Source: Pseudorhodoferax sp. Leaf267 (GTDB taxonomy: Bacteria > Pseudomonadota > Gammaproteobacteria > Burkholderiales > Burkholderiaceae_C). From it: 64,000 nucleotides of DNA. Positions within the stretch are counted from its first letter, which is position 1, and every line of letters begins with the position of its first letter. The position numbers and the translations under genes are program-made. Positions 1 through 64,000 of this stretch are shown here, one piece after another. The stretch lies in contig NZ_LMMV01000023.1 in the NCBI RefSeq assembly GCF_001422405.1, forward strand, positions 125,156 to 189,155. Reading direction: 5' to 3'. The notes under the pieces are model-generated. The model ran no database searches and had not been told where the DNA came from. It worked only from the letters and a program-made list of their open reading frames with translations.

Positions 1-457
1 CCTGGGTGCCGCCCGCGTTGGTGGAGAGGTTGCCGCCGATGGTGCAGCTGCCCTCCGAGCCCAGGCTCAGCGGGAACAGGCGCCCGGCTTCGCGCGCGGC
101 CTGCTGCACGTTTGCCAGCACGGCGCCGGCCTCCACGGTCAGCGTGTCGTTGTCGCGGTCGATGGCGCGGATGCGCTGCAAGCGGCCCAGCGACAGCAGC
201 ACGGCCCGGCCGCTGCCGTCCGGCGTGGCCGCGCCCATCAGGCCGGTGTTGCCGCCCTGCGGCACGATGGGCGTGCGGTGCTGGCGGCACAGGCGCACCA
301 CCTGCGCGACCTGGGCCGTGTCGGCCGGGCGCACCACGGCCAGCGCGCGGCCGGTCAGCCGGCGGTGCTGGTCGGTCAGGTAGCCGGTGGCGTCGTCACC
401 GGTCAGCACATGGGTGCTGCCCAGTGCCTCGCGCAATGCGGCCAGCAATGTGCTCAC
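1..457 (-). CDS. FAD-linked oxidase, GlcD/D-lactate dehydrogenase-like (N-terminal part, cut by window edge)
   Basis: About 152 residues are visible; the C-terminus lies off the left edge. Two FAD-binding (PCMH/VAO-type) motifs are clear: PQGGNTGL at residues 66-73 and EGSCTIGGNLSTNAGG at 135-150. The family oxidises 2-hydroxy acids such as D-lactate, glycolate or D-2-hydroxyglutarate; the substrate cannot be told from this fragment. The start is a GTG at 457 that overlaps the stop of the upstream binding-protein gene as GTGA, so it is probably the last visible gene of the operon that starts with the rhodanese. An ATG start further inside is less likely because the residues before the FAD motif match the usual domain length. 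Confidence 0.85.
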   Translation of the reverse strand, partial: MSTLLAALREALGSTHVLTGDDATGYLTDQHRRLTGRALAVVRPADTAQVAQVVRLCRQHRTPIVPQGGNTGLMGAATPDGSGRAVLLSLGRLQRIRAIDRDNDTLTVEAGAVLANVQQAAREAGRLFPLSLGSEGSCTIGGNLSTNAGGTQ

Positions 458-1353
458 TGTTTCTTGCCCTCTGCGGCTGCCGCAGCCTGCGCCTCGCCAT
501 ACACCGCGAAATCGAACGGCGCGCGGTCGAACTGGCCCTTCAGCGCGCGCTGGTGGCGCTCGGCGATCCAGGTGTCGGGCACGCCCCACTGGCGCGCCTG
601 CTTGAGCAGGAAGCCCGTGCGGTGCCAGTCCTGGATGGCCTTGTCGACGAAGGCCTGCGTGTCGGCCTCGCCGCGGCGCGTCCACACCACGGTGGGCGAA
701 GGAATCAACTGGTCTTGCGTGCCGAGTTCGAAGTCCTTCCACTCGGCCGCGTTGGGGCCGGTAAGCTTCTCGTACAGCGCGGGCTGGATGTGGACTGACG
801 CGGCGCAGGTGCCGCCCTTGAGCGCGAGCAGCGACTCGGGAATGCCGCGCAGGCCCTTGACCACGGCGCCGTAGGTTTCTGCCAGCGGCCTGGCGAAGTT
901 GCTGCCCTGCGAGACGCAAGCCACCTTGCCGCGCAGGTCTTCCCAGCGCTTGATGTTGCTGGCCTTGGCCACCAGCGCGCCGCCGCCGATCAGGTCGTAG
1001 GGCGTGGGCGCGAACGACAGGATCTCGCTGCGCTCCTGCGTCCACTGGATGTTGGCGATCAAGAGGTCGACCTTGCCGCTCTGCAGGAACTGCACGCGCG
1101 TGGAGGCGGTCACGGGCACCGTCTCCAGCGCCACGCCCAGGCGCCTGGCGATGTCGGCGGCCAGCGCAGTCTGGTAGCCGCCGGTCTTGCCCGTGGCCGG
1201 GTCGAGCACGCCGAAGGGCGGGCTGGCGCCGTCGATGCCGACGGACAGCTTGCCGCGCTGCTGGATCTTGTCGAGCGTGGCGTCAGCGTGGGCGGTGCCG
1301 CCCGAGAAGGCCAGGGCCAGGGCGGCGGAAAGGGGAGCGAGGAAGCGGTGCAT
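454..1353 (-). CDS. ABC transporter solute-binding protein, family 3 (amino-acid type)
   Basis: 299 residues. A cleavable signal peptide (charged start, hydrophobic run, cleavage after THADA-like residues near 22) is followed by the family 3 periplasmic binding fold, with KIQQRGKLSVGI at the mature start and SGKVDLLIAN and WEDLRGKVACVSQGS further on. Such proteins deliver amino acids or related small acids to an inner-membrane ABC permease; no permease or ATPase gene is visible nearby. The ATG at 1353 was chosen because it directly precedes the signal peptide, although the frame stays open to 1404. It is a diverged paralogue of the next gene upstream (same DATLDKI-QRGK start) and overlaps the FAD oxidase start by 4 nt. 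Confidence 0.88.
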   Translation of the reverse strand: MHRFLAPLSAALALAFSGGTAHADATLDKIQQRGKLSVGIDGASPPFGVLDPATGKTGGYQTALAADIARRLGVALETVPVTASTRVQFLQSGKVDLLIANIQWTQERSEILSFAPTPYDLIGGGALVAKASNIKRWEDLRGKVACVSQGSNFARPLAETYGAVVKGLRGIPESLLALKGGTCAASVHIQPALYEKLTGPNAAEWKDFELGTQDQLIPSPTVVWTRRGEADTQAFVDKAIQDWHRTGFLLKQARQWGVPDTWIAERHQRALKGQFDRAPFDFAVYGEAQAAAAAEGKKQ

Positions 1354-1434
1354 GTGGACATCCGATCGGCAAAGGCGCGGCCAGCCCCGCGTGCACGGGG
1401 CCATGCCAGGGAAGAAAAAAACGGGAAGGGTGGC

Positions 1435-2271
1435 TTAGTTCGCCGCGGCCTTGAATTTGGCCTGCAGCTCGGGCAGCAGCGGGTTCGGCGGCTCGATGCC
1501 GACACGCTTTTCGGTGGCGATCAGCCAGCCGCTGCGGTGCCATTCCTGCACTACCTTGTCGACGGCGGCGATGGTGTCGGCCTCGCCCTTGCGCGTCCAC
1601 ACCACCGAGGGGGCGGGCAGCACTTCTGTGGCGATGGGCGCGCTGTACTGCGTCCACTCGGGGTTGCTCCGCAGCAGCGGCTGGATCAGCGTGCTGTCGT
1701 GCACGGCAGCCACGCAGTTGCCGCCCTTGAGCGCCAGCAGCGAATCGGACGAGCTCTTGAAGCCCTGCACCTGGGCGCCGTAGTCGTTGGCCAGCGGCTT
1801 GGCGAAGCTGCTGCCCTGCGACACGCAGACCGGCTTGCCGCGCAGGTCTTCCCACTTCGTGATGCCGCTGTCCTTGCGCACGGCGGCCGTGCCGCCCACG
1901 CGGAAGAACGGCGTGGGCGCGTGGCCCAGGATCTCGCCGCGGTCGGCGTTGTATTCCATGGACGCGATCAACAGGTCGACCTTGCCGGCCTGCAGGAACT
2001 GCACGCGCGTGGCGGTCTGCACCTGCACCAGGTCGGCCTCCACGCCCAGGCCCTTGGCCAGCGCGCGCGCCAGCTCGGGGTTCCAGCCCACGAGCTGCTG
2101 CGTGGCCGGGTCGATGGAGCCGAACGGCCCGCCGTTGACCAGCACGCCGATGCTGACCTTGCCGCGCTGCCGGATCTTGTCGAGCGTGGCGTCGGCATGG
2201 GCGGTGCCGGCCAGCAGGGTGGCGGCCAGGCCGAGGGCGAAGGTGGGGCGGGCGAATGGGGTGGTGCGCAT
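1435..2271 (-). CDS. ABC transporter solute-binding protein, family 3 (paralogue)
   Basis: 278 residues from the ATG at 2271. An alternative ATG at 2304 adds 11 residues; neither has a strong ribosome site. The signal peptide ends at GTAHA, followed by DATLDKIRQRGKVSIGV and the family 3 binding fold (AGKVDLLIAS, WEDLRGKPVCVSQGS). Gene order and similarity to the neighbouring gene point to a tandem duplication that has diverged, perhaps to different ligands. It lies about 80 nt downstream of the rhodanese gene on the same strand. A sulfur-containing amino acid is a tempting ligand because of the rhodanese, but this is inference only. Confidence 0.88.
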   Translation of the reverse strand: MRTTPFARPTFALGLAATLLAGTAHADATLDKIRQRGKVSIGVLVNGGPFGSIDPATQQLVGWNPELARALAKGLGVEADLVQVQTATRVQFLQAGKVDLLIASMEYNADRGEILGHAPTPFFRVGGTAAVRKDSGITKWEDLRGKPVCVSQGSSFAKPLANDYGAQVQGFKSSSDSLLALKGGNCVAAVHDSTLIQPLLRSNPEWTQYSAPIATEVLPAPSVVWTRKGEADTIAAVDKVVQEWHRSGWLIATEKRVGIEPPNPLLPELQAKFKAAAN

Positions 2272-2350
2272 GGCGAGGGGGCCGAGTGGGAACAGGGTGC
2301 GCATGTTCCAACGCACGCCGCTGCCGGGCAACGAAGCTTTGCGAGGATGC

Positions 2351-3973
2351 TTATGCGCGCCGTGATCCATGCGCAGCCGGCGCGGGCTGCGGCAGCCGGA
2401 ACACGGCCAGCTCGTCGGGCGCGCATTGCGCGATGAGCCCGGTCTCCCAGGCCAGGTAGCGGCGCGCGGCCTCCAGGTTGCCGTCGTGCCGGTCGTGCAC
2501 GAACAGCAGGTAGTCGATGGCGTCCGCATCGGCAGGCGTGTCGGGCGAGGCGGCGACGGGCAGGCCGGCCGCGACCCAGTCGGCGGCCAGTGCCCAGTGC
2601 ACGTCATGCCAGCCGGCTTCGGCCAGCTCCGCCACGGCGAGGCGGGCGATGCCGGCATCGGATGCCAGTAGCAGTACCGTGTTGTCTGTCGAGCCTGCGG
2701 CGTGTGCGTCGGCCGGCAGCCGCGAGCGGATGGTCCAGCGCGCGCCCTGCGCGTGCTGGCGGCGGTGGGCGCGCGAGTCCTGCAGGTCCAGCAACAGGGG
2801 CTGGCGTGCGGCGACCCAGGCGGGCAGGGCTTGCGTATCGATCCGCGCGGGCGTGGCGTCATGGAGCAGGTTGGCGGCCGGCACGCGCAGCGACGCGCGG
2901 ATGCCGCCTTCGACCACCGCCGTCTCATAGCCCAGCCGCGCCAGCCAGGCCGCGACCACGGGCGCACGCACGGCCTCGCCGTCCAGCAGCAGCACACGGC
3001 CGTTGCGCACGCCGATGGTCTGGTCCGTGGCCTGCAGCAGCTGGCCGCCCGGCGCATGGCGCGCGCCGGCCAGCGTGCCGGCCGCGAACTCTTCGTCGCT
3101 GCGCACGTCCAGCACATGCACGGTGCGCGCCGCATCGTCGAGCCAGGCCTGGGCCTGGGCCGCATCGAGCCGCTGCACGTCGGCCTCGTCCGCCAGCCGT
3201 GCGGCCGCCGCTTGGTCCTGCGCGCAGGCCTGGGGCGCGCTGTGGGCGCGGCGCGTGCTGCCGTGCTCCAACGGCAGCCCGGCCAGCGCCCAGCCCTGCG
3301 TGCCGTTCTCCAGCGCGACCACGGGGTTGGGCACGCCCAGGCTGCGCAGGATCTGCGCGCCGATGATGCTGCGCGTGCGGCCCGCGCAGTGGATGACGAT
3401 GGGCGTGGCCGGGTCGGGCGCCAGCGCATGCCAGCGCAGCGCGAGTTCGCCGTTGGGCACCGAGGTGGCGCCGGGAATGGTCACCTTGCGGTGCTCGGCG
3501 AAGGTGCGGCCGTCCAGCAGCACCAGCGGCTGGCCAGAGGCCTGGCGCGCCTGCAGCTCGGCCGCCGAGATGTGCGGCGTGGCGTAGGCGTGCTCGACGA
3601 GTTCGCCGAAGGTCTTGGAGGGCAGGTTCACGCCCTGGAACAGCGTATAGCCTGCCGCGGCCCAGCCCGGCGCGCCGCCGTCCAGCACGTGCAGGTCCGT
3701 GTAGCCCAGCGCAGCCAGCCGTTGCGCGGCGCGTGCAGCCACGCCGTCACCGGCGTCCAGCAGCACGGTGCGCGTGGCCCGGCGCGGCACGAGGTGTGGC
3801 ACGTCCAACTCCAGCCGGCTGTAGGGCGCAGGGACCGCAAAGAACGGGTGGCCTTCGCCGAACTGGCCGGCTTCGCGCACGTCGAGCAGCGCGATCTCGT
3901 GGCCGTCGTTGAGCCATTGGCGCAGGGTGGTGGCGGGGACGGGTGTGCAGGAGATGGGAGAGGTCTGGGGCAT
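2351..3973 (-). CDS. multidomain rhodanese-like sulfurtransferase (four rhodanese repeats)
   Basis: 540 residues with four consecutive rhodanese-like modules at roughly 14-115, 133-235, 268-368 and 385-480. Rhodaneses move a sulfane sulfur atom through an active-site cysteine persulfide. Only the second module has a normal active-site loop (HCAGRTRS, Cys196). The loops of modules 1, 3 and 4 read LLDAGDG, LLLDGEA and LLLASDA and lack the cysteine, so they are presumably structural or regulatory. No signal peptide is seen, so the protein is probably cytoplasmic. It is the first gene of a minus-strand operon with two solute-binding proteins, suggesting a role in handling an imported sulfur compound. 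Confidence 0.85.
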   Translation of the reverse strand: MPQTSPISCTPVPATTLRQWLNDGHEIALLDVREAGQFGEGHPFFAVPAPYSRLELDVPHLVPRRATRTVLLDAGDGVAARAAQRLAALGYTDLHVLDGGAPGWAAAGYTLFQGVNLPSKTFGELVEHAYATPHISAAELQARQASGQPLVLLDGRTFAEHRKVTIPGATSVPNGELALRWHALAPDPATPIVIHCAGRTRSIIGAQILRSLGVPNPVVALENGTQGWALAGLPLEHGSTRRAHSAPQACAQDQAAAARLADEADVQRLDAAQAQAWLDDAARTVHVLDVRSDEEFAAGTLAGARHAPGGQLLQATDQTIGVRNGRVLLLDGEAVRAPVVAAWLARLGYETAVVEGGIRASLRVPAANLLHDATPARIDTQALPAWVAARQPLLLDLQDSRAHRRQHAQGARWTIRSRLPADAHAAGSTDNTVLLLASDAGIARLAVAELAEAGWHDVHWALAADWVAAGLPVAASPDTPADADAIDYLLFVHDRHDGNLEAARRYLAWETGLIAQCAPDELAVFRLPQPAPAAHGSRRA

Positions 3974-4090
3974 GCGGCGACCTTAGCCCGGCGCGCCGCA
4001 TGGGGCCAACGTTTTTCTTCTATCGATATGCGGTTTGTGGGGCCGACGTGTGTGGCCAGCGTCGCCGAACGGCAGTCTCAGCCGATCATT

Positions 4091-5005
4091 TCAATACCTG
4101 TCCGGCACATACATGTCGGCCGGCACCGGATTGCGCGTGTACTCCGGATTGCGCGCCCGCTCCGGCAACACGATGGCCGGGTGCTCCACTTCCTGGTAGG
4201 GCAGCTGCGTGAGCAGATGGCTGATGCAGTTCAGGCGGGCCTTCTTCTTGTCCACGGCCTGCACCAGCCACCAGGGCGCCTCGGGAATGTGGGTGCGCTC
4301 CAGCATGATTTCCTTGGCCTTGGTGTAGGCCTCCCAGCGGCGGCGGCTCTCGAAGTCCATGGGGCTGAGCTTCCACTGCTTGAGCGGGTCGTGGATGCGG
4401 CCGAGGAAGCGCAGGTGCTGCTCGTCGTCGGTGATGGAGAACCAGTACTTCACCAGCGTGATGCCCGAGCGGATCAGCATCTTTTCGAACTCGGGCACGG
4501 AGCGGAAGAACTCCTCGTACTGCGCATCGTCGCAAAACCCCATCACGCGCTCGACACCGGCGCGGTTGTACCAGCTGCGGTCGAACAGCACGATCTCGCC
4601 AGCCGCCGGCAGGTGCGATACATAGCGCTGGAAGTACCACTGCGTGCGCTCGCGGTCGTTCGGCGCCGGTAGCGCGGCCACGCGGCACACGCGCGGGTTC
4701 AGGCGTTGGGTGATGCGCTTGATCACGCCGCCCTTGCCGGCCGCGTCGCGGCCTTCGAACAGCACGACGACCTTCTGGCCCGTGCTTTGCACCCAGTCCT
4801 GCAGCTTGACCAGCTCGCCCTGCAGGCGCAGCAGTTCACGGAAGTAGGCCTGGCGGCCCAGGCCGTCTTGGGTGCCCGCCTCTTCGCCGGCCAGGCGTGC
4901 GTCGTCGATCTCCATTTCCAGCTCTTCGTCGTAGCTGTCGAGCAGGTCGCGCTCGATGCGCTGCATCACACTGTCGTGGTGGTCGGGGAGAAGCTTGTCG
5001 TTCAT
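4091..5005 (-). CDS. ppk2: polyphosphate kinase 2 (PPK2 family)
   Basis: 304 residues, the normal length of a one-domain PPK2. The enzyme transfers phosphate between polyphosphate and nucleoside diphosphates, usually making GTP or ATP from polyP. Walker A is GRDAAGKGG at 85-93, the catalytic/lid region is near residues 115-125 (NDRERTQW), and Walker B is DRSWYNR at 142-148. The C-terminal YTKAKEIML and DKKKARLN segments are also typical. Transcription is leftward and monocistronic as far as can be seen. A PHO-box-like triple repeat lies about 60 bp upstream, which would fit phosphate control, though its orientation is opposite to this gene. Confidence 0.93.
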   Translation of the reverse strand: MNDKLLPDHHDSVMQRIERDLLDSYDEELEMEIDDARLAGEEAGTQDGLGRQAYFRELLRLQGELVKLQDWVQSTGQKVVVLFEGRDAAGKGGVIKRITQRLNPRVCRVAALPAPNDRERTQWYFQRYVSHLPAAGEIVLFDRSWYNRAGVERVMGFCDDAQYEEFFRSVPEFEKMLIRSGITLVKYWFSITDDEQHLRFLGRIHDPLKQWKLSPMDFESRRRWEAYTKAKEIMLERTHIPEAPWWLVQAVDKKKARLNCISHLLTQLPYQEVEHPAIVLPERARNPEYTRNPVPADMYVPDRY

Positions 5006-5397
5006 GGTGCGTTCCTTGTGCGTGGGATGCTAGGCAGCGCATATGACATCCCCATGTCCATCCTGTCACTCCGCTGTCACCGTTCTGTCGGAACAATGCG
5101 CGCCTGCGTGTCTGTAAGCGGCTCGCAAATCGAGGTGCGGCCACGCTGACCAATTGCCGGGATGCAGCACGCGTTCGGCCCGCACCCGCTGGCGCTGGGC
5201 GCAGGAATGCCGCCGCGCGGGCGTGCCGCTGGGCAGCGCGCCCTGGCCGCGTGCTCCCGCGAATGCGGGATGTGCGCGCGCGCTGCCTCTCACCATACTG
5301 ACGCCAGGCGAGCTGCCGCATGCGCAGGCTGCCAGCACCCCACGCGCCACATGCCGTGGCCGCAGGGGTTCAACCAACGGCCGGTGGGAGGGTTGCG
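5006..5397. other. 392-bp intergenic region between divergent ppk2 and the PEP-CTERM gene
   Basis: No convincing coding sequence. It must hold the promoters of both flanking genes. The only clear structure is the CTGTCAC-type triple repeat near the ppk2 side; the right half is very GC-rich. A good ribosome site (GGGAGG) sits just before the ATG at 5398. Confidence 0.6.
5063..5091 (+). promoter_or_regulatory. candidate PHO box: three 11-bp-spaced CTGTC repeats
   Basis: CTGTCAC (5063-5069), TCCG, CTGTCAC (5074-5080), CGTT, CTGTCGG (5085-5091). Seven-base direct repeats separated by four bases are the layout of PhoB-binding PHO boxes. The repeats read rightward, that is towards the PEP-CTERM gene about 300 bp away and not towards ppk2, whose start is only 58 bp to the left. 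Site function is inferred. Confidence 0.5.
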
Positions 5398-6537
5398 ATG
5401 ATCAGAGCGTGTCGACGTGCCGCTGCAACGGCCTGGGCCTTGTGCTGCGGTCTGCTGCTGGGAGCCCCGTGGCCGCAGGCCCAGGCCGCGCCTGTGGTGC
5501 TGCAACAGGCCACGCACAACGGCACGGGCGACGCGCCGGGCCGCTTCAGCGCGCTGCTGCAGGGCGGCGCAGACGACCAGGCCACGCTGCAGCTGTTCAC
5601 CGCGCCCGGCGCGGGCGGGCGCATCTCGGGCCTGTACGTGCAGGACGCCACGGGCGCGATCGCCCGCGACACCTTGTCGGGCGATCCGCTGGTGCGCCTG
5701 TCCCAGACCCAGGTCCACGAGGTGCTGCTGAACGACGCCGGTGCCAACAAGCTGGCGGTGATCAAGGCCTTGTCCTCCGCGCTGGGCATCGGCCTGACGC
5801 AGGCCAAGCGCCTGGCGGACGCTGCCCCCGTCGTGATCCGCTCGGCCGGCACGCCGGACGGCAATGCGCAACTGCAACGGCAGCTGCAGGACGTGGGCGC
5901 GCGCGTGACGCTGAGCAGCCGGCAGGATCCGTCCGCCCCGGCCGGCGCGAATGTGGGCGTCACCACGCCCGGCGGCACGCCGACCGGCTACGACGTGGTG
6001 CTGGCCCGCGCGGGCACCAACAAGGTCGCCCTCATCAAGCTGGTGCGCGACGCCACGGGGCTGAGCCTGGCCGAAGCCAAGAAGCTGGTGGACGAGGTGC
6101 CGTCCGTGGTCCAGGCCAACGCCAGCCGGGCCGAGGCACTGGCCCTGCGGCAGGCGCTGCAGGACAGCGGCGCCACGGTGGAACTCAAGCCGGTGGGCAC
6201 CGGGGCCGTGGGGCAAGGCCCCATCGTCCTGCCGCCTGGCAGCGCGGGCATCGCACCCGACCTGCAGGTGCGCTTCGCCTACGCGGACCCGCTCGCCATA
6301 CCGGCGCTGCAACTGACGTTCGAACTCGGTGTCGACCTGGCCGATCTGCTGGGTGCATGGCAGTCCGGGCAGTTCCGCTTCGGTGTCGAAGTGACGGACG
6401 CGGCCGGCGTGTCCGATCTCTACCTCGCGCCGCGCGCCGCAGCACCAACCGAGGTGCCCGAGCCGCCGACGGGTGCGCTGATCCTGGGCGCGCTGCTGTG
6501 CCTATGGTGGGGCACGGCGGCGCGGCGCAACCGCTAG
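5398..6537 (+). CDS. exported PEP-CTERM protein with two ribosomal L7/L12 C-terminal-like repeats
   Basis: 379 residues from the ATG at 5398, which has a GGGAGG ribosome site; the frame is open further upstream but the signal peptide starts here. A signal peptide covers residues 1-31. Two copies of a fold resembling the C-terminal domain of ribosomal protein L7/L12 follow at about 106-172 (AGANKLAVIKALSSALG) and 198-264 (AGTNKVALIKLVRDATG), each with the AK-LVD/AD-P helix and a final GA-V-L strand. The C-terminus (353-379) is VPEPPTGA, a hydrophobic run and a basic end, that is a PEP-CTERM sorting signal processed by exosortase. The function is unknown. The stop overlaps that of mgtC in a shared CTAG. 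Confidence 0.8.
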   Translation: MIRACRRAAATAWALCCGLLLGAPWPQAQAAPVVLQQATHNGTGDAPGRFSALLQGGADDQATLQLFTAPGAGGRISGLYVQDATGAIARDTLSGDPLVRLSQTQVHEVLLNDAGANKLAVIKALSSALGIGLTQAKRLADAAPVVIRSAGTPDGNAQLQRQLQDVGARVTLSSRQDPSAPAGANVGVTTPGGTPTGYDVVLARAGTNKVALIKLVRDATGLSLAEAKKLVDEVPSVVQANASRAEALALRQALQDSGATVELKPVGTGAVGQGPIVLPPGSAGIAPDLQVRFAYADPLAIPALQLTFELGVDLADLLGAWQSGQFRFGVEVTDAAGVSDLYLAPRAAAPTEVPEPPTGALILGALLCLWWGTAARRNR

Positions 6538-7061
6538 CGGCGCGGGGGCTCGTCGGGCCGCGCGATGCGCGGGGGTTTTTCGGGCCGCTCGAACATCCGC
6601 GTGAACAGCGGCAGCGAGGCCATGATGGCCAGCGTCAGCAGGGTGGCCAGCATGGCCGTGCTTTCCTTGCCCATGCCGGCGGCCACGCCGATGGCAGCCG
6701 TCATCCAGATGCCGGCGGCCGTGGTCAGGCCCTTGACCGTGCTCTCCCCGTCGCCCTTGAGGATGGTGCCCGCGCCCAGGAAGCCCACGCCCGCGATCAC
6801 GCCCTGCAGCACGCGGCTCATGTCGGCCGGGTTGATGCCGAACTGCTGCGAGGCCAGCACGAACATGGCCGCGCCCATGCACACCATCATGTGGGTGCGA
6901 ACGCCGGCCGCCTTGCCCTTGGCTTCGCGCTCGATGCCGAGCAGCCCGCCCAGCAGCGCGGCCAACGTCAGACGCACCACGATGCGCGTGGCGGCCTCCA
7001 CGTCGGGCAGGTCGGAGAACTCCTGCGCGATGGTCTGGCCGATGCGGCTCAAGGTCTCCAT
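6534..7061 (-). CDS. MgtC/SapB family membrane protein
   Basis: 175 residues with about four to five hydrophobic segments. The MgtC/SapB signature is clear: RLTLAALLGGLLGIERE near residue 30, GVRTHMMVCMGAAMF, and GVIAGVGFLGAGTILKG. Family members are inner-membrane proteins tied to growth at low magnesium, survival in host cells and, in some species, control of ATP synthase and phosphate uptake. The extra cytoplasmic ACT-like domain of pathogen MgtC proteins is absent; the protein ends in a short Pro/Arg tail. It is convergent with the PEP-CTERM gene (shared CTAG stops) and lies 19 nt downstream of the transglycosylase gene on the same strand. Confidence 0.92.
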   Translation of the reverse strand: METLSRIGQTIAQEFSDLPDVEAATRIVVRLTLAALLGGLLGIEREAKGKAAGVRTHMMVCMGAAMFVLASQQFGINPADMSRVLQGVIAGVGFLGAGTILKGDGESTVKGLTTAAGIWMTAAIGVAAGMGKESTAMLATLLTLAIMASLPLFTRMFERPEKPPRIARPDEPPRR

Positions 7062-7080
7062 GCGGGGCCCGCGCGCGGCG

Positions 7081-9078
7081 TCAGGGCAGTTCCTTGCTGG
7101 CGTCCGGCGCGCCGGGGGCCAGTGGGCCGACGGTGCCCAGCCGGGCCTTGAGCGACTGCGGCTGGCCCGTGAGGATGGCCGCGTAGTTGGTGGCGTTGGA
7201 CAGCACCTTCTTCACGTAGTCGCGCGTTTCGGTGAACGGGATGTTCTCGGCCCAGATGGCGGCGTCCAGCGTGGGCGCGCCGGCCTGGCCGCGCCAGGCG
7301 CGCGGGCGGCCCGGGCCGGCGTTGTAGGCCGCGGCGGCCAGCGGCATGGAGCCCGCGAAATCGTCCAGCACCAGCTTCAGGTAGCCCGTGCCGATGGCGA
7401 TGTTGGTGTCGCGGTCGTTGATCTGGTTCGGCGTGAAGTCGGCCAGGCCGATCTTGCGCGCCGTCCAGCGCGCTGTGGCCGGCATGACCTGCATGAGGCC
7501 GGAGGCACCGACGCCCGAGCGCGCGTCCATGATGAAGCGCGACTCCTGGCGGATCAGGCCGTAGACGTAGGCCGGGTCGAGCTCGATGGCGCGCGTGCGC
7601 TGTACCACCGCGTCGCGGAACGGCATCGGAAAGCGCTGCGCATGGTCGAAGGCCTCGCGTGTGCGCTCGCTGGTGTTGATGCAGCGGTCCCACACCTCGC
7701 GCTGACAGGCCAGCTCGGCCGCGGCCAGCAGCTCGCGCTCGCCCATGCCGCCCTTGTCGTGCAGGTTGGTCGCGTAGTTCCACTCGCGCACGCCTTCGCT
7801 GCGCAGGCCCAGGGCGATGGCCTGCAGCGCGCGTTGCAGCGACGGGTTGGTGCGCGCGGCGGCGCGTTCCGCATCGGTGGGCTCGGGCGGGCGTTGCGGC
7901 ATGGTGATCTTCTGGCCCAGCTCTTCGAGCGCCAGCTGCTCGTAGAAGCCGCGCACGCCGGCGATGCGCTCGAACAGCAGCGTGGCCTCGGCGCGGTCGG
8001 CTTCGCGGCCGATCTGCAGCAGCGCACGCGCGCGCCAGTAGACCCAGGTGGGGTCGGCGCGCTGCGCGTCGTCCATGGCCTGGATGGTGGTGGTCAGCTC
8101 CTTCCACCGCCCCATGCGCAGCGCGGTGCGTGCCTTCCAGGTCAGCAGGTCCTCGTGCAGGTCGGTGTCGCGCTCGACCCTGGAGAAGTACGCCCAGGTG
8201 TTGGGCGAGAGCTTGAGCGCCGCCTGCCGGCCGATCACGCCCCAGAGCCAGTTGCGCTCCTCGGCCGTGAGCTGCGCGGCCCACTTGGTGTCCAGCGCCG
8301 TGGCGGCCTGCTCGAAGTCGCTGCTGGCCATCTTGACCAGCGCCAGCGTCACGAGCTCGCGCCGCAGCTTGGACGCAGCGACCGTGCGGCCGGCCAGGTA
8401 GCGCGCCGGGCTGTCCAGCAGCTGGCCCATCTGGTCCATCACATCGGGCGCGACCAGCTGCACGGCGTTGCGCGCCGCGCGTGGGCGGCTGGCCTCGATC
8501 GCCAGCCTGGCCTTGCGCCAGGCGTCCGACTCGGGCAGGCGGCGCGCCGCGATCAACTGGCCGGCGGCCTGGGTGCAGCCGTCGTCGGCCTCGCGCTGGC
8601 CCATCCAGTTGCGGCGCACCTCCTCGACCGCCGCGGCGGGCACGGGCGATTGCATCTGGTCGATCAGCACCGCGTAGCAGCGCACCTCGCGGTCGTCCTG
8701 CATGCGGTAACGCGCGTGCTCGCTGGCGAACTGGCCCCAGTCGCGGCGCTGGCCCAGCAGCAGCAGCCAGTCGTTGCGCAAGCGGTCTTCCTGGTAGGTG
8801 CCGGGGTAGCGCGCGCTGAAGGCGGCCATGTCGGCAGCGGTCAGTTCCTCCAGCCGCGCGCGGCTTTCCCAGTAGGCGGCCCAGGGCTCCAGGCCATGGC
8901 CGCGCACCTGGGGCAGCAAGGTGGCGAGCCGCAGCTTGTCGCTGCGCCGAAAGGCCTGCTGCATCTCGACGATGAGCGCATCGGCCTGTGGGTCGGGCCG
9001 GTTCTGCGCGCTGCTGGTGACGGGCTGGGCGAGGCCCAGGGCGAAAGTGATCGATGTCAGAATGGCCCGTACTTGCAT
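7081..9078 (-). CDS. slt: soluble lytic murein transglycosylase (Slt70-like)
   Basis: 665 residues. A signal peptide (residues 1-24, MQVRAILTSITFALG start) sends it to the periplasm. The long alpha-helical N-terminal region is followed by a C-terminal SLT domain with the catalytic glutamate Glu512 in LIRQESRF, then GASGLMQVMPATA and AAAYNAGPGR, all typical of GH23 enzymes. It cleaves the MurNAc-GlcNAc bond of peptidoglycan with formation of anhydro-MurNAc. The ATG at 9078 was chosen because it immediately precedes the signal peptide, although the frame is open upstream. It is divergent from the cyclo-ligase gene, with only 10 nt between the two start codons. Confidence 0.93.
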   Translation of the reverse strand: MQVRAILTSITFALGLAQPVTSSAQNRPDPQADALIVEMQQAFRRSDKLRLATLLPQVRGHGLEPWAAYWESRARLEELTAADMAAFSARYPGTYQEDRLRNDWLLLLGQRRDWGQFASEHARYRMQDDREVRCYAVLIDQMQSPVPAAAVEEVRRNWMGQREADDGCTQAAGQLIAARRLPESDAWRKARLAIEASRPRAARNAVQLVAPDVMDQMGQLLDSPARYLAGRTVAASKLRRELVTLALVKMASSDFEQAATALDTKWAAQLTAEERNWLWGVIGRQAALKLSPNTWAYFSRVERDTDLHEDLLTWKARTALRMGRWKELTTTIQAMDDAQRADPTWVYWRARALLQIGREADRAEATLLFERIAGVRGFYEQLALEELGQKITMPQRPPEPTDAERAAARTNPSLQRALQAIALGLRSEGVREWNYATNLHDKGGMGERELLAAAELACQREVWDRCINTSERTREAFDHAQRFPMPFRDAVVQRTRAIELDPAYVYGLIRQESRFIMDARSGVGASGLMQVMPATARWTARKIGLADFTPNQINDRDTNIAIGTGYLKLVLDDFAGSMPLAAAAYNAGPGRPRAWRGQAGAPTLDAAIWAENIPFTETRDYVKKVLSNATNYAAILTGQPQSLKARLGTVGPLAPGAPDASKELP

Positions 9079-9088
9079 GGGGAGGATT

Positions 9089-9691
9089 ATGGAGAAGTCG
9101 AACGAGGACAAGGCGCTGCAACGCAAGGCCTTGCGCGCCGCCTTGGTCGAGGAGCGGCTCAATTTGCCCGACCGGTTGCAGCGTGCAGACCTGCTGCAGC
9201 GTGTCATGCGCATCTGGTTGGTGGGAAGACCCGACACGATCATCGGCGCCTACTGGCCGATCAAAGGCGAGTTCGATCCGCTGCCGGCACTGCACCGCTG
9301 GAAGGAAGACGGCGAGCTGCAGGGCGGGCCGCAGTTGAAACGCATCGGCCTGCCGGTCGTTGACAAGGTGCACAAGACGCTGACCTTCCACGCCTGGTAC
9401 CCCGGCTGCCCGATGGAGGAAGACGCCTTCGGCATCCCCAAGCCCAAGGGCACCGAGACCATCGTGCCCACGCTGCTGTTCGTGCCCTGCGTGGGCTATG
9501 CGGCCGGCGGTTACCGGCTGGGCTATGGCGGCGGCTTCTACGACCGCACGCTGGCCACCTTGCAGCCCAAACCGCTCACCGTGGGCCTGGGCTTCACCAA
9601 CGGCTTCCTCGACGACTTCGAGCCCGAGCCGCACGACGTGCCGCTCGACGCCATCCTCAACGACAACGGCGTCGTCTGGCCGTTGCGGTAG
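9089..9691 (+). CDS. 5-formyltetrahydrofolate cyclo-ligase
   Basis: 200 residues, normal for the family. It converts 5-formyl-THF and ATP to 5,10-methenyl-THF, recycling a dead-end folate. The signature GYGGGFYDRTLA sits near residues 148-159, after a substrate loop with LFVPCVGYA, and KGEFDPLP lies in the N-terminal half. The ATG at 9089 has a strong GGGGAGG ribosome site at 9079-9085 that occupies nearly the whole 10-nt gap to the divergent slt start. Its promoter must therefore lie inside slt. Confidence 0.93.
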   Translation: MEKSNEDKALQRKALRAALVEERLNLPDRLQRADLLQRVMRIWLVGRPDTIIGAYWPIKGEFDPLPALHRWKEDGELQGGPQLKRIGLPVVDKVHKTLTFHAWYPGCPMEEDAFGIPKPKGTETIVPTLLFVPCVGYAAGGYRLGYGGGFYDRTLATLQPKPLTVGLGFTNGFLDDFEPEPHDVPLDAILNDNGVVWPLR

Positions 9692-9831
9692 ACCACCCCG
9701 TTTGAATGGCGCACTGCGTGTAGCCATTCAATACCCCTCAAGGGGCGCACCCAGCGGTCTGGCAGAGCCAGCCCCGCGGGTGCACTGGCATGGCCTGCTC
9801 CGCGGCCTCTTGACCCTTTGCTTGCGAGGCC
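9692..9831 (+). repeat. dispersed structured repeat, copy 1
   Basis: About 140 bp closely matching 35994-36135, starting at the stop codon of the cyclo-ligase gene. It folds into hairpins: GAATGGC (9704-9710) with GCCATTC (9723-9729) around a conserved 12-nt loop; CCCC (9734-9737) with GGGG (9742-9745); and CTGGC (9759-9763) with GCCAG (9767-9771) around AGA. It ends with the conserved block CATGGCCTGCTCCGCGGCC. In the second copy the stems differ by compensatory changes. No reading frame is evident. It may act as a 3' end structure between these convergent genes. Confidence 0.75.
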
Positions 9832-9889
9832 GTTCGTATCCTGCGGTTCGCGTGCCAGCGCTATTGGCCGTGCGGCAACGGCGCCGGCG

Positions 9890-10552
9890 CTACCAGCGTG
9901 CCGGCAGCTTGGTGAGCAGCACGATGCGCTTGTCCTGCAGCTCGATGTAGCCCGCGCCTTCCAGGTCTTTCAGGATGCGGCTGAGCATGTCGCGCGTGCA
10001 GCCGACCTGGTTGGCGATCTCCTGGTGGCTCAGGTTGTCGGGCAGCGTGGCGCGGCCATCGCCTTGCGGCTGGGCGGCCTTGCCGAGCAGCTGTGCCAGT
10101 CGCCCATACACGTCGATGAAGGCCAGGTTGCGCGCGCTGTTGGTCGCCATGCGCGCGCGGCGCGTGACCTTGCCCAGCAGATCGAGCGCGAAGGTGGGCT
10201 GCTTGGCGATGTAGGCCAGCAGCGAGTCGCGCGACACGAGTGCGCACGCCGTGGGCTCCATGGTGATCACGCTGGCCGAGCGCGGGCCGCCGTCCAGCGC
10301 CATCTCGCCGAAGTAGTCGCCCGGCCCGACCAGGCCGAAGGTGATCTCGCGCTCGTTCGGGTCGATGCCGTAGGCGCGCACCTGACCTTGCATGACGACG
10401 AACAGCGTGTCGCCGCGGTCGGCCTCGTACAGCAGCTGCGCGCCCGTGCGGTAGCGCCGCGGCGTGCCGAGTGCGGCCAGTTCGCGCACGGCCTGCGGGT
10501 GGGCCGGGTCGCTGCAGAAAGCTTGGGTCAGGGTGTCCAGGTCTGCGCTCAT
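9890..10552 (-). CDS. Crp/Fnr family transcriptional regulator
   Basis: 220 residues. The N-terminal cyclic-nucleotide-binding fold spans about 30-120 (GDTLFVVMQGQVR, GDYFGEMALDGGPRSASV). The C-terminal winged helix recognition helix is CTRDMLSRILKDLEGAGYI. No Fnr-type cysteine cluster is seen, so cAMP or another small ligand is more likely than an Fe-S cluster; the ligand is unknown. It is a close paralogue of the regulator at 20631-21293; both end in LLTKLPARW. It lies 29 nt downstream of a LysR gene on the same strand and may be co-transcribed with it. Confidence 0.92.
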   Translation of the reverse strand: MSADLDTLTQAFCSDPAHPQAVRELAALGTPRRYRTGAQLLYEADRGDTLFVVMQGQVRAYGIDPNEREITFGLVGPGDYFGEMALDGGPRSASVITMEPTACALVSRDSLLAYIAKQPTFALDLLGKVTRRARMATNSARNLAFIDVYGRLAQLLGKAAQPQGDGRATLPDNLSHQEIANQVGCTRDMLSRILKDLEGAGYIELQDKRIVLLTKLPARW

Positions 10553-10581
10553 GGGCGAAATCTCCGGGGGGGTGGGAATGC

Positions 10582-11577
10582 TCAATCGATGTCGTCGATG
10601 GTGTCGGGGTCGGGCACGTCGCCCACGGCCGCGCGCGTCCGGGCCGACTGCGCCATCAGCCAGTTGCAGAAGTCGCGGATCTCCGGCCGCATCTCGCTGC
10701 GCGGCGGGGCGATGAGCCAGTAGGCCATCGGCGAGTCCATGCGCCGATGCGGCAGCACTTCGACCAGGTCGCCGTTGGCCAGGCTCTCGGCCACCAGCGG
10801 CAGCCGCGCCAGCACCAGGCCCTGGCCGGTCAGCGCGGCCTGCACCATCTGGTAGGCGTAATTGAAGTACAGCCAGCGCTGCGGCTGGAACTTGCGCGCC
10901 GTGGCCACCGGCATCTGCTTGTCGATCCAGCGCTGCCAGGTCAGCCATTCCAGATGCGTGCGGTGCGCGTCGCCGGCCTCGATCAGCGCGAACTGGGCCA
11001 GGTCCTCGGGCGTGCGCAGCTGCACGCCGCTCTTGAGCAGCCAGGGGCTGGCGACGGGCGTGAGCTGCTCGCCGAACATGCGACGGGCGCGCGTGGGCAT
11101 GTTGACCGCCGGGCCGTAGCGCAGCGCAAGGTCGACGTCGGCCAGCTCCAGGTCCACGGCTTGGTCCGATGCGTCGATGCGGATGTCGATGTCCGGGTGG
11201 TCGCGCTGGAAGGCTTCGAGCCGCGGGATCAGCCACATCGAGGCGAACGAGGCGAACGTGGTGATGGACACCGTCTTGCGCCCCGCGCTCTGGCGGATCT
11301 GCCGCACCGCGCCGTCCAGCCGCTCCAGCGCGGGCGCCACGGCCGACAGCAGCTGCACGCCGGCGCTCGTCAGCTCCACCGCGCGCGTGTGGCGCAGGAA
11401 CAGCGACACGCCGACCTCCTCTTCCAGGTTCTGGATCTGCCGGCTCACGGCCGACTGCGTCAGCGCCAACTCCTCGGCGGCCACGCGGAAATTGAGGTGG
11501 CTGGACACCGCGATGAAGGCGCGCAGATGGCCCGCCGAGATCGGCCGGGTGCGCAGATGGGTCTGGGAGTGCTGCAT
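10582..11577 (-). CDS. LysR family transcriptional regulator (GcvA-like)
   Basis: 331 residues from the ATG at 11577; a second in-frame ATG at 11601 adds eight. The N-terminal helix-turn-helix (HLRAFIAVSSHLNFRVAA, LTQSAVSRQIQNLEEEVG) is typical of LysR, and the rest is the periplasmic-binding-like effector domain with GcvA-type features (FASMWLIPRLEAFQRDHPDIDI). It is divergent from the DUF2917 gene, a pairing that often means the regulator controls its neighbour and itself. The effector is unknown. Confidence 0.9.
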   Translation of the reverse strand: MQHSQTHLRTRPISAGHLRAFIAVSSHLNFRVAAEELALTQSAVSRQIQNLEEEVGVSLFLRHTRAVELTSAGVQLLSAVAPALERLDGAVRQIRQSAGRKTVSITTFASFASMWLIPRLEAFQRDHPDIDIRIDASDQAVDLELADVDLALRYGPAVNMPTRARRMFGEQLTPVASPWLLKSGVQLRTPEDLAQFALIEAGDAHRTHLEWLTWQRWIDKQMPVATARKFQPQRWLYFNYAYQMVQAALTGQGLVLARLPLVAESLANGDLVEVLPHRRMDSPMAYWLIAPPRSEMRPEIRDFCNWLMAQSARTRAAVGDVPDPDTIDDID

Positions 11578-11683
11578 GGATTGATGCGTGACGCGAATCA
11601 AAAGCCTAGCGCGAATTCATTGGACTGGCTAGGGGGCCGCGACGATCATTCCTTTCCGAACCACCCATCCATTGGAGTCTGCC

Positions 11684-12190
11684 ATGACCACCCAGGCCAC
11701 CCTCGAAGCGCATCAATCCCTGTCCGGCGAATCGCTGCCCGGCTGCTGGAAGCTCGAGGCCGGCCGCGCGCTGACCATGCGGCCACGCGCGAGCGGCGTC
11801 TTGCGCATTGCGTATGGCCGGGTCTGGGTCACGATGGACACATTGCATGACGACGCCCAGGCGGCCGGCGACCTGTTCCTGGTGCCGGGCCGGGGCCTGG
11901 TGGTACAGGCCGGGCAGCGCGTGGTGATCGAGTCCGCCGGCACGGACCGCCAGGCGCCTGCCTACTTCAGCTGGGACCCGCTAGGCCAGACGCAGGCCCA
12001 GGCCGTGCGTGGCGCGTTGCGCGGCGCCGGCTGGCAGATCGCCGTGGCGCAGCCGGTGCGCGATATCGGGCTGGCGCTGGGGCAGGCCACGGCGGCAGTC
12101 GGGCGGCTGGTGCTGGGCGTGGCGGGCCTGGCAGCCGGGCCCGTCACGGCGCGGCTGCCATGGCAGCGCAGCCGGCGCGCCACGTGCTGA
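11684..12190 (+). CDS. DUF2917 domain-containing protein
   Basis: 168 residues from the ATG at 11684, with a GGAG ribosome site about 8 nt upstream. The DUF2917 core covers roughly residues 20-95 (LEAGRALTMRPRASGVLRI, GRVWVTMD, GRGLVVQAGQRVVIES), a small beta-rich, cupin-like stretch of unknown function found mostly in Burkholderiales. The rest is an Ala/Gly-rich helix. It is transcribed away from the LysR gene and its role is not known. Confidence 0.82.
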   Translation: MTTQATLEAHQSLSGESLPGCWKLEAGRALTMRPRASGVLRIAYGRVWVTMDTLHDDAQAAGDLFLVPGRGLVVQAGQRVVIESAGTDRQAPAYFSWDPLGQTQAQAVRGALRGAGWQIAVAQPVRDIGLALGQATAAVGRLVLGVAGLAAGPVTARLPWQRSRRATC

Positions 12191-12216
12191 TGCGCTGACG
12201 CTGTTGACGCAGGCGC

Positions 12217-13851
12217 CTACCCCGGCGCTCGTTGCAACTGCCGCGCCAGGCCCTGCAACTGCCCGAAGGCGGCGAACCGCGCCTGGTGCACGCCCGCCAG
12301 CGCGCCGCCCTGCGGGTGGAACGTCTGCCCCACGCGCGACATCGCTGCCATTGCCGCGCCCACATCGCCGAACGCACCGGCCGCCACGCCGCCCAGCATC
12401 GCCGCACCCAGCAGCACCGGCTCGTCGGCTTGCGCCGCCAGCACCGGTATGCCGCTCGCATCGGCCAGCAACTGCCGCACCAGGTCGAGCCGGCCCGCGC
12501 CGCCGCTGATCATGATGCGCGCCACCGGCGCACCGGCCGCAGCCTGCGCCTCGATGATCTGCCGCAGCCCGTAGGCGACGCCGCAGATGCCCGCGATGTA
12601 CAGCGCGACCAGGCTGTCCATGTCCTGTTCCATGCCCAGGCCGGCGATGACCGCACGCGCATGCGGGTCGGCCAGCGGCGCGCGGTTGCCCAGGAACTCG
12701 GGCACGACATGCAGGCCCTGCGCCAGGTGCACCGCGTTCGACAGATCGCCGGCCTTGTGGGCCGCCAGCGTCGCCAGCAGCACCGGCAGCGACTGGCCTG
12801 CGGCCTGCGCCTGCTGCCGGGCCTCGGGCGCCAAGGGGTGCATGGCCAGCAGGTGGTCGATGGCCGCGCCGGCCACCGACTGCCCGCCCTCGTTCAGCCA
12901 GGTGCCCGGCACCATGGCCGAGAAATACGGCCCCCACACGCCCGGCACGAACACCGGCTCACGCGTGCTCGTCATCGTGCACGACGAGGTGCCGAACACG
13001 TAGGCCAGCGCCGAGAACGGGTCGCCGTCCACCCCCACGGTGCCGATGCCGCCCGCATGCGCATCGATCACGCCGGTGGCCACGGCCGTGCCGGCGTGCA
13101 GGCCCAGCTCGGCCGCCGCCTGCGGCGTGAGGCCCTGGCCCAGCGCCGTGCCCGGCGCCACCACGCGCTGGCCGATGCGCGCGAAGCCTTCGTCGGCCAG
13201 CACGCCCAGGCCGACGGTGCGGAAGTAGCCCGCATCCCAGCGCTGCTCGTGCGCCAGGTAGGTCCACTTGCAGGTGACCGTGCAGGTGGAGCGCGCCAGG
13301 TCGCCGCTGGCGCGCCAGGTCAGGAAGTCCGTCAGGTCCATGAACTGCCAGGCCTGCGCGAACACGGCGGGCCGGTGCTCCAGCAGCCACAGCAGCTTGG
13401 GCGTTTCCATCTCCGGCGAAATGCGCCCGCCCACGTAGCGCAGCACGTCGTGGCCGGTGGCGTTGATGCGGTCGGCCTGGGCCACGGCGCGGTGGTCCAT
13501 CCAAACGATGATGTTGCGCGCCGGGTCTTCGCTGGGGCCCACGGGCAGCGGCTGGCCGCCCGGCCCCAGCACCACGAGCGAGCAGGTCGCGTCGAAGCCG
13601 ATGCCGGCCACCTGGTCGGGCGACACCCCGCCCTCGGCCAGCGCCTGGCGCACCGATGCACACACGGCAGCCCAGATCTCGGTGCTCGATTGCTCGACCA
13701 TGGCGCCGGGCGCATGGAACAGCGTGATGTCGCGCTTCGCCGTGGCCAGCATGCGGCCAGCCAGGTCGAACACGCCGGCGCGGGCGCTGCCGGTGCCCAC
13801 GTCCACGCCGACCACGCAGCGCGCTGGCGTCGATGCGGTGGCGGCGGTCAT
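12217..13851 (-). CDS. FGGY family carbohydrate kinase, probable D-ribulokinase
   Basis: 544 residues, the usual size for a ribulokinase-type FGGY enzyme. The N-terminal phosphate-binding motif is GVDVGTGSARAGVFD near 16-30, followed by MDHRA and, in the second domain, GTSSCTM and SGGAGRLDLVRQLLAD. FGGY kinases phosphorylate sugars or polyols; with a ribitol-dehydrogenase-like partner directly upstream the likely reaction is D-ribulose to D-ribulose 5-phosphate. The ATG at 13851 overlaps the dehydrogenase stop as ATGA. It is the last gene of the minus-strand pentitol operon. Xylulokinase activity cannot be excluded. Confidence 0.88.
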   Translation of the reverse strand: MTAATASTPARCVVGVDVGTGSARAGVFDLAGRMLATAKRDITLFHAPGAMVEQSSTEIWAAVCASVRQALAEGGVSPDQVAGIGFDATCSLVVLGPGGQPLPVGPSEDPARNIIVWMDHRAVAQADRINATGHDVLRYVGGRISPEMETPKLLWLLEHRPAVFAQAWQFMDLTDFLTWRASGDLARSTCTVTCKWTYLAHEQRWDAGYFRTVGLGVLADEGFARIGQRVVAPGTALGQGLTPQAAAELGLHAGTAVATGVIDAHAGGIGTVGVDGDPFSALAYVFGTSSCTMTSTREPVFVPGVWGPYFSAMVPGTWLNEGGQSVAGAAIDHLLAMHPLAPEARQQAQAAGQSLPVLLATLAAHKAGDLSNAVHLAQGLHVVPEFLGNRAPLADPHARAVIAGLGMEQDMDSLVALYIAGICGVAYGLRQIIEAQAAAGAPVARIMISGGAGRLDLVRQLLADASGIPVLAAQADEPVLLGAAMLGGVAAGAFGDVGAAMAAMSRVGQTFHPQGGALAGVHQARFAAFGQLQGLARQLQRAPG

Positions 13852-14579
13852 CACAGGTCCACGCTGTTGGGCAGGATCACGATGTCGCGCACCGTCACGT
13901 TGCGCGGCCGGGTCAGCATGAACAGCACGCAGTCGGCCACTTCCTGCGGCTGCATCAGGCTGCCGTTGGCCAGCGCGTCGTCCAGCTTGGCCTGGGGCCA
14001 GTCGTCCAGCAGCGCCGTGACCACCGGGCCGGGCGCCACCGCGCCCACGCGCACGCCATGCGGCGACAGCTGGCGCCGCGTGGTGTGCACGAAGGCCTGC
14101 ACCGCGAACTTGGAGGCGGTGTAGATCGGCTCCCAGGCCACCGGTACGATGCCGGCGATCGAGCTGGTGAACAGGATGTCGCCCGACTTCTGCGCCACCA
14201 GGTGTGGCAGCACGGCGTGCACCGAGCGGAACGCGGCGTTGATGTTCAGGTTCAGCATGCGGTCCCACGCGTCCGGGTCGCCCTCGGCCACGTTGCCGCC
14301 GACGTAGGCACCGGCGTTGGCGTGGAAGATGTCCAGCCCGCCGGCCAGCGCCAGGATGCGCTCCAGCATGGCCGAGTTCTGCTTCGGATCGAGCAGGTCC
14401 AGCTGCAGCGCCAGCGCGCCTTCGCCCAGGTCGTCGCAGGCCTGCGCCAGCCTGGCCGCGTCGTGGTCGATCAGCACCACCTTGGCGCCGGCGCCCAGCA
14501 GGGTGCGCGCGCAGGCCAGGCCGATGCCCGAGGCCGCGCCGGTGATGGCCGCGACGCGGCCGCTGAGGGGTTGGGTCAT
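13851..14579 (-). CDS. short-chain dehydrogenase, probable ribitol 2-dehydrogenase
   Basis: 242 residues. The Rossmann motif TGAASGIG is at 13-20 and the catalytic residues are Ser140, Tyr153 and Lys157 (YTASK), with NAG at 88-90. The C-terminal half ([39 protein letters not shown]) strongly resembles ribitol 2-dehydrogenase of enterobacterial ribitol operons, which oxidises ribitol to D-ribulose with NAD. It sits between the permease gene and the kinase gene, overlapping the latter. The ATG at 14579 directly precedes the Rossmann start; an upstream ATG at 14618 is less likely. Confidence 0.88.
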
Positions 14580-14604
14580 GGTGTGGATTCCTCGGTGCGC
14601 CGCG

Positions 14605-15864
14605 TCATGCGCGGCCATGCGACACGCGGGATTGCCGCGCCAGTGAATCGACGATCACCGCGATCGCCAGCACCGCGCCGGTGATCATGAAGCGCAGCGA
14701 CGAGGACAGGTTCAGCAGCGTGAGCCCGCTGGCAATCGACTGGATCACGATGATGCCGAGCACCGCCGAGTACGCGCTGCCGCGCCCGCCGAACAGGCTG
14801 GTGCCGCCGATCACCGCCGCGGCAATCGCGTTCAGGTTCACGTCGCCGGTGCCGGCCTGCTGGCTGGCGGACGCCAGGCGTGCCGCGCTCAGCACGCCGC
14901 CCAGGGCGGCCAGGCTGGCGCAGGCCACGAAGGCGCTGGTGAAGATCATGTTGACGTTGATGCCGGCGCGCCGCGCAGCCTCGCGGTTGCCGCCCACCGC
15001 ATGCAGCGAGCGGCCCCAGCGCGTGCGCCGCAGCGCGTAGTCCATGCCCACCGCCAGGGCCAGGAACAGCCCGAACATCCACGGCACGCCGCGCCCGGTG
15101 TTCAGGTAGGCCACCACGGCCTGCAGCAGCACGGTGATGGCCGTGGCACGCACCGCCAGGCTGGCCACCGAGGGCGCCGACAGGTTCACCGCCTGCCGCC
15201 GTGCGCGCGTGCGCAGGCCCACCACCAAGATGACGATGCCCGGCAGCAGCGCGAGCCCGTGCGAGACCACGGCCGGGATCACCATCAGCTGGCCGAAGTT
15301 CACCATGGGCGAGTCGTACGGCAGGTTGATCGAGCCGCTGGCGCCCAGCACGTAGAGCTGCATGCCGAGGATGGCCAGCAGGCCCGACAGCGTGGCCACG
15401 AAGCTGGGCATGCCCAGGCGGTTGAACAGCAGCGCGTACAGCGCGCCCACGGCCACGCCCACCGCCAGCGCCGCCACCACCGCCAGCGGCAGCGGCCAGC
15501 CCTGGTTGACCCACAGCATGCCGACCATGGCAGACGCAAAGCCGCTCATGGAGCCGACCGACAGGTCGATCTGCCCCACCATCAGCACACAGACGATGCC
15601 CAGCGCGATGACGCCGGTGGTCGAGCAGTCGAACAGCAGGTTGACCAGGTTGTCGGCGGACAGGAACACCGGGTTCAGGCTGGCGAACACCGTCCAGATC
15701 AGCGCCAGCCCGACGACCACGGGCAGCGCGCCCAGGTCGCCCGAACGCACGCGCGCAAAGAAGGCCGAGACGGTGCCGCCCAGCCCTTCGGCGTGCTGCA
15801 CGCGCACATCGCTGCGGTCCAGCAGCTTGGGCGCAGCGCTGGCTGGGCTTGCGTTCGTGTTCAT
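14605..15864 (-). CDS. ABC transporter permease, ribose/xylose type
   Basis: 419 residues with about ten hydrophobic segments and the branched-chain/ribose permease fold ([47 protein letters not shown]). It forms the inner-membrane channel of the sugar or polyol importer whose ATPase and binding protein are encoded just upstream. The N-terminal extension of about 45 residues before the first helix is longer than in RbsC and recalls XylH. The start overlaps the ATPase stop as ATGA. Confidence 0.93.
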
Positions 15865-16670
15865 GCGACCTCCGTGGGTTGGGCCTGCTCCTGGCGCCGC
15901 GTGGCACGGCGCGAGACGGCGTTCTCGGTGGCGCCGGTGATGGCGGCCACGAGTTCCTGGTTCGACGAGTCGGGGTAGAACACGCCGTTGTTGCGGCCCA
16001 GCCGCAGCACCACGATGCGGTCGGCCACGGCGCGCACGTCCTCCATGTTGTGGCTGATCATGATCACGGCGTGGCCGCGGTCGCGCACGCGCTCGATCAG
16101 GTTCAGCACTTCGGCCGTCTGCGCCACGCCGAGCGCGGCGGTGGGCTCATCCAGCATGATGAGCTTGGGGTCCAGCAGCAGCGAGCGCGCGATGGCCACC
16201 GTCTGGCGCTGCCCGCCCGACAGCGAGGCCACCACGTCGCGCACATCTGGGATGCGGGCCGACAGCTCGTTCAGCAGCGTCCAGGCCTTGACCTCCATGG
16301 CCACCTCGTCGAGCTGCAACGGCTGCAGTTCGCGGCCCAGGTAGATGTTGGCGACCACGTCCAGGTTCTCGCACAGCGCCAGATCCTGGAACACGGTGGC
16401 GATGCCCAGGTCCAGCGCCTTGGCCGGCGTGTCCAGCGTCACCGGTTGGCCGCCGAAGGTGATGGCGCCCGCGGTGGGCTGGTGCACGCCCGCCAGCACC
16501 TTGACCAGCGTGGACTTGCCGGCCCCGTTGTCGCCCACCAGGGCCACGACCTCGCCGGCATGCACATCGAGATCGATGTCGGTCAGGGCGGACACCGCCC
16601 CGAAGCGTTTGGAGACATTGCGCAGGCTCAGGACGAGTTCGCCCGGAGCGCGCCGCGTGGCGGCCGTCAT
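15861..16670 (-). CDS. ABC transporter ATP-binding protein, sugar type (single domain)
   Basis: 269 residues with Walker A GDNGAGKS at 46-53, signature SGGQRQ at 151-156, Walker B IMLDEP at 171-176 and the switch His in MISHNMED. It has one nucleotide-binding domain, unlike the double-domain RbsA/XylG, so it probably works as a homodimer as in fructose-type importers. The ATG at 16670 was chosen; a GTG two codons upstream (16676) overlaps the stop of the binding-protein gene as GTGA and is also possible. It is translationally coupled to both neighbours. Confidence 0.93.
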   Translation of the reverse strand: MTAATRRAPGELVLSLRNVSKRFGAVSALTDIDLDVHAGEVVALVGDNGAGKSTLVKVLAGVHQPTAGAITFGGQPVTLDTPAKALDLGIATVFQDLALCENLDVVANIYLGRELQPLQLDEVAMEVKAWTLLNELSARIPDVRDVVASLSGGQRQTVAIARSLLLDPKLIMLDEPTAALGVAQTAEVLNLIERVRDRGHAVIMISHNMEDVRAVADRIVVLRLGRNNGVFYPDSSNQELVAAITGATENAVSRRATRRQEQAQPTEVA

Positions 16671-16672
16671 GC

Positions 16673-17731
16673 TCACAGTCCGATGCCGAGCTTCTTGCAG
16701 CCTTCGGCGTAACGGCCGGTGCACAGGTCCTTGGCCGACGCGATCTGCTTGTCGATGATCTCGGCCTTCAGGTTCTTGGCGGTCACCACGGCGGGCGTGA
16801 ACAGCTGCGAAGGCGTGTTGTAGAGCGTCATCTCGGCCTTGGGCGTCTGGCCGTTCAGAAAGCCCACGGCCACGCGCGCAGCGGCCGCGGCCACGATCTC
16901 GCTGGGCTTGGAGATGGTGTTGTACTGGTCGCCCGAAATGATCAGCTGCAGCGCCGCCAGCGTGGCGTCGTTGCCCGAGATCGGTGGCACCGGGTTGACG
17001 CCCGCCGCCTTGAACGCGGCGATGGCGCCGCCGGCCGTGCCGTCGTTGGCCGCCACCACGCCGACGATGTCGGTGCGAAAGCGCGTCACCTGCCCGCTGA
17101 CCCACTGCTGCGCCTTGGGCGGCGCCCACTCGGGCGTGTCGAACTCGGCCAGCGTCTTGTAGCCGCTGTCCTTCAGGCCGGCGTAAATGCCCTTCTTGAT
17201 CAGGCCGGCCGCCGCGTCGGTGGGCGAGCCGTTGACCTGCAGCACGCCGCCCTTGTCGGTGGACACCTTGCTGTCCTTCAGGTGCTGCACCAGCGAGGCG
17301 GCGATCGCCTTGCCGATGCCCTCGTTGTCGAACGAGACGTAGTAGTCGGCCGGCGTCGTGGGAATGGGCCGGTCGTACGCGATCACCTTGACGCCCTTGC
17401 TCTGCGCCAGCTTGACCAGTGAGGCGGCCGAGGTCGAGTCCACCGGGTCCAGCACGATCACCTTGGCGCCTTGCGAGAGCACCGAGTTGAACTGCTGCTG
17501 TTGCTGCGCCACGTCGCCGTTGGCGTTCTGGTAGAGCACCTTGCAGGCGGCGCACAGCTTGCTCATCTCGGCCTTGAAGCCGGGGAAGTCGTGCTGCTCG
17601 TAGCGGGTGGAGGCCTGGTCGGGCATCAGGAACGCGACCGTGCCGGCCGGCTGCGCGACGGCGGCGGTGGCGGCCATGAGGCCGAGGGCGAGTGCGCTGG
17701 CGCGCAGCAGGGGGTTGGAAAGCGAGGTCAT
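16673..17731 (-). CDS. ABC transporter sugar/polyol-binding protein
   Basis: 352 residues. A signal peptide ends near AAVAQPAG, then a type I periplasmic-binding (RbsB/XylF) fold: QFNSVLSQGAKVIVLDPVD, GVKVIAYDRP and VVAANDGTAGGAIAAFKAAG. It should capture a pentitol or pentose for the importer encoded downstream; ribitol or xylitol is inferred from the dehydrogenase and kinase. The ATG at 17731 has a good AGGAG ribosome site. It is the first structural gene after the araC-type regulator, 91 nt away on the same strand. Confidence 0.9.
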   Translation of the reverse strand: MTSLSNPLLRASALALGLMAATAAVAQPAGTVAFLMPDQASTRYEQHDFPGFKAEMSKLCAACKVLYQNANGDVAQQQQQFNSVLSQGAKVIVLDPVDSTSAASLVKLAQSKGVKVIAYDRPIPTTPADYYVSFDNEGIGKAIAASLVQHLKDSKVSTDKGGVLQVNGSPTDAAAGLIKKGIYAGLKDSGYKTLAEFDTPEWAPPKAQQWVSGQVTRFRTDIVGVVAANDGTAGGAIAAFKAAGVNPVPPISGNDATLAALQLIISGDQYNTISKPSEIVAAAAARVAVGFLNGQTPKAEMTLYNTPSQLFTPAVVTAKNLKAEIIDKQIASAKDLCTGRYAEGCKKLGIGL

Positions 17732-17822
17732 GGGCTGTCTCCTGATCGTTGGGTCAACGTGGCGGTATCGGTGAGGGGGCCTGGGCTGCAGGCGCGTGCG
17801 GTGGTGGTGCCGTTCTCCTTTC

Positions 17823-18707
17823 TCAGGCGGCCTGCGCCAGGTCTGCGTTCTCGGCCAGCAGCGTGCGAAAGCGCGAGGGCGCAAAGCCCTTGTGGCGCAG
17901 GAACTGCCGGTTGAAGTTGGAGATGTTCTTGAAGCCCGAGGCGAAGCAGATGTCCGTGATCGACAGGTGCTCGTCGCTCATCAGCAGCTGCGAGGCCAGG
18001 TTCACGCGCAGCCGGTTGACGTAGACGCTGAACGCCATGCCGGTGTGGCGCCGGAAGCTGCGCGAGAAGGCGCCGGGGCTCAGCCGCGCGATGGCGGCCA
18101 GTTCCTTCTCGCCGAAGGACTCGGTCAGATGGTTGCGGATGTAGTTCAGCGACTCGTTGATGCCGGTGGCCATGAAGCCCGACGGGTCGGGGTGGTAGGC
18201 GTCGCTGCTCAGCGCGCGGCTGCCCTTGGCGCGGCTCAGCGTGCCGACGATGGCCATGAACAGCTCGATGCGGCGGATGTCGGTGGCGCCGATCAGCTCC
18301 TGCACCATCGGCCCCACGGCGGCGGCGGTCTCGGGCGTGAACAGCACGCCGCGCCGGCTCATGTCCAGAAGCGGCAGGAAGGCCGCCAGCTCGGGCAGGA
18401 CCTGCGCCGCGTCGCGGATGAACTGCTCGTTGAACTGCAGCACGCGCCCGCGCAGCGGCACGGTGGTGCCGGCTGGCACATGGCTGACCCAGTTGTGCGG
18501 CAGGTTCGGGCCGGTCAGCACCAGGTGGCCGGGTGCGAAGTCGCCGATGTGGTCGCCCACGAAGCAGCGCCCGGTGGTCGCCACCACGTGGTGCAGTTCG
18601 CATTCGGGGTGGAAGTGCCAGCGCACCGTGCGGAACGGGTAGCCGTGTTCCCACGCCTTGAACGACTGGGCGCGGCCGATCTGCACAAGCTCGAGGTCTG
18701 GTTGCAT
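17823..18707 (-). CDS. AraC family transcriptional regulator
   Basis: 294 residues from the ATG at 18707, which has a GGAG site; a GTG two codons upstream (18713) is also open. The N-terminal half is a cupin-like sensor with a His-rich strand (WHFHPECELHHVV), and the C-terminal 100 residues hold two helix-turn-helix motifs (FGEKELAAIARLSPGAFSRSFRRHTG and SITDICFASGFKNISNFNRQF), each typical of AraC. It heads the pentitol operon and is its likely activator. Two TACGTTT repeats 22 bp apart in the upstream region could be its operator. Confidence 0.92.
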   Translation of the reverse strand: MQPDLELVQIGRAQSFKAWEHGYPFRTVRWHFHPECELHHVVATTGRCFVGDHIGDFAPGHLVLTGPNLPHNWVSHVPAGTTVPLRGRVLQFNEQFIRDAAQVLPELAAFLPLLDMSRRGVLFTPETAAAVGPMVQELIGATDIRRIELFMAIVGTLSRAKGSRALSSDAYHPDPSGFMATGINESLNYIRNHLTESFGEKELAAIARLSPGAFSRSFRRHTGMAFSVYVNRLRVNLASQLLMSDEHLSITDICFASGFKNISNFNRQFLRHKGFAPSRFRTLLAENADLAQAA

Positions 18708-19009
18708 CGTCACTTCTCCATCCGCACGCGGGCGCTGGTTGTCTCCGGGGCGCTCTGCTGGCGCGACGCCCTCTGCGGCGCATGGTAGGCGCGCAGGAGA
18801 GCGCTTCGCTACTACGTTTGGCTGCTTGGACCGATACGTTTTTGTCGTTCGCAGGCTTGCTGCATGGCGACATTGCGCGATGGCGCTGCGGTCTGGCGCC
18901 AGCGGCGGCCAGTTGTGACCAAACGAAACGCCGCTGTCTGCGTCGTGCCGCCATGCCGACGGGCAGGGGTTGTCCCGCAGAATCCAGTGCGTTGGAGTTG
19001 GAGGTGACG
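18708..19009. promoter_or_regulatory. 302-bp divergent control region of the AraC gene and the peptide-type binding protein
   Basis: No gene is seen. TACGTTT occurs at 18813-18819 and again at 18835-18841, a 22-bp period that would place both on one helix face, as AraC-type half-sites usually are. A related sequence in the opposite orientation (ACCAAACGAAACG) lies near 18917-18929. The right end carries the ribosome site GGAGTTGGAGG before the ATG at 19010. Operator function is inferred. Confidence 0.4.
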
Positions 19010-20623
19010 ATGCAAACGGCTGTTGTTCCCCATGCCGGCCGGCGCGCCGTGCGGTGCCTGGTGGTCGGTCTGCTGGCCACGTGTGGGCTGGTCACCGCCG
19101 CCCATTCCCAGACCTTGCGCTGGGCCTCCCAGGGCGACCTGCAGACCCTGGACCCGTATTCCCAGAACGAGCTGCTGACCAACGCCATCAACGGCCAGGT
19201 CTACGAGACGCTGGTGTCGCGCGACCGCGAGCTGCAGCTCGTGCCGGGGCTGGCCACGGCCTGGCAGCAACTGTCGCCCACGGTGTGGCGCATGCAGCTG
19301 CGCCCGGGTGTGAAGTTCCATGACGGCAGCCCGCTGACGGTGGACGACGTGGTGTTCTCGGTGCAGCGGGCGCGTGACCCGGCCTCGGGCATCCGCGCCT
19401 ACGCCACGGCGATGGGCGAGCCGCGCAAGGTGGACGAGGCCACGGTCGAGTTCACGCTGGCGCAGGTCAACCCCATCTTCCTGCAGCACGCCACGCTGGT
19501 GCAGATCATGAACAAGGCCTGGTGCGAGAAGAACGGCGCCCAGCGCCCGCAGGATTTCAAGGGCAAGGAGGAGAAGTTCACGGCGCTGAACGCCAACGGC
19601 ACGGGGCCGTTCGTCGTGGTGTCGCGCCAGCCCGATGTGAGGACCGTCTACCGGCGCAACCCGAACTGGTGGGGCAGCTTCGACGGCAACGTGCAGGAGG
19701 TGGTCTACACGCCGATCAAGAGCGACGCCACACGCACGGCGGCGCTGGTGTCCGGCGAGATCGACCTGCTGCTCGACCCGGTGCCGCAGGACCTGGCACG
19801 GCTGCGCGGCACCGCCGGCGTGAAGGTGATCGACGGGGTCGAGAACCGGGCACTGTTCATCGGCATGGACCAGGCGCGCGAGGAGCTGCTGTACAGCAGC
19901 GTCAAGGGCAGGAACCCGTTCAGGGACGTGCGCGTGCGCCGCGCGCTGTACCACGCGGTCGATGCCGAGACGCTGCGCACGCGGCTCATGCGCGGGCAGG
20001 CGGTGGTCACCGGCTCGGTGCTGCCCTCGCCGCTGGGGCACTACAACGACCCCGCCTTCGAGCGCCGCCTGCCGTTCGACCTGGCCAGGGCGCGCGCGCT
20101 GCTGGCCGAGGCGGGCTATCCCACGGGCTTTGACGTCACGCTGGACTGCCCGAACAACCGCTATGTCAACGACGAGGAGATCTGCATCGCGCTGTCGGCC
20201 ATGTGGGCGCAGATCGGCGTGAAGGTGCGCGTGAACGCCCAGCCCCGCGCGCTGTATTTCCCCAAGGCCGAGAAGCTGGACGTGTCGATGTACATGCTGG
20301 GCTGGGGCGGCGCGATCACCGATGCCGAGACCACGCTCAAGCCCGTGCTGCGCGCGCGGGGCGAGGGCGGCGTGGGCTACTACAACTGGGGCAACGTGAA
20401 GAACGCGAAGCTGGACGCGCTGGCCGCGGCGTCCAGCCAGGAGGCCGACCCGGCCCGGCGCGAGCAGCTCATCAAGGCCGCGCTGCGCGAGCACGACGAG
20501 CAGGCGCACCACATTCCGCTGCACCGCCAGGTGATCCCCTGGGCCATGCGCGCCAACGTGACGGCTGCGCACCGCGCCGACAACTGGCTGGAATGGCGCT
20601 GGGTGCAGATCGCACCGCGGTAG
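19010..20623 (+). CDS. ABC transporter solute-binding protein, family 5 (peptide/opine/nickel type)
   Basis: 537 residues. The signal peptide ends near AAHSQ, and the mature protein has the family 5 layout: LRWASQGDLQTLDPYSQNE, RPGVKFHDGSPLTVDDVVFS, ANGTGPFVV and VRRALYHAVDAE. Such proteins bind di- or oligopeptides, opines, glutathione or metal chelates. No permease genes follow, so it is an orphan that must share a transporter encoded elsewhere. The ATG at 19010 has a strong GGAGG site; the frame is open upstream but lacks signal-peptide features. It is convergent with a Crp-type gene. Confidence 0.9.
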   Translation: MQTAVVPHAGRRAVRCLVVGLLATCGLVTAAHSQTLRWASQGDLQTLDPYSQNELLTNAINGQVYETLVSRDRELQLVPGLATAWQQLSPTVWRMQLRPGVKFHDGSPLTVDDVVFSVQRARDPASGIRAYATAMGEPRKVDEATVEFTLAQVNPIFLQHATLVQIMNKAWCEKNGAQRPQDFKGKEEKFTALNANGTGPFVVVSRQPDVRTVYRRNPNWWGSFDGNVQEVVYTPIKSDATRTAALVSGEIDLLLDPVPQDLARLRGTAGVKVIDGVENRALFIGMDQAREELLYSSVKGRNPFRDVRVRRALYHAVDAETLRTRLMRGQAVVTGSVLPSPLGHYNDPAFERRLPFDLARARALLAEAGYPTGFDVTLDCPNNRYVNDEEICIALSAMWAQIGVKVRVNAQPRALYFPKAEKLDVSMYMLGWGGAITDAETTLKPVLRARGEGGVGYYNWGNVKNAKLDALAAASSQEADPARREQLIKAALREHDEQAHHIPLHRQVIPWAMRANVTAAHRADNWLEWRWVQIAPR

Positions 20624-20630
20624 CGCGGCG

Positions 20631-21293
20631 CTACCAGCGCGCGGGCAGCTTGGTCAGCAGCGAGATCTGGCGCTCGCGCTGGGAGATGTAACCGCCGGCT
20701 TCCAGGTCCTTCATGATGCGGCTGACCATCTCGCGGCTGCAGCCGACGCGGCTGGCGATCTCTTGCTGCGTCATGCGTTCACGCACCAGCGAACTGCCGT
20801 CGGGCTGCGGGTCGGCCAGCTCCACCAGCAGCTGCGTGATGCGGCCGTAGACGTCGGTGAAGGCCAGGTTGCGCACGGCGTTGGTGGCCGAGCGCGCGCG
20901 GCGGATCACCTTGCCCAGCAGATCCAGCGCGAAGCTGGGCTCGCGGCCGATGTAGGCCAGCAGCGCGGCGCGCGAGATCAGGGCGCAGACCACAGGCTCC
21001 AGCGTGATGACGCTGGCCGAGCGCACGCCGCCGTCCAGTGCCATCTCGCCGAAGTAGTCGCCCGCCACGATCACGCCCAGGGTGATCTCTCGGCCGTTGC
21101 TGTCGTTGCTGTAGACCTTGACACGGCCTTCCATGACGATGAACAGCGTCTCGCCACGGTCGGCCTCGTGGATCAGGATCGTGCCCTTGCGGTAACGGCG
21201 CACCTCGCCCATCGCGGCCAGGGCGCGCAGCGAGCTGGAGTGCGTCGTGTCTGTGTAGAAGGCATGGCTCGGTGCGATCGACTCGGACGTCAT
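20631..21293 (-). CDS. Crp/Fnr family transcriptional regulator (paralogue)
   Basis: 220 residues, co-linear with and clearly similar to the regulator at 9890-10552. The ligand-binding beta barrel shows GETLFIVMEGRVK and GDYFGEMALDGGVRSASV, and the recognition helix is CSREMVSRIMKDLEAGGYI. No Fnr cysteine cluster is visible. Its own promoter region contains CGTATACACAC (21328-21338), nearly identical to a sequence near 22245 upstream of the LuxR-type gene, so the two might share a control signal. The ligand and targets are unknown. Confidence 0.92.
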   Translation of the reverse strand: MTSESIAPSHAFYTDTTHSSSLRALAAMGEVRRYRKGTILIHEADRGETLFIVMEGRVKVYSNDSNGREITLGVIVAGDYFGEMALDGGVRSASVITLEPVVCALISRAALLAYIGREPSFALDLLGKVIRRARSATNAVRNLAFTDVYGRITQLLVELADPQPDGSSLVRERMTQQEIASRVGCSREMVSRIMKDLEAGGYISQRERQISLLTKLPARW

Positions 21294-21430
21294 GGAAAGG
21301 CGGGCCGCTTGGGCGCGGCGCTGGTGGCGTATACACACCAGTCTACGCCAAGCACAGGCACGCATGTGCTGCAGGCGCCTGGGCGATGGCGCCGTAAGCG
21401 TGCAAACGCCTGCGCGCGGGCCGCCGGTCT

Positions 21431-22114
21431 TCAGCAGAGGTGGCGTGCCATGGGCGGCAGCAGCGAGACCGTCTGCACCAGGTCGCGGATGGAGCCGCAG
21501 CGCGTCTTTTGCCGGATGCTGAGCAACTGGCTGCGCACGGTGGACACCTGCACGCCGTGCTGGTCGGCCACCTCGTGCGGGCGCATGCCTTCGCACACGG
21601 CGGCCAGCACATTGCTCTCGGCGGCGGTCAGGTCGCAGGCGCGGGCGAACAGGGCCATGGCGGAGGCGTCGCACAGGCGGCGCTTGGCGAAGATCATGAG
21701 CGCCGTGCCTTCGTCGCCAGGCGCGGCCAGCGGCACCACGGCCACGGTCGTGCGCACGCCTTCCTTGCCGACGTTCAGCAGGTCGCGCACACCGGTGCGG
21801 GCCAGGGTCAGGCTGCGCTCGAATGCGCGGTCGTCCTGCGGGCGCAGGGCGTGGACGATGCCGTCGATCAGGCACAGGCCGCTGCTGTGGCCGCTCTCGG
21901 GGCTCATGGCGATCAGCGCGGGCTGGTTGGCCAGGCGCAGCTTGCGCGTGCCGATGCTGATCAGCGCCAGCCCGTAGTCCACGTGCTCGATCACGCTGCG
22001 CAGCAACACGCTGGCATTGAAGGGGTCCGATGGCGGCACGGAGGCACGCTCGGCGGAAAAGCCCGCGGCGGGCCAGGCGGGGCTCGAATCCAGGGTCGTC
22101 AGGCTGTCCAACAT
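21431..22114 (-). CDS. LuxR-type helix-turn-helix regulator
   Basis: 227 residues. The C-terminal LuxR/GerE helix-turn-helix is LTAAESNVLAAVCEGM, then HEVADQHGVQVSTVRSQLLSI. The N-terminal 150 residues resemble a PAS-like sensor (VDYGLALISIGTRKLRLANQPA) but no ligand can be assigned, and no autoinducer-binding motif is evident. The ATG at 22114 has a textbook GGGAGGAGG ribosome site. The gene appears to be monocistronic, transcribed leftward, downstream of the CoA-transferase gene. Confidence 0.88.
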   Translation of the reverse strand: MLDSLTTLDSSPAWPAAGFSAERASVPPSDPFNASVLLRSVIEHVDYGLALISIGTRKLRLANQPALIAMSPESGHSSGLCLIDGIVHALRPQDDRAFERSLTLARTGVRDLLNVGKEGVRTTVAVVPLAAPGDEGTALMIFAKRRLCDASAMALFARACDLTAAESNVLAAVCEGMRPHEVADQHGVQVSTVRSQLLSIRQKTRCGSIRDLVQTVSLLPPMARHLC

Positions 22115-22271
22115 GGTGATTCCTCCTCCCGCACTTGCTGGGGTTGCCGTTGCGTCTTGCGGCGCCGGCGTATCAGCGGGATGGAGGAACTTTAGGCGCG
22201 AGGTGCCCCGGGCGTGCGTGCGGGGAGCCACATGCGATGTGTGACGTATGCACACAAATTCTCGCGAATCT

Positions 22272-23669
22272 CTACGCCAACCAGCTCGAATTTGTGCTCG
22301 TATGGCCCAGATCCCTGGCCGGCCAGGCCCAGTGCAGCGGCATGCCCTCGACCTGCAGCGGCGGGCGCAGGCGGCGGGCCGGCCCCCAGGCGGTGCGCTC
22401 GGTGGCGGCGGCCAGATCGTCCTCCTGCTCGGGGGCGAAGGTCGGTCCGGGCCCGGCCAGGCCCGCGTCCGTGAGCAGCAGCGCGGTGCGGGCCAGCGAG
22501 GCCTGCGCGAGGCTGCCTGCACCCGTGGCCAGACGTTGCTGCAGGCCGCGCAGCACGGCCGCGGCCAGCAGGTAGCCCGTGGCCTGGTCCAGCGCCTGCA
22601 CGGGCAGCGGCACGGGGCGGTCGCGGCCGGCCTGGCGCATGCCGGCATCGGCGATGCCGCAGCTCATCTGCACGATGCTGTCGAAGCCACGCCGACCGCG
22701 CCAGGGGCCGGTGAAGCCGTAGGCGCTGAGCGACACGTCGACCAGGCCCGGGCACAGCGTGTGCCGTGCCTCGGGCCCCAGGCCCAGGCCCTCCAGCGCA
22801 CCGGGCCGCAGGCCGTGCACGAGCACATCGGCGCCGCGCAGCAGGTCCACCAGCCGGGCCCGGCCGTCGTTGCTGCGCAGGTCCAGCCGCATGCAGCGCT
22901 TGCCCAGGGTCAGCTCGGGCACCAGGGCCGGCTCGTTCCAGTCGGGCGCGTCGACACGCAGCACGTCCGCGCCCCAGCCGGCCAGCAGGCGCGTGGCCAC
23001 GGGGCCGGCCATCACGCGCGTGAGGTCCAGCACGCGCACGCCGGCCAGCGGGCGGTCCGGCGGCACGGTCCAGGTCGGGGCCGGCACCGCGGGCGTGGCG
23101 CTGCGGTGCAGCAGCGGCTCGGCCTGCAGCGCCAGGCCTTGCGGATGCGCGGCCCAGGCCTGCAGGCTGCGCATGCTGCCAGCGCAGCCGCCGGCCGCCA
23201 GCACGGCGGCCTCCAGCGCGTCGGCGGTCCATGCCGACACCGCGTGCGCCACCTGCTCCCGCTCGGCCGGCGCCTGCAGCACGCGCAGTGCCGCGGCGCG
23301 ATGGTGCGGCGCGTTGGTGTGCAGGCGGATCCAGCCGTCGGCGGTGGCGTAGTCGCCGGCAACGGCGTCCCAGGCGCTGGGCAGTAGCCAGCCCTCGGGC
23401 CGCAGCGTGAGGCCGAACCAGAACGAGGCCAGCCGCCGGTCCACCTGCACGGCTGGCGCCCGGCCATGCCGGGCCTGCACCAGCGCAGACGCCGCCAGGC
23501 CGGCCACCGCGACCGCCGCGGTGGCCAATGCGCTGGTATGGAACACGGAGGGCAGGGCGCCCGCGCCCGTGCACCGCACCCGGTGCAGCGCGGCGGTGTC
23601 GCCACCCGGCGCCTGCCAGAGTGCGGCGAGCAATCGGTGCGTGACGGGGCAGTCGGCGGGCTCTGGCAT
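22272..23669 (-). CDS. CaiB/BaiF (family III) CoA-transferase
   Basis: 465 residues. The C-terminal half is a typical family III CoA-transferase: LAGVRVLDLTRVMAGPVATR near 207, GADVLRVDAPDW, and the presumed catalytic aspartate in QALDQATGYLLAAA. The N-terminal 190 residues look like a second, degenerate copy of the fold, as in some fused acyl-CoA-transferase-like proteins. The enzyme would move CoA between carboxylic acids; the substrate is unknown and no pathway partner is adjacent. It is divergent from the Crp-type gene at 23718. Confidence 0.88.
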   Translation of the reverse strand: MPEPADCPVTHRLLAALWQAPGGDTAALHRVRCTGAGALPSVFHTSALATAAVAVAGLAASALVQARHGRAPAVQVDRRLASFWFGLTLRPEGWLLPSAWDAVAGDYATADGWIRLHTNAPHHRAAALRVLQAPAEREQVAHAVSAWTADALEAAVLAAGGCAGSMRSLQAWAAHPQGLALQAEPLLHRSATPAVPAPTWTVPPDRPLAGVRVLDLTRVMAGPVATRLLAGWGADVLRVDAPDWNEPALVPELTLGKRCMRLDLRSNDGRARLVDLLRGADVLVHGLRPGALEGLGLGPEARHTLCPGLVDVSLSAYGFTGPWRGRRGFDSIVQMSCGIADAGMRQAGRDRPVPLPVQALDQATGYLLAAAVLRGLQQRLATGAGSLAQASLARTALLLTDAGLAGPGPTFAPEQEDDLAAATERTAWGPARRLRPPLQVEGMPLHWAWPARDLGHTSTNSSWLA

Positions 23670-23717
23670 GGTGCGAGGGGCAGTCGTGCGGTGGGACGGC
23701 CAGCCTACACTGGCCGG

Positions 23718-24473
23718 GTGAACCCTGCCGACTTCGCCCTCGATCCCCCCCGTTGCGTGGCGTGCCCGCTGCGCAAGTGCGGCAACTTCCTGCCGGTGGA
23801 CGACGCCGTGCTCGCCTTCATCGACGACTTTCGCAGCGAGACGCAGATGCTGCCGGCCGGCGAGACCCTGATCCGCGAGCAGTCCAAGGCGCAGCGGGTG
23901 TTCACGCTGTTCTCGGGCTGGGCGTTTCGCTACAAGACCTTGTCAGACGGTCGGCGGCAGATCCTGAACTTCATGCTGCCCGGCGACTTCTTCGGCCTGC
24001 AGCAGCAGTTCACCGACGGGGCGACCTACGGCGTGGAGGCCTTGACCGAGGTGGCGGTGTGCGTGTTTCCCGCAGCCCGCCTGTGGGACCTGTACCGTGC
24101 CCACCCGCAGCTGGGCTACGACGTGACCTGGCTCAGCGCGCGCGAGGAGCAGATGCTCGACGAGAACCTGCTGACCACGGGGCGGCGCAGCGCCATCGAG
24201 CGCGTGGCCGTGTTGCTCATCCACCTGTTCAAGCGGGCGCAGCGCGTGAACCTGGTCGACGCGGACAACGGCTTCGCGTTCCCGTTGACCCAGCAGCACG
24301 TGGCCGACGCGCTGGGCCTGTCGCTGGTGCACACCAACCGCACCCTGCGCCGGCTGCAGCAGCTGGGGCTGCACGAACTGGCGGACGGGCGCATGGTGCT
24401 GCGCAACGCCAAGGCCCTCAAGCAGTTGGCCGATTACGTGGACCACCCGCTGAACGCGGTGCCGCTCATCTAG
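23718..24473 (+). CDS. Crp/Fnr family transcriptional regulator with N-terminal cysteines
   Basis: 251 residues from a GTG at 23718. The N-terminus carries CVACPLRKCGNF (three cysteines within 12 residues), recalling the Fe-S cysteines of Fnr-like proteins although the spacing is not classical. The effector barrel follows (AGETLIREQSKAQRVFTLFSG, LNFMLPGDFFGLQQQF), then a C-terminal winged helix (LTQQHVADALGLSLVHTNRTLRRLQQLGL). A redox or oxygen sensor is possible but unproven. It is divergent from the CoA-transferase gene with a 48-bp gap, so it may control it. Confidence 0.88.
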   Translation: MNPADFALDPPRCVACPLRKCGNFLPVDDAVLAFIDDFRSETQMLPAGETLIREQSKAQRVFTLFSGWAFRYKTLSDGRRQILNFMLPGDFFGLQQQFTDGATYGVEALTEVAVCVFPAARLWDLYRAHPQLGYDVTWLSAREEQMLDENLLTTGRRSAIERVAVLLIHLFKRAQRVNLVDADNGFAFPLTQQHVADALGLSLVHTNRTLRRLQQLGLHELADGRMVLRNAKALKQLADYVDHPLNAVPLI

Positions 24474-24626
24474 GCGCCGTAGGACTGCGCCGACATCTGT
24501 AACAAGCGCCGGACGACTCGGCCAACGTCGCCGGGCTTTTACGCTCAGCGCCCAGGCGCGAACCGACCGGCAGCAGCACTCTTGCGAACCGCGGGACCGC
24601 CTCTTCCGACCTGAGGACCTGCTGCC

Positions 24627-24887
24627 ATGAACATGCGTTACCACCGCCCGCTGCACACCCCCCTGCAACAACGCGCAGAGCATGGCGACAGCCGCCAGCA
24701 GCAGCAGGACAACGGCACGCACGAATTCCAGCCCATGGCGCAGCAGGGCGACAGCAGTGGGCACGACGACCAGTCCCACACGCTGGCCGCCTACCTGGAG
24801 CGCGCGCGGCAGGTCGGCGACATGCCCAGTCCCCGCACCCCTGGCAGTGCGCCGCAGCGGCGCGTGGACCTGCGCCTGGCGAAATAG
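24627..24887 (+). CDS. small hydrophilic protein, unknown function
   Basis: 86 residues rich in Gln, His, Asp and Arg with no signal peptide or membrane segment. It matches no family I recognise. Support for being real: an ATG preceded by a GAGGAC-type site, high GC at third codon positions through its length, and a perfect 7-bp hairpin just after the stop that separates it from the convergent lipoprotein gene. It is likely disordered. It could still be a chance open frame. Confidence 0.5.
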   Translation: MNMRYHRPLHTPLQQRAEHGDSRQQQQDNGTHEFQPMAQQGDSSGHDDQSHTLAAYLERARQVGDMPSPRTPGSAPQRRVDLRLAK

Positions 24888-24897
24888 CGGCAAGCCC

Positions 24898-24915
24898 GGC
24901 GCTGTCCGCAGCGCC
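24898..24915. terminator. hairpin between convergent genes
   Basis: GGCGCTG (24898-24904) pairs perfectly with CAGCGCC (24909-24915) around a TCCG tetraloop. It sits 10 nt after one stop codon and 23 nt before the other, convergent, stop. There is no T tract on either side, so it is at best a bidirectional, non-canonical terminator or an mRNA-end stabiliser. Confidence 0.45.
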
Positions 24916-24938
24916 TGGCAATGCGCCGGACCCCCTCC

Positions 24939-25826
24939 TTACTTCTGGCTGGCCAGTTCCAGCACGTCCTTCTCGTAGGCCTTCAGGCGCTTGACCGCGT
25001 TCTCGCGTTGCGCGGGCGTGGCCGTGTTGTGCGCCACGGCGAAGGCCTGGCAGCCTTCGTCGAACTGGCGCTGGGCATAGGCTCGCAGTTCAGGCTCGGG
25101 GGACTCGCGGTAACGGTCGAACAGCTTGCGCAGCGCCTGGGCCGCTTGTTCGGGCGTCGCCTTGTTCGCAGCCAGGCCGCGCAACACCTGCAGGGTGTCC
25201 TGCTGGCGGCGCAGCCGCTCGGTCTGCTGGATCTTGGGGTCGAAGCTGGACGCATCGACCTGCTGGCGCACGACTGCGCGCTGCGCGGTGTCGAGCCGGC
25301 CGTACACGTTCTCGGCCCGCTCCAGCGCCTTCTTGAAGCGCTTCTCGCGCGCCTCCTGCAGGGGGATGTTCACCCATTCCTTGCGGAACTCCTCGTTGCT
25401 CTTGGCGTACTTGGCTTCCAGGTGCGTCAGCTGCTCGGGCGTCAGGCTGACGATCAGGCTGGCCGCGCCGCTGCCGGCCGGCACCGAGATGTTGCCGATC
25501 TCGCGCCGCGCGTCGTCCAGCAGCGCGCAGGCCTGGGCCGGCGCCACCTGCTCGGCCGCCACGAGCACCTGGGCGCGTTGCAGCAGGCGCGCATATTCGG
25601 GCAACTGGGTGCTGCGGTGCCAACGCTGCAGGCCGTCGAGCTCCTCGCGCAGCCGTGCCGCCTGCGCGTCGTCGAAGTCCAGGTAACCGTTCAGCCACCA
25701 GTAGCTGGCCGTGGGCGCGGCGTTGTAGACCAGCTTGATCGCATTGCAGCCTTGCAGGGCGACCAGCGCCAGCGCCAGCACGATAATCCGCGCGCAACCG
25801 ATATGTGAAGAAAAGGAACGATTCAT
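24939..25826 (-). CDS. DUF6279-type lipoprotein
   Basis: 295 residues. The signal peptide ends in a lipobox, LVALQGC, with the acylated cysteine near residue 27. The body is alpha-helical and charged (YSWW-type start YNAAPTASYWWLNGYLDFDD, then many Glu/Arg helices), matching DUF6279 lipoproteins of Proteobacteria, whose function is unknown. It would be anchored in the outer or inner membrane facing the periplasm. The ATG at 25826-25824 overlaps the glmU ATG (25825-25827) on the other strand in a CATG. An alternative ATG at 25850 would extend it into glmU. No good ribosome site is seen for either. Confidence 0.82.
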   Translation of the reverse strand: MNRSFSSHIGCARIIVLALALVALQGCNAIKLVYNAAPTASYWWLNGYLDFDDAQAARLREELDGLQRWHRSTQLPEYARLLQRAQVLVAAEQVAPAQACALLDDARREIGNISVPAGSGAASLIVSLTPEQLTHLEAKYAKSNEEFRKEWVNIPLQEAREKRFKKALERAENVYGRLDTAQRAVVRQQVDASSFDPKIQQTERLRRQQDTLQVLRGLAANKATPEQAAQALRKLFDRYRESPEPELRAYAQRQFDEGCQAFAVAHNTATPAQRENAVKRLKAYEKDVLELASQK

Positions 25827-27234
25827 GGCATCCGTCGATGTGGTGATCATGGCCGCGGGCAAGGGTACGCGGATGAAGAGCAGCATTCCCAAGGTGTTGC
25901 ACCGACTGGCTGGACGCGCACTGCTCGGCCATGTGGTCGATACGGCGACGCGGCTGGCGCCACGGAACATCATCGTCATCACCGGCCACCAGGCCGAGGA
26001 TGTGGAAGGTTTTATCCGCGCCCAGCCGGCCGCGCAATCCGCAAGCGCCCTGCAGTGCGTCAGACAACAGCCTCAACTGGGCACCGGCCACGCCGTACAG
26101 CAGGCCGCGCCGCACCTGCCCGAAGACGGCGTCACGCTGATCCTGAACGGCGACGTGCCCCTCATCCAGCAGAACACCCTGCAAGCCCTGCTGGCCGACT
26201 GCGCCGGCACCCGGCTCGCGCTGCTGACCGTGGACATGCCCGACCCTAGCGGCTACGGCCGCATCGTGCGCGAGGGCGACGCCGTGCAGCGCATCGTCGA
26301 GCACAAGGACGCCACGGCCGCGCAGCGCGCCATCCGCGAGATCTACACCGGCGTCATGGCCGTGCCCAGCGCGCGGCTCAAGCACTGGCTGTCGCGCCTG
26401 TCGAACGACAACAGCCAGGGCGAGTACTACCTGACCGACATCGTGCAGATGGCCGTGGCCGACGGCGCCACCGTGGTCGCCACCAAGACCGCCGACAAGG
26501 TGCAGGTCGATGGCGTGAACAGCCCCGTGCAACTGGCCGAGCTTGAACGCGCCTGGCAGCAGCGCAACGCCACGCGGCTGCTGGAGCAGGGCGTGCGCCT
26601 GGCCGACCCGGCGCGCATCGACGTGCGCGGCACGCTGCAGTGCGCGGCCGATGTGGAGATCGACATCAACTGCGTGTTCGAAGGCCAGGTCACGCTGGGC
26701 GAGGGCGTGCGCATCGGCGCGCATTGCGTGGTGGCCAACGCGCACATCGCGGCCGGCGCGGTGGTCCAGCCCTTTTGCCACATCGAAGGTGGCAAGGCCG
26801 CGGCCGAGCACGTGCAGGTCGGCGCGGGTGCCATCATCGGCCCGTTCGCACGGCTGCGGCCCGGCGCGCAGCTGGCCGAGGAGGTCCACATCGGCAACTT
26901 CGTCGAGGTCAAGAACTCCACGCTGGCCCGGGGCGCCAAGGCCAACCACCTGGCCTACCTGGGCGATGCCACCGTGGGCGAGCGCGTGAACTACGGCGCC
27001 GGCAGCATCACGGCCAACTACGACGGCGCCAACAAGCACCGCACCGTGATCGGCGACGACGTGCACGTGGGCAGCAACTGCGTGCTGATCGCGCCCGTCA
27101 CCGTCGGCGCCGGCGGCACGGTGGGTGGCGGCTCCACCATCACCAAGGACACCGAGCCCGGCGCGCTGAGCGTGGCGCGTGGCCGACAGATCAGCATCCC
27201 CAACTGGAAGCGGCCGGCGAAGAAGGCCCCATGA
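25825..27234 (+). CDS. glmU: bifunctional GlmU: GlcNAc-1-P uridyltransferase / GlcN-1-P acetyltransferase
   Basis: 469 residues, full length. The N-terminal pyrophosphorylase domain has IMAAGKGTRMKSSIPKVLH (8-26) and LNGDVPLIQ. The C-terminal left-handed beta-helix acetyltransferase has FVEVKNSTLARGAKANHLAYLG and NYGAGSITANYDG. It makes UDP-GlcNAc for peptidoglycan and lipopolysaccharide. The start has an AAGGA site but its codon overlaps the start of the divergent lipoprotein gene, so the promoter must lie inside that gene. The stop overlaps the histidine kinase start (ATGA). Confidence 0.97.
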   Translation: MASVDVVIMAAGKGTRMKSSIPKVLHRLAGRALLGHVVDTATRLAPRNIIVITGHQAEDVEGFIRAQPAAQSASALQCVRQQPQLGTGHAVQQAAPHLPEDGVTLILNGDVPLIQQNTLQALLADCAGTRLALLTVDMPDPSGYGRIVREGDAVQRIVEHKDATAAQRAIREIYTGVMAVPSARLKHWLSRLSNDNSQGEYYLTDIVQMAVADGATVVATKTADKVQVDGVNSPVQLAELERAWQQRNATRLLEQGVRLADPARIDVRGTLQCAADVEIDINCVFEGQVTLGEGVRIGAHCVVANAHIAAGAVVQPFCHIEGGKAAAEHVQVGAGAIIGPFARLRPGAQLAEEVHIGNFVEVKNSTLARGAKANHLAYLGDATVGERVNYGAGSITANYDGANKHRTVIGDDVHVGSNCVLIAPVTVGAGGTVGGGSTITKDTEPGALSVARGRQISIPNWKRPAKKAP

Positions 27235-28013
27235 GCGCGTCGCCGTCGCCCGCGCACGCCGACGACGTGACGGCGCTGCGCGCGCTGCTGGCCCGGCGCG
27301 AGCAGGAGCTGGCCACGGCGCGCCAGGACGCCGAAGACTTCATGCGCATGGTCTCGCACGACCTGCGCGCGCCGCTGCGCCACGTGCTGGCCTACAGCAG
27401 CCTGCTGCGCGAGATGCTGTCCGGCGGCGAAGACCCGGCGCCGGCCCTGGCCACGCTGGAGCGCTCGTCGCGCCAGCTGGGCGACATGCTGGACGCCGTG
27501 GTGGAGCTGGCGCGGCTCGCGCGCGCGCCGCTGCAGCCCGTGCACACGCCGGGCGCCCTGCTGGTCGAGGAGGCGCGCCGCGGCCTGCAGGGCCAGGTGC
27601 CGGACGCCGACCTCGCGCGCCCCGTCGAGTGGCGCATCGCGCCCGACCTGCCGGCCCTGCCCGGTGACGCCACGCAGCTGCGCCAGGCCCTGCGCCTGCT
27701 GCTGGCGAACGCACTGAAGTTCACGCGCCACGTGCCCGAGGCCCGCATCGAGGTCGGCGCGGCTCCCGTCGAGGGGGCGGGCGTCCAGCTCTACGTGCGC
27801 GACAACGGCGCGGGCTTCGACCCGGCCCAGGCCTCGCGCCTGTTCCAGCCTTTCGCGCGTCTGCACGGCCCGCGTTTCGAGGGCCTGGGCACCGGCCTGG
27901 CGCAGGTGCGCCAGATCGTGCGCCGCCACGGCGGCCAGGTGCATGCCGAAGGCGCGCCCGGGCAGGGGTGCACGGTGACGGTGACGCTGCCCGCCGTCCT
28001 GGCCGGCCGCTGA
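27231..28013 (+). CDS. soluble sensor histidine kinase
   Basis: 260 residues without membrane segments. A short coiled-coil N-terminus (about 12-38) leads into the dimerisation/phosphoacceptor motif SHDLRAPLRH with His43. The ATPase region shows LLLANALKF (N box), DNGAGF (G1) and GLGTGLAQV (G2). It lacks a recognisable sensor domain, and no response regulator is encoded nearby. It overlaps glmU by 4 nt, so it is translated from the same mRNA; a link to cell-wall precursor status is inference from position. Confidence 0.9.
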   Translation: MSASPSPAHADDVTALRALLARREQELATARQDAEDFMRMVSHDLRAPLRHVLAYSSLLREMLSGGEDPAPALATLERSSRQLGDMLDAVVELARLARAPLQPVHTPGALLVEEARRGLQGQVPDADLARPVEWRIAPDLPALPGDATQLRQALRLLLANALKFTRHVPEARIEVGAAPVEGAGVQLYVRDNGAGFDPAQASRLFQPFARLHGPRFEGLGTGLAQVRQIVRRHGGQVHAEGAPGQGCTVTVTLPAVLAGR

Positions 28014-28026
28014 CGGCGCCGCGCCA

Positions 28027-28512
28027 TCAGGCCGGCAGCGGCAACAGCGTCTGGAACTTCGCCCGCTTCAGGCTGAAGAACGCCTTCACGTTGCGCACGT
28101 TCGCATCGCTGGTGAACAGGCGCTCGGCCAGCGCCAGGTAGCCCGGCATGTCGCGCGCGTGCACCACGAGGCAAAAATCCGGCCCCGGCGAGACGCGGTA
28201 GCACTGCTGCACGGCGTCGTCCAGCACCACGCGCGCCTCGAATGCGGCGAGCTGCTCGGCGTCCTGCCGGTCCAGCGTGATCTCGACCAGCGCGGTCAGC
28301 CCGTGGCCGATCAGCGGCGCCAGCCGGTCGGCCGACAGGATGGCCACCTGCCGCTCGACCAGGCCCGCGTCCACCAGCCGCTTCACGCGCCGCAGGCAGG
28401 TGGGCGGCGACACGTGCACGGCCTCGGCCAGCGCCAGGTTGCTTTGCGATGCATCGCGCTGCAGGGCGTCGAGCAATCGAATATCGATGGTGTCTATGTC
28501 GATTGATTCCAT
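28027..28512 (-). CDS. Lrp/AsnC family transcriptional regulator
   Basis: 161 residues from the ATG at 28512, which has GGAAAG just upstream; an ATG at 28527 is also in frame. The N-terminal helix-turn-helix (LLDALQRDASQSNLALAEAV, SPPTCLRRVKRLVDAGLV) and the C-terminal RAM domain (VRNVKAFFSLKRAKF) are typical. Lrp-type proteins sense amino acids and act as octamers. It is divergent from glmS across an AT-rich 135-bp gap, which suggests control of itself and perhaps glmS, the entry to amino-sugar synthesis. Confidence 0.9.
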   Translation of the reverse strand: MESIDIDTIDIRLLDALQRDASQSNLALAEAVHVSPPTCLRRVKRLVDAGLVERQVAILSADRLAPLIGHGLTALVEITLDRQDAEQLAAFEARVVLDDAVQQCYRVSPGPDFCLVVHARDMPGYLALAERLFTSDANVRNVKAFFSLKRAKFQTLLPLPA

Positions 28513-28647
28513 CTTTCCATCATCCATGAAATATTTGATCGATGCACTGGATTGGAGAAATCTAATTCCGAATGATGTGAATTTTTGACCATAAATATCT
28601 CACGCCCTCGCCTACGATCGCGCCCACTTGTTCAGAGGGAGATCTCC
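28513..28647. promoter_or_regulatory. AT-rich divergent promoter region of the Lrp gene and glmS
   Basis: The stretch contains GAAATATTTGATCGA (28528-28542) and ATTTTTGACCATAAATATC (28581-28599), markedly AT-rich for this genome and of the kind bound by Lrp-type proteins. No exact operator or promoter hexamers could be fixed. The glmS ribosome site AGAGGGAGAT is at its right end. Confidence 0.45.
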
Positions 28648-30549
28648 ATGTGCGGCATCGTCGGTGCAGTTTCCAAACGAAACATCGTTCCCATCCTGGT
28701 CCAGGGCCTGCAGCGGCTCGAGTACCGCGGCTATGACAGCTGCGGCGTGGCCATCCACGCGGGCAGCCTGGGCACGGCGCGCGGCGCCGTCCTGCAGCGC
28801 GCACGCAGCACGGCCCGCGTGGCCGAGCTCATGGCCCAGGTGCGGCACGACGAGATCGAGGGCGGCACCGGCATCGCCCACACGCGCTGGGCCACCCACG
28901 GCGCGCCGGCCGTGCACAACGCCCACCCGCACTTCAGCCACGGCACGGGCGCGGACGCAGGCGAGCGCCCCGGCCGCATCGCGCTCGTGCACAACGGCAT
29001 CATCGAGAACCACGACGAGCTGCGCGCGGCGCTCCAGGCCAAGGGCTACGTGTTCACGAGCCAGACCGACACCGAGGTCATCGCCCACCTGGTCGACAGC
29101 CTGTACGACGGCGACCTGTTCGAGGCCGTGAAGGCCGCCATCGGCCAGCTGCACGGCGCCTATGCCATCGCCGTGTTCGCCAAGGACGAGCCGCACCGCG
29201 TGATCGGCGCACGCGCCGGCTCGCCGCTGATCCTGGGCGTGGGCAAGGAGGGCGGCGAGAACTTCCTGGCCAGCGACGCCATGGCCCTGGCCGGCGTGAC
29301 CGACCAGATCGTCTACCTGGCCGAAGGCGACGTGGTCGACCTGCAACTGGGCAAGTACTGGATCGTCGACAAGGCGCACAAGCCCGTCACCCGCCCCGTC
29401 AAGACCGTGCTGGCGCACAGCGGCGCGGCCGAGCTGGGCCCGTACCGGCACTACATGCAGAAGGAAATCTTCGAGCAGCCGCGCGCCATTGCCGACACGC
29501 TGGAAGGCGTGGCCGGCATCGTGCCCGAGCTGTTCGATGGCCAGCCAGACGAGCAGGGCCGCAGCGCCAGCGCGCACCGTGTCTTCCAGGAGATCGACCG
29601 CGTGCTGATCCTGGCCTGCGGCACCAGCTACTACAGCGGCTGCACGGCCAAGTACTGGCTCGAAGGCATCGCGAAGATTCCCACCCAGGTCGAGATCGCC
29701 AGCGAATACCGCTACCGCGACTCCGTGCCCGACCCGCGCACGCTGGTCGTCACCATCAGCCAGAGCGGCGAGACTGCCGACACGCTGGCCGCGCTGCGCC
29801 ACGCGCAAAGCCTGGGCATGGAGCACACGTTGACCGTCTGCAACGTGGCCACCAGCGCCATGGTGCGCGAGTGCAAGCTGGCCTACATCACGCGCGCCGG
29901 CGTGGAGATCGGCGTGGCCTCCACCAAGGCCTTCACCACGCAGCTGGCCGGCCTGTTCCTGCTCACGCTGGCACTGGCCCAGGCCAAGGGCCGGCTGACC
30001 GAGGACGAGGAGCAGGGCCACCTGAAGGCCATGCGCCACCTGCCCGTGGCGCTGCAGGCCGTGCTGGCGCTGGAGCCGCAGATCATCACCTGGGCCGAAG
30101 ACTTCGCGAAGATGGAGAACGCGCTGTTCCTGGGCCGCGGCCTGCACTTCCCGGTTGCACTGGAAGGCGCGCTCAAGCTGAAAGAGATCACCTACATCCA
30201 CGCCGAAGCCTACGCCGCCGGCGAGCTCAAGCACGGCCCGCTGGCCCTGGTGACCAGTGCCATGCCCGTGGTGACTGTGGCGCCCAACGACGCGCTGCTG
30301 GAGAAGCTCAAGAGCAACATGCAGGAAGTGCGCGCACGCGGCGGCGTGCTGTATGTGCTGGCCGATGGCGACACGCGCATCGAGAGCGGCGAAGGCATCC
30401 ACGTGATCCGCATGCCCGAGCATTACGGTGCGCTGTCGCCGTTGCTGCACGTGGTGCCGCTGCAGCTGCTGGCCTACCACACGGCTTGTGCGCGCGGGAC
30501 GGACGTGGACAAGCCGCGCAACCTGGCCAAGAGCGTGACGGTGGAGTGA
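28648..30549 (+). CDS. glmS: glutamine-fructose-6-phosphate aminotransferase (isomerising)
   Basis: 633 residues, full length. Cys2 (MCGIVGA) is the glutaminase nucleophile; the N-terminal Ntn domain continues with [13 protein letters not shown] and HTRWATHG. Two SIS isomerase domains follow ([28 protein letters not shown]) and the C-terminal [15 protein letters not shown] motif completes the active site. It makes glucosamine 6-phosphate from fructose 6-phosphate and glutamine, the first step to UDP-GlcNAc. No glmS ribozyme is expected or seen in the short leader. Confidence 0.97.
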
Positions 30550-30621
30550 TCGGCCCGCTGCAGAATTCGGGCGTCTCACGCGCCCGCTGCGCACAAGCAA
30601 TCTCGCGGACGGCCAGGCCGG

Positions 30622-31590
30622 CTATTTCAAGGCGTCGGCGGACGCGGATGCCGTCCCCGTCGCCAGGCCGGTCGGGAAGGCGTTGGTCTTGAAGTCCAGC
30701 CACAGCGGGTTCTGGGCATACATCTCGACGATGAGCTGCTTGATCGCGGCGATGTACCACGAATCGTCGTGCAGCCGGTGGCTCAGGATGATGGGCGAGG
30801 TCGCCTGCTCGTCGGCGATCAGCCGGTAGACGAGGTCGCTGCGCAAGCGCGCGGCGGCCGGCACGATGCACAACCCCACCTCGGCCGCCACCAGGCCCAG
30901 CGCGGCGTGCAGTTCACGCACCTCGTGGACTTCGACCAGCTTGACGCCCTGCTCGTGCAGCATGCCCAGCACCTCGTCGGCGAAGCTGGGGCGCGGCTCC
31001 TTGGGGAACACGACCAGCTTGTGCTGTGCGAGGTCCTTGAGCTGCACCGGCCCCGCCTGGGCCGCCAGCGGCCAGGCCGGCGGGATGGCGAGCACCAGCC
31101 TCTCCTCGCGCAGCACCGTGCGCGCCACGGAGTTGTCGGTGCTGCGGATGCGGCCGAAGCCCAGGTCGATGCGGCCGGACTTGAGCTCGCTGATCTGCTG
31201 GATCGACCCCATGTCGACCAGGTGCACGTCGGTGTCCGGGAAGCGCTGGCGAAACATGCGCACCACCATCGGCAGCCCGCCGTACAGCGTGGACGGCACG
31301 TAGGCGATGGAGATGGACTGGCGCTGGTTGCGGCTCGCCTGCCGCGCCGTGGTCTTCATCTGGTCGACCCGTTGCAGCACCTGCAGCGACTGCTCGTAGA
31401 ACAAACGCCCGGCCTCGGTCAGGCGCACCGGGCGGCTGTTGCGCTGGATCAGCTGCACCTCCAGCTCCTCTTCCAGCAACTGGATCTGGCGGCTGAGCGG
31501 CGGCTGCGCGATGTGCATCTGCTCGGCTGCGCGCGTGAAGTTTCTGGTGGTGGCCACCGCCACGAAGTACCGGAGTTGACGCAGATCCAT
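30622..31590 (-). CDS. LysR family regulator of the cat/ben cluster (CatR/CatM/BenM-like)
   Basis: 322 residues from the ATG at 31590 (MDLRQLRYFVAVA). The helix-turn-helix is FTRAAEQMHIAQPPLSRQI and the effector domain has the BenM/CatM-like SISIAYVPSTLYGGLP and GRIRS segments. In relatives cis,cis-muconate (and benzoate for BenM) are co-inducers. It is divergent from catB, and the shared promoter contains an exact ATAC-N7-GTAT site. It most likely activates the catB-to-catC transcription unit. Whether it also senses benzoate directly cannot be seen. Confidence 0.92.
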   Translation of the reverse strand: MDLRQLRYFVAVATTRNFTRAAEQMHIAQPPLSRQIQLLEEELEVQLIQRNSRPVRLTEAGRLFYEQSLQVLQRVDQMKTTARQASRNQRQSISIAYVPSTLYGGLPMVVRMFRQRFPDTDVHLVDMGSIQQISELKSGRIDLGFGRIRSTDNSVARTVLREERLVLAIPPAWPLAAQAGPVQLKDLAQHKLVVFPKEPRPSFADEVLGMLHEQGVKLVEVHEVRELHAALGLVAAEVGLCIVPAAARLRSDLVYRLIADEQATSPIILSHRLHDDSWYIAAIKQLIVEMYAQNPLWLDFKTNAFPTGLATGTASASADALK

Positions 31591-31661
31591 AGGGGAAAAC
31601 CATGTGCAAAGTGACGGGTGGATCTCCAAGCCGTTGTTTTTCATGGAAAAACTGGCACATG

Positions 31662-31676
31662 ATACCTAATAGGTAT
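31662..31676. promoter_or_regulatory. LysR operator, ATAC-N7-GTAT
   Basis: ATAC (31662-31665), CTAATAG, GTAT (31673-31676). This is exactly the CatM/BenM recognition sequence known from Acinetobacter. It lies midway between the two start codons (about 72 bp from the LysR ATG, 58 bp from the catB ATG). Confidence 0.75.
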
Positions 31677-31733
31677 TGCATCAGATGAATATGGTGTTGG
31701 CCGGCAAGCAACTGCATCTGTCCAATAGACCCC

Positions 31734-32921
31734 ATGCAACATACTGCCTGCCACCCCACTGCCACCGGCCCCGTCGTCATCGAACGTGTCGAGACGATGC
31801 TGGTCGATCTGCCGACGATCCGCCCGCACAAACTGTCGATGGCCGTCATGAACGGGCAGACGCTGATGCTGGTGCGCATCCGCTGCTCCGACGGCACGGT
31901 GGGCATCGGCGAGGGCACGACCATCGGCGGCCTGGCCTACGGCGCCGAGTCGCCCGAGGGCATGAAGCTGGCCATCGACACCTACTTCGCGCCCCAGCTC
32001 ATCGGCGCCGACGCGAACCGCGTGCCCGCGCTGATGCACCGCCTGTACACCGCGTTCCGCGACAACCGCTTCGCCAAGTGCGCTGTCGAGACCGCGCTGT
32101 TCGACGCGCTGGGCCACCGCACCGGCCTGCCTGTCTCCGAGCTGCTCGGCGGGCGGCTGCGCGACCGTCTGCCGGTGGCCTGGACACTGGCCTCCGGCGA
32201 CACCGGCAAGGACATCGACGAAGCCCAGCGCATGCTGGCCCTGCGCCGCCACAACATCTTCAAGCTCAAGATCGGCCGCCGCGCCGTGCGCGAGGACGTG
32301 GCGCATGTGGCCGCCATCAAGAAGGCGCTGGGCGACACAGCCTCGGTGCGCGTCGACGTGAACATGGCCTGGACCGAGCTGGACGCCCAGCACGGCCTGG
32401 CCGGCCTGGTGGACGCCGGCTGCGAGCTGGTCGAGCAGCCCGTGGCCAGCATCGACGCGCTGGCCCGGCTGACCGGCAAGTACCCGATCGCGGTGATGGC
32501 CGACGAATCCCTGGTCGGCCCCGAGAGCGCCTTCGCCCTGGCCCGCGCGGCCGGTGCCAACGTGTTCGCCATCAAGACCGAGCAGTCCGGTGGCCTGCAG
32601 GCCGCCCAGCGTGTCGCAGCCATCGCCGATGCGGCCCACATCGAGTTGTACGGCGGCACGATGCTGGAGGGCGCGGTCGGCACCATCGCCTCGGCCCATG
32701 TGTTCGCCACCTTCCGCGAACTGCGCTGGGGCACCGAGCTGTTCGGCCCGCTGCTGCTGACCGAGGAGATCCTGGCCCAGCCGCTGGACTACAGCGACTT
32801 CCACCTCAGCGTGCCCACGCTGCCCGGCCTGGGCATCGTGCTGGACGAGGACCGTGTCGCGCACTTCCGCCGCGACCGCAAGCGCACCAGCGTCGGCCCG
32901 GCCGCCACATCCCTGGCCTGA
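31734..32921 (+). CDS. catB: muconate cycloisomerase
   Basis: 395 residues of the enolase superfamily. It converts cis,cis-muconate to muconolactone. The catalytic KLK motif is at 177-179, metal ligands are Asp208, Glu234 and Asp257, and Lys281 is the opposite base, all in the expected order. The substrate loop (DLPTIRPHKLSMAVM) is typical of catB rather than of chloromuconate enzymes, though this alone does not settle specificity. The ATG at 31734 lacks a clear ribosome site. It is the first gene of the cluster, followed after about 50 nt by catA. Confidence 0.95.
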   Translation: MQHTACHPTATGPVVIERVETMLVDLPTIRPHKLSMAVMNGQTLMLVRIRCSDGTVGIGEGTTIGGLAYGAESPEGMKLAIDTYFAPQLIGADANRVPALMHRLYTAFRDNRFAKCAVETALFDALGHRTGLPVSELLGGRLRDRLPVAWTLASGDTGKDIDEAQRMLALRRHNIFKLKIGRRAVREDVAHVAAIKKALGDTASVRVDVNMAWTELDAQHGLAGLVDAGCELVEQPVASIDALARLTGKYPIAVMADESLVGPESAFALARAAGANVFAIKTEQSGGLQAAQRVAAIADAAHIELYGGTMLEGAVGTIASAHVFATFRELRWGTELFGPLLLTEEILAQPLDYSDFHLSVPTLPGLGIVLDEDRVAHFRRDRKRTSVGPAATSLA

Positions 32922-32971
32922 ACTGGGCCACTTTTTTACCTGACCCCACCCCCACGAAACGGAGACTCCCC

Positions 32972-33907
32972 ATGAGCGTTCACATTGCCCAATCCACCGA
33001 AGTGCAAGACTTCCTGCGCCTGGCCAGCGGCCTGGACCAGCCGGGCGGCAACGCCCGCACCAAGAGGATCGTGCACCGCATCCTGTCCGACCTGTTCCAG
33101 GCCATCGACGACCTGGACATCACCTCCGACGAATACTGGGCCGGCATCGCCTACCTGAACCAGCTGGGCGCGCGCGGCGAGGCCGGCCTGCTGTCCCCTG
33201 GCCTGGGCCTGGACCGCTACTTCGACATGCGCATGGACGCCGAAGACGCCGCGCTGGGCGTGGAGAACGGCACGCCGCGCACCATCGAAGGCCCGCTGTA
33301 CGTGGCCGGCGCTCCGGTGGCGCAGGGCTATGCGCGGCTGGACGACGGCAGCGACAAGGCCGGCCACACGCTGGTCATGCACGGCACCGTCTTTGCAGCC
33401 AACGGCAAGCCCCTGCCCAACGCCACGGTGGAGGTCTGGCATGCCAACACCAAGGGCTTCTACTCGCACTTCGACCCCACCGGCGAGCAACAGCCCTTCA
33501 ACATGCGCCGCACCATCGTGACCGACGCCCAGGGCCGCTACAAGTTCCAGAGCATCGTGCCCGTTGGCTACGGCTGCCCGCCGGACGGCCCCACGCAGGC
33601 GCTGCTGAACCAGCTCGGCCGCCATGGCAACCGCCCGGCGCACATCCACTTCTTCGTGAGTGCTCCAGGCCACCGCAAGCTGACCACGCAGATCAACATC
33701 GATGGAGACCCGCTGGTGTTCGACGACTTCGCGTATGCCACGCGTGAGGGCCTGGTGCCAGCGCTGGTCGAGCGCAGCGACGAAGCCAGCCTGCGCGCCC
33801 ACGGCCAGAGCGCGCCCTTCGCCGAAATCGTGTTCGACATCCGGTTGAGCGCACTCGTGAAGGGCGTGGACAACCAGATCGTCGACCGCCCCCGCCTGGC
33901 AGCCTGA
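32972..33907 (+). CDS. catA: catechol 1,2-dioxygenase
   Basis: 311 residues, full length for the intradiol type. The four ferric-iron ligands are present at the same numbers as in the well-studied Acinetobacter enzyme: Tyr164, Tyr200, His224 and His226 (PAHIHFFV). It opens catechol between the hydroxyls to cis,cis-muconate. The N-terminal helical dimerisation/lipid-binding region is intact. The start has an ACGGAGA site. It is placed between catB and benA. Confidence 0.97.
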   Translation: MSVHIAQSTEVQDFLRLASGLDQPGGNARTKRIVHRILSDLFQAIDDLDITSDEYWAGIAYLNQLGARGEAGLLSPGLGLDRYFDMRMDAEDAALGVENGTPRTIEGPLYVAGAPVAQGYARLDDGSDKAGHTLVMHGTVFAANGKPLPNATVEVWHANTKGFYSHFDPTGEQQPFNMRRTIVTDAQGRYKFQSIVPVGYGCPPDGPTQALLNQLGRHGNRPAHIHFFVSAPGHRKLTTQINIDGDPLVFDDFAYATREGLVPALVERSDEASLRAHGQSAPFAEIVFDIRLSALVKGVDNQIVDRPRLAA

Positions 33908-34026
33908 GCGCCTGAGCGCGGCCTGCCTGCGGCGCATGCAGCCGCAGCACCAGCCAGCCCCATTCCCGTTGGTCAGAACCGCGACGTGCGTCGTGGGGGA
34001 TGACCTCACCCCAAGGAGACCTCACC

Positions 34027-35499
34027 ATGCACACGACCGCACCCGCCGCCGCCTACGCCGATGTCGAGAAGCTGCTCGACAGCGCCCTGCAGGACGACAA
34101 GGAGGCTGGCATCTACCGCTGCCGCCGCGACATCTTCACCGACCCCGCACTGTTCGAGCTGGAGATGAAGCACATCTTCGAAAGCAACTGGGTCTACCTG
34201 GCGCACGAGAGCCAGATCCCCGCGATCAACGACTACTTCACCACCACCATCGGCCGCCAGCCCATCGTCATCACACGCGGCAAGGACGGCAAACTGAACG
34301 CCGTGATCAACGCCTGCGCCCACCGCGGCGCGATGCTGTGCCGCAAGAAGCACGGCAACAAGGGCAGCTTCACCTGCCCCTTCCACGGCTGGACCTTCAA
34401 CAACACCGGCAAGCTGCTCAAGGTCAAGGACGAGAAGACGACCGAGTACCCCATCCAGTTCAACAAGGAAGGCTCGCACGACCTCAAGAAGGTGGCGCGC
34501 TTCGAAAGCTACAAGGGCTTTCTGTTCGGCAGCCTGAATGCCGACGTGCAGTCTTTGGACGACTACCTTGGCGAGACCAAGGTCATCATCGACCAGATCG
34601 TCGACCAGGCGCCTGACGGGCTGGAAGTGCTGCGCGGCAATTCGACCTACACCTACGACGGCAACTGGAAGCTGCAGATGGAAAACGGCAGCGACGGCTA
34701 CCACGTCAGCTCCGTGCACTGGAATTACGCCGCCACCATGGGCCGCCGCGCCGAGGGCGGCACCAAGGCCGTGGACGCGGCCGGCTGGAGCAAGAGCGTG
34801 GGCGGCGTCTACGGTTTTGAGAACGGCCACATCCTGCTGTGGACCAAGACCATGAACCCGGAAGTGCGCCCGGTCTACAGCCGCCGCGAGGAGCTCAAGC
34901 AACGCCTGGGCGAGACCAAGGCCGAGTTCATCGTCGGCCAGACGCGCAACCTGTGCCTGTACCCCAACGTGTACCTGATGGACCAGTTCTCCACGCAGAT
35001 CCGCGTGACGCGGCCGATCAGCGTGGACAAGACCGAGATCACCATCTACTGCTTCGCGCCCAAGGGCGAGAGCGCAGAGGACCGTGCCGTGCGCATCCGC
35101 CAGTACGAGGACTTCTTCAACGTGTCCGGCATGGGCACGGCCGATGACCTGGAAGAGTTCCGCTCGTGCCAGACGGGTTATGCCGGCAAGGCCGCGCCCT
35201 GGAACGACCTGAGCCGCGGCGCGCCGCTGTGGGTCGAGGGCGCGGACGAGAACGCCGTGAAGATGGGCATGAAGCCCCTGATCAGCGGGGCGCGCAGCGA
35301 AGACGAAGGCCTGTTCGTCTGCCAGCACGACTACTGGGCCAAGGCCATGCGCAAGGCCGTACAGCAAGAACGCGAAGGGGCGCTGCACCTGAGCGCGAGG
35401 ACGAGGGGCCCCGCTTGCGGGGATCGGCCCAGCGAATGCAGCACGGGCGCCGACAGCGCGACGTTCAGTCAGGCACAGCGGATCGGAGGCGCAGCATGA
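34027..35499 (+). CDS. benA: benzoate 1,2-dioxygenase, large (alpha) subunit
   Basis: 490 residues. Rieske 2Fe-2S ligands are Cys97, His99, Cys117 and His120 (CAHRG, CPFHGW). The mononuclear iron site shows [13 protein letters not shown] with bridging Asp223 and His226/His231. With the beta subunit and BenC it forms benzoate cis-diol. Anthranilate dioxygenase is the nearest alternative, but the benD and benK-like neighbours favour benzoate. The start has a perfect AAGGAG site. The last 35-38 residues (from about LHLSARTRG) exceed the usual family length, and their DNA contains a CCCCGC-TT-GCGGGG hairpin. The stop overlaps benB (ATGA). Confidence 0.94.
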
Positions 35500-35987
35500 C
35501 TACGAACCTTGCAGCCATCAGCGCCTTCCTGTACCGCGAGGCACGCCACCTGGACGACCGCCAGTTCGAGGAATGGCTCCAGCTCTACGCGCCCGATTGC
35601 GAGTATTGGATGCCCGCCTGGGACGACGACGACCAGCTCACCGACGACCCGCACAGCCAGATCTCGCTCATCTACTACCCCAACCGCAACGGGCTGGAAG
35701 ACCGCGTGTTCCGCATCAAGACCGAGCGCTCCAGCGCGTCCATGCCCGAGCCGCGCACCAACCACATGCTGGCCAATGTGGAAGTGCTGGCCGAGCGCGA
35801 TGACGCCGTGGACGTTCGCTACAACTTCCACACGCTGAGCCACCGCTACAAGAAGACCGACCACTACTTCGGCACGATGTTCGTCACGCTGCGTAAGGGC
35901 GGCGACGCCGGCTACCGGATCGCCCGCAAGAAGGTCGTGCTGAAGGACGACTACATCAGCCAGGTCGTGGACATCTACCACCTCTGA
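35496..35987 (+). CDS. benB: benzoate 1,2-dioxygenase, small (beta) subunit
   Basis: 163 residues, typical of ring-hydroxylating dioxygenase beta subunits (SnoaL-like cone fold): [29 protein letters not shown] and [14 protein letters not shown]. It has no cofactor and stabilises the alpha3-beta3 hexamer. It overlaps benA by 4 nt. After its stop comes copy 2 of the dispersed structured repeat, which separates it from benC by 206 nt although transcription should continue. Confidence 0.95.
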
Positions 35988-35993
35988 AACAGG

Positions 35994-36135
35994 ACCACCC
36001 CGTTTGGATGTCTCACTGCGTGTAGACATCCCATCCCCCTCCAGGGGCGCCGCCAGCGGCCGGGCAGAGCCCGTTCCGCGGCGTCCGCTGGCATGGCCTG
36101 CTCCGCGGCCTTCGGAGCATCGGCTTGCGACGCGG
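35994..36135 (+). repeat. dispersed structured repeat, copy 2 (inside the ben operon)
   Basis: About 140 bp matching 9692-9831. Hairpins: GGATGTC (36006-36012) with GACATCC (36025-36031) around the loop TCACTGCGTGTA; CCCC (36036-36039) with GGGG (36044-36047); CGGGC (36061-36065) with GCCCG (36069-36073) around AGA; then the conserved CATGGCCTGCTCCGCGGCC block. Relative to copy 1, three stem pairs change in both partners (A-T to G-C, G-C to T-A, T-A to G-C), which is direct evidence that the folded form is kept. Confidence 0.78.
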
Positions 36136-36193
36136 TGTTATGCCTTGACGCTGGCGAGCGGGCCCGAACCACTGAGATTGAAGGAGACACACG

Positions 36194-37216
36194 ATGACCA
36201 CCCACTACCACATTGCGCTGAACTTCGAGGACGGGGTCACCCGCTTCGTCGACTGCGGCGCCAACGAGAAGGTGCTGGACGCGGCCTTCCGCAACCGCAT
36301 CAACCTGCCCATGGATTGCTCCGACGGCGTGTGCGGCACCTGCAAGTGCCGCGCCGAGAACGGCAAGTACGACCTGGGCGACGACTACATCGACGAGGCG
36401 CTCACGGCCGATGAAGCAGCCGAAGGCCTGGTGCTGACCTGCCAGATGGTGCCGAAGTCCGACTGCGTGATCGCCGTGCCGGTGCCGTCCACCGCGTGCA
36501 AGACCGGCACCGCGCAGTTCGCGGCGGCGGTGGGCGAGGTCACGGCGTTCAGCGACGCCGCCTACGAGCTGGTGCTGGACATCCCGGCCGAGGCGCCCGT
36601 CTTTCTGCCGGGCCAGTACGTCAACATCGACGTGCCGGGCAGCGGCCAGCACCGCTCCTACTCGTTCAGCTCGGCGCCGGGCAGCCGGCGCATGACGTTC
36701 ATGATCAAGCAGGTGCCCGGCGGCCTGATGAGCGGCTGGCTCGGCAGCGCGCAGGCCGGGCAGCCGCTGCAGATGACCGGCCCGCTGGGGACCTTCTATC
36801 TGCGCGCCGTCACGCGGCCGATGCTGTTCCTGGCGGGCGGCACGGGGCTGGCGCCGTTCCTGTCCATGCTCGAAGTCCTCGCGCAGCAGGATCTGACGCA
36901 ACCCGTGCACCTGATCTACGGCGTCACGCGCGACCAGGACCTGGTGATGGTGGACCGGCTGGCCGAATACGCCCGCCGCATCCCCGGCTTCACCTACGGC
37001 ACCTGCGTGGCCGACCCGCAGACCACGCATCCGCAGCAGGGCTACGTGACGCAGCACATGCCTGCGCAGGTGCTGCATGCCGGCAATGTGGATGTGTACC
37101 TGTGCGGCCCGCCGCCCATGGTGGACGCGGTGCAGAAGTGCTTCAAGGCCGAGGGCATCGTGCCGGCCAGCTTCCATTACGAGAAGTTCACGCCCAACAC
37201 AGCGGGGGCGGCATGA
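36194..37216 (+). CDS. benC: benzoate 1,2-dioxygenase electron-transfer reductase
   Basis: 340 residues. The N-terminal plant-type ferredoxin has ligands Cys42, Cys47, Cys50 and Cys83 (CX4CX2C...C). The FAD domain has RSYSFSS and the NAD domain has GGTGLAPFLSML and a C-terminal CGPPPMVD. It passes electrons from NADH to the Rieske centre of BenAB. The ATG has an AAGGAGA site. The upstream gap is filled by the structured repeat. It overlaps benD by 4 nt. Confidence 0.96.
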   Translation: MTTHYHIALNFEDGVTRFVDCGANEKVLDAAFRNRINLPMDCSDGVCGTCKCRAENGKYDLGDDYIDEALTADEAAEGLVLTCQMVPKSDCVIAVPVPSTACKTGTAQFAAAVGEVTAFSDAAYELVLDIPAEAPVFLPGQYVNIDVPGSGQHRSYSFSSAPGSRRMTFMIKQVPGGLMSGWLGSAQAGQPLQMTGPLGTFYLRAVTRPMLFLAGGTGLAPFLSMLEVLAQQDLTQPVHLIYGVTRDQDLVMVDRLAEYARRIPGFTYGTCVADPQTTHPQQGYVTQHMPAQVLHAGNVDVYLCGPPPMVDAVQKCFKAEGIVPASFHYEKFTPNTAGAA

Positions 37217-38007
37217 GCAGCGCACAACGATTTGAAGGCAAGGTCGTGCTGGTCACCGGCGCGGCCCAGGGCATCGGCCAGGGCGTGGCGCTGCGCATCG
37301 CGGCCGAAGGCGGCCAGGTGCTGGCCGTGGACCGCTCCGACATCGTGGACGAGGTGGTGGCGCAGATCCGCGAAGCCGGTGGTGCAGCGCATGCTGCGCA
37401 GGCCGACCTGGAAACCTACGCCGGCGCGCAGCATGTGGTCGCCCAATGCCTGGCGCGCTTCGGCCGCGTCGACGTGCTGGTCAACAACGTGGGCGGCACG
37501 ATCTGGGCCAAGCCCTACGAGCACTACGAAGAGCAGCAGATCGAGGCGGAGATCCGCCGCTCGCTGTTCCCCACGCTGTGGTGCTGCCGTGCGGTGTTGC
37601 CGCACATGGTGGAGCGCCAGCAGGGCGTGATCGTCAACGTGTCGTCGGTGGCCACGCGCGGCGTGCACCGCGTGCCGTACTCGGCGGCCAAGGGCGGCGT
37701 GAACGCACTGACCGCATCGCTGGCGATGGAGCACACGCGCAATGGCATCCGCATCAACGCCACGGCCCCCGGCGGCACCGACGCGCCACCGCGCCGCGTG
37801 CCGCGCAACCAGGCACCGGCGAGCGCGCCGACGGCCATCGAGACGCAGTGGTACCAGGGCGTGATCGACCAGACCAAGGATTCGAGCCTGATGCACCGCT
37901 ACGGAACGATTGACGAGCAGGTGGCCCCGATCCTGTTCCTCGCGTCCGACGAATCCTCGTACATCACCGGCTCGGTCCTGGCCGTCGCCGGCGGTGACCA
38001 AGGCTGA
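37213..38007 (+). CDS. benD: 1,6-dihydroxycyclohexa-2,4-diene-1-carboxylate dehydrogenase
   Basis: 264 residues, short-chain dehydrogenase fold with TGAAQGIGQG near 16-25, NNVGG, and the catalytic YSAAKGG. It oxidises and decarboxylates benzoate cis-diol to catechol with NAD. The family-specific APGGTDAPPRRVPRN stretch after the active site agrees with BenD/XylL. Position directly after benC, with an ATGA overlap, supports the assignment. Confidence 0.95.
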   Translation: MSSAQRFEGKVVLVTGAAQGIGQGVALRIAAEGGQVLAVDRSDIVDEVVAQIREAGGAAHAAQADLETYAGAQHVVAQCLARFGRVDVLVNNVGGTIWAKPYEHYEEQQIEAEIRRSLFPTLWCCRAVLPHMVERQQGVIVNVSSVATRGVHRVPYSAAKGGVNALTASLAMEHTRNGIRINATAPGGTDAPPRRVPRNQAPASAPTAIETQWYQGVIDQTKDSSLMHRYGTIDEQVAPILFLASDESSYITGSVLAVAGGDQG

Positions 38008-38033
38008 AAAAAACACCTACACAGAGGCAAGAC

Positions 38034-39386
38034 ATGAACCACATCGACCTGCACAAACTGGCGGACAACGCCAGGTTCAATGGCTTCCACCGGGGCGTGC
38101 TGCTCTGGTGCGCGCTGATCATCATCTTCGACGGCTACGACCTGGCCGTGGCCGGCATCGCGCTGCCGTCCATCATGAAGGAGATGGGCGTGAGCCCCAC
38201 CAACGCGGGCTTCATGGTCAGCTCGGCGCTGTTCGGCATGATGTTCGGCGCCATCTTCCTCGGCACGATTGCCGACCGCATCGGCCGCCGCCGCGCCATC
38301 GCGATCTGCGTCGCACTGTTCAGCGTGTTCACGGCTGCGGCGGGCTTCACCAGCGACCCGGTCAGCTTCAGCGTGATGCGCTTCATGGCGGGCCTGGGCA
38401 TTGGTGGCGTGATGCCGAACGTGGTGGCGCAGATGACCGAGTACGCGCCGCGCAAGATCCGCAGCACCATGGTCACGCTGATGTTCAGCGGCTATGCGGT
38501 CGGCGGCATGCTGGCCGCCGTGGTGGGCAAGGGCCTGATCGAGAGCTATGGCTGGCAGTCGGTGTTCCTGGCCGCGGGCCTGCCGGTGCTGCTGATCCCG
38601 GTGATCCTCAAATCCATGCCCGAGTCCATGCCCTACCTGATCAAGACCGGGCAGAAGGCGCGGCTGCAGGCGATCGCCGCCCGGCTGGACCCGAGCTACC
38701 GGCCGCAGGCTGGCGACTCGTTCGACCTGCCGCAGCAGGACCGCGCGGCGGGCGCGCCCATCGGCAAGCTGTTCCAGGACGGCCGCGGCTTCAGCACCGT
38801 GATGTTCTGGGTCGCGTTCTTCATGTGCCTGTTCATGGTGTACGCGCTGAGCTCGTGGCTGACCAAGCTCATGGCCGGCGCCGGCTACACGCTGGGCTCG
38901 GCGCTGACCTTCGTGCTGGTGCTGAACTTCGGCGGCATGTTCGGTGCCATCGGCGGCGGCTGGCTGGCCGACCGCTTCCACATCAAGTACGTGCTGGTCG
39001 GCATGTACCTGCTGGCCGCGGTGTCGATCAGCCTGCTGGGCTACCCGGTGCCCACCGAGGTGCTGTTCCTGCTGGTCGGCCTGGCGGGCGCGTCCACCAT
39101 CGGCACGCAGATCGTCACTTACGCTTATGTCGGCCAGTACTACCCGATGGCCGTGCGCTCCACCGGCATCGGCTGGGCCTCGGGCGTGGGCCGCAGCGGC
39201 GCCATCCTGGCGCCCATCGTGATCGGCAGCCTGGTCGCCATGGCCTTGCCGCTGGAACAAAACTTCCTCGCCATCGCGTTGCCGGCGGTGGTTGCCGCAG
39301 TCGCGGTGTTCTGCATCCAGCACGGCCGTGCCGCGCAGGCGCACGCTGCCGTGGTACCCGTGATGCCCGCGGTGGCCGCGAAATAA
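38034..39386 (+). CDS. benK: aromatic acid:H+ symporter, MFS AAHS family (BenK-like)
   Basis: 450 residues with twelve predicted membrane helices. The first helix carries the AAHS signature FDGYDLAVAGIALPS, and the loop between helices 2 and 3 has GTIADRIGRRRAIA. Relatives are BenK, PcaK and MhpT, which import aromatic acids with protons. In this operon benzoate is the likely substrate. It follows benD after 26 nt and precedes pcaI. Confidence 0.9.
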   Translation: MNHIDLHKLADNARFNGFHRGVLLWCALIIIFDGYDLAVAGIALPSIMKEMGVSPTNAGFMVSSALFGMMFGAIFLGTIADRIGRRRAIAICVALFSVFTAAAGFTSDPVSFSVMRFMAGLGIGGVMPNVVAQMTEYAPRKIRSTMVTLMFSGYAVGGMLAAVVGKGLIESYGWQSVFLAAGLPVLLIPVILKSMPESMPYLIKTGQKARLQAIAARLDPSYRPQAGDSFDLPQQDRAAGAPIGKLFQDGRGFSTVMFWVAFFMCLFMVYALSSWLTKLMAGAGYTLGSALTFVLVLNFGGMFGAIGGGWLADRFHIKYVLVGMYLLAAVSISLLGYPVPTEVLFLLVGLAGASTIGTQIVTYAYVGQYYPMAVRSTGIGWASGVGRSGAILAPIVIGSLVAMALPLEQNFLAIALPAVVAAVAVFCIQHGRAAQAHAAVVPVMPAVAAK

Positions 39387-39402
39387 CGAAAGAGACGCTT
39401 CC

Positions 39403-40104
39403 ATGATCAACAAGATCGCCCATTCGGTCGCCGAGGCCCTGGCCGGCATCCAGGACGGCGCCACCGTCCTGATCGGCGGCTTCGGCACGGCCGGCATTCC
39501 CAATGAACTCATCGACGGCCTGATCGCGCAGGGCGCGAAAGAGCTCACCGTCGTCAACAACAACGCCGGCAATGCCGACGTGGGCCTGGCCGCGCTGCTG
39601 CAGGCCGGCCGCGTGCGCAAGATCATCTGCAGCTTTCCGCGGCAGGCGGACAGCCAGGTGTTCGACGGCCTGTACCGCGCAGGCAAGCTGGAGCTGGAAC
39701 TCGTGCCGCAGGGCAACCTGGCCGAGCGCATCCGCGCGGCCGGTGCCGGCATCGGCGCCTTCTTCTGCCCCACGGGTTTCGGCACAGAACTCGCAGGCGA
39801 CCGCGAGACGCGCGTGATCGACGGCAAGCCCTACGTGCTGGAGGTCCCCATCCACGGCGACGTGGCCCTGATCAAGGCCGAAACGGGCGACCGCTGGGGC
39901 AACCTGGTCTACCGCAAGGCCGCGCGCAACTTCGGCCCGGTGATGGCCATGGCCGCGCGGCGCACCATCGCCACCGTGCACGACATCGTGGACCTGGGCG
40001 CGCTGGACCCGGAGACCATCGTCACGCCCGGCATCTTCGTCCACAAGATCGTCCGCATCGACCGGGTGGCCACCCAGGCCGGCGGCTTCAAGAAGGCAGC
40101 ATGA
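39403..40104 (+). CDS. pcaI: 3-oxoadipate CoA-transferase, subunit A
   Basis: 233 residues of the family I CoA-transferase alpha type: GATVLIGGFGTAGIPNELI at 19-37 and GRVRKIICSFPRQ. With PcaJ it transfers CoA from succinyl-CoA to 3-oxoadipate. The name catI is used for the same function in catechol clusters. An acetoacetate transferase is the main alternative but position within the cluster argues for 3-oxoadipate. It overlaps pcaJ by 4 nt. Confidence 0.93.
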   Translation: MINKIAHSVAEALAGIQDGATVLIGGFGTAGIPNELIDGLIAQGAKELTVVNNNAGNADVGLAALLQAGRVRKIICSFPRQADSQVFDGLYRAGKLELELVPQGNLAERIRAAGAGIGAFFCPTGFGTELAGDRETRVIDGKPYVLEVPIHGDVALIKAETGDRWGNLVYRKAARNFGPVMAMAARRTIATVHDIVDLGALDPETIVTPGIFVHKIVRIDRVATQAGGFKKAA

Positions 40105-40781
40105 GCATGATCACGCACTACCAACGCCGCACCAAGGACCAGCTTGCCGCGCGCGTGGCGCTGGACATCTTCGACGGCGCCGTCGTCAACCTGGGCATCG
40201 GCCAGCCCACGCTGGTGGCCAACCACCTGCCGGCCGGGCGCGAGGTGATCCTGCACAGCGAGAACGGCATCCTGGGCATGGGCGCCGCGCCCGCTGCGGG
40301 CAGCGAGGACTACGACCTGATCAACGCCGGCAAGCAGCCCGTCACGCTGCTGCCCGGTGGCGCCTACTTCCACCATGCCGACAGCTTCGCGATGATGCGC
40401 GGCGGGCATCTGGACATCTGCGTGCTGGGCGCCTTCCAGGTGTCGGCCCGGGGCGACCTGGCCAACTGGAGCACCGGCGAGCCCGGCGCCATCCCGGCCG
40501 TGGGCGGCGCCATGGACCTGGCCATCGGCGCCAAGCAGACCTGGGTGATGATGGACCTACTGACCAAGCAGGGCGCCAGCAAGATCGTCGAGCGCTGCAC
40601 CTACCCGCTGACGGGCCTGGCGTGCGTCAAGCGCATCTACACCGACCTGGCCACCTTTGCGTGCACACCGCGCGGCCTGCAACTGGTCGATGCCGTCGAA
40701 GGGCTGAGCCGCGAAGCGCTGGAGCGCATCGTGGGCCTGCCCATTGCCCCGCCCGCCCCCGCCACGAAAGAAAAGCCATGA
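40101..40781 (+). CDS. pcaJ: 3-oxoadipate CoA-transferase, subunit B
   Basis: 226 residues. The catalytic glutamate lies in HSENGILGMG near residues 51-60, and VVNLGIGQPTLVAN and GGAMDLAIGAKQTWVMM are typical of the beta type. It forms a heterotetramer with PcaI. Both its ends overlap their neighbours by ATGA (pcaI and pcaF), so the three genes are translationally coupled. Confidence 0.94.
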   Translation: MSMITHYQRRTKDQLAARVALDIFDGAVVNLGIGQPTLVANHLPAGREVILHSENGILGMGAAPAAGSEDYDLINAGKQPVTLLPGGAYFHHADSFAMMRGGHLDICVLGAFQVSARGDLANWSTGEPGAIPAVGGAMDLAIGAKQTWVMMDLLTKQGASKIVERCTYPLTGLACVKRIYTDLATFACTPRGLQLVDAVEGLSREALERIVGLPIAPPAPATKEKP

Positions 40782-41983
40782 CCGAACCCGTGTACATCTG
40801 CGACGCCACGCGCACCCCCTTCGGCAAGTACGGCGGCGCGATGTCCTCCGTGCGGCCCGACGACCTGGGCGCCGTGGTGCTCAAGGCGCTGACCGAGCGC
40901 AACCCCGAGGCCGACTGGAGCGCCGTCGACGACGTGGTCTTCGGCTGCGCCAACCAGGCCGGCGAAGACAACCGCAACGTGGCCCGCATGTCGCTGCTGC
41001 TGGCCGGCCTGCCGCTGCAGGTGCCGGGCACCACGGTGAACCGCTTGTGCGGCTCGGGCATGGACGCCATCGGCATCGCGGCGCGGGCCATCAAGTCGGG
41101 CGAGACCGGCCTCATGATCGCCGGCGGCGTGGAGAGCATGAGCCGCGCGCCGTTCGTGGTGCCCAAGGCCGAATCGCCGTTCTCGCGCGCCAACTCCATC
41201 CAGGACACCACCATCGGCTGGCGCTTCGTCAACCCGAAGATGAGGGCGCTGCATGGTGTCGACGCCATGCCCGAGACGGCCGAGAACGTGGCCGATGATT
41301 TCAAGGTCTCGCGCGAGGACCAGGACCTGTTCGCCTGGCGCAGCCAGGCCAAGGCCGCCGCGGCGCAGAAAGCCGGCTACTTGGCCGCCGAGATCGTGCC
41401 GGTGGCGGTACCCCAGCGCAAAGGCGAGCCGCTGCTGGTGAGCGTGGACGAGCATCCGCGCGAGACCACACTCGAAGCGCTGGCCAGGCTCCAGCCGGTC
41501 GTGCGGCCGGGCGGCACCGTGACGGCGGGCAACGCCAGCGGCGTCAACGACGGTGCCTGCGCCGTGCTGCTGGCCAGCGAGGCGGCAGCCAGGCGGCATG
41601 GCCTGAAGCCGCTCGCCCGCGTGGTCGGCATGGCCACGGCCGGCGTGGCCCCGCGCATCATGGGCATCGGCCCCGCGCCCGCCACGCAGAAAGTGCTGGC
41701 GCAGACCGGCCTGGCCTTGGCGCAGATGGACTTGATCGAGCTCAACGAGGCCTTCGCCTCGCAGGGCTTGGCCGTGCTGCGGCAGCTGGGCCTGGCCGAC
41801 GACGATGCGCGTGTGAATCCCCAGGGCGGCGCCATCGCGCTGGGCCACCCGCTGGGTGCCAGCGGCGCACGCCTGGTGACCACCGCCGTCCAGCAACTGC
41901 ACCGCACGGGTGGCCGCTATGCGCTGTGCACCATGTGCATCGGCGTGGGCCAGGGCATCGCGCTGATCGTCGAACGCATTTAA
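40778..41983 (+). CDS. pcaF: 3-oxoadipyl-CoA thiolase
   Basis: 401 residues, thiolase fold. The nucleophilic cysteine is in NRLCGSGMDAIG (about Cys90), the second half has ELNEAFASQGL and GHPLGASGARL, and the acid/base cysteine is in CTMCIGVGQG. It cleaves 3-oxoadipyl-CoA to succinyl-CoA and acetyl-CoA, the last step of the 3-oxoadipate route. The N-terminal ATRTPFGKYGG is characteristic of PcaF/PaaJ-type thiolases. Confidence 0.95.
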   Translation: MTEPVYICDATRTPFGKYGGAMSSVRPDDLGAVVLKALTERNPEADWSAVDDVVFGCANQAGEDNRNVARMSLLLAGLPLQVPGTTVNRLCGSGMDAIGIAARAIKSGETGLMIAGGVESMSRAPFVVPKAESPFSRANSIQDTTIGWRFVNPKMRALHGVDAMPETAENVADDFKVSREDQDLFAWRSQAKAAAAQKAGYLAAEIVPVAVPQRKGEPLLVSVDEHPRETTLEALARLQPVVRPGGTVTAGNASGVNDGACAVLLASEAAARRHGLKPLARVVGMATAGVAPRIMGIGPAPATQKVLAQTGLALAQMDLIELNEAFASQGLAVLRQLGLADDDARVNPQGGAIALGHPLGASGARLVTTAVQQLHRTGGRYALCTMCIGVGQGIALIVERI

Positions 41984-41996
41984 AAGGAGACTGGAC

Positions 41997-42815
41997 ATGC
42001 CACAGGCCAAGCCTTCGGCGCCGGTACCGTTGACCACGGCACGCGGCACGTTCTGTGTCAGCGTGGACGGCGATCCGCACGCGCCCGCACTGATCCTGTC
42101 CAACTCGCTGGGCACCCTGCTTGAGATGTGGGACCCGCAGGTCGCTGCGTTCTCGAAGGACCACCGGCTGATCCGCTACGACACGCGCGGCCACGGTGGC
42201 AGCCCGGTCACGCCGGGGCCGTACAGCTTTGCCGACCTGGGGCAGGACGTGCTGGCCGTGGTGGATGCACTCGACATCGAACGGGCTGCCTTCTGCGGCA
42301 TCTCGATGGGCGGCCACACCGGCCTGTGGCTGGGCGTGCATGCGGGGCACCGCTTCAATGCCATCGCCGTGTGCAACAGCGCTGCCCTGATCGGCACGGC
42401 CCAAGGCTGGAACGAGCGGTCCGCGATGGTGCGCGAAGGCGGGCAGGCCGCCATGCAAACCCTGGCCGCATCGTCGCCCGGCCGCTGGTTCAGCGCCGAC
42501 TTCGTGGCCGCACAGCCGGCCACCGTCGAACGCGCGCAAGGCTGGATCGCCGGCATCGCACCGCAAGGCTACGCGGCCTGCTGCGAGGCGCTGGCCACAT
42601 CCGACCTGCGCGGCGACCTGCACCGCATCACCACGCCCACGCTGCTGCTGGCTGGTGCATCGGACCCTGTGACCACGGTGGCCGACGCCCAGGCCATGCA
42701 GGCCGGCATCCCGGGCGCACAGCTGGCCGTGGTGCCAGCGTCGCACCTGTCCAACCTGGAGGCGCCGCAGGCGTTCGACCAGGCCGTGCTTCGATTTCTC
42801 GCAACCGCTTCCTGA
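41997..42815 (+). CDS. pcaD: 3-oxoadipate enol-lactonase
   Basis: 272 residues, alpha/beta hydrolase. The nucleophile elbow is GISMGG near residue 100, the acid is in ASDPVTTV and the histidine in ASHLSNLE. LSNSLGTLLEMWDPQ near the start is the typical oxyanion-side motif of PcaD. It hydrolyses the enol-lactone to 3-oxoadipate. The start has an AAAGGAGA site 13 nt after pcaF. No fused decarboxylase domain (PcaL) is present. Confidence 0.94.
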   Translation: MPQAKPSAPVPLTTARGTFCVSVDGDPHAPALILSNSLGTLLEMWDPQVAAFSKDHRLIRYDTRGHGGSPVTPGPYSFADLGQDVLAVVDALDIERAAFCGISMGGHTGLWLGVHAGHRFNAIAVCNSAALIGTAQGWNERSAMVREGGQAAMQTLAASSPGRWFSADFVAAQPATVERAQGWIAGIAPQGYAACCEALATSDLRGDLHRITTPTLLLAGASDPVTTVADAQAMQAGIPGAQLAVVPASHLSNLEAPQAFDQAVLRFLATAS

Positions 42816-42831
42816 CCCGAAAGGCCACCCC

Positions 42832-43110
42832 ATGCTGTACCTCGTCCACATGATCGTCAACATCCCGTCCACGCTCGCACCCGAAGAGGCCGCGCGCATC
42901 AAGGCCGAGGAGAAGGCGTATTCGCAACGCCTGCAACACGAGGGCAAATGGCCGCACCTGTGGCGGGTGGTCGGCGAGTACGCCAACTACAGCGTGTTCG
43001 ACGTGGAAAGCAACGACGCGCTGCACGACACGCTCAGCAAGCTGCCGCTGTTCCCGTTCATGCAGATCACGGTCACGGCGCTGGCCCGGCATCCGTCGTC
43101 CATCGTCTAG
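42832..43110 (+). CDS. catC: muconolactone delta-isomerase
   Basis: 92 residues, close to the usual 96. MLYLVHMIVNIP at the start, EEKAYSQRLQHEGKWPHLWRV and the C-terminal LPLFPFMQITVTALARHPS are the whole-family signature; the enzyme forms a decamer and turns muconolactone into the enol-lactone used by PcaD. It is the last gene of the cluster, split from catB by ten genes, unlike the usual catBC pairing. Confidence 0.95.
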   Translation: MLYLVHMIVNIPSTLAPEEAARIKAEEKAYSQRLQHEGKWPHLWRVVGEYANYSVFDVESNDALHDTLSKLPLFPFMQITVTALARHPSSIV

Positions 43111-43121
43111 CCAGAAGCCTG

Positions 43122-44822
43122 CTAGGCCAGTGCCCCGGCCACCGTGACGCAGTTGCGGCCCCGGTCCTTGGCCAGGTACAGGGCCTCATCGGCGCGGTGC
43201 ACCAGGTCTTCCAGCCCGGCGTCGGCCAGCGACGATTCAGCCACGCCGATGCTTACTGTGATGCGGCCCCAGGCGCCGTGCTGGTGCGCCATGATGGCCT
43301 GGCGCAGTTCCTCGGCGATCTGTTGCGCCTGCGCGAGCGACGAGTCGGGCAGCAGCACGACGAACTCCTCGCCACCCCAGCGCGCAATGACGTCGGTGCC
43401 GCGCAGGCGGGCGCGCAGGCAGTTGGCCAGGAACTGCAGCACGGCGTCGCCGATGGCGTGGCCGTGCAGATCGTTGACGACCTTGAAGTGGTCGGCATCC
43501 AGCATCAGCAGGCTCAGTGGCCGGCCGCTGCGCCGGGCCAGCGCGAACAGGGATGCACCTTGCGCATGCAGGCCGCGCCGGTTCAGCACGCCGGTCAGCG
43601 GGTCGTTGCGCGCCATGAGTTCCAGCGCGCGGTTGGCCTGCTCCAGGTCGGCCGTGCGCTGGCGCACCTGCCGCTCCATCTCTTCATTGGCGGCCAGCAG
43701 CCGCTGCGTCATGCGGTGCAGCGAGCCGGACAGCGCCAGCACCTCGCGGCTGCTGGTCAACACCGGGATCGTGGCGCCCGCGCGGCGCGCCTCGACCTCT
43801 TCGGCGGCCCGCGCCACATGGCGCAGGTCGCGGCCGAGCCTGCGCGCGCCCAGCCATGCGGCGCCGCAGGCCAGCAGCGCCACCAGGCAGCCGATGCCGA
43901 ACGCGATCTCCACCGCGCCGCGCAGCGGCGCCAGCGACTGGGCCAGCGGCTCGCGCGCGACGATGTGCCAGCCGAGCGCGGCCACGCTGGCGTCCGGCTG
44001 CAGCAAGGCAGCGGCCGTGAGGTAGCGCTCGCCGTCCTGCCAGGCCACGATCTCGGCCGGCGCGTCGTCGCGGTCCACGTCGAGGCGCCGCGCCGTCGGC
44101 AGCCGTTGCTGTGCCGCGCGCAGCGCGGTGGTGCGGCCGCCCGGCGCATAGAGCAGCTCGCCGGCGCGGTCGAAGATGAAGATCTCCAGCTGCCGCTCGC
44201 CCGCATTGCCGGGCAGGATGCGCGCAATCGCCTGGCGCGCCCAGTCCCAGCTCACGTGGGCGCACAGCACGCCGAGCAGTGCACCGTCGCGCCGAATGGG
44301 CGCCGCGAAATCCAGGAAGCGCAGCGGGTCGCCACTGGCCGGCGCGGGCAGCTTGGCCTCCAGCAGCACGGCCGCGTGCACGTCGCCCACATACAGGCCC
44401 TGGCGCCCCCCGCTGAACCAGGGCCGCGCCGCCACGTTCTCGCCGAGCAGCAGGTCGCCGGTCGCGGCGCGCACCACGCCCTGGGCGTCGGCCACGCCGA
44501 TCCACAGGCTGTTGGGGCTGACGGCGCGCAGGCGCCCGAGCAGCGCGACGACGGCGGGCGAGTCCAGCCCGTCCTGCCACAGCGCCTGCGAGCGCGTCAG
44601 CACCTCGATCTCTCGGCTGCGCTCGACCAGGCCCTCGGCCAGCAGCTTGGCTGCGTTGCTGGCGATGACGTCCAGTTCCGTCGCGCTGCGCTTGACGGAC
44701 TCCTGGCGCACGAGGTCGCCGAAGATCAGTGCGAGGACGACGGCCAGCGCGCCCACCAGCAGACCGAACAGGGCCGTGATCTGCGTCGTCAAGGCCGGTG
44801 CGGAACGTCGGGCCGAAGGCAT
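43122..44822 (-). CDS. membrane diguanylate cyclase (sensor domain + GGDEF)
   Basis: 566 residues from the ATG at 44822; an ATG at 44849 adds nine. One membrane helix near residues 14-38, a periplasmic Cache-like sensor region to about 290, a second helix near 300-322, a HAMP-like linker and a coiled coil lead to the C-terminal GGDEF domain. The active motif is GGEEF (in RWGGEEFVVLL) and an inhibitory I-site RGTD lies five residues before it, so the enzyme should make c-di-GMP and be product-inhibited. No EAL domain is present. It is convergent with catC, 11 nt apart. Confidence 0.92.
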   Translation of the reverse strand: MPSARRSAPALTTQITALFGLLVGALAVVLALIFGDLVRQESVKRSATELDVIASNAAKLLAEGLVERSREIEVLTRSQALWQDGLDSPAVVALLGRLRAVSPNSLWIGVADAQGVVRAATGDLLLGENVAARPWFSGGRQGLYVGDVHAAVLLEAKLPAPASGDPLRFLDFAAPIRRDGALLGVLCAHVSWDWARQAIARILPGNAGERQLEIFIFDRAGELLYAPGGRTTALRAAQQRLPTARRLDVDRDDAPAEIVAWQDGERYLTAAALLQPDASVAALGWHIVAREPLAQSLAPLRGAVEIAFGIGCLVALLACGAAWLGARRLGRDLRHVARAAEEVEARRAGATIPVLTSSREVLALSGSLHRMTQRLLAANEEMERQVRQRTADLEQANRALELMARNDPLTGVLNRRGLHAQGASLFALARRSGRPLSLLMLDADHFKVVNDLHGHAIGDAVLQFLANCLRARLRGTDVIARWGGEEFVVLLPDSSLAQAQQIAEELRQAIMAHQHGAWGRITVSIGVAESSLADAGLEDLVHRADEALYLAKDRGRNCVTVAGALA

Positions 44823-45012
44823 ATGTGTCGATTCGTCTCGCGGGGCCATGGGTGCAGGGCTGCAAGCCTGTGCGTAGGCCGGCCGGCAGGTGCGTCCAGT
44901 GTCGGTAGGCGCAGCGGCCAATGTATCGGCCTGCGCAAACCGCGCGTGTGGGAGAACACGCCGTCGCCGGAGGCGACTAGCATGTCGGCCCCGACCACCG
45001 CCAGGCACGCCC

Positions 45013-46374
45013 ATGCACGAGACCGCACCCCGCACCTTGAACGAGCCGAGCCGCGACACGCCCGTGTGGGGCGCCTACGACGTGGTCGTGCTGGGCGGCG
45101 GCCCGGCCGGCATCGCCGCGGCCACTGCTGCGGCGCGCGGTGGCCAGGCCACGCTGCTCATCGAGCGCTACGGCTTCCTGGGCGGCATGGGCACGGCGGC
45201 CGGCGTGACGAACTTCTGCGGCCTGCATGCCAATGTGCACGGCAGCATCCAGCAGGTCGTGCATGGCGTGGCCGACGAGCTGCTCGCGCGCATCGACGCG
45301 CTGGGGGGGCTGAACGCGCCGCATCGGATCTTTGCCGACCGGATCGCCGCGCAGGCCTACGACAACGCGGCGCTCAAGGTCGCGGCCGATGACCTGGTGC
45401 TGGGCAGCGGCGCCCGGCTGCTGTTCCATGCCACGCTGGTCGGCGTGTCGATGGACGGGCCGGGGCGCATCCGCGCGGCGCTGATCGAGACCAAGTCGGG
45501 CCGCTTCGCCGTGCTGGCCCGGACCTTCATCGACTGCTCGGGCGACGGCGACCTGGCCGCCCATGCCGGCGCACCGTTCGAGAAGGGCACGGGCGGGCAC
45601 GACATGATGTATCCCTCCACCATGTTCCGCGTCAACGGCGTGGACGCCGCCGTGGCGGGCGATGCCTACAACCGCTTCGGCCAGCTCATGGAAGAGGCGG
45701 AGAAGAAGGGCCGCAAGTTCCCGCGCAAGATGCCCATCATTCGGCCGCAGAAGAACCCTGCGGAGTGGCGCGCCAACGTGACCCAGCTGTCCAATGCCGA
45801 CGGCAGCCCGGTGGACGGCACGAACGCCGCGCAGCTCAGCGACGCCGAGGTGCAGGGCCGGCGCCAGATCGTGGACTTCTTCCAGTTCCTGCGCGCGTCG
45901 GCGCCAGGCTTCGAGAACTCCTACATCCTGGAGATCGCGCCGCAGGTCGGCGTGCGCGAGACACGCCGCATCGTGGGCGACTACCAGTTGACCGAGGCCG
46001 ACGTGCTGCAGTGCGCGAGCTTCGAGGACAGCATCGGCGTCAACGGCTGGATGGTGGAGGAGCACGTGGCCGGCACCATCGCGCTGAAGTGGCAGGACAT
46101 CCCGCACTGCCGCGGCTTCAACCACCTGCCCTACCGCATGCTGCTGCCGCGCCAGGTCGACAACCTGCTGGTGGCGGGGCGCTGCGCCTCGATGACGCAC
46201 ATGGGCCAGTCGGCGGCGCGCGTGTCGGGCGCCTGCTTCGTCATGGGCCAGGCGGCCGGCACGGCCGCGGCGCTGGCGTTGCAGGCCGGGGTGCGCCCGC
46301 GCGATGTGTCGGTGCCGGCGCTGCAGCAGCAGCTCGAAGCGGCAGGGGCCTACCTGGGGCGCGAGCAGGCGTGA
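45013..46374 (+). CDS. FAD-dependent oxidoreductase (FAD_oxidored family)
   Basis: 453 residues. The dinucleotide-binding motif VVVLGGGPAGIAAATAAA lies near 24-41, with FLGGMGTAAGVTNFCG after it and RCASMTHMGQSAARVSG and MGQAAGTAAALA near the C-terminus, typical of the PF12831 group of flavoproteins. Substrates in this group are mostly unknown. It starts at an ATG at 45013 without a strong ribosome site and appears to stand alone, divergent from the diguanylate cyclase. Confidence 0.88.
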   Translation: MHETAPRTLNEPSRDTPVWGAYDVVVLGGGPAGIAAATAAARGGQATLLIERYGFLGGMGTAAGVTNFCGLHANVHGSIQQVVHGVADELLARIDALGGLNAPHRIFADRIAAQAYDNAALKVAADDLVLGSGARLLFHATLVGVSMDGPGRIRAALIETKSGRFAVLARTFIDCSGDGDLAAHAGAPFEKGTGGHDMMYPSTMFRVNGVDAAVAGDAYNRFGQLMEEAEKKGRKFPRKMPIIRPQKNPAEWRANVTQLSNADGSPVDGTNAAQLSDAEVQGRRQIVDFFQFLRASAPGFENSYILEIAPQVGVRETRRIVGDYQLTEADVLQCASFEDSIGVNGWMVEEHVAGTIALKWQDIPHCRGFNHLPYRMLLPRQVDNLLVAGRCASMTHMGQSAARVSGACFVMGQAAGTAAALALQAGVRPRDVSVPALQQQLEAAGAYLGREQA

Positions 46375-46401
46375 GAGTAGGCCGGGGCCAGCACCTCGGC
46401 C

Positions 46402-46602
46402 TCAGGCGAAGTGCGTCCAGGCCTCCAGCGCGCGGTCATGGCTGTCGATGCGCAGGTGCGATGCGGCCGCAGGTGGGCGCCGCGGCGTCGCGGGCTGGGC
46501 GGCCGGGGCCGGCGGCACCGGCGCGGGCGTGGCCCATCTCCACAGCTGGTGCGGGCAACTGGACGAGCAATGGCCTTCTCGGCCGCAGGCGATGCATGTC
46601 AT
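46402..46602 (-). CDS. tiny zinc-knuckle protein
   Basis: 66 residues. The N-terminus has CX2CX4HX4C (Cys3, Cys6, His11, Cys16 in TCIACGREGHCSSSCP), the exact spacing of a CCHC zinc knuckle, usually a single-stranded nucleic-acid binder. A Pro/Ala-rich linker and a short charged C-terminus follow. The ATG at 46602 has a GGAG site eight nucleotides upstream, and a perfect 9-bp hairpin stands just before that. It is convergent with the FAD oxidoreductase gene. I recognise no named family; nucleic-acid binding is inference. Confidence 0.6.
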   Translation of the reverse strand: MTCIACGREGHCSSSCPHQLWRWATPAPVPPAPAAQPATPRRPPAAASHLRIDSHDRALEAWTHFA

Positions 46603-46617
46603 GGCGCAACTCCGGTT

Positions 46618-46641
46618 GCCTGCAGCATGCGCGCTGCAGGC
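46618..46641. other. perfect 9-bp hairpin in the leader of the zinc-knuckle gene
   Basis: GCCTGCAGC (46618-46626), loop ATGCGC, GCTGCAGGC (46633-46641). It ends 7-10 nt before the GGAG ribosome site of the minus-strand gene at 46602, so it could influence its translation. It could also be a non-canonical terminator of the VOC gene upstream. Confidence 0.45.
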
Positions 46642-46751
46642 CCCGGCCGTCAGTGACGGATTCCCGTTCCGGCGTCGGCACGGGTGCACATTTGTCCCCG
46701 CTGCGGCGCGTACCGGCCTGTCGGATGGCGCGCCGTGCCCGCAGCGCGGCC

Positions 46752-47237
46752 TCAGCCCGCGCCGCGGCGCGCTGCCTCGATGGCGGCGATGTCGATCTTG
46801 CGCATGGTCATCATCGCCTCGAACACCCGCTTGGCCGCGGCGCGGTCCGGGTCGGCCATGCCGTCGGTCAACGCGCGCGGCGTGATTTGCCACGACAGCC
46901 CCCAGCGGTCCTTGCACCAGCCGCAGGCGCTTTCCTGGCCGCCGTTGCCCACGATCGCGTTCCACAACCGGTCGGTCTCGGCCTGGTCGTCCGTGGCGAT
47001 CTGGAACGAGAAGGCCTCGCTGTGATGGAAGGCCGGCCCGCCGTTCAGCCCCAGGCAGGGGATGCCGGCCACGGTGAACTCGACCGTCAGCACATCGCCC
47101 TGGTGGCCCGAGGGGAAGTCGCCCGGCGCGTGGTGCACGGCGCCGACCGCGCTGTCGGGGAAGGTGGCGGCATAGAAGGTGGCGGCGTCCAGCGCGGTGC
47201 CGTCGTACCACAGGCAAAGGGTGTTCTTGCTGTGCAT
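46752..47237 (-). CDS. VOC family protein (3-demethylubiquinone-methyltransferase-like fold, PhnB-like)
   Basis: 161 residues. NTLCLWYDGTALDAATFY and CGWCKDRWGLSWQITP are the hallmarks of the PF06983 glyoxalase-fold group often mis-annotated as a ubiquinone methyltransferase. Most members have unknown substrates; it has no methyltransferase motifs. The ATG has an AAGGAGC site. The C-terminal MMTMRKIDIAAIEAA is also typical of the group. Confidence 0.88.
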   Translation of the reverse strand: MHSKNTLCLWYDGTALDAATFYAATFPDSAVGAVHHAPGDFPSGHQGDVLTVEFTVAGIPCLGLNGGPAFHHSEAFSFQIATDDQAETDRLWNAIVGNGGQESACGWCKDRWGLSWQITPRALTDGMADPDRAAAKRVFEAMMTMRKIDIAAIEAARRGAG

Positions 47238-47304
47238 GCTGTGCTCCTTGGTGGGAGCGGCGATCTTGGCACCGCGGCCGCCCGCTGACCAGCGGGGGCT
47301 GCCC

Positions 47305-47925
47305 TCAACAGGCTGGCGGTCTTGCGAGGTCCGGGTAGGGCGGCACCAGCCCGGGCTGGGCGAGCGCGCTGCTCACCTGCACCAGCAGGTCCAGGTTCAG
47401 TTGCTCCGGGTCGCGCGGCACCACGTCGTAGTGGCACAGCGTGCCGATCAGCGTGCCGTCCGATTCCATGATCGGAATGCCGCAGTAGGCCAGGACCACG
47501 TCGCGCGCCGGGTGGCCCAGGGTGCGCGGGTCCGATGCGGCGTCTGCCGTGGCGAACGGCTTCATGCTGCCGCGCACGAACGAGCAGTAGGTTGCCGTGT
47601 CGGGCACTTCGTCGGCCTGCGTGATGGCCAGATTCTCGCGGTCGACATGCACACAGGACGTGGCCTTGCCGTCCTTGAAGCGGAAGATGCCCAGGAAGCG
47701 GTAGTCCGACTGGCGCAGCACCGCGTACAGCGCGGCGCGGATGCCGTCGCTGTGCAGCAGGCTCGTGAAGATGTTGAACGCCACCGCCGTCTGGTCGATG
47801 CGCCCCACGACGGAGACCGGCTGGCGCGCAGCGCCGCCGCGTGCCTGTGCCGTCGCCGTGCCGATCTCCTGCGTCAGTTCGTCGAGCCGCTGGGCGTGGG
47901 GGCGGGTGGTCGTCATGGTGGTCAT
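47305..47925 (-). CDS. GAF domain-containing protein
   Basis: 206 residues from the ATG at 47925; another ATG three codons later is possible. A single GAF domain fills residues 60-190 (YRFLGIFRFKDGKATSCVHVD, TYCSFVR, VLAYCGIPIMESDGTLIGTLCHYD). The CGIPI...GTLCHYD end resembles small-molecule- or bilin-type GAF sensors, but no output domain is attached, so it may act on a partner. The ligand is unknown. Confidence 0.8.
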   Translation of the reverse strand: MTTMTTTRPHAQRLDELTQEIGTATAQARGGAARQPVSVVGRIDQTAVAFNIFTSLLHSDGIRAALYAVLRQSDYRFLGIFRFKDGKATSCVHVDRENLAITQADEVPDTATYCSFVRGSMKPFATADAASDPRTLGHPARDVVLAYCGIPIMESDGTLIGTLCHYDVVPRDPEQLNLDLLVQVSSALAQPGLVPPYPDLARPPAC

Positions 47926-48122
47926 CAAGGCGCAGGTGCGCGTCCGTTCAGGGGGTGGGCGATTGTGCATGGCAGGCGAAGGCGTGCCGCAGCCCGTGGC
48001 CTGGACGGCCGTGCGCCGTGCGCAGCTGGATCAGAACCTGGCGCGGGCCGGCGCCGGGCTGCTGGCGCGGCTGGTGGCGCCCGGGGCGGTGGCGGTGCGG
48101 CCCGTGATGGCCGAGCGCACCA

Positions 48123-49163
48123 TCAGGACGCGAGAAAAGCAGCGGCAGGCTGCCCGCCGGCGTGCGGCGTGGCGCGGGGTGGCGCCACGGGCGCAGCCAC
48201 TTCGGGCGGCAGTGGCCCGGCCAGGTCCATGCGGGCCGAGAACGCGTCCATGGTCTCCATCAGGCGGCGCTTGGCGTCGTCCTGCACACGCGCATCGCTC
48301 AAGTACAGCGTGGGCGCATTCTTGAGCTGCGTGAGTTTGTCGAGCACCGATTGCCAGACCTGCTGCCGGTTGTTGGTGGGCAGGGGCGGGGTCCAGCTTT
48401 TCGCGTCCATGCCCAGGCGGATGAGGCCTTTTTTGATCGCGCTCTTGAACAGTTCCTTTTTGTTGCTGAACGGCTCGATATCCCACAGCTCCGGCAGATC
48501 CTCGGGCGCATAGGCCATCTTCAGCGACGCGCACCAGTCCTGCCATTTGAATTCGAGAATGTGCTGGTAGGCACGCACCGGCATCCAGGGCACGCGCAAG
48601 GCATCGGCCACGATGGCCGCGTGCATGGCCTCGGCAATCACGAATTTGCTTCTGGAGATTTGCAAAATGGTCTGGTGGATATCGGCCGTCGGGTCCAGAT
48701 AGGTCAGGCCCACCTGGCGGCATACCTCGGCCCAGTCTGCCTGGTAGGCGCTGACATGGTGCGGCATATAAGACACCATCGAGGTCTGGCTGGGCCGTTT
48801 GGGCACCAGTTCGGAGACCAGAATGGCCGGGTCGGTGATCGCAAAATCCGGCGACAGCCCCAGATAATCCGCCGTTTTCGGGCCGCGCACGAAAACGTAA
48901 TTCCAGCCGGCCTCGGGTGGCGGGGCTCCGTAATATCCCGTGCCAGAGCCACACACATACACCGGCCCTGGAATACGCGTGCGGTCGTTGATCAGCGTGC
49001 CGATGCCCAAAATCGTACCGCGGCCGCGCTCCTGGAACAGCTCCGGATAAAGGCTGTACCAGACCCAGGGATTCAGGTCGTCACCAAAATTACCTCGGGA
49101 ATCTTTGTAATAGGACAGCTGCATGAATTCGGTCGTCAGAGTGTTTGTTGTGTCCGGTTTCAT
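48123..49163 (-). CDS. polysaccharide pyruvyl transferase family protein (ExoV-like)
   Basis: 346 residues from the ATG at 49163; an ATG at 49124 (MQLSYYKDSRGNFGDD) is a good alternative because family proteins usually begin there. NFGDDLNPWVWYSL and the central FVRGPKTADYLGL, MPHHVS and SKFVIAEAMHAAIVADALRVP match pyruvyl transferases that add a pyruvate ketal to exopolysaccharide sugars from phosphoenolpyruvate. The 5' part and its upstream DNA are less GC-rich than the surroundings, and no other polysaccharide gene is near, so recent transfer is possible. The C-terminus is a Pro/Ala-rich tail. Confidence 0.82.
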   Translation of the reverse strand: MKPDTTNTLTTEFMQLSYYKDSRGNFGDDLNPWVWYSLYPELFQERGRGTILGIGTLINDRTRIPGPVYVCGSGTGYYGAPPPEAGWNYVFVRGPKTADYLGLSPDFAITDPAILVSELVPKRPSQTSMVSYMPHHVSAYQADWAEVCRQVGLTYLDPTADIHQTILQISRSKFVIAEAMHAAIVADALRVPWMPVRAYQHILEFKWQDWCASLKMAYAPEDLPELWDIEPFSNKKELFKSAIKKGLIRLGMDAKSWTPPLPTNNRQQVWQSVLDKLTQLKNAPTLYLSDARVQDDAKRRLMETMDAFSARMDLAGPLPPEVAAPVAPPRATPHAGGQPAAAFLAS

Positions 49164-49498
49164 TGAAGCCCTGGTGCGGGCGTCGCGCCCCGGAATCCCG
49201 GAGATTTGTACAAACGCTTGTGCGGTGACGACACCACGGAAAATCGTGCGCGCGCTCGTCGACGGCAGATGATCGTATGCAATCAGTTGGCATGTGCTGG
49301 TGATTGCAACAAGACGATTCTGACCGTCTGGCCGACTTCTGATTCCAGAATGCTTGCACTGGTGCGCCATGGCGCACGACGCCGCTACCGTAACCGATTC
49401 ACCCGGCATGCGTGCCGGAAATACCCGAGCCCATAGGGATATTGGGAGCGGCTGAGTAATGCAACAGAAATTACATTCTCAGCGTCCCAATCAGTTGC
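49164..49498. other. 335-bp intergenic region, relatively AT-rich
   Basis: No convincing gene; short open frames here match nothing and lack ribosome sites. It must contain the promoter of the pyruvyl transferase gene. Its right end is the large imperfect inverted repeat at 49441-49491. Confidence 0.5.
49441..49491 (-). terminator. large imperfect inverted repeat at the end of the Nit1C cluster
   Basis: ATTGGGA-GCGGCTGAGTAATG on the left pairs with CATTCTCAGCGTCCCAAT on the right, with two small bulges and a 12-nt loop. It starts 8 nt after the stop of the MSMEG_0569-type gene (read on the minus strand), the expected place for a transcript end. No run of T follows, so it is either a non-canonical terminator or an mRNA-protecting structure. 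Confidence 0.5.
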
Positions 49499-50809
49499 TT
49501 ACGCAGCGCGCAGCTCGATTGTCGCTGTTGCCACAACGGGCTGATCGGCCAACCCGCCCAGGCGCACGATCTGTTGCGCAAGGTATTCGGCGTCCCGCGC
49601 CACCCCGGAAAAGCGACCCGAGCCCCAGGTGTGCAGCCAGGGCAGGCCCAGGAAGTACAGGCCCGGCTGCTGCGTCACGCCACGCAGGTGCACCGGCTCA
49701 CCACGGCCGTTGAACACCGGCGCGTCCACCCAGGCGAAGTCCGGCAGGAAGCCGATGCACCACACCACGCTGCTGATGCCGGCCGCGCGCAGGCCCAGCG
49801 TGGTGCGCTCGGCCGCGGGTTGCCAGACCGGTTCGTAGACGCCGCCGGGCGGCGCGTCGATGCCTTGGGCCGCGATGAACTTGTCGATCGAGGCGTTGAT
49901 GCCGTTGAAGATCGCGTCGGCATGGTCCAGGTGCTCGCGCAGGTTGGACTGGAACTGCAGCGTGTCGCCGTCCAGCCCGGTGAGCTGGCCGTACAGCTGC
50001 ATGCCCTCGGCCGCGAAGCGGCGCAGGTCGATGTCGCGCCCGCCGTCGCGCCCGGTCACGTAGTGGTTGGTGTTGTCGCGCACGCCCTCGCGCAGCGGGT
50101 GCTGCGTGACGGGCATGTCGTAGTAGTGCATGTCGGCCAGCCAGTCGACCACGTCCTTGCCGCGGTAAAAGCGCGCGCAGCGCGGCGCGTTGCCCGTGGC
50201 CAGGAACACCTGGCGGCCGGCCAGGTGCAGGTCTTCGGCGATCTGCGCACCCGACTGGCCGCAGCCGACCACCAGCACGGCGCCGGCCGGCAGCTGGGCG
50301 GCGTTGCGGTACTGCGCCGAGTGGTACTGCGTGACGCAAGCCGGCAGCCGTTCGGCCATGCGCGGCACCACGGGCTTGTGGTAGCCGCCCGAGGCCACGA
50401 CCACCTGGCCCGCCGTGAACCGGCCGGCGCTGGTGTCCACCGTGTAGCGGTCGGCCTCGCCCACGCGCGAGATCTTCTCCACCGTCACGCCTTCGAGCGC
50501 GGGCGGGCGCACCTGGGCCACGAAACCCGCCAGCCAGGCGTTGATCTCGTCCTTGACCATGAAGCCGTGCGGATCGTCGCCCGTGTAGGGCCAGCCCGGC
50601 AGGTTGCACTGCCAGTTGGGCGTGACCAGGCAGAACGAGTCCCAGCGCTGCGTGCGCCAGGCGTGCACGAGGCTGCGCTTTTCGACGACGAGGTGGTCCA
50701 CGCCGCGCTGCTGCAGGCAATGGCTCAGCGACAGGCCGGCCTGGCCGCCGCCGACGATGACGACGCTGTAGTGCGTGATGGAGGGGTCGACGGGCGAGAG
50801 GTAAGACAT
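49499..50809 (-). CDS. MSMEG_0569 family flavin-dependent oxidoreductase (Nit1C cluster)
   Basis: 436 residues. Two Rossmann motifs, GGGQAG (20-25, FAD) and GCGQSG (182-187, NADPH), with [15 protein letters not shown] and [14 protein letters not shown], as in flavin-containing monooxygenases. Sequence character and neighbours identify the MSMEG_0569 group, found only in Nit1C-type clusters. It probably oxygenates a small N-containing molecule, but no substrate is established. It is the last of eight co-directional genes, 27 nt after the MSMEG_0570-type gene. Confidence 0.9.
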
Positions 50810-50836
50810 GGTGGGCTCCGGGAAAGGGGTGGGCGT

Positions 50837-51121
50837 TCAGTCGAACGCGACGACGGTGACCGTGGCGCCTGCCGCGCCTGCGAACAGCGCAGCCCGGGCC
50901 TCGATCTCGGCCAGCTGGTCCATGGCCTGCGAACACGCGAAGCCGTACTTGGCGCGCACGCGTTCTGACGCGATGCCCAGCGCCTCGCGCGTACGGGCGG
51001 TGAAGTCGTACAGCGGGTAGGCCGTGCCGGGCGTGAGGAAGTCCGCCACGACCAGCGAGGGCGAGTAGCAGCGCGTCTCGGTCTGGTCGGGCCAGCGGAC
51101 GCGAAAGTGCATGACGGGCAT
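50837..51121 (-). CDS. MSMEG_0570 family nitrogen starvation response protein (Nit1C cluster)
   Basis: 94 residues. MHFRVRWPDQTETRCYSPS near the start and the central SERVRAKYGFACSQAMDQL fit this small cluster-specific family. It has two cysteines and no signal peptide. Its biochemical role is not known; the family is defined by co-occurrence with the nitrilase and radical SAM genes. It follows the glycosyltransferase gene after 12 nt. Confidence 0.85.
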   Translation of the reverse strand: MPVMHFRVRWPDQTETRCYSPSLVVADFLTPGTAYPLYDFTARTREALGIASERVRAKYGFACSQAMDQLAEIEARAALFAGAAGATVTVVAFD

Positions 51122-51133
51122 CGTGGTTCTCTT

Positions 51134-52351
51134 TCAGGCGGTGGTGGCCAGGCCGCGGCGCGCGGCCGCGATGCCCTGCCGGTACAGCAGGCTGTGCCGG
51201 GCGGCCGACACCGCCCAGCTGAAACGCGCGCCGAGCCGCGCGGCCGCGCTGGCGATGCGCCGGGGCGAGCGCCGGTCGATCGCGTGCGACAGCGCGTGGG
51301 CGATCGATGCCGGGTCGAACGGGTCGGCCCAGCTGCAGTCGCCATCGAGCAGGTATTCGGTGAACGGCGCGATGCGCGACACGGCCACCGGCACGCCGCT
51401 GGCAAGCGCCTCCAGCACGACCAGGCCGAAGCCCTCGTTCAGCGAGGGCATCGCGACCACGTCGGCCAGGCGGTACAGCGCGGGCATGTCGGCGTCGGCC
51501 AGCGGGCCGGTGATGACGACGGGCTGGCCCGGCCCATGGGCCAGGCCGGCCGCCCGCGCCAGCGCGTGGAACTCGCGCGCGTAGGGCGCGTGGTCCAGGA
51601 GGCTGGCGCCGCCCGCGATGACGAGCTGCGCGCCGGGCCGCTGGGCGCGCAGCGCGATGAAGGCCTGCAGCAAGCGCAGGGTGTTCTTGCGCGCCTCGAT
51701 GCCGCCGACCGCCAGCACCACGGGCGCGCCCACGTGCACGCCCAGGCGCTGTGCCAGGGCCGCGTCCTGCGGCTGCGCGATGTCGGAAAAGCGCGCGCTG
51801 TCCACGCCATTGGCCACCTCGTCGGCGGCCACGCCGTGCTCGCGCGCCAGGGTCTGCTGCCACAGCCGGCTCACGCAGAACACCTGCCGCGCCGCGCGCA
51901 AGCCGCGCGCCTGCCAGGCCATGAGCTGCGGCTGCGCGAAGGTTTCCAGGTGGTGCACGGTGCGCACGAAGCCCTGGGCCAGCCCGCGCTCGGCCAGCGT
52001 GGCCAGCGCGTTGCCACCGATGGGGTCGTGCGTGTGCAGCACGTCGAAGCTCTCGCGCTGCAGCAGCGCCGCCAGGTGCGTAGTGAACGCATCGATGCGG
52101 TTGCCCACCATCTCCACCATGCCCTGCGCCGCCGCCGCCGCCGCCGCCGCCACCGGCACCAGCGCGCTTGCGCAGCGCAGAGGGCGAAAGAAGGCCTGGC
52201 CCGGCGTGGCGGGGGCCAGCACGGTGACGGCATGGCCGGCGTCGTGCAGCGCATGGGCCAGCTCGATGGTGTGGACCACGCCGCCACGCGGGTTCACCGA
52301 ATGCGTGAGCAGCGCGATGCGCAGCGGCGCGGTGGTGTAGCGCTCAGGCAT
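51134..52351 (-). CDS. MSMEG_0565 family glycosyltransferase, GT4 type (Nit1C cluster)
   Basis: 405 residues with the GT-B fold: HSVNPRGGVVHTIELAHAL near the start, VLAVGGIEARKN in the middle and the EX7E-like NEGFGLVVLEALASG motif. GT4 enzymes transfer a sugar from a nucleotide donor with retention. A run of eight GCC units (52128-52151) encodes Ala8 near residue 70. The ATG at 52351 overlaps the stop of the AIR-synthase-like gene by 8 nt. Confidence 0.9.
   Translation of the reverse strand: MPERYTTAPLRIALLTHSVNPRGGVVHTIELAHALHDAGHAVTVLAPATPGQAFFRPLRCASALVPVAAAAAAAAQGMVEMVGNRIDAFTTHLAALLQRESFDVLHTHDPIGGNALATLAERGLAQGFVRTVHHLETFAQPQLMAWQARGLRAARQVFCVSRLWQQTLAREHGVAADEVANGVDSARFSDIAQPQDAALAQRLGVHVGAPVVLAVGGIEARKNTLRLLQAFIALRAQRPGAQLVIAGGASLLDHAPYAREFHALARAAGLAHGPGQPVVITGPLADADMPALYRLADVVAMPSLNEGFGLVVLEALASGVPVAVSRIAPFTEYLLDGDCSWADPFDPASIAHALSHAIDRRSPRRIASAAARLGARFSWAVSAARHSLLYRQGIAAARRGLATTA
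52128..52151 (+). repeat. (GCC)8 trinucleotide repeat inside the glycosyltransferase gene
   Basis: Eight perfect GCC units encode a polyalanine run on the minus strand. Length changes by slippage would keep the frame, so only the alanine number would vary. Confidence 0.8.
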
Positions 52352-53342
52352 CGCACAGCTCCCGCGGCCCGGGCGCGCAGATGAAGTTGTCGCGCTGCAG
52401 GTCCCACAGCAGCGCGTGCTCGCCGCCCTGCGCCAGGTGCAGCGCCCGCGTGTCGTCGACATCACCGACCACCGCGGCCGCCAGGTCGCGCGCTGCGAAG
52501 CGCGCCAGCACCGCGTCCACGTCGCCGGGCCGCACGCTCAGCACGAAGCCGTAGCTCGGGAACGCGTGCAGCCAGCGCAGCAGCGGCTGGCCCGCCGGCC
52601 TGGGGATCGCGTCCAGGTCGATGGTCGCGCCCACGCCCGAGCATTCCAGCAGCATCAGCGCCGTGCCGATGGCGCCGGCCATGCTGATGTCCTTGGCCGC
52701 CCTGCACAGGCCGTCCTCGGCCAGCGCGGGCAGCAGCGCCAGGTCGCCGCGCAGGCGCTCGGTCGGGGCCGTGGTCGAGGCGTTCCAGTACGGGAAGGGC
52801 TCCTCGTAGGCGCCGCGCAGGTCCACGGCCATCACGAGCCGGTCGCCCGGCCGCGCGTCGAAGCTGGTGAGCAGGCGCTGCGCGCGGCCCAGGATGGCGA
52901 CGGCCAGTTGCGGCCGCGCGCTGCGGTTGTTGCTGTGGCCCCCGACGATAGGCACGCCGTAGCGCGCCGAGGCCGCGGCCATGCCCCGCAGCATGTCGGC
53001 GGCCGGGTCCATGCCGTGGCTCCACAGCGCGTTGACGACGGCCGTGGGCCGCCCGCCCATGGCGTAGATGTCGCTCACGTTGACCATCACGCTGCAGTAG
53101 CCGGCGAACCAGGGCATGCGCTCGATGAAGTCCTCGACCAGCCCCTCGATGGCCAGCAGCAGGTAGCCGCCCTGGCCGTCGGGGATGGCCGCGCAGTCGT
53201 CGCCCACCGGCACGGCCTGCGCCAGGTCGCCCGCACCGCCGGGCAGGGCCGTGCCCAGCGCCGCCACGATGTCGCCGATGTCGCGCTTGTGCGCGAAGCC
53301 GCGGCTGGTGCGCAGCGCGGTGACGATCTCGGTCAGGTGCAT
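52344..53342 (-). CDS. Sll0787 family AIR synthase-like protein (Nit1C cluster)
   Basis: 332 residues of the PurM/ThiL/SelD/HypE-type ATP-binding superfamily. GDDCAAI lies at 47-53, followed by VNVSDIYAMGGRPTAVVNAL and VGGHSNNR, corresponding to the nucleotide- and Mg-binding regions of AIR synthases. Such enzymes activate a carbonyl or amide oxygen with ATP. The N-terminal 40 residues (EIVTALRTSRGFAHKRDI) are typical of the Sll0787 branch. It overlaps the acetyltransferase gene by 10 nt. Confidence 0.9.
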   Translation of the reverse strand: MHLTEIVTALRTSRGFAHKRDIGDIVAALGTALPGGAGDLAQAVPVGDDCAAIPDGQGGYLLLAIEGLVEDFIERMPWFAGYCSVMVNVSDIYAMGGRPTAVVNALWSHGMDPAADMLRGMAAASARYGVPIVGGHSNNRSARPQLAVAILGRAQRLLTSFDARPGDRLVMAVDLRGAYEEPFPYWNASTTAPTERLRGDLALLPALAEDGLCRAAKDISMAGAIGTALMLLECSGVGATIDLDAIPRPAGQPLLRWLHAFPSYGFVLSVRPGDVDAVLARFAARDLAAAVVGDVDDTRALHLAQGGEHALLWDLQRDNFICAPGPRELCDA

Positions 53343-53896
53343 GGCGCGCTCCTGCGCCGCGACACGAAGCCGCTGGCTGCGTCGTGGCAGGGCGGGTAGT
53401 GCGCCAGGTCCGGCGCCATCACGGCATGCGCGCGGCCGTGCACCGCCGTCTGGCCCAGGGCCTGCCAGTGCAGCTTCTCGAACAGCGGCACGTTCTGCAT
53501 CTGCACGTGGGCGCGGAAGGCGGTGCAGCCCTGCGCATGGGCGCGCGACACGGCCAGCCGGATCAGCGTGGCGCCCAAATGGCCCTGGCTGCGAAAGGCC
53601 GGGTGCACGGCCAGCCGCGAGCCCCACCACAGGCCGGGCCGATCGGCGTGGATGCGCACCGTGCCCACCACCTGCTCGGGCATGCCGGCGATGCATGCCA
53701 TGGCCACCAGCAGCTGCGCATGGCCGTCGATGGTGTCGCGGTCGTCGCCCGCGAAGATGCCCTGCTCGATGCAGAACACCGCGCGGCGCAGCGCGTGCGC
53801 CTCGTCGCGCTCCCAGCCGGCCGTGGCCTCGCGCACGATAAACGCGACGGGCGCGTAGTCCAGCCGCAGCTCGCTCAGGTCGTCGATGCACAGCAT
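53333..53896 (-). CDS. MSMEG_0567/Sll0786 family GNAT acetyltransferase (Nit1C cluster)
   Basis: 187 residues with a GNAT core: LRRAVFCIEQGIF, VGTVRIHAD, SRLAVHPAFRSQGHLGATLIRLA (acetyl-CoA loop RSQGHLG) and HVQMQNVPLFEKLHW. It would acetylate an amine of the cluster product or an intermediate. The start at 53896 lies 7 nt after the radical SAM stop. In some bacteria this protein is fused to the Sll0787-type enzyme; here they are separate genes overlapping by 10 nt. Confidence 0.9.
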   Translation of the reverse strand: MLCIDDLSELRLDYAPVAFIVREATAGWERDEAHALRRAVFCIEQGIFAGDDRDTIDGHAQLLVAMACIAGMPEQVVGTVRIHADRPGLWWGSRLAVHPAFRSQGHLGATLIRLAVSRAHAQGCTAFRAHVQMQNVPLFEKLHWQALGQTAVHGRAHAVMAPDLAHYPPCHDAASGFVSRRRSAPCT

Positions 53897-53903
53897 GGCG
53901 GCC

Positions 53904-55010
53904 TCAGCTTTCGTAGACCGAAAGCGACGAGCAGGCGCCGCACTTGCCGCAGCCGGCCTTGATGTCGGCCGAGCGCAGCTTGTGCGCGGCCACGCTCCGG
54001 CCCAGCGGCTCCAGGATGGACCGCATGAATTCGGGCGTAGGCGCCGGGTGGCTTTCCAGCGGCGTGCCGCTGATCGGCACGAAGGGCACGACGAAGGGGT
54101 AGACGCCCAGCGCCAGCAGTTGCTCGCAGATCGTGAGGATGGCCTCGCGCGTGTCGCCCAGCCCGGCCAGGATGTAGGTGCTGACCTGGCCGCGGCCGAA
54201 CACGGCGACGGCGGCCTCGAAGGCGGCCATGTAGCGCGCGATCGGCACGCTGGCCTTGCCCGGCATGATCTTTTCGCGCACGGCCGGCGTCACGGCTTCC
54301 AGGTGCATGCCCAGCGTGTCGATGCCCGCGGCGTGCATGCGCTGGAACCAGCGGTCGTCGTCGGGCGGCTCGCACTGGCCCTGGATCGGCAGATCGACCG
54401 CGGCCTTGATCGCGAACGCGCTCTCGCACAGGATGGCCGCGCCGCGGTCGGTCGCGTTCGGCGTGCCCGTGGTCAGCACCATGTGCTTCACGCCGTCCAG
54501 CAGCACGGCTGCGCGCGCCACCTCGGCCAGCTGCTCGGGCGTCTTGCGCGCCACCGTGCGGCCGGCCGCCAGCGACTGGCCGATGGCGCAGAACTGGCAG
54601 GTCCGGGTGCGGCTCTGGTAGCGGATGCAGGTCTGCAGCACGGTGGTGGCCAGCACATCGCTGCCGTGCAGCGTGGCGATGTGCGAGTAGGGCACGCCGT
54701 CCAGCGTCTGCATGGCGTAAAAGCGCGGCTGCTTCGGGAAGCTGATGCGCGCGATCGGAATCGTGCCGCGCATGACGGTGCTGCGGCCCGTGGCGTCGGG
54801 CGCCTGCGCGACGAAGGGCGAGTCCCACGCGGTGGAGGTGTGGACCGGCACCATGATCGTGTGCCCGTCCACCGTCACGGCCTTGTGGTCCGACGGCCCG
54901 GCACCGCCGCGCCGGCTGGCGACGCCTGCGCTCGGGTCAACCAGCCGCAGCCCGAAGGACTGCAACTCGGTCATCAACTGCCGGCTCGATATCGGGGCGG
55001 AGGGGGTCAT
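53904..55010 (-). CDS. MSMEG_0568 family radical SAM protein (Nit1C cluster)
   Basis: 368 residues. Cysteines for the SAM-binding 4Fe-4S cluster appear as Cys128, Cys138 and Cys141 (CX9CX2C), not the standard CX3CX2C; downstream [12 protein letters not shown] and [19 protein letters not shown] are biotin-synthase/HemN-like barrel segments. A C-terminal CGKCGAC (Cys354, 357, 360) may hold a second cluster. The ATG at 55010 has a GGGAG site but lies 74 nt inside the nitrilase frame. The reaction is unknown. Confidence 0.9.
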
Positions 55011-55986
55011 GGTGGGTGCTCCCGTGGGAGAAGTTGGAAGGAGAGGTCGTGGCCGGCATGGCGCACGTGGTCGTGGCGGGCCGGTCGTCCAGCGCCAGGC
55101 GCAGCAGCTCGGGCCGGGCGTAGTGGCCGACCGAATCCATCATGCGTTTGCGCTTGGTGATCAGCGCCATGTCCAGGTCGGCGACCACCATGCCTTCGCC
55201 CTCGGTCAGGGGCGGCGCCAGGTGCCTGCCCTCGGGCGACACGATGGCCGTGTGGCAGCCGCCGCGCAGCGCTTTTTGCAAACCCGCGTCGGGCGTGATG
55301 GCGGTGATCTGCGCGTCGGTGAGCCAGCCGGTCGCGTTGACGACGAAGCAGCCCGATTCCAGCGCGTGGTGGCGGATGGTGACCTCCATCTGCTCGGCGA
55401 AGATCGGCCCGACCAGCGAGCCGGGGAACTGCGCGCAGTGGATCTGCTCGTGCTGCGCCATCAGGGCGTAGCGCGCGAGCGGGTTGTAGTGCTCCCAGCA
55501 GGCCAGCGCGCCGACACGGCCGACGGCGGTGTCCACCACCTTCAGCCCCGCGCCATCGCCCTGGCCCCAGACCATGCGCTCGTGGTAGGTCGGCGTGATC
55601 TTGCGGCGCTTGAGCGCCAACGTGCCATCGGCGTCGAACACCAGCTGCGTGTTGTACAGGCTGCCATGGTCGCGCTCGTTCACGCCCAGCACCACGACCA
55701 CGCCGCGCGCACGCGCCCGCTCGGCCACGGCCGCCGTCACCGGCCCGGGCACGACCACCGCGCGCTCCATGAGCCGGATGTGCGCCGGCCCCTGCAGCAC
55801 GGGCGGCTGCACGAACGAGAAGTAGGGGTAGTAGGGCACGAAGGTCTCGGGGAAGACCACGATCTGCGCGCCGCGCGCCGCCGCGGTGTCGATGGCCTCG
55901 CACACCTTGTTCAGCGTTCCGTCCGGGTGTTCGAAGTCCGGCGCGATCTGGACGGCGGCGGCGCGCACGATGCGCTGTGTCGTCAT
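54937..55986 (-). CDS. Nit6803-type aliphatic nitrilase (Nit1C cluster)
   Basis: 349 residues with the nitrilase triad Glu47 (FPETF), Lys129 ([12 protein letters not shown]) and Cys163 (LACWEHY), and the hexamer/filament surface motifs of true nitrilases rather than amidases. It hydrolyses a nitrile to a carboxylic acid and ammonia. This is the Nit6803 (Sll0784) branch, always in this cluster; NitC enzymes of Pseudomonas have been linked to growth on cyanide as nitrogen source. The last 24 residues overlap the radical SAM gene in another frame and are probably not conserved. Confidence 0.94.
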
Positions 55987-55999
55987 GGCAGCTGCCGCC

Positions 56000-56482
56000 T
56001 CACAGCGTCCAGGTGTCCAAGATCACGGCACCTGCCTTCTTGTGCAGCAGCACGATGTCCAGCACGTCCAGCGGGTTGATCGGCGTGATGCCGGGGATCA
56101 GCGCGCCCTCGCCGTGCCCGTACAGCGCCTGCAGCGCGAAGCGGCAGGCGTAGACCTTGCCGCCTTCCTCCATGAACTTGGTGATCTGCTTGTTGAAGTT
56201 CTGGTGGCCGGGGAAGGCCTCGTCGCCCAACGTGGGAAAGCCGCGCTGCACGCCCAGCGTGACGCCGGGGCCGTACAGCAGCACCGAGGTCTCGTAGCCC
56301 TTGCGCTTGAGCCGCGTGGCCTGCAGCAGGTTCACGAAGCCGATGGAGCCTTCGAAGGCCACGGTGTGGAAGGTGACGAGTGCCTTCTCGCCGGGCTCGG
56401 CCTTCACGTCGGGGAACACTTTCTCTTCATAGTCGACCAGGTGTTCGCCGGCGACGTTGGGGGCTTTGCTGACTTTGGGCAT
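56000..56482 (-). CDS. MSMEG_0572/Sll0783 family nitrogen starvation response protein (Nit1C cluster)
   Basis: 160 residues. [29 protein letters not shown] and the central [20 protein letters not shown], then [20 protein letters not shown], identify the DsrE-like family of Synechocystis Sll0783, a strongly nitrogen-starvation-induced protein needed for PHB formation there. It is the first gene of the cluster; the ATG at 56482 has a GGAG site. Its biochemical role is unknown. It is divergent from the MocR-type regulator gene. Confidence 0.92.
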
Positions 56483-56826
56483 GGGTGGCTCCGATGGGAA
56501 AGAACGTGGATGGAATGGGTTGCGCGCCCTGTTCTTTCGCATGCGCCGTGCCATGGAAAGGCGCAGGCCATGCGATCAATGCGCGATCAATCAGCGCGGG
56601 CGCCCTGTGTGGCCGGTCGAGAAATTTTTCGGCGCCTCGGCAGGCTCTTTGCGTTGCCGGGAGGGCGGCCGCGCTGCACCGCATTGACGCATGCGCCATG
56701 CGATCAATGCACCCGATCAAGGGGGTGCCATGCACGCAATCCATGCGCTGCTGGGCTGGAAGGCCGGCATGCTTCATGCGTCCATCCAGGGGCACCGATG
56801 CAATCAATGGATGCGATCAACTCGCC
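56483..56826. promoter_or_regulatory. 344-bp divergent control region of the Nit1C cluster with GATCAA doublets
   Basis: No gene is seen. CGATCAA-type hexamers occur in pairs: 56574-56579 and 56585-56590 (11-bp period); 56702-56707 and 56715-56720 (13 bp); and AATCAA at 56802-56807 with GATCAA at 56815-56820 (13 bp). Five of the six are preceded by TGC, GCAC or TGCG. The third pair ends 6 nt before the MocR start codon. MocR-type regulators of other systems bind direct repeats in their own divergent promoters, so these are candidate operators for both units. Confidence 0.6.
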
Positions 56827-58218
56827 ATGACCACCACCACCCAGCAGTGGCGCAAGCGCCTGGAAGCGAGCGACCGGCCGGCCTACCTGCTGCTGGCCGA
56901 CCTGATCGCGGAGGACATCCGCACGGGCCGACTCACGGCGCGCGATCAACTGCCCACGCTGCGCGACCTGGCCGCCGAGCTGCGGCTGAACTACACGACG
57001 GTGGCACGCGGCTATGCCGAGGCGCGCAAGCGCGGCCTGATCGACTCGCGCTCGGGCACCGGCACCTTCATCCGGCGCAGCGGCCCGGCCGTGCCGCTGC
57101 GTGGCGGCAGCGGCGCCGAGATGACCATGAACCTGCCGCCCGAGCCGCAGGACGCCGCGCTGCTCGCGCGCATGCACGACAGCGCCGCGCGTGTGATGGC
57201 CGATTCCGACCTGTGGGACCTGCTGCGCTACCAGGACTTCGGCGGCTCGGTGCGCGACCGCGAGGCCGGCATGCAGTGGATCCGCCCGCGTGTGCCCGAC
57301 TGCCGGCTCGACCAGATGCTGGTGTGCCCCGGCATCCACAGCGTGCTGGCCGCGCTGTTCTCGCAGCTCGCGCGGCCCGGCGAGCTGGTCTGCGTGGAGG
57401 CGCTGACCTACCCGGGCGTGAAGGCCATCGCCACGCAGCTCGGCATCGGGCTGCACGCGCTGCCCCTTGACGAAGAGGGGCCGATGGGCGAGTCGTTCGA
57501 GCACGCGTGCAAGACGCTCAAGCCCAAGGCGCTGTACGTGAACCCGACACTGAACAACCCCACCACCGCCACCATCTCGCGCGCGCGCCGCGAGGCGCTG
57601 GCCGACATCGCGCTGCGCTACGCCATTCCCATCATCGAAGACGACGCCTACGGCTTGCTGCCGCGCCAGATGCCGCCTGCCATCGCCACGCTGGCGCCCG
57701 AGCTCACCTACTACATCACGGGCTTTTCCAAGACGCTGGGCGCCGGCCTGCGCAACGCCTACGTGCGCTCGCCGAGTGCGCGCCAGTCGCAGCGCCTGGC
57801 CGGCGCGCTGCGCGCGACCACCGTCATGGCCTCGCCCATCACCAACGCGCTGGCCACGCTGTGGGTCGAAGACGGCACGGCCGAGGCCATGCTGCAGGCG
57901 GTGCGCGCCGAGTCCAACGCGCGCATGGCCATGGCCGTGCGCCACCTGGGCGCCTACGGCGTGGCCGCGCCCAGCGACAGCTTCCACCTGTGGCTGCCGC
58001 TGTCCACGGCCTGGAGCACGGTGGAGTTCGCGTCCTACCTGCGCACGCAGAACGTGGGCGTGGTCGCCAGCGCAGCCTTCTCCACCGACGGCATGCCGCC
58101 CGAGGCCGTGCGCATCTGCCTGGGTGGGCCGATGTCGCGCGACGCCTGCGACGAGGCGCTGCGCCTGATCGCCGACACGCTGTCGCACCCGCTGCATCCG
58201 CATGCGACGGTGACCTGA
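56827..58218 (+). CDS. MocR-type regulator: GntR helix-turn-helix fused to PLP aminotransferase-like domain
   Basis: 463 residues. The GntR winged helix occupies about 10-80 (LLADLIAEDIRTGRLTARDQ, LPTLRDLAAELRLNYTTVARG), then a fold-type I aminotransferase domain from about 100, with PLP lysine Lys302 in TGFSKTLGAGLR and NPTLNNPTTAT as the Asn motif. Such proteins sense amino compounds through PLP. Divergent position and the repeated GATCAA sites suggest it controls the Nit1C cluster and itself. Transcribed rightward, followed by the extensin-like gene. Confidence 0.92.
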   Translation: MTTTTQQWRKRLEASDRPAYLLLADLIAEDIRTGRLTARDQLPTLRDLAAELRLNYTTVARGYAEARKRGLIDSRSGTGTFIRRSGPAVPLRGGSGAEMTMNLPPEPQDAALLARMHDSAARVMADSDLWDLLRYQDFGGSVRDREAGMQWIRPRVPDCRLDQMLVCPGIHSVLAALFSQLARPGELVCVEALTYPGVKAIATQLGIGLHALPLDEEGPMGESFEHACKTLKPKALYVNPTLNNPTTATISRARREALADIALRYAIPIIEDDAYGLLPRQMPPAIATLAPELTYYITGFSKTLGAGLRNAYVRSPSARQSQRLAGALRATTVMASPITNALATLWVEDGTAEAMLQAVRAESNARMAMAVRHLGAYGVAAPSDSFHLWLPLSTAWSTVEFASYLRTQNVGVVASAAFSTDGMPPEAVRICLGGPMSRDACDEALRLIADTLSHPLHPHATVT

Positions 58219-58278
58219 GCGCGGCCAAGGGATTGGGCGCCGTGCGCGCCCCACCGCGCGCCGGCCCCGCAGAATCGC

Positions 58279-58974
58279 GTGGTGCGCTACGTGCTGTCCC
58301 TCTTCGCCCTGGCCCTGGCCGCCGCGGTCGCCACGCACGGCCGGCTGTGGACGCTGCCGGACCGCCACAACCCCTGGGCGCCGCTGGCCTACGACGAAGC
58401 CCCCGGCTGGCTCACGCCCTACAAGCTGTCCAAAGTCTCCGCGCAGCCCGCCGCCTGCCAGGCCTTCCTGGCCACGACGCCGTGGCAGACCGAGCCCGTG
58501 CCCGACCGCGCCACCGGCCCGGGCTGCGGCTTCACCGACGCCGTGCGCGTGCGGCGCACGGCCGTGCAGGTGGGCGAGCCCTTCGTGCTGAGCTGCCGCG
58601 CCGCGGCCTCGCTCGCACTGTGGGAGCGCCATGTGCTGCAGCCGCAGGCCGAGGTGCTGCTGGGCGCGCCCGTGCGGCGCATCGAGCACTACGGCAGCTA
58701 CGCCTGCCGCAACGTCTACGGCCGCGAGGCCGGCAACCGCAGCCAGCACGCGACGGCCGACGCGTTCGACGTCGCCGGCTTCGTGCTGCAGGACGGGCGC
58801 CGCATCACGCTGGCGCGGGACTGGGGGGCTGGCGATGACGCCAAGGGCCGCTTCCTGCGCGCGGTGCACCAGGGCGCGTGCGGGCTGTTCGACGGCGTGC
58901 TGGGGCCCGACTACAACCAGGCGCATGCAGACCACTTCCATCTGGACCGCGGGCCCTACCGCATGTGCCGCTGA
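58279..58974 (+). CDS. extensin-like family protein (putative M15-like metallopeptidase fold)
   Basis: 231 residues from a GTG at 58279 (a second GTG is the next codon). A hydrophobic N-terminus (about 3-20) is a signal peptide or anchor. The C-terminal half has SQHATADAFDVAGF and HADHFHLD, the paired His/Asp motifs of the extensin-like-C domain, which resemble the zinc site of D-Ala-D-Ala peptidases, and four conserved cysteines. A role in cell-wall processing is inferred; no substrate is known. It follows the MocR-type gene after 60 nt. Confidence 0.82.
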   Translation: MVRYVLSLFALALAAAVATHGRLWTLPDRHNPWAPLAYDEAPGWLTPYKLSKVSAQPAACQAFLATTPWQTEPVPDRATGPGCGFTDAVRVRRTAVQVGEPFVLSCRAAASLALWERHVLQPQAEVLLGAPVRRIEHYGSYACRNVYGREAGNRSQHATADAFDVAGFVLQDGRRITLARDWGAGDDAKGRFLRAVHQGACGLFDGVLGPDYNQAHADHFHLDRGPYRMCR

Positions 58975-58977
58975 GCG

Positions 58978-59898
58978 TCAGCCGCCGGCCGGTGGCGTGC
59001 GGTCGCCGTCCTCCTGGCAGGCGAGGGCCAGTTCGCGGAAGCGCCGCGCCGCCGGGTTGTAGGCGTCCTCGCGCGACGCCATGGCGAGCGCAATCGCAGC
59101 CGAGGCCGGCAGGCCGTGCACCGGCCGGAACACCACGTCGCGGGCCGCGAGCCGCGCGCTGACCGACGGCACCAGCGCCACGCCCATGCCGCTTTGCACC
59201 AGGCTGATGACGGTCTGCACCTGCGTGGCCTCCTGCGCCACGCGGGGCGCGAGGCCGGCCTGCTGGAAGGCCAGCATCACCATCGCGTGCAGGCCGGGCA
59301 CGCGCGTGGAGGCGTAGTCGACAAACGGCTCCTGCGCCAGCATGACCAGCGTCAGCCGCTTCTTGCCGGCCAGCGCATGGCCCACCGGCAGCACGGCGCA
59401 GAACACGTCGCGCTCCACGATCTCGAAGCGCAGCGCGCTGGCCGAGCCTGTGGGATAGCGCACCAGGCCGATGTCGAGCTCGCCGCTTTCCACCATGGCC
59501 AGCAGGCCCAGGTTGGCCGACTCGCGCAGCACGAGTTCGACGCCGGGGTAGCGCGCGCGAAACGCCGGCAGCAGCCGCGGCAGCAGCGCGTAGGTGGCCG
59601 AGCCCACGAAGCCCACGCGCAGCAGCCCGCGCACACCGCCGGCCGCTGCCTGCGCCACACCGCGCAGGGCGGCGGCGTCGTTGATGCAGCGCTGCGCCAG
59701 CCCCAACGCGGCCACGCCGGCCGGCGTCAGCGCCACGCCGCGCGCCTGGCGCTCGAACAGCGGCGCGCCGACCTCGTCCTCCAGCTTGCGGATGGCCACC
59801 GACAGCGGCGGCTGGGCCATGTGCAGGCGCTCGGCCGCGCGCCGGAAGTTCAGCGTCTCGGCCACGGCGATGAATTGCTGGAGCTGGCGCAGTTCCAT
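58978..59898 (-). CDS. LysR family transcriptional regulator
   Basis: 306 residues. Helix-turn-helix FIAVAETLNFRRAAERLHMAQPPLSVAIRKLEDEVG; effector domain with LLRVGFVGSATYALLPRLLP and VRYPTG. It is divergent from a CoA-transferase operon with a 120-bp gap and is probably its regulator, binding a pathway intermediate. The stop lies 4 nt after that of the convergent extensin-like gene. Confidence 0.92.
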   Translation of the reverse strand: MELRQLQQFIAVAETLNFRRAAERLHMAQPPLSVAIRKLEDEVGAPLFERQARGVALTPAGVAALGLAQRCINDAAALRGVAQAAAGGVRGLLRVGFVGSATYALLPRLLPAFRARYPGVELVLRESANLGLLAMVESGELDIGLVRYPTGSASALRFEIVERDVFCAVLPVGHALAGKKRLTLVMLAQEPFVDYASTRVPGLHAMVMLAFQQAGLAPRVAQEATQVQTVISLVQSGMGVALVPSVSARLAARDVVFRPVHGLPASAAIALAMASREDAYNPAARRFRELALACQEDGDRTPPAGG

Positions 59899-60018
59899 GT
59901 GAGGCTTTAGGCAAGAGGTATCGCTGAGGACATCAACGGTATTGGACGCGTTAAGCCTGCCTTCCTACCATGCAGGCATTCCCTAACCACAGCGCGGCCC
60001 GAGACACCGCGACAGCCG

Positions 60019-61215
60019 ATGACCCCTGCGTCCCCCCTGCCACTCGACGGTGTGCGTGTGCTCGACCTGAGCGCCGTGGTGCTCGGCCCCTACGCCAGCC
60101 AGAACCTGGCCGAGTACGGCGCCGATGTCATCAAGATCGAGCCGCCCGAGGGCGACTCCACCCGCCGCACCGGCCCCAGCACCGAGCCCGGCATGGGCGC
60201 GATCTTCCTGGGTGTGAACCGCGGCAAGCGCAGCGTGGTGCTGGACCTGAAGCAGGCCGACGCCCGCGCTGCGCTGCTGACGCTGGTGGACACGGCCGAC
60301 GTGCTGATGCACAGCATCCGCCCGCAGAAGCTGGCCGCCATCGGCCTGGACCCGGACACCCTGCTGGCGCGCAACCCGCGCCTCGTCTATGTGGGCCTGC
60401 ACGGCTTTGCCGAAGACGGCCCCTATGGCGGCATGCCGGCATACGACGACATCATCCAGGGCCTGTCGGGCTGCGCTGCGCTGATGGAACGCCAGTCGGG
60501 CGCGCCGCAGTACTTCCCCACCATCGCGGCCGACAAGACGTCGGGCCTGGTTGCCACCCACGCCATCCTGGCCGCGCTGTTCCGGCGCGAGCGCACGGGC
60601 CAGGGCGGCTATGTCGAGGTGCCGATGCTCGAGTCCATGGTGGCGTTCAACCTGGTCGAGCACTTCTACGGCCACCACTTCACGCCGCCGCTGGCAGACA
60701 CGGGCTACCCGCGCCTGTTCGCCCAGCACCGCCGGCCCTACCGCACGGCCGACGGCTACCTGTGCGCCATGCCCTACACCGATGCGCACTGGCAGCGCTT
60801 CTTCATCGAGGGCGGCATGCCCGAGGCCGCGGCCGACCCGCGCTTTGCCAACATCACCGAGCGCACGAAGAACATCGACGCGCTGTACACATTGGCCGCG
60901 CAGGTGATCGCCACGCGCAGCACGCAAGCGTGGCTCGAGGTCTTCGCCAGGCTGGAGGTGCCGGCCTCGCGCATGAACCGGCTCGACGAGCTGGTGGACG
61001 ACGCGCACCTCAAGGCCACCGGCTTCTTCAAGACCATCGACGACCCGCGCATGGGCCGTTTGCAGTTCCCCGGTGCGCCCGTGCGCATCGACCGGCGCCA
61101 GCTGCCCGTGGGCATGGCGCCGCGCCTGGGCGAGCACACGCACCAGGTGCTGACCGAGGCCGGCATCGCGCCGCTGGCCACCACATCCCCCGCATGGCAA
61201 GGAGCACCGATATGA
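60019..61215 (+). CDS. CaiB/BaiF (family III) CoA-transferase
   Basis: 398 residues, typical full length. LDGVRVLDLSAVVLGPYASQ at the N-terminus, GADVIKIEPPEGD and NRGKRSVVLDL, and the catalytic Asp172 in PTIAADKTSG. It transfers CoA from a donor such as succinyl-CoA to a carboxylic acid. The ATGA overlap with the MaoC gene and the aldolase and TTT receptor that follow suggest an organic-acid catabolic unit of unknown substrate. Confidence 0.93.
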   Translation: MTPASPLPLDGVRVLDLSAVVLGPYASQNLAEYGADVIKIEPPEGDSTRRTGPSTEPGMGAIFLGVNRGKRSVVLDLKQADARAALLTLVDTADVLMHSIRPQKLAAIGLDPDTLLARNPRLVYVGLHGFAEDGPYGGMPAYDDIIQGLSGCAALMERQSGAPQYFPTIAADKTSGLVATHAILAALFRRERTGQGGYVEVPMLESMVAFNLVEHFYGHHFTPPLADTGYPRLFAQHRRPYRTADGYLCAMPYTDAHWQRFFIEGGMPEAAADPRFANITERTKNIDALYTLAAQVIATRSTQAWLEVFARLEVPASRMNRLDELVDDAHLKATGFFKTIDDPRMGRLQFPGAPVRIDRRQLPVGMAPRLGEHTHQVLTEAGIAPLATTSPAWQGAPI

Positions 61216-61691
61216 CCGCACCGCAAAGCCCGTACCCGCTGCTGGGCCACGGCTTCTTCTGGCAGGACCTGGCCGTGGGCCAGAAATTCCAGACCTTCAA
61301 CCGCACCGTGACCGAGACCGACCTGGTCAACTTCATCTCGTGCACCGGCATGCTGGAGATCATCTTCATCGACGCCGAAGGCGCGGCCAGCGCCATCGGC
61401 GGGCGACCCGTGCCCGCGGCGCTGACCTATTCGCTGATCGAGGGCTTCATCCTGCAGACCATGATCCAGGGCACGGGCATGGCCATGCTGGAGTGCACGC
61501 AGAAGGTGCTGGGGCCGGTGCGCGTGAACGACACCATCCACGCGGTGGTCGAGGTGGCCGGCGTGAAGCCCACATCCAGGGGCAACCGCGCCATCGTCGA
61601 TTCGAACATCGACGTCTTCAACCAGCGCGGCGAAGCCGTCATGCGCTACACGGCGCGCCGCATGCTGGCCGGCCGGCCCGAAGCTTCCTGA
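61212..61691 (+). CDS. MaoC-like (hot-dog fold) dehydratase
   Basis: 159 residues, single hot-dog domain. LAVGQKFQTFNRTVTETDLVNF is the standard MaoC start, although the usual active-site Asp/His dyad is not obvious after it (the segment reads CTGMLEIIFIDAEGA). Members hydrate or dehydrate acyl-CoA thioesters. Because key residues differ, the reaction may be altered. It overlaps the CoA-transferase gene by 4 nt. Confidence 0.82.
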   Translation: MTAPQSPYPLLGHGFFWQDLAVGQKFQTFNRTVTETDLVNFISCTGMLEIIFIDAEGAASAIGGRPVPAALTYSLIEGFILQTMIQGTGMAMLECTQKVLGPVRVNDTIHAVVEVAGVKPTSRGNRAIVDSNIDVFNQRGEAVMRYTARRMLAGRPEAS

Positions 61692-61714
61692 ACCGCCCCG
61701 CGAGGCCAACACCC

Positions 61715-62506
61715 ATGAACACCACCGTCACACCCCGTGCCGCTTCCGTGCGCGAGCGCGTCAGCGATGCCGAATGGAAGGTCCGCACCGACCTGGCCGC
61801 CTGCTACCGCCTGGTGGCGAAGTACGGCATGAGCGACCTCATCTACAACCACATCACGGCCAAGGTGCCGGGCGATGCCAAGCACTTCCTGATCAACCCG
61901 TTCGGCCTGCTGTACACCGAGATCACGGCCTCGTGCTTCTACACGCTGGACCTGGACGGCAACGTGGTGGACAAGCCCGAGGGCGAGTTCGGTACGTTCC
62001 CCGTCAACCGCGCCGGTTTCATGATCCACAGCGCCGTGCACGGCGCGCGCAGCGACCTGCGCTGCGTGATGCACACCCACACGCGCGCCGGCATGGCGGT
62101 GTCGGCCATGCGGGACGGCCTGCTGCCGCTCACCCAGACGGCCATGCGCTTCTATGGCGCGGTGGGCTTTCACGACTACGAGCAGCCCACCGTGGACATG
62201 GGCGAGCGCGAACGCATCGCGCGCGACCTGGGGCCGCACAGCACGCTGATCCTGCGCAACCACGGCCTGGTCGGCTGCGGCCCGACCGTGCAGGACGCGT
62301 GGAACCTGATGTATTGGCTGGAGACCGCCTGCAAGGTGCAGGTCGACGTGCTGGCCAGCGGCGCCGCCATCAGCATGCCCAGCCCCGAGCTGGCCGCCAC
62401 GATGGCCAAGCGCTACGGCCCCGAGGGAAAGATCAACTTCGCGCCGATGGAATGGCCTGCGCTGCTGCGCCAGCTGGACCGCGAAGACCCTTCCTACAAG
62501 ACCTGA
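61715..62506 (+). CDS. class II aldolase/adducin family protein
   Basis: 263 residues. Zinc ligands are His120 and His122 (MHTHTRAG) and His183 (RNHGLV), in the arrangement of fuculose/ribulose-phosphate aldolases. The lack of a clear phosphate-binding motif and the adducin-like MSDLIYNHITAKVPG start suggest a non-phosphorylated substrate, perhaps with retro-aldol or decarboxylase chemistry. It lies between the MaoC-type and receptor genes in one operon. Confidence 0.9.
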   Translation: MNTTVTPRAASVRERVSDAEWKVRTDLAACYRLVAKYGMSDLIYNHITAKVPGDAKHFLINPFGLLYTEITASCFYTLDLDGNVVDKPEGEFGTFPVNRAGFMIHSAVHGARSDLRCVMHTHTRAGMAVSAMRDGLLPLTQTAMRFYGAVGFHDYEQPTVDMGERERIARDLGPHSTLILRNHGLVGCGPTVQDAWNLMYWLETACKVQVDVLASGAAISMPSPELAATMAKRYGPEGKINFAPMEWPALLRQLDREDPSYKT

Positions 62507-62531
62507 ACCGATCCGAAAAAAGGAGACAAGC

Positions 62532-63509
62532 ATGTTTTTCAAACCCCTCGCACTCGCCCTGGCCACCGTGGCAGCCCTCGTTGCACCGCTGGCCCGCGCG
62601 CAGGACGCCTACCCGTCCAAGCCCGTGAAGATCGTCGTGCCCTACGCGCCCGGCGGGCCGAACGACATCGTGGCGCGGCTCATCGCGCAAAAGCTCGGCG
62701 AGATCGAGAAGCAGTCGTTCATCGTCGAGAACAAGGCCGGTGGCGGCTCGAACATCGGCGCCGACTTCGTCGCCAGGGCGCCGGCAGACGGCTACACCTT
62801 CCTGATCGTGGCCACGTCGCACGCGATCAACATGACGCTGTTCCCCAAGGAGCAGCTCAAGTACGACCTGCTCAAGGACTTGACGCCCGTCTCCATGGTC
62901 ATGACCGGCCCGCTGGTGCTGGTGACGCGGCCCGACTTCGCGGCGAACAACTTGAAGGAGCTGGTGGCTGCCGCCAAGGCCAAGCCGGGCGAGCTGTCGT
63001 TCGCCTCGTCGGGCAACGGCTCGTCGACCCACCTGGGCGGTGAGATGCTGAACACCGCCGCCGGCATCAAGACCATCCACGTGCCCTACAAGGGCAGCGG
63101 CCCGGGCCTGACCGACGTGATGGGCGGGCAGACCACCTACATGCTGGACACCATGATCTCGGCCACGCCCTTCATCACGTCGGGCAAGCTCAAGGCCCTG
63201 GCCGTGACGGGCAAGAAGCGTTCACCCGTGCTGCCAAACGTGCCGACGGTGGCCGAGCAGGGCTACCCCGGCTTCGAGGCCGTCGCCTTCATCGGGATGA
63301 TGGCGCCCGCCGCCACACCCAAGGCCATCGTCGACAGGATCAGCGGCGACATGCAGAAGGTGCTGGCCATGCCCGACATCCGGGACAAGCTGGCCGCCCA
63401 GGGCTTCACCGCGGAATGGATGGCGCCTGCCGACTTCGGCAGCCATCTGCAGAAAGAGGTGCCCAAGTGGGGCGCCATCGTGAAGGGCAGCAACGTCAAG
63501 CTCGACTGA
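62532..63509 (+). CDS. tripartite tricarboxylate transporter substrate-binding protein (Bug family)
   Basis: 325 residues. A signal peptide ends at ARAQDA, followed by the Bug signature YPSKPVKIVVPYAPGGPNDIVAR, and ASSGNGSSTHLGGEML and NVPTVAEQGYPG. These periplasmic receptors bind organic acids; the membrane subunits are not encoded here. An ideal AAGGAG site precedes the ATG. Its presence at the operon end suggests the substrate of the pathway is an external carboxylate. Confidence 0.93.
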   Translation: MFFKPLALALATVAALVAPLARAQDAYPSKPVKIVVPYAPGGPNDIVARLIAQKLGEIEKQSFIVENKAGGGSNIGADFVARAPADGYTFLIVATSHAINMTLFPKEQLKYDLLKDLTPVSMVMTGPLVLVTRPDFAANNLKELVAAAKAKPGELSFASSGNGSSTHLGGEMLNTAAGIKTIHVPYKGSGPGLTDVMGGQTTYMLDTMISATPFITSGKLKALAVTGKKRSPVLPNVPTVAEQGYPGFEAVAFIGMMAPAATPKAIVDRISGDMQKVLAMPDIRDKLAAQGFTAEWMAPADFGSHLQKEVPKWGAIVKGSNVKLD

Positions 63510-63541
63510 TCTGGCAGCGCGCGCCCGCGGCCTGCACGGCT

Positions 63542-64000
63542 TCAGGCCGCGTTGGCCGTTTCGGCGTCCTGCACCCAGCTCGCCGAGCGCCCGATGCTGT
63601 CCAGCAGATGCTGCGTGAAGGCACGCGTCTTGGTGTTGGCGCGCGGCGCAGTGCGCAGCAGGAAGATGCCCGTGGCGTCCAGCGGCGGCGCGCCCTCCAG
63701 GTCCAGCGCCACCAGCTTGCCGGCAGCCAGGTCTTCGCCGATCGCCCAGTTCGGCATCAGCGCGATGCCCAGGCCCTGCGCGGCCGACAGCCGCCGCGCA
63801 TCGCAGTCGTCGCACTCGAAGGCGAACTGCTCGGGCATCCAGGCCTGCGGCCCGGCCAGCTCGCGCCAGCCGCGCGTGCTGGTGCTGTGCTGGCGGTCGA
63901 TCAGCCGGTGCCGCGCCAGGTCGTCGAAGTGCGTGGGGCGCCCGTAGCGCTGCAGGTAGGCCGGTGAGGCGCCGATGATGTAGCGCTGGTTGCCGATGCG
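63542..64000 (-). CDS. LysR family regulator (C-terminal part, cut by window edge)
   Basis: The visible 152 codons form the second half of a LysR effector domain: RYIIGASPAYLQRYG, DDLARHRLIDRQ, DARRLSAAQGLGIALMPNW and LDLEGAPPLDATGIFLLRT. The helix-turn-helix lies to the right of the window. It is convergent with the Bug receptor gene, 32 nt apart. Confidence 0.85.
   Translation of the reverse strand, partial: RIGNQRYIIGASPAYLQRYGRPTHFDDLARHRLIDRQHSTSTRGWRELAGPQAWMPEQFAFECDDCDARRLSAAQGLGIALMPNWAIGEDLAAGKLVALDLEGAPPLDATGIFLLRTAPRANTKTRAFTQHLLDSIGRSASWVQDAETANAA

Follow-up and report, generated by a model that had tools for sequence, protein, structure and literature searches.

The window, a 64,000-nucleotide stretch of contig NZ_LMMV01000023.1 from Pseudorhodoferax sp. 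Leaf267, contains an open frame with an ATG at position 5398 and a stop codon at 6535–6537, the 379-residue product of which combines the features of a PEP-CTERM protein with two copies of the C-terminal domain (CTD) of ribosomal protein bL12 (L7/L12) (Table 1). The start codon is backed by a conserved GGAGG sequence and by the orthologs. The frame, its coordinates and the two motifs quoted in the original prediction are as described there, and both bL12 domains that it had placed in the protein proved to be complete: PF00542 matches the whole protein with 124.6 bits (E 2e-36, cut-off 25.9) in two stretches, each of which also exceeds the cut-off separately in a scan of the genome. TIGR00855, the NCBIfam equivalog model for bL12, exceeds its own cut-off (106.5 bits against 84.4), as a result of which an automatic pipeline could label the protein 50S ribosomal protein L7/L12. 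The best stretch of this match spans profile positions 50–125 only, no bL12 N-terminal family (dimerisation/uL10-binding) is listed in the protein at E values up to 1, and the ribosomal rplL is a separate gene at C23:4674 (107.2 bits in the PF00542 scan of the genome). The architecture of the protein, in terms of both the identity of the domains and their tandem arrangement, is near certain. A comparison of the two flanks with the remaining 25 PEP-CTERM proteins encoded in the genome using BLAST, phmmer and flank HMMs yielded nothing significant, and VIA-align lists no match for them, a result without bearing in either direction; our impression is that both might belong to a single PEP-CTERM beta-sandwich into which the CTD pair is inserted.

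Table 1. Features of the gene and of its upstream region (positions are those of the window)
Feature	Position	Strand	Basis or remark
Palindrome TCCCGCGAATGCGGGATG, probable operator	5255–5272	.	inferred
CATACT, -10-like hexamer	5294–5299	+	21 nt past palindrome in 6/6 orthologs
GGAGG ribosome-binding sequence	5387–5391	+	upstream alignment, six orthologs
Whole gene, 379 aa (P0001)	5398–6537	+	predicted exported PEP-CTERM protein, two bL12 C-terminal domains
Predicted signal peptide, about residues 1–30 (MIRACRRAA...PQAQA)	5398–5487	+	sequence features alike in 6/6 orthologs
N-terminal flank, residues 31–105	5488–5712	+	low-confidence predicted strands; no family match
CTD1, residues 106–172, bL12 C-terminal domain	5713–5913	+	PF00542 53.4 bits; model; 9k0z match
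Linker, residues 173–197	5914–5988	+	low model confidence
CTD2, residues 198–264, bL12 C-terminal domain	5989–6189	+	PF00542 80.5 bits; model; 8yeq and 1ctf matches
C-terminal flank, residues 265–352	6190–6453	+	no family match; low-confidence model
PEP-CTERM tail, residues 353–379 (VPEPPT, hydrophobic stretch, AARRNR)	6454–6534	+	TIGR02595

An AlphaFold2 model computed from a thin alignment of nine rows reached a mean pLDDT of 51.6 over the whole protein, with values mostly below 50 outside the CTDs and the C-terminal helix. The latter scored about 70, while the ten-residue blocks of CTD1 (111–170) and CTD2 (201–260) ranged from 66 to 86 and from 77 to 87, respectively. In a structure search, CTD2 was matched to 8yeq (Z 14.0, rmsd 0.8, 71 residues) and to 1ctf (Z 13.0, rmsd 0.9, 68 residues, 52% identity, TM(target) 0.93), and CTD1 to 9k0z (Z 9.5, rmsd 2.0, 68 residues). 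What the model and the search return is not an unrelated fold: the beta-alpha-alpha-beta-alpha-beta fold of the bL12 CTD is predicted for both copies. The ClpS adaptors, which display the same superfamily fold at 13–19% identity, came next in the search (Z 8.8–10.3), as expected from the fold in common. ClpS is a cytoplasmic N-degron adaptor, and the shared fold tells nothing about function. The 1ctf structure presumably holds a sulfate or anion site.

At the N-terminus, a basic n-region, a hydrophobic stretch and an AQA-AP-type site are found alike in all six orthologs, as judged by sequence features only. The C-terminal PEP-CTERM tail of the original prediction was recovered by TIGR02595 with 19.8 bits in the whole-genome scan (cut-off 16), although it is borderline, falling slightly below the cut-off (15.3) in hmmscan. 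When the window protein is counted, there are six orthologs, of which TIGR02595 matches five at E values up to 5 and PF07589 four, the window protein not being among these four; the VPEP tail and the export-type N-terminus are present together in 6/6. In all six, the stretch from the end of the predicted signal peptide to the PEP motif is free of cysteine. The 19-residue hydropathy maxima of the window protein are moderate (1.29 at the N-terminus, 1.43 in the tail and 1.21 in the middle), and the middle stretch outscores the tail in two of the six orthologs (Leaf265 and G002). The genome holds 30 PEP-CTERM matches, 26 of them above the cut-off and including the window protein, and, in keeping with the original prediction, it does encode exosortases, namely exosortase A (XrtA; TIGR03109, 349.5 bits, cut-off 208) and exosortase Q (XrtQ; NF012182, 362.2 bits, cut-off 270). 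From its sequence, the protein is probably exported. The occurrence of XrtA and XrtQ together in one genome (G000:C1:1036928 and G000:C25:15055; L005, L006; L098) is an observation in its own right, as is a further PEP-CTERM tail, at C25:15897, which ends a long open frame adjoining the XrtQ gene.

Orthologs, origin and constraint

Full-length orthologs are encoded in 6/6 Pseudorhodoferax genomes examined, including that of the window, the other five sharing 59–66% identity with the window protein. One of them, on NZ_LMMT01000037.1 of Pseudorhodoferax sp. Leaf265, was obtained from a contig scan with six short peptides of one protein as queries, which also yielded 12 other CTD matches. The ortholog of G003 (L025, 1501–2829) carries about 60 extra residues beyond the PEP-CTERM tail, past the end of the other five.

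Four overlapping samples of 369–399 genomes were searched at the level of the family (399, which holds the six genomes of the genus), order (379), class (369) and phylum (378), and no ortholog outside Pseudorhodoferax is found among the matches listed in them. In the family sample, the listed matches outside the genus are confined to the CTD2 region with at most 64.6 bits, and 24 of these (loci L033–L056) were read as rplL; in the class, phylum and order samples, the window's own gene (673.2 and 297.5 bits) is the sole match listed above 78.6 bits. Scoring was limited to the best candidates per genome (often 4, 5 or 9), with strict E-value limits in the class, phylum and order samples, so that the result amounts to the absence of any full-length or tandem relative ranked higher than the bL12 matches, which reach 78.6 bits at most; relatives with a single exported CTD, or strongly diverged ones, could have escaped the samples. 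Eight plasmid records match, none of which covers more than 80% of the query and three of which are annotated as rplL.

A tree was computed from 35 CTDs. The 12 CTDs of the six orthologs form one side of a branch with support 99/96, within which the CTD1 copies group at 100/99 and the CTD2 copies at 87/78, while the genus's own rplL clusters away from them with other Burkholderiales rplL (92/92). This tree is unrooted, based on 69 columns and on a chosen subset of rplL rows (L073 and L076 of the seven class loci are absent), and its bootstrap is unsettled, which leaves limited support. Since the exported CTDs stand apart from ribosomal bL12, the simplest history would be one capture and then one internal duplication, both predating the radiation of the genus, with no recent copying from its own rplL; two separate captures are a further possible origin.

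Over residues 31–350, the six orthologs display a mean identity of 0.68 and a pN/pS of 0.56, a rough figure that is uncorrected and derived from GC-rich codons; with pN/pS below 1, purifying constraint on the protein is shown. Both CTDs are kept in 6/6, with mean identities of 0.68 and 0.69 and pN/pS of 0.59 and 0.70 for CTD1 and CTD2, respectively, the latter being the highest value among the parts measured and that of the linker (0.32) the lowest. The exported CTDs evolve at the pace of the remaining protein and are not under stronger constraint; the CTDs of rplL in these genomes are, by eye, nearly identical.

The retention of individual residues is uneven. Of the 13 basic positions of the bL12 consensus, 65, 70 and 84 are basic in 12/12 exported CTDs (K65 itself in 11/12), followed by 107 (9 of 12), 95 (6), 73 (4), 100 (3), 116 and 120 (2 each, the CTD1 rows being gapped at 120) and 108 (1), with 81, 92 and 109 basic in none. 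The chance of the three kept positions lying within the five basic hairpin positions is about 0.035 (10/286), which lends modest support. On the same face, position 66 is V, I or L and position 69 is I in 12/12, and the loss of most copies of R73 (4/12 kept), K81 (0/12) and E82 (5/12) means that the factor-binding face is only partly kept. Mutation of K65 or K70 weakens EF-Tu binding by bL12, according to the available text of PMC10602876, and the retention of 65/70/84 and 66/69 amid wider loss suggests that part of this face is still in use in the exported CTDs. Positions 70 and 84 are, by eye, mostly kept in small half-domain proteins too, so that K70 and K84 could also have been retained for the fold.

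Upstream block and neighbouring genes

The gene is preceded in 6/6 orthologs by a block consisting of TCCCGCGATCGCGGGATG or a variant of it, a spacing of exactly 21 nt, CATACT (with a one-letter variant in two), GGAGG and the ATG. It is seen at window positions 5255–5299 and upstream of the orthologs L008, L022, L024, L025 and L026, at places where the flanking genes differ. The Leaf265 copy located at the fixed spacing retains mainly one half of the palindrome, with a fuller copy just upstream, and the copy in G005 has three mismatches. The palindrome with at most two mismatches is found at 1, 1, 1, 3 and 0 places in G001, G002, G003, G004 and G005, respectively (0 for a reversed control), one place in each of G001–G004 being the promoter of this gene. 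The window genome has six such places, three of which lie before PEP-CTERM genes: this one, C1:1517130 and C25:147079. At a level of at least 14/16, the palindrome precedes 3/26 PEP-CTERM genes, whereas 50 Markov shuffles average 0.06 such genes; as the motif was discovered at this gene, the independent count is 2/25. No excess before PEP-CTERM genes is seen at the looser level of 11/16 (5 against 9.5), and when three mismatches are allowed, the window genome shows no clear surplus of the palindrome over the reversed control (16 against 9). The palindrome appears to be an operator of the gene, common to two other PEP-CTERM genes in the species of the window, and together with CATACT probably constitutes a promoter-like block. 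A terminator was considered and rejected, as by eye no T run follows the palindrome. Matches to a simple GG-N9/10-TGC pattern for a sigma-54 site, of the type given in the available text of PMC1569441, are scattered upstream of the orthologs with no common place.

In the window, the gene lies downstream of PPK2 (TIGR03707, above cut-off) and upstream of an MgtC-like gene (below cut-offs), neither of which is retained as a neighbour among the orthologs; no operon partner was found. A role linked to polyphosphate was dropped because the PPK2 neighbourhood is not conserved. An SDR-type gene adjoins the ortholog in Leaf265, G005 and G001, and a LysR-type gene lies beside it in G005 and G003, both named by eye; the flanks in G002 are ambiguous. 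Elsewhere in the window (2351–3973, minus strand), a 540-residue protein is encoded that by eye appears to consist of several rhodanese-type repeats in tandem.

Possible roles of the tandem domains

On the ribosome, the bL12 CTD catches translation factors. The exported CTDs resemble it in sequence profile, in fold and in the retention of K65, I69, K70 and K84 (each in 11–12 of 12). On the other hand, the protein differs from bL12 in having two CTDs per chain with no N-terminal bL12 domain found, in its export and PEP-CTERM signals, in the loss of most basic positions besides 65, 70 and 84, and in being encoded alongside a separate rplL. With known PEP-CTERM substrates (TIGR02595, PF07589) it shares the signal-like N-terminus, VPEP, the hydrophobic stretch, the basic end and the presence of exosortase A in the genome, but it differs from those of the system's description in its ribosomal-protein domain, the word 'ribosomal' being absent from the main text of that paper (PMC1569441). 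Most PEP-CTERM proteins have a signal peptide, and at the time of the system's description less than 10% had a match in Pfam, according to the available text (Haft et al., 2006; PMC1569441), so that a protein that is probably an exosortase substrate and holds two domains whose fold is known is useful. The original prediction knew of no described role for such a protein; both parts are known, and the combination of PEP-CTERM/exosortase with the L7/L12 C-terminal domain was indeed not found in the open-access literature searched. A review of the extraribosomal roles of bacterial ribosomal proteins mentions another of them, uS2, at the surface of rickettsia, and 12 of the 17 places in it that concern L12, a surface or the extracellular space describe no such use of bL12 (PMC10931766).

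Export, cleavage, location, the acting exosortase and the binding role are proposed here. The scheme of export, cleavage and release follows the published PEP-CTERM sorting model (PMC1569441) and the finding that floc formation in Aquincola tertiaricarbonis involves a PEP-CTERM protein, PepA (PMC9850573), as given in the available text of both papers. The protein would be made with a signal peptide and cross the inner membrane, its C-terminal PEP-CTERM helix would hold it, exosortase A would cut there, and the cleaved product would be passed to the surface or to the exopolysaccharide matrix. In the mature part, the two bL12 CTDs in tandem between the two flanks would act as a bivalent adaptor gripping a partner, either a protein or an anionic polymer, through the same hydrophobic–basic helical face by which bL12 catches translation factors in its ribosomal role. 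We give this reading, that of an exosortase-sorted matrix or surface protein with two bL12 CTDs as binding modules, about an even chance; taken by itself, the assignment of the tandem CTDs as the binding part is also evenly balanced. If true, it would represent an extracellular use of a domain that has otherwise been studied as a recruiter of translation GTPases, in a protein that is present in all genomes examined of the genus and is likely to be mis-called a ribosomal protein, and it would offer a direct means of testing whether a new ligand can be taken on by the bL12 binding face.

The even pace at which the CTDs and the rest of the protein change, and the replacement of much of the bL12 surface, including most lysines of the last helix, would equally suit a captured easy folder, in which the CTDs are inert, stable spacers that hold the flanks or the tail off the membrane and bind no ligand. 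For such a role, the preservation of two copies in 6/6 species and of K65, I69, K70 and K84 in 11–12 of 12 CTDs would be over-specific unless these residues are structural, and we regard it as rather unlikely. A narrower form of the binding hypothesis, which appears somewhat less probable still, is that of a bivalent extracellular receptor, in which tandem CTDs controlled by an operator of their own, near-unique in the genomes of the genus, would bind a specific partner outside the cell through the retained K65/K70/K84 and hydrophobic 66/69 face, in effect forming a 'stalk' within the exopolysaccharide matrix.

The protein might also not be exported at all, but stay in the cytoplasm, tethered to the membrane, and bind ribosomes or factors in the manner of small tail-anchored proteins with the bL12 hairpin. 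Such small proteins do occur in the same order and the hydropathy of both ends is no more than moderate, but the signal-like N-terminus and the VPEP–helix–basic tail, which by their charge place the middle of the protein outside, are kept in 6/6 and exosortase A is present, so that this reading is improbable. EF-Tu may reach the cell surface, and exported CTDs could in principle catch it, or other translation GTPases, at the surface or in the matrix through the old face. The residues retained there (K65, K70, K84 and the hydrophobic positions) include the two that matter for EF-Tu binding in the available text of PMC10602876, but the depletion of R73, K81 and E82 and the want of an evident biological reason make this a very improbable role. 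A recent accidental fusion, an assembly error or a decaying gene, which the restriction to one genus in the samples might bring to mind, is already contradicted by the orthologs, the gene being intact in 6/6 genomes, the five others at 59–66% identity, with a conserved promoter block, and the genome having its own rplL. A surface or matrix protein with two CTDs as binding modules is the reading that we retain.

Other bL12-like proteins in Burkholderiales

A PF00542 search of 399 genomes of the order returned many with more than one match, of which 46 were chosen for re-examination; 12 regions were read, 11 from this list and one from the family sample, and none combines an export signal with whole CTDs. 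These regions comprise eight small hairpin proteins with a C-terminal hydrophobic end, L063, L059, L067 and L068, the last of which is plain rplL. Weak matches in frames of about 300 residues at profile positions 14–43 we take to be EF-Ts.

The eight small proteins (L057, L058, L060, L061, L062, L064, L065 and L066) consist of the bL12 helical hairpin alone, in one copy or two, of the type GxKIEAIKxxRxxTGLGLKEAKxxVE, followed by the hydrophobic end, and by eye they retain most basic residues of the binding face. Like the exported protein, they are non-ribosomal with bL12-like sequence, several are duplicated and positions 70 and 84 are, by eye, mostly kept; they differ from it in being half domains with no apparent signal peptide and no PEP-CTERM tail, and are probably cytoplasmic. 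These proteins may put a factor-binding hairpin at the membrane. L063 is similar to them, with its hydrophobic end at the N-terminus. L067 (G762:C1:261209) is a second rplL-like copy in which the CTD ends after the hairpin in unrelated sequence, a full rplL being encoded elsewhere in the genome, and L059 (G695:C106) joins a zinc ribbon and membrane segments, both assigned by eye, to a single C-terminal bL12-type CTD.
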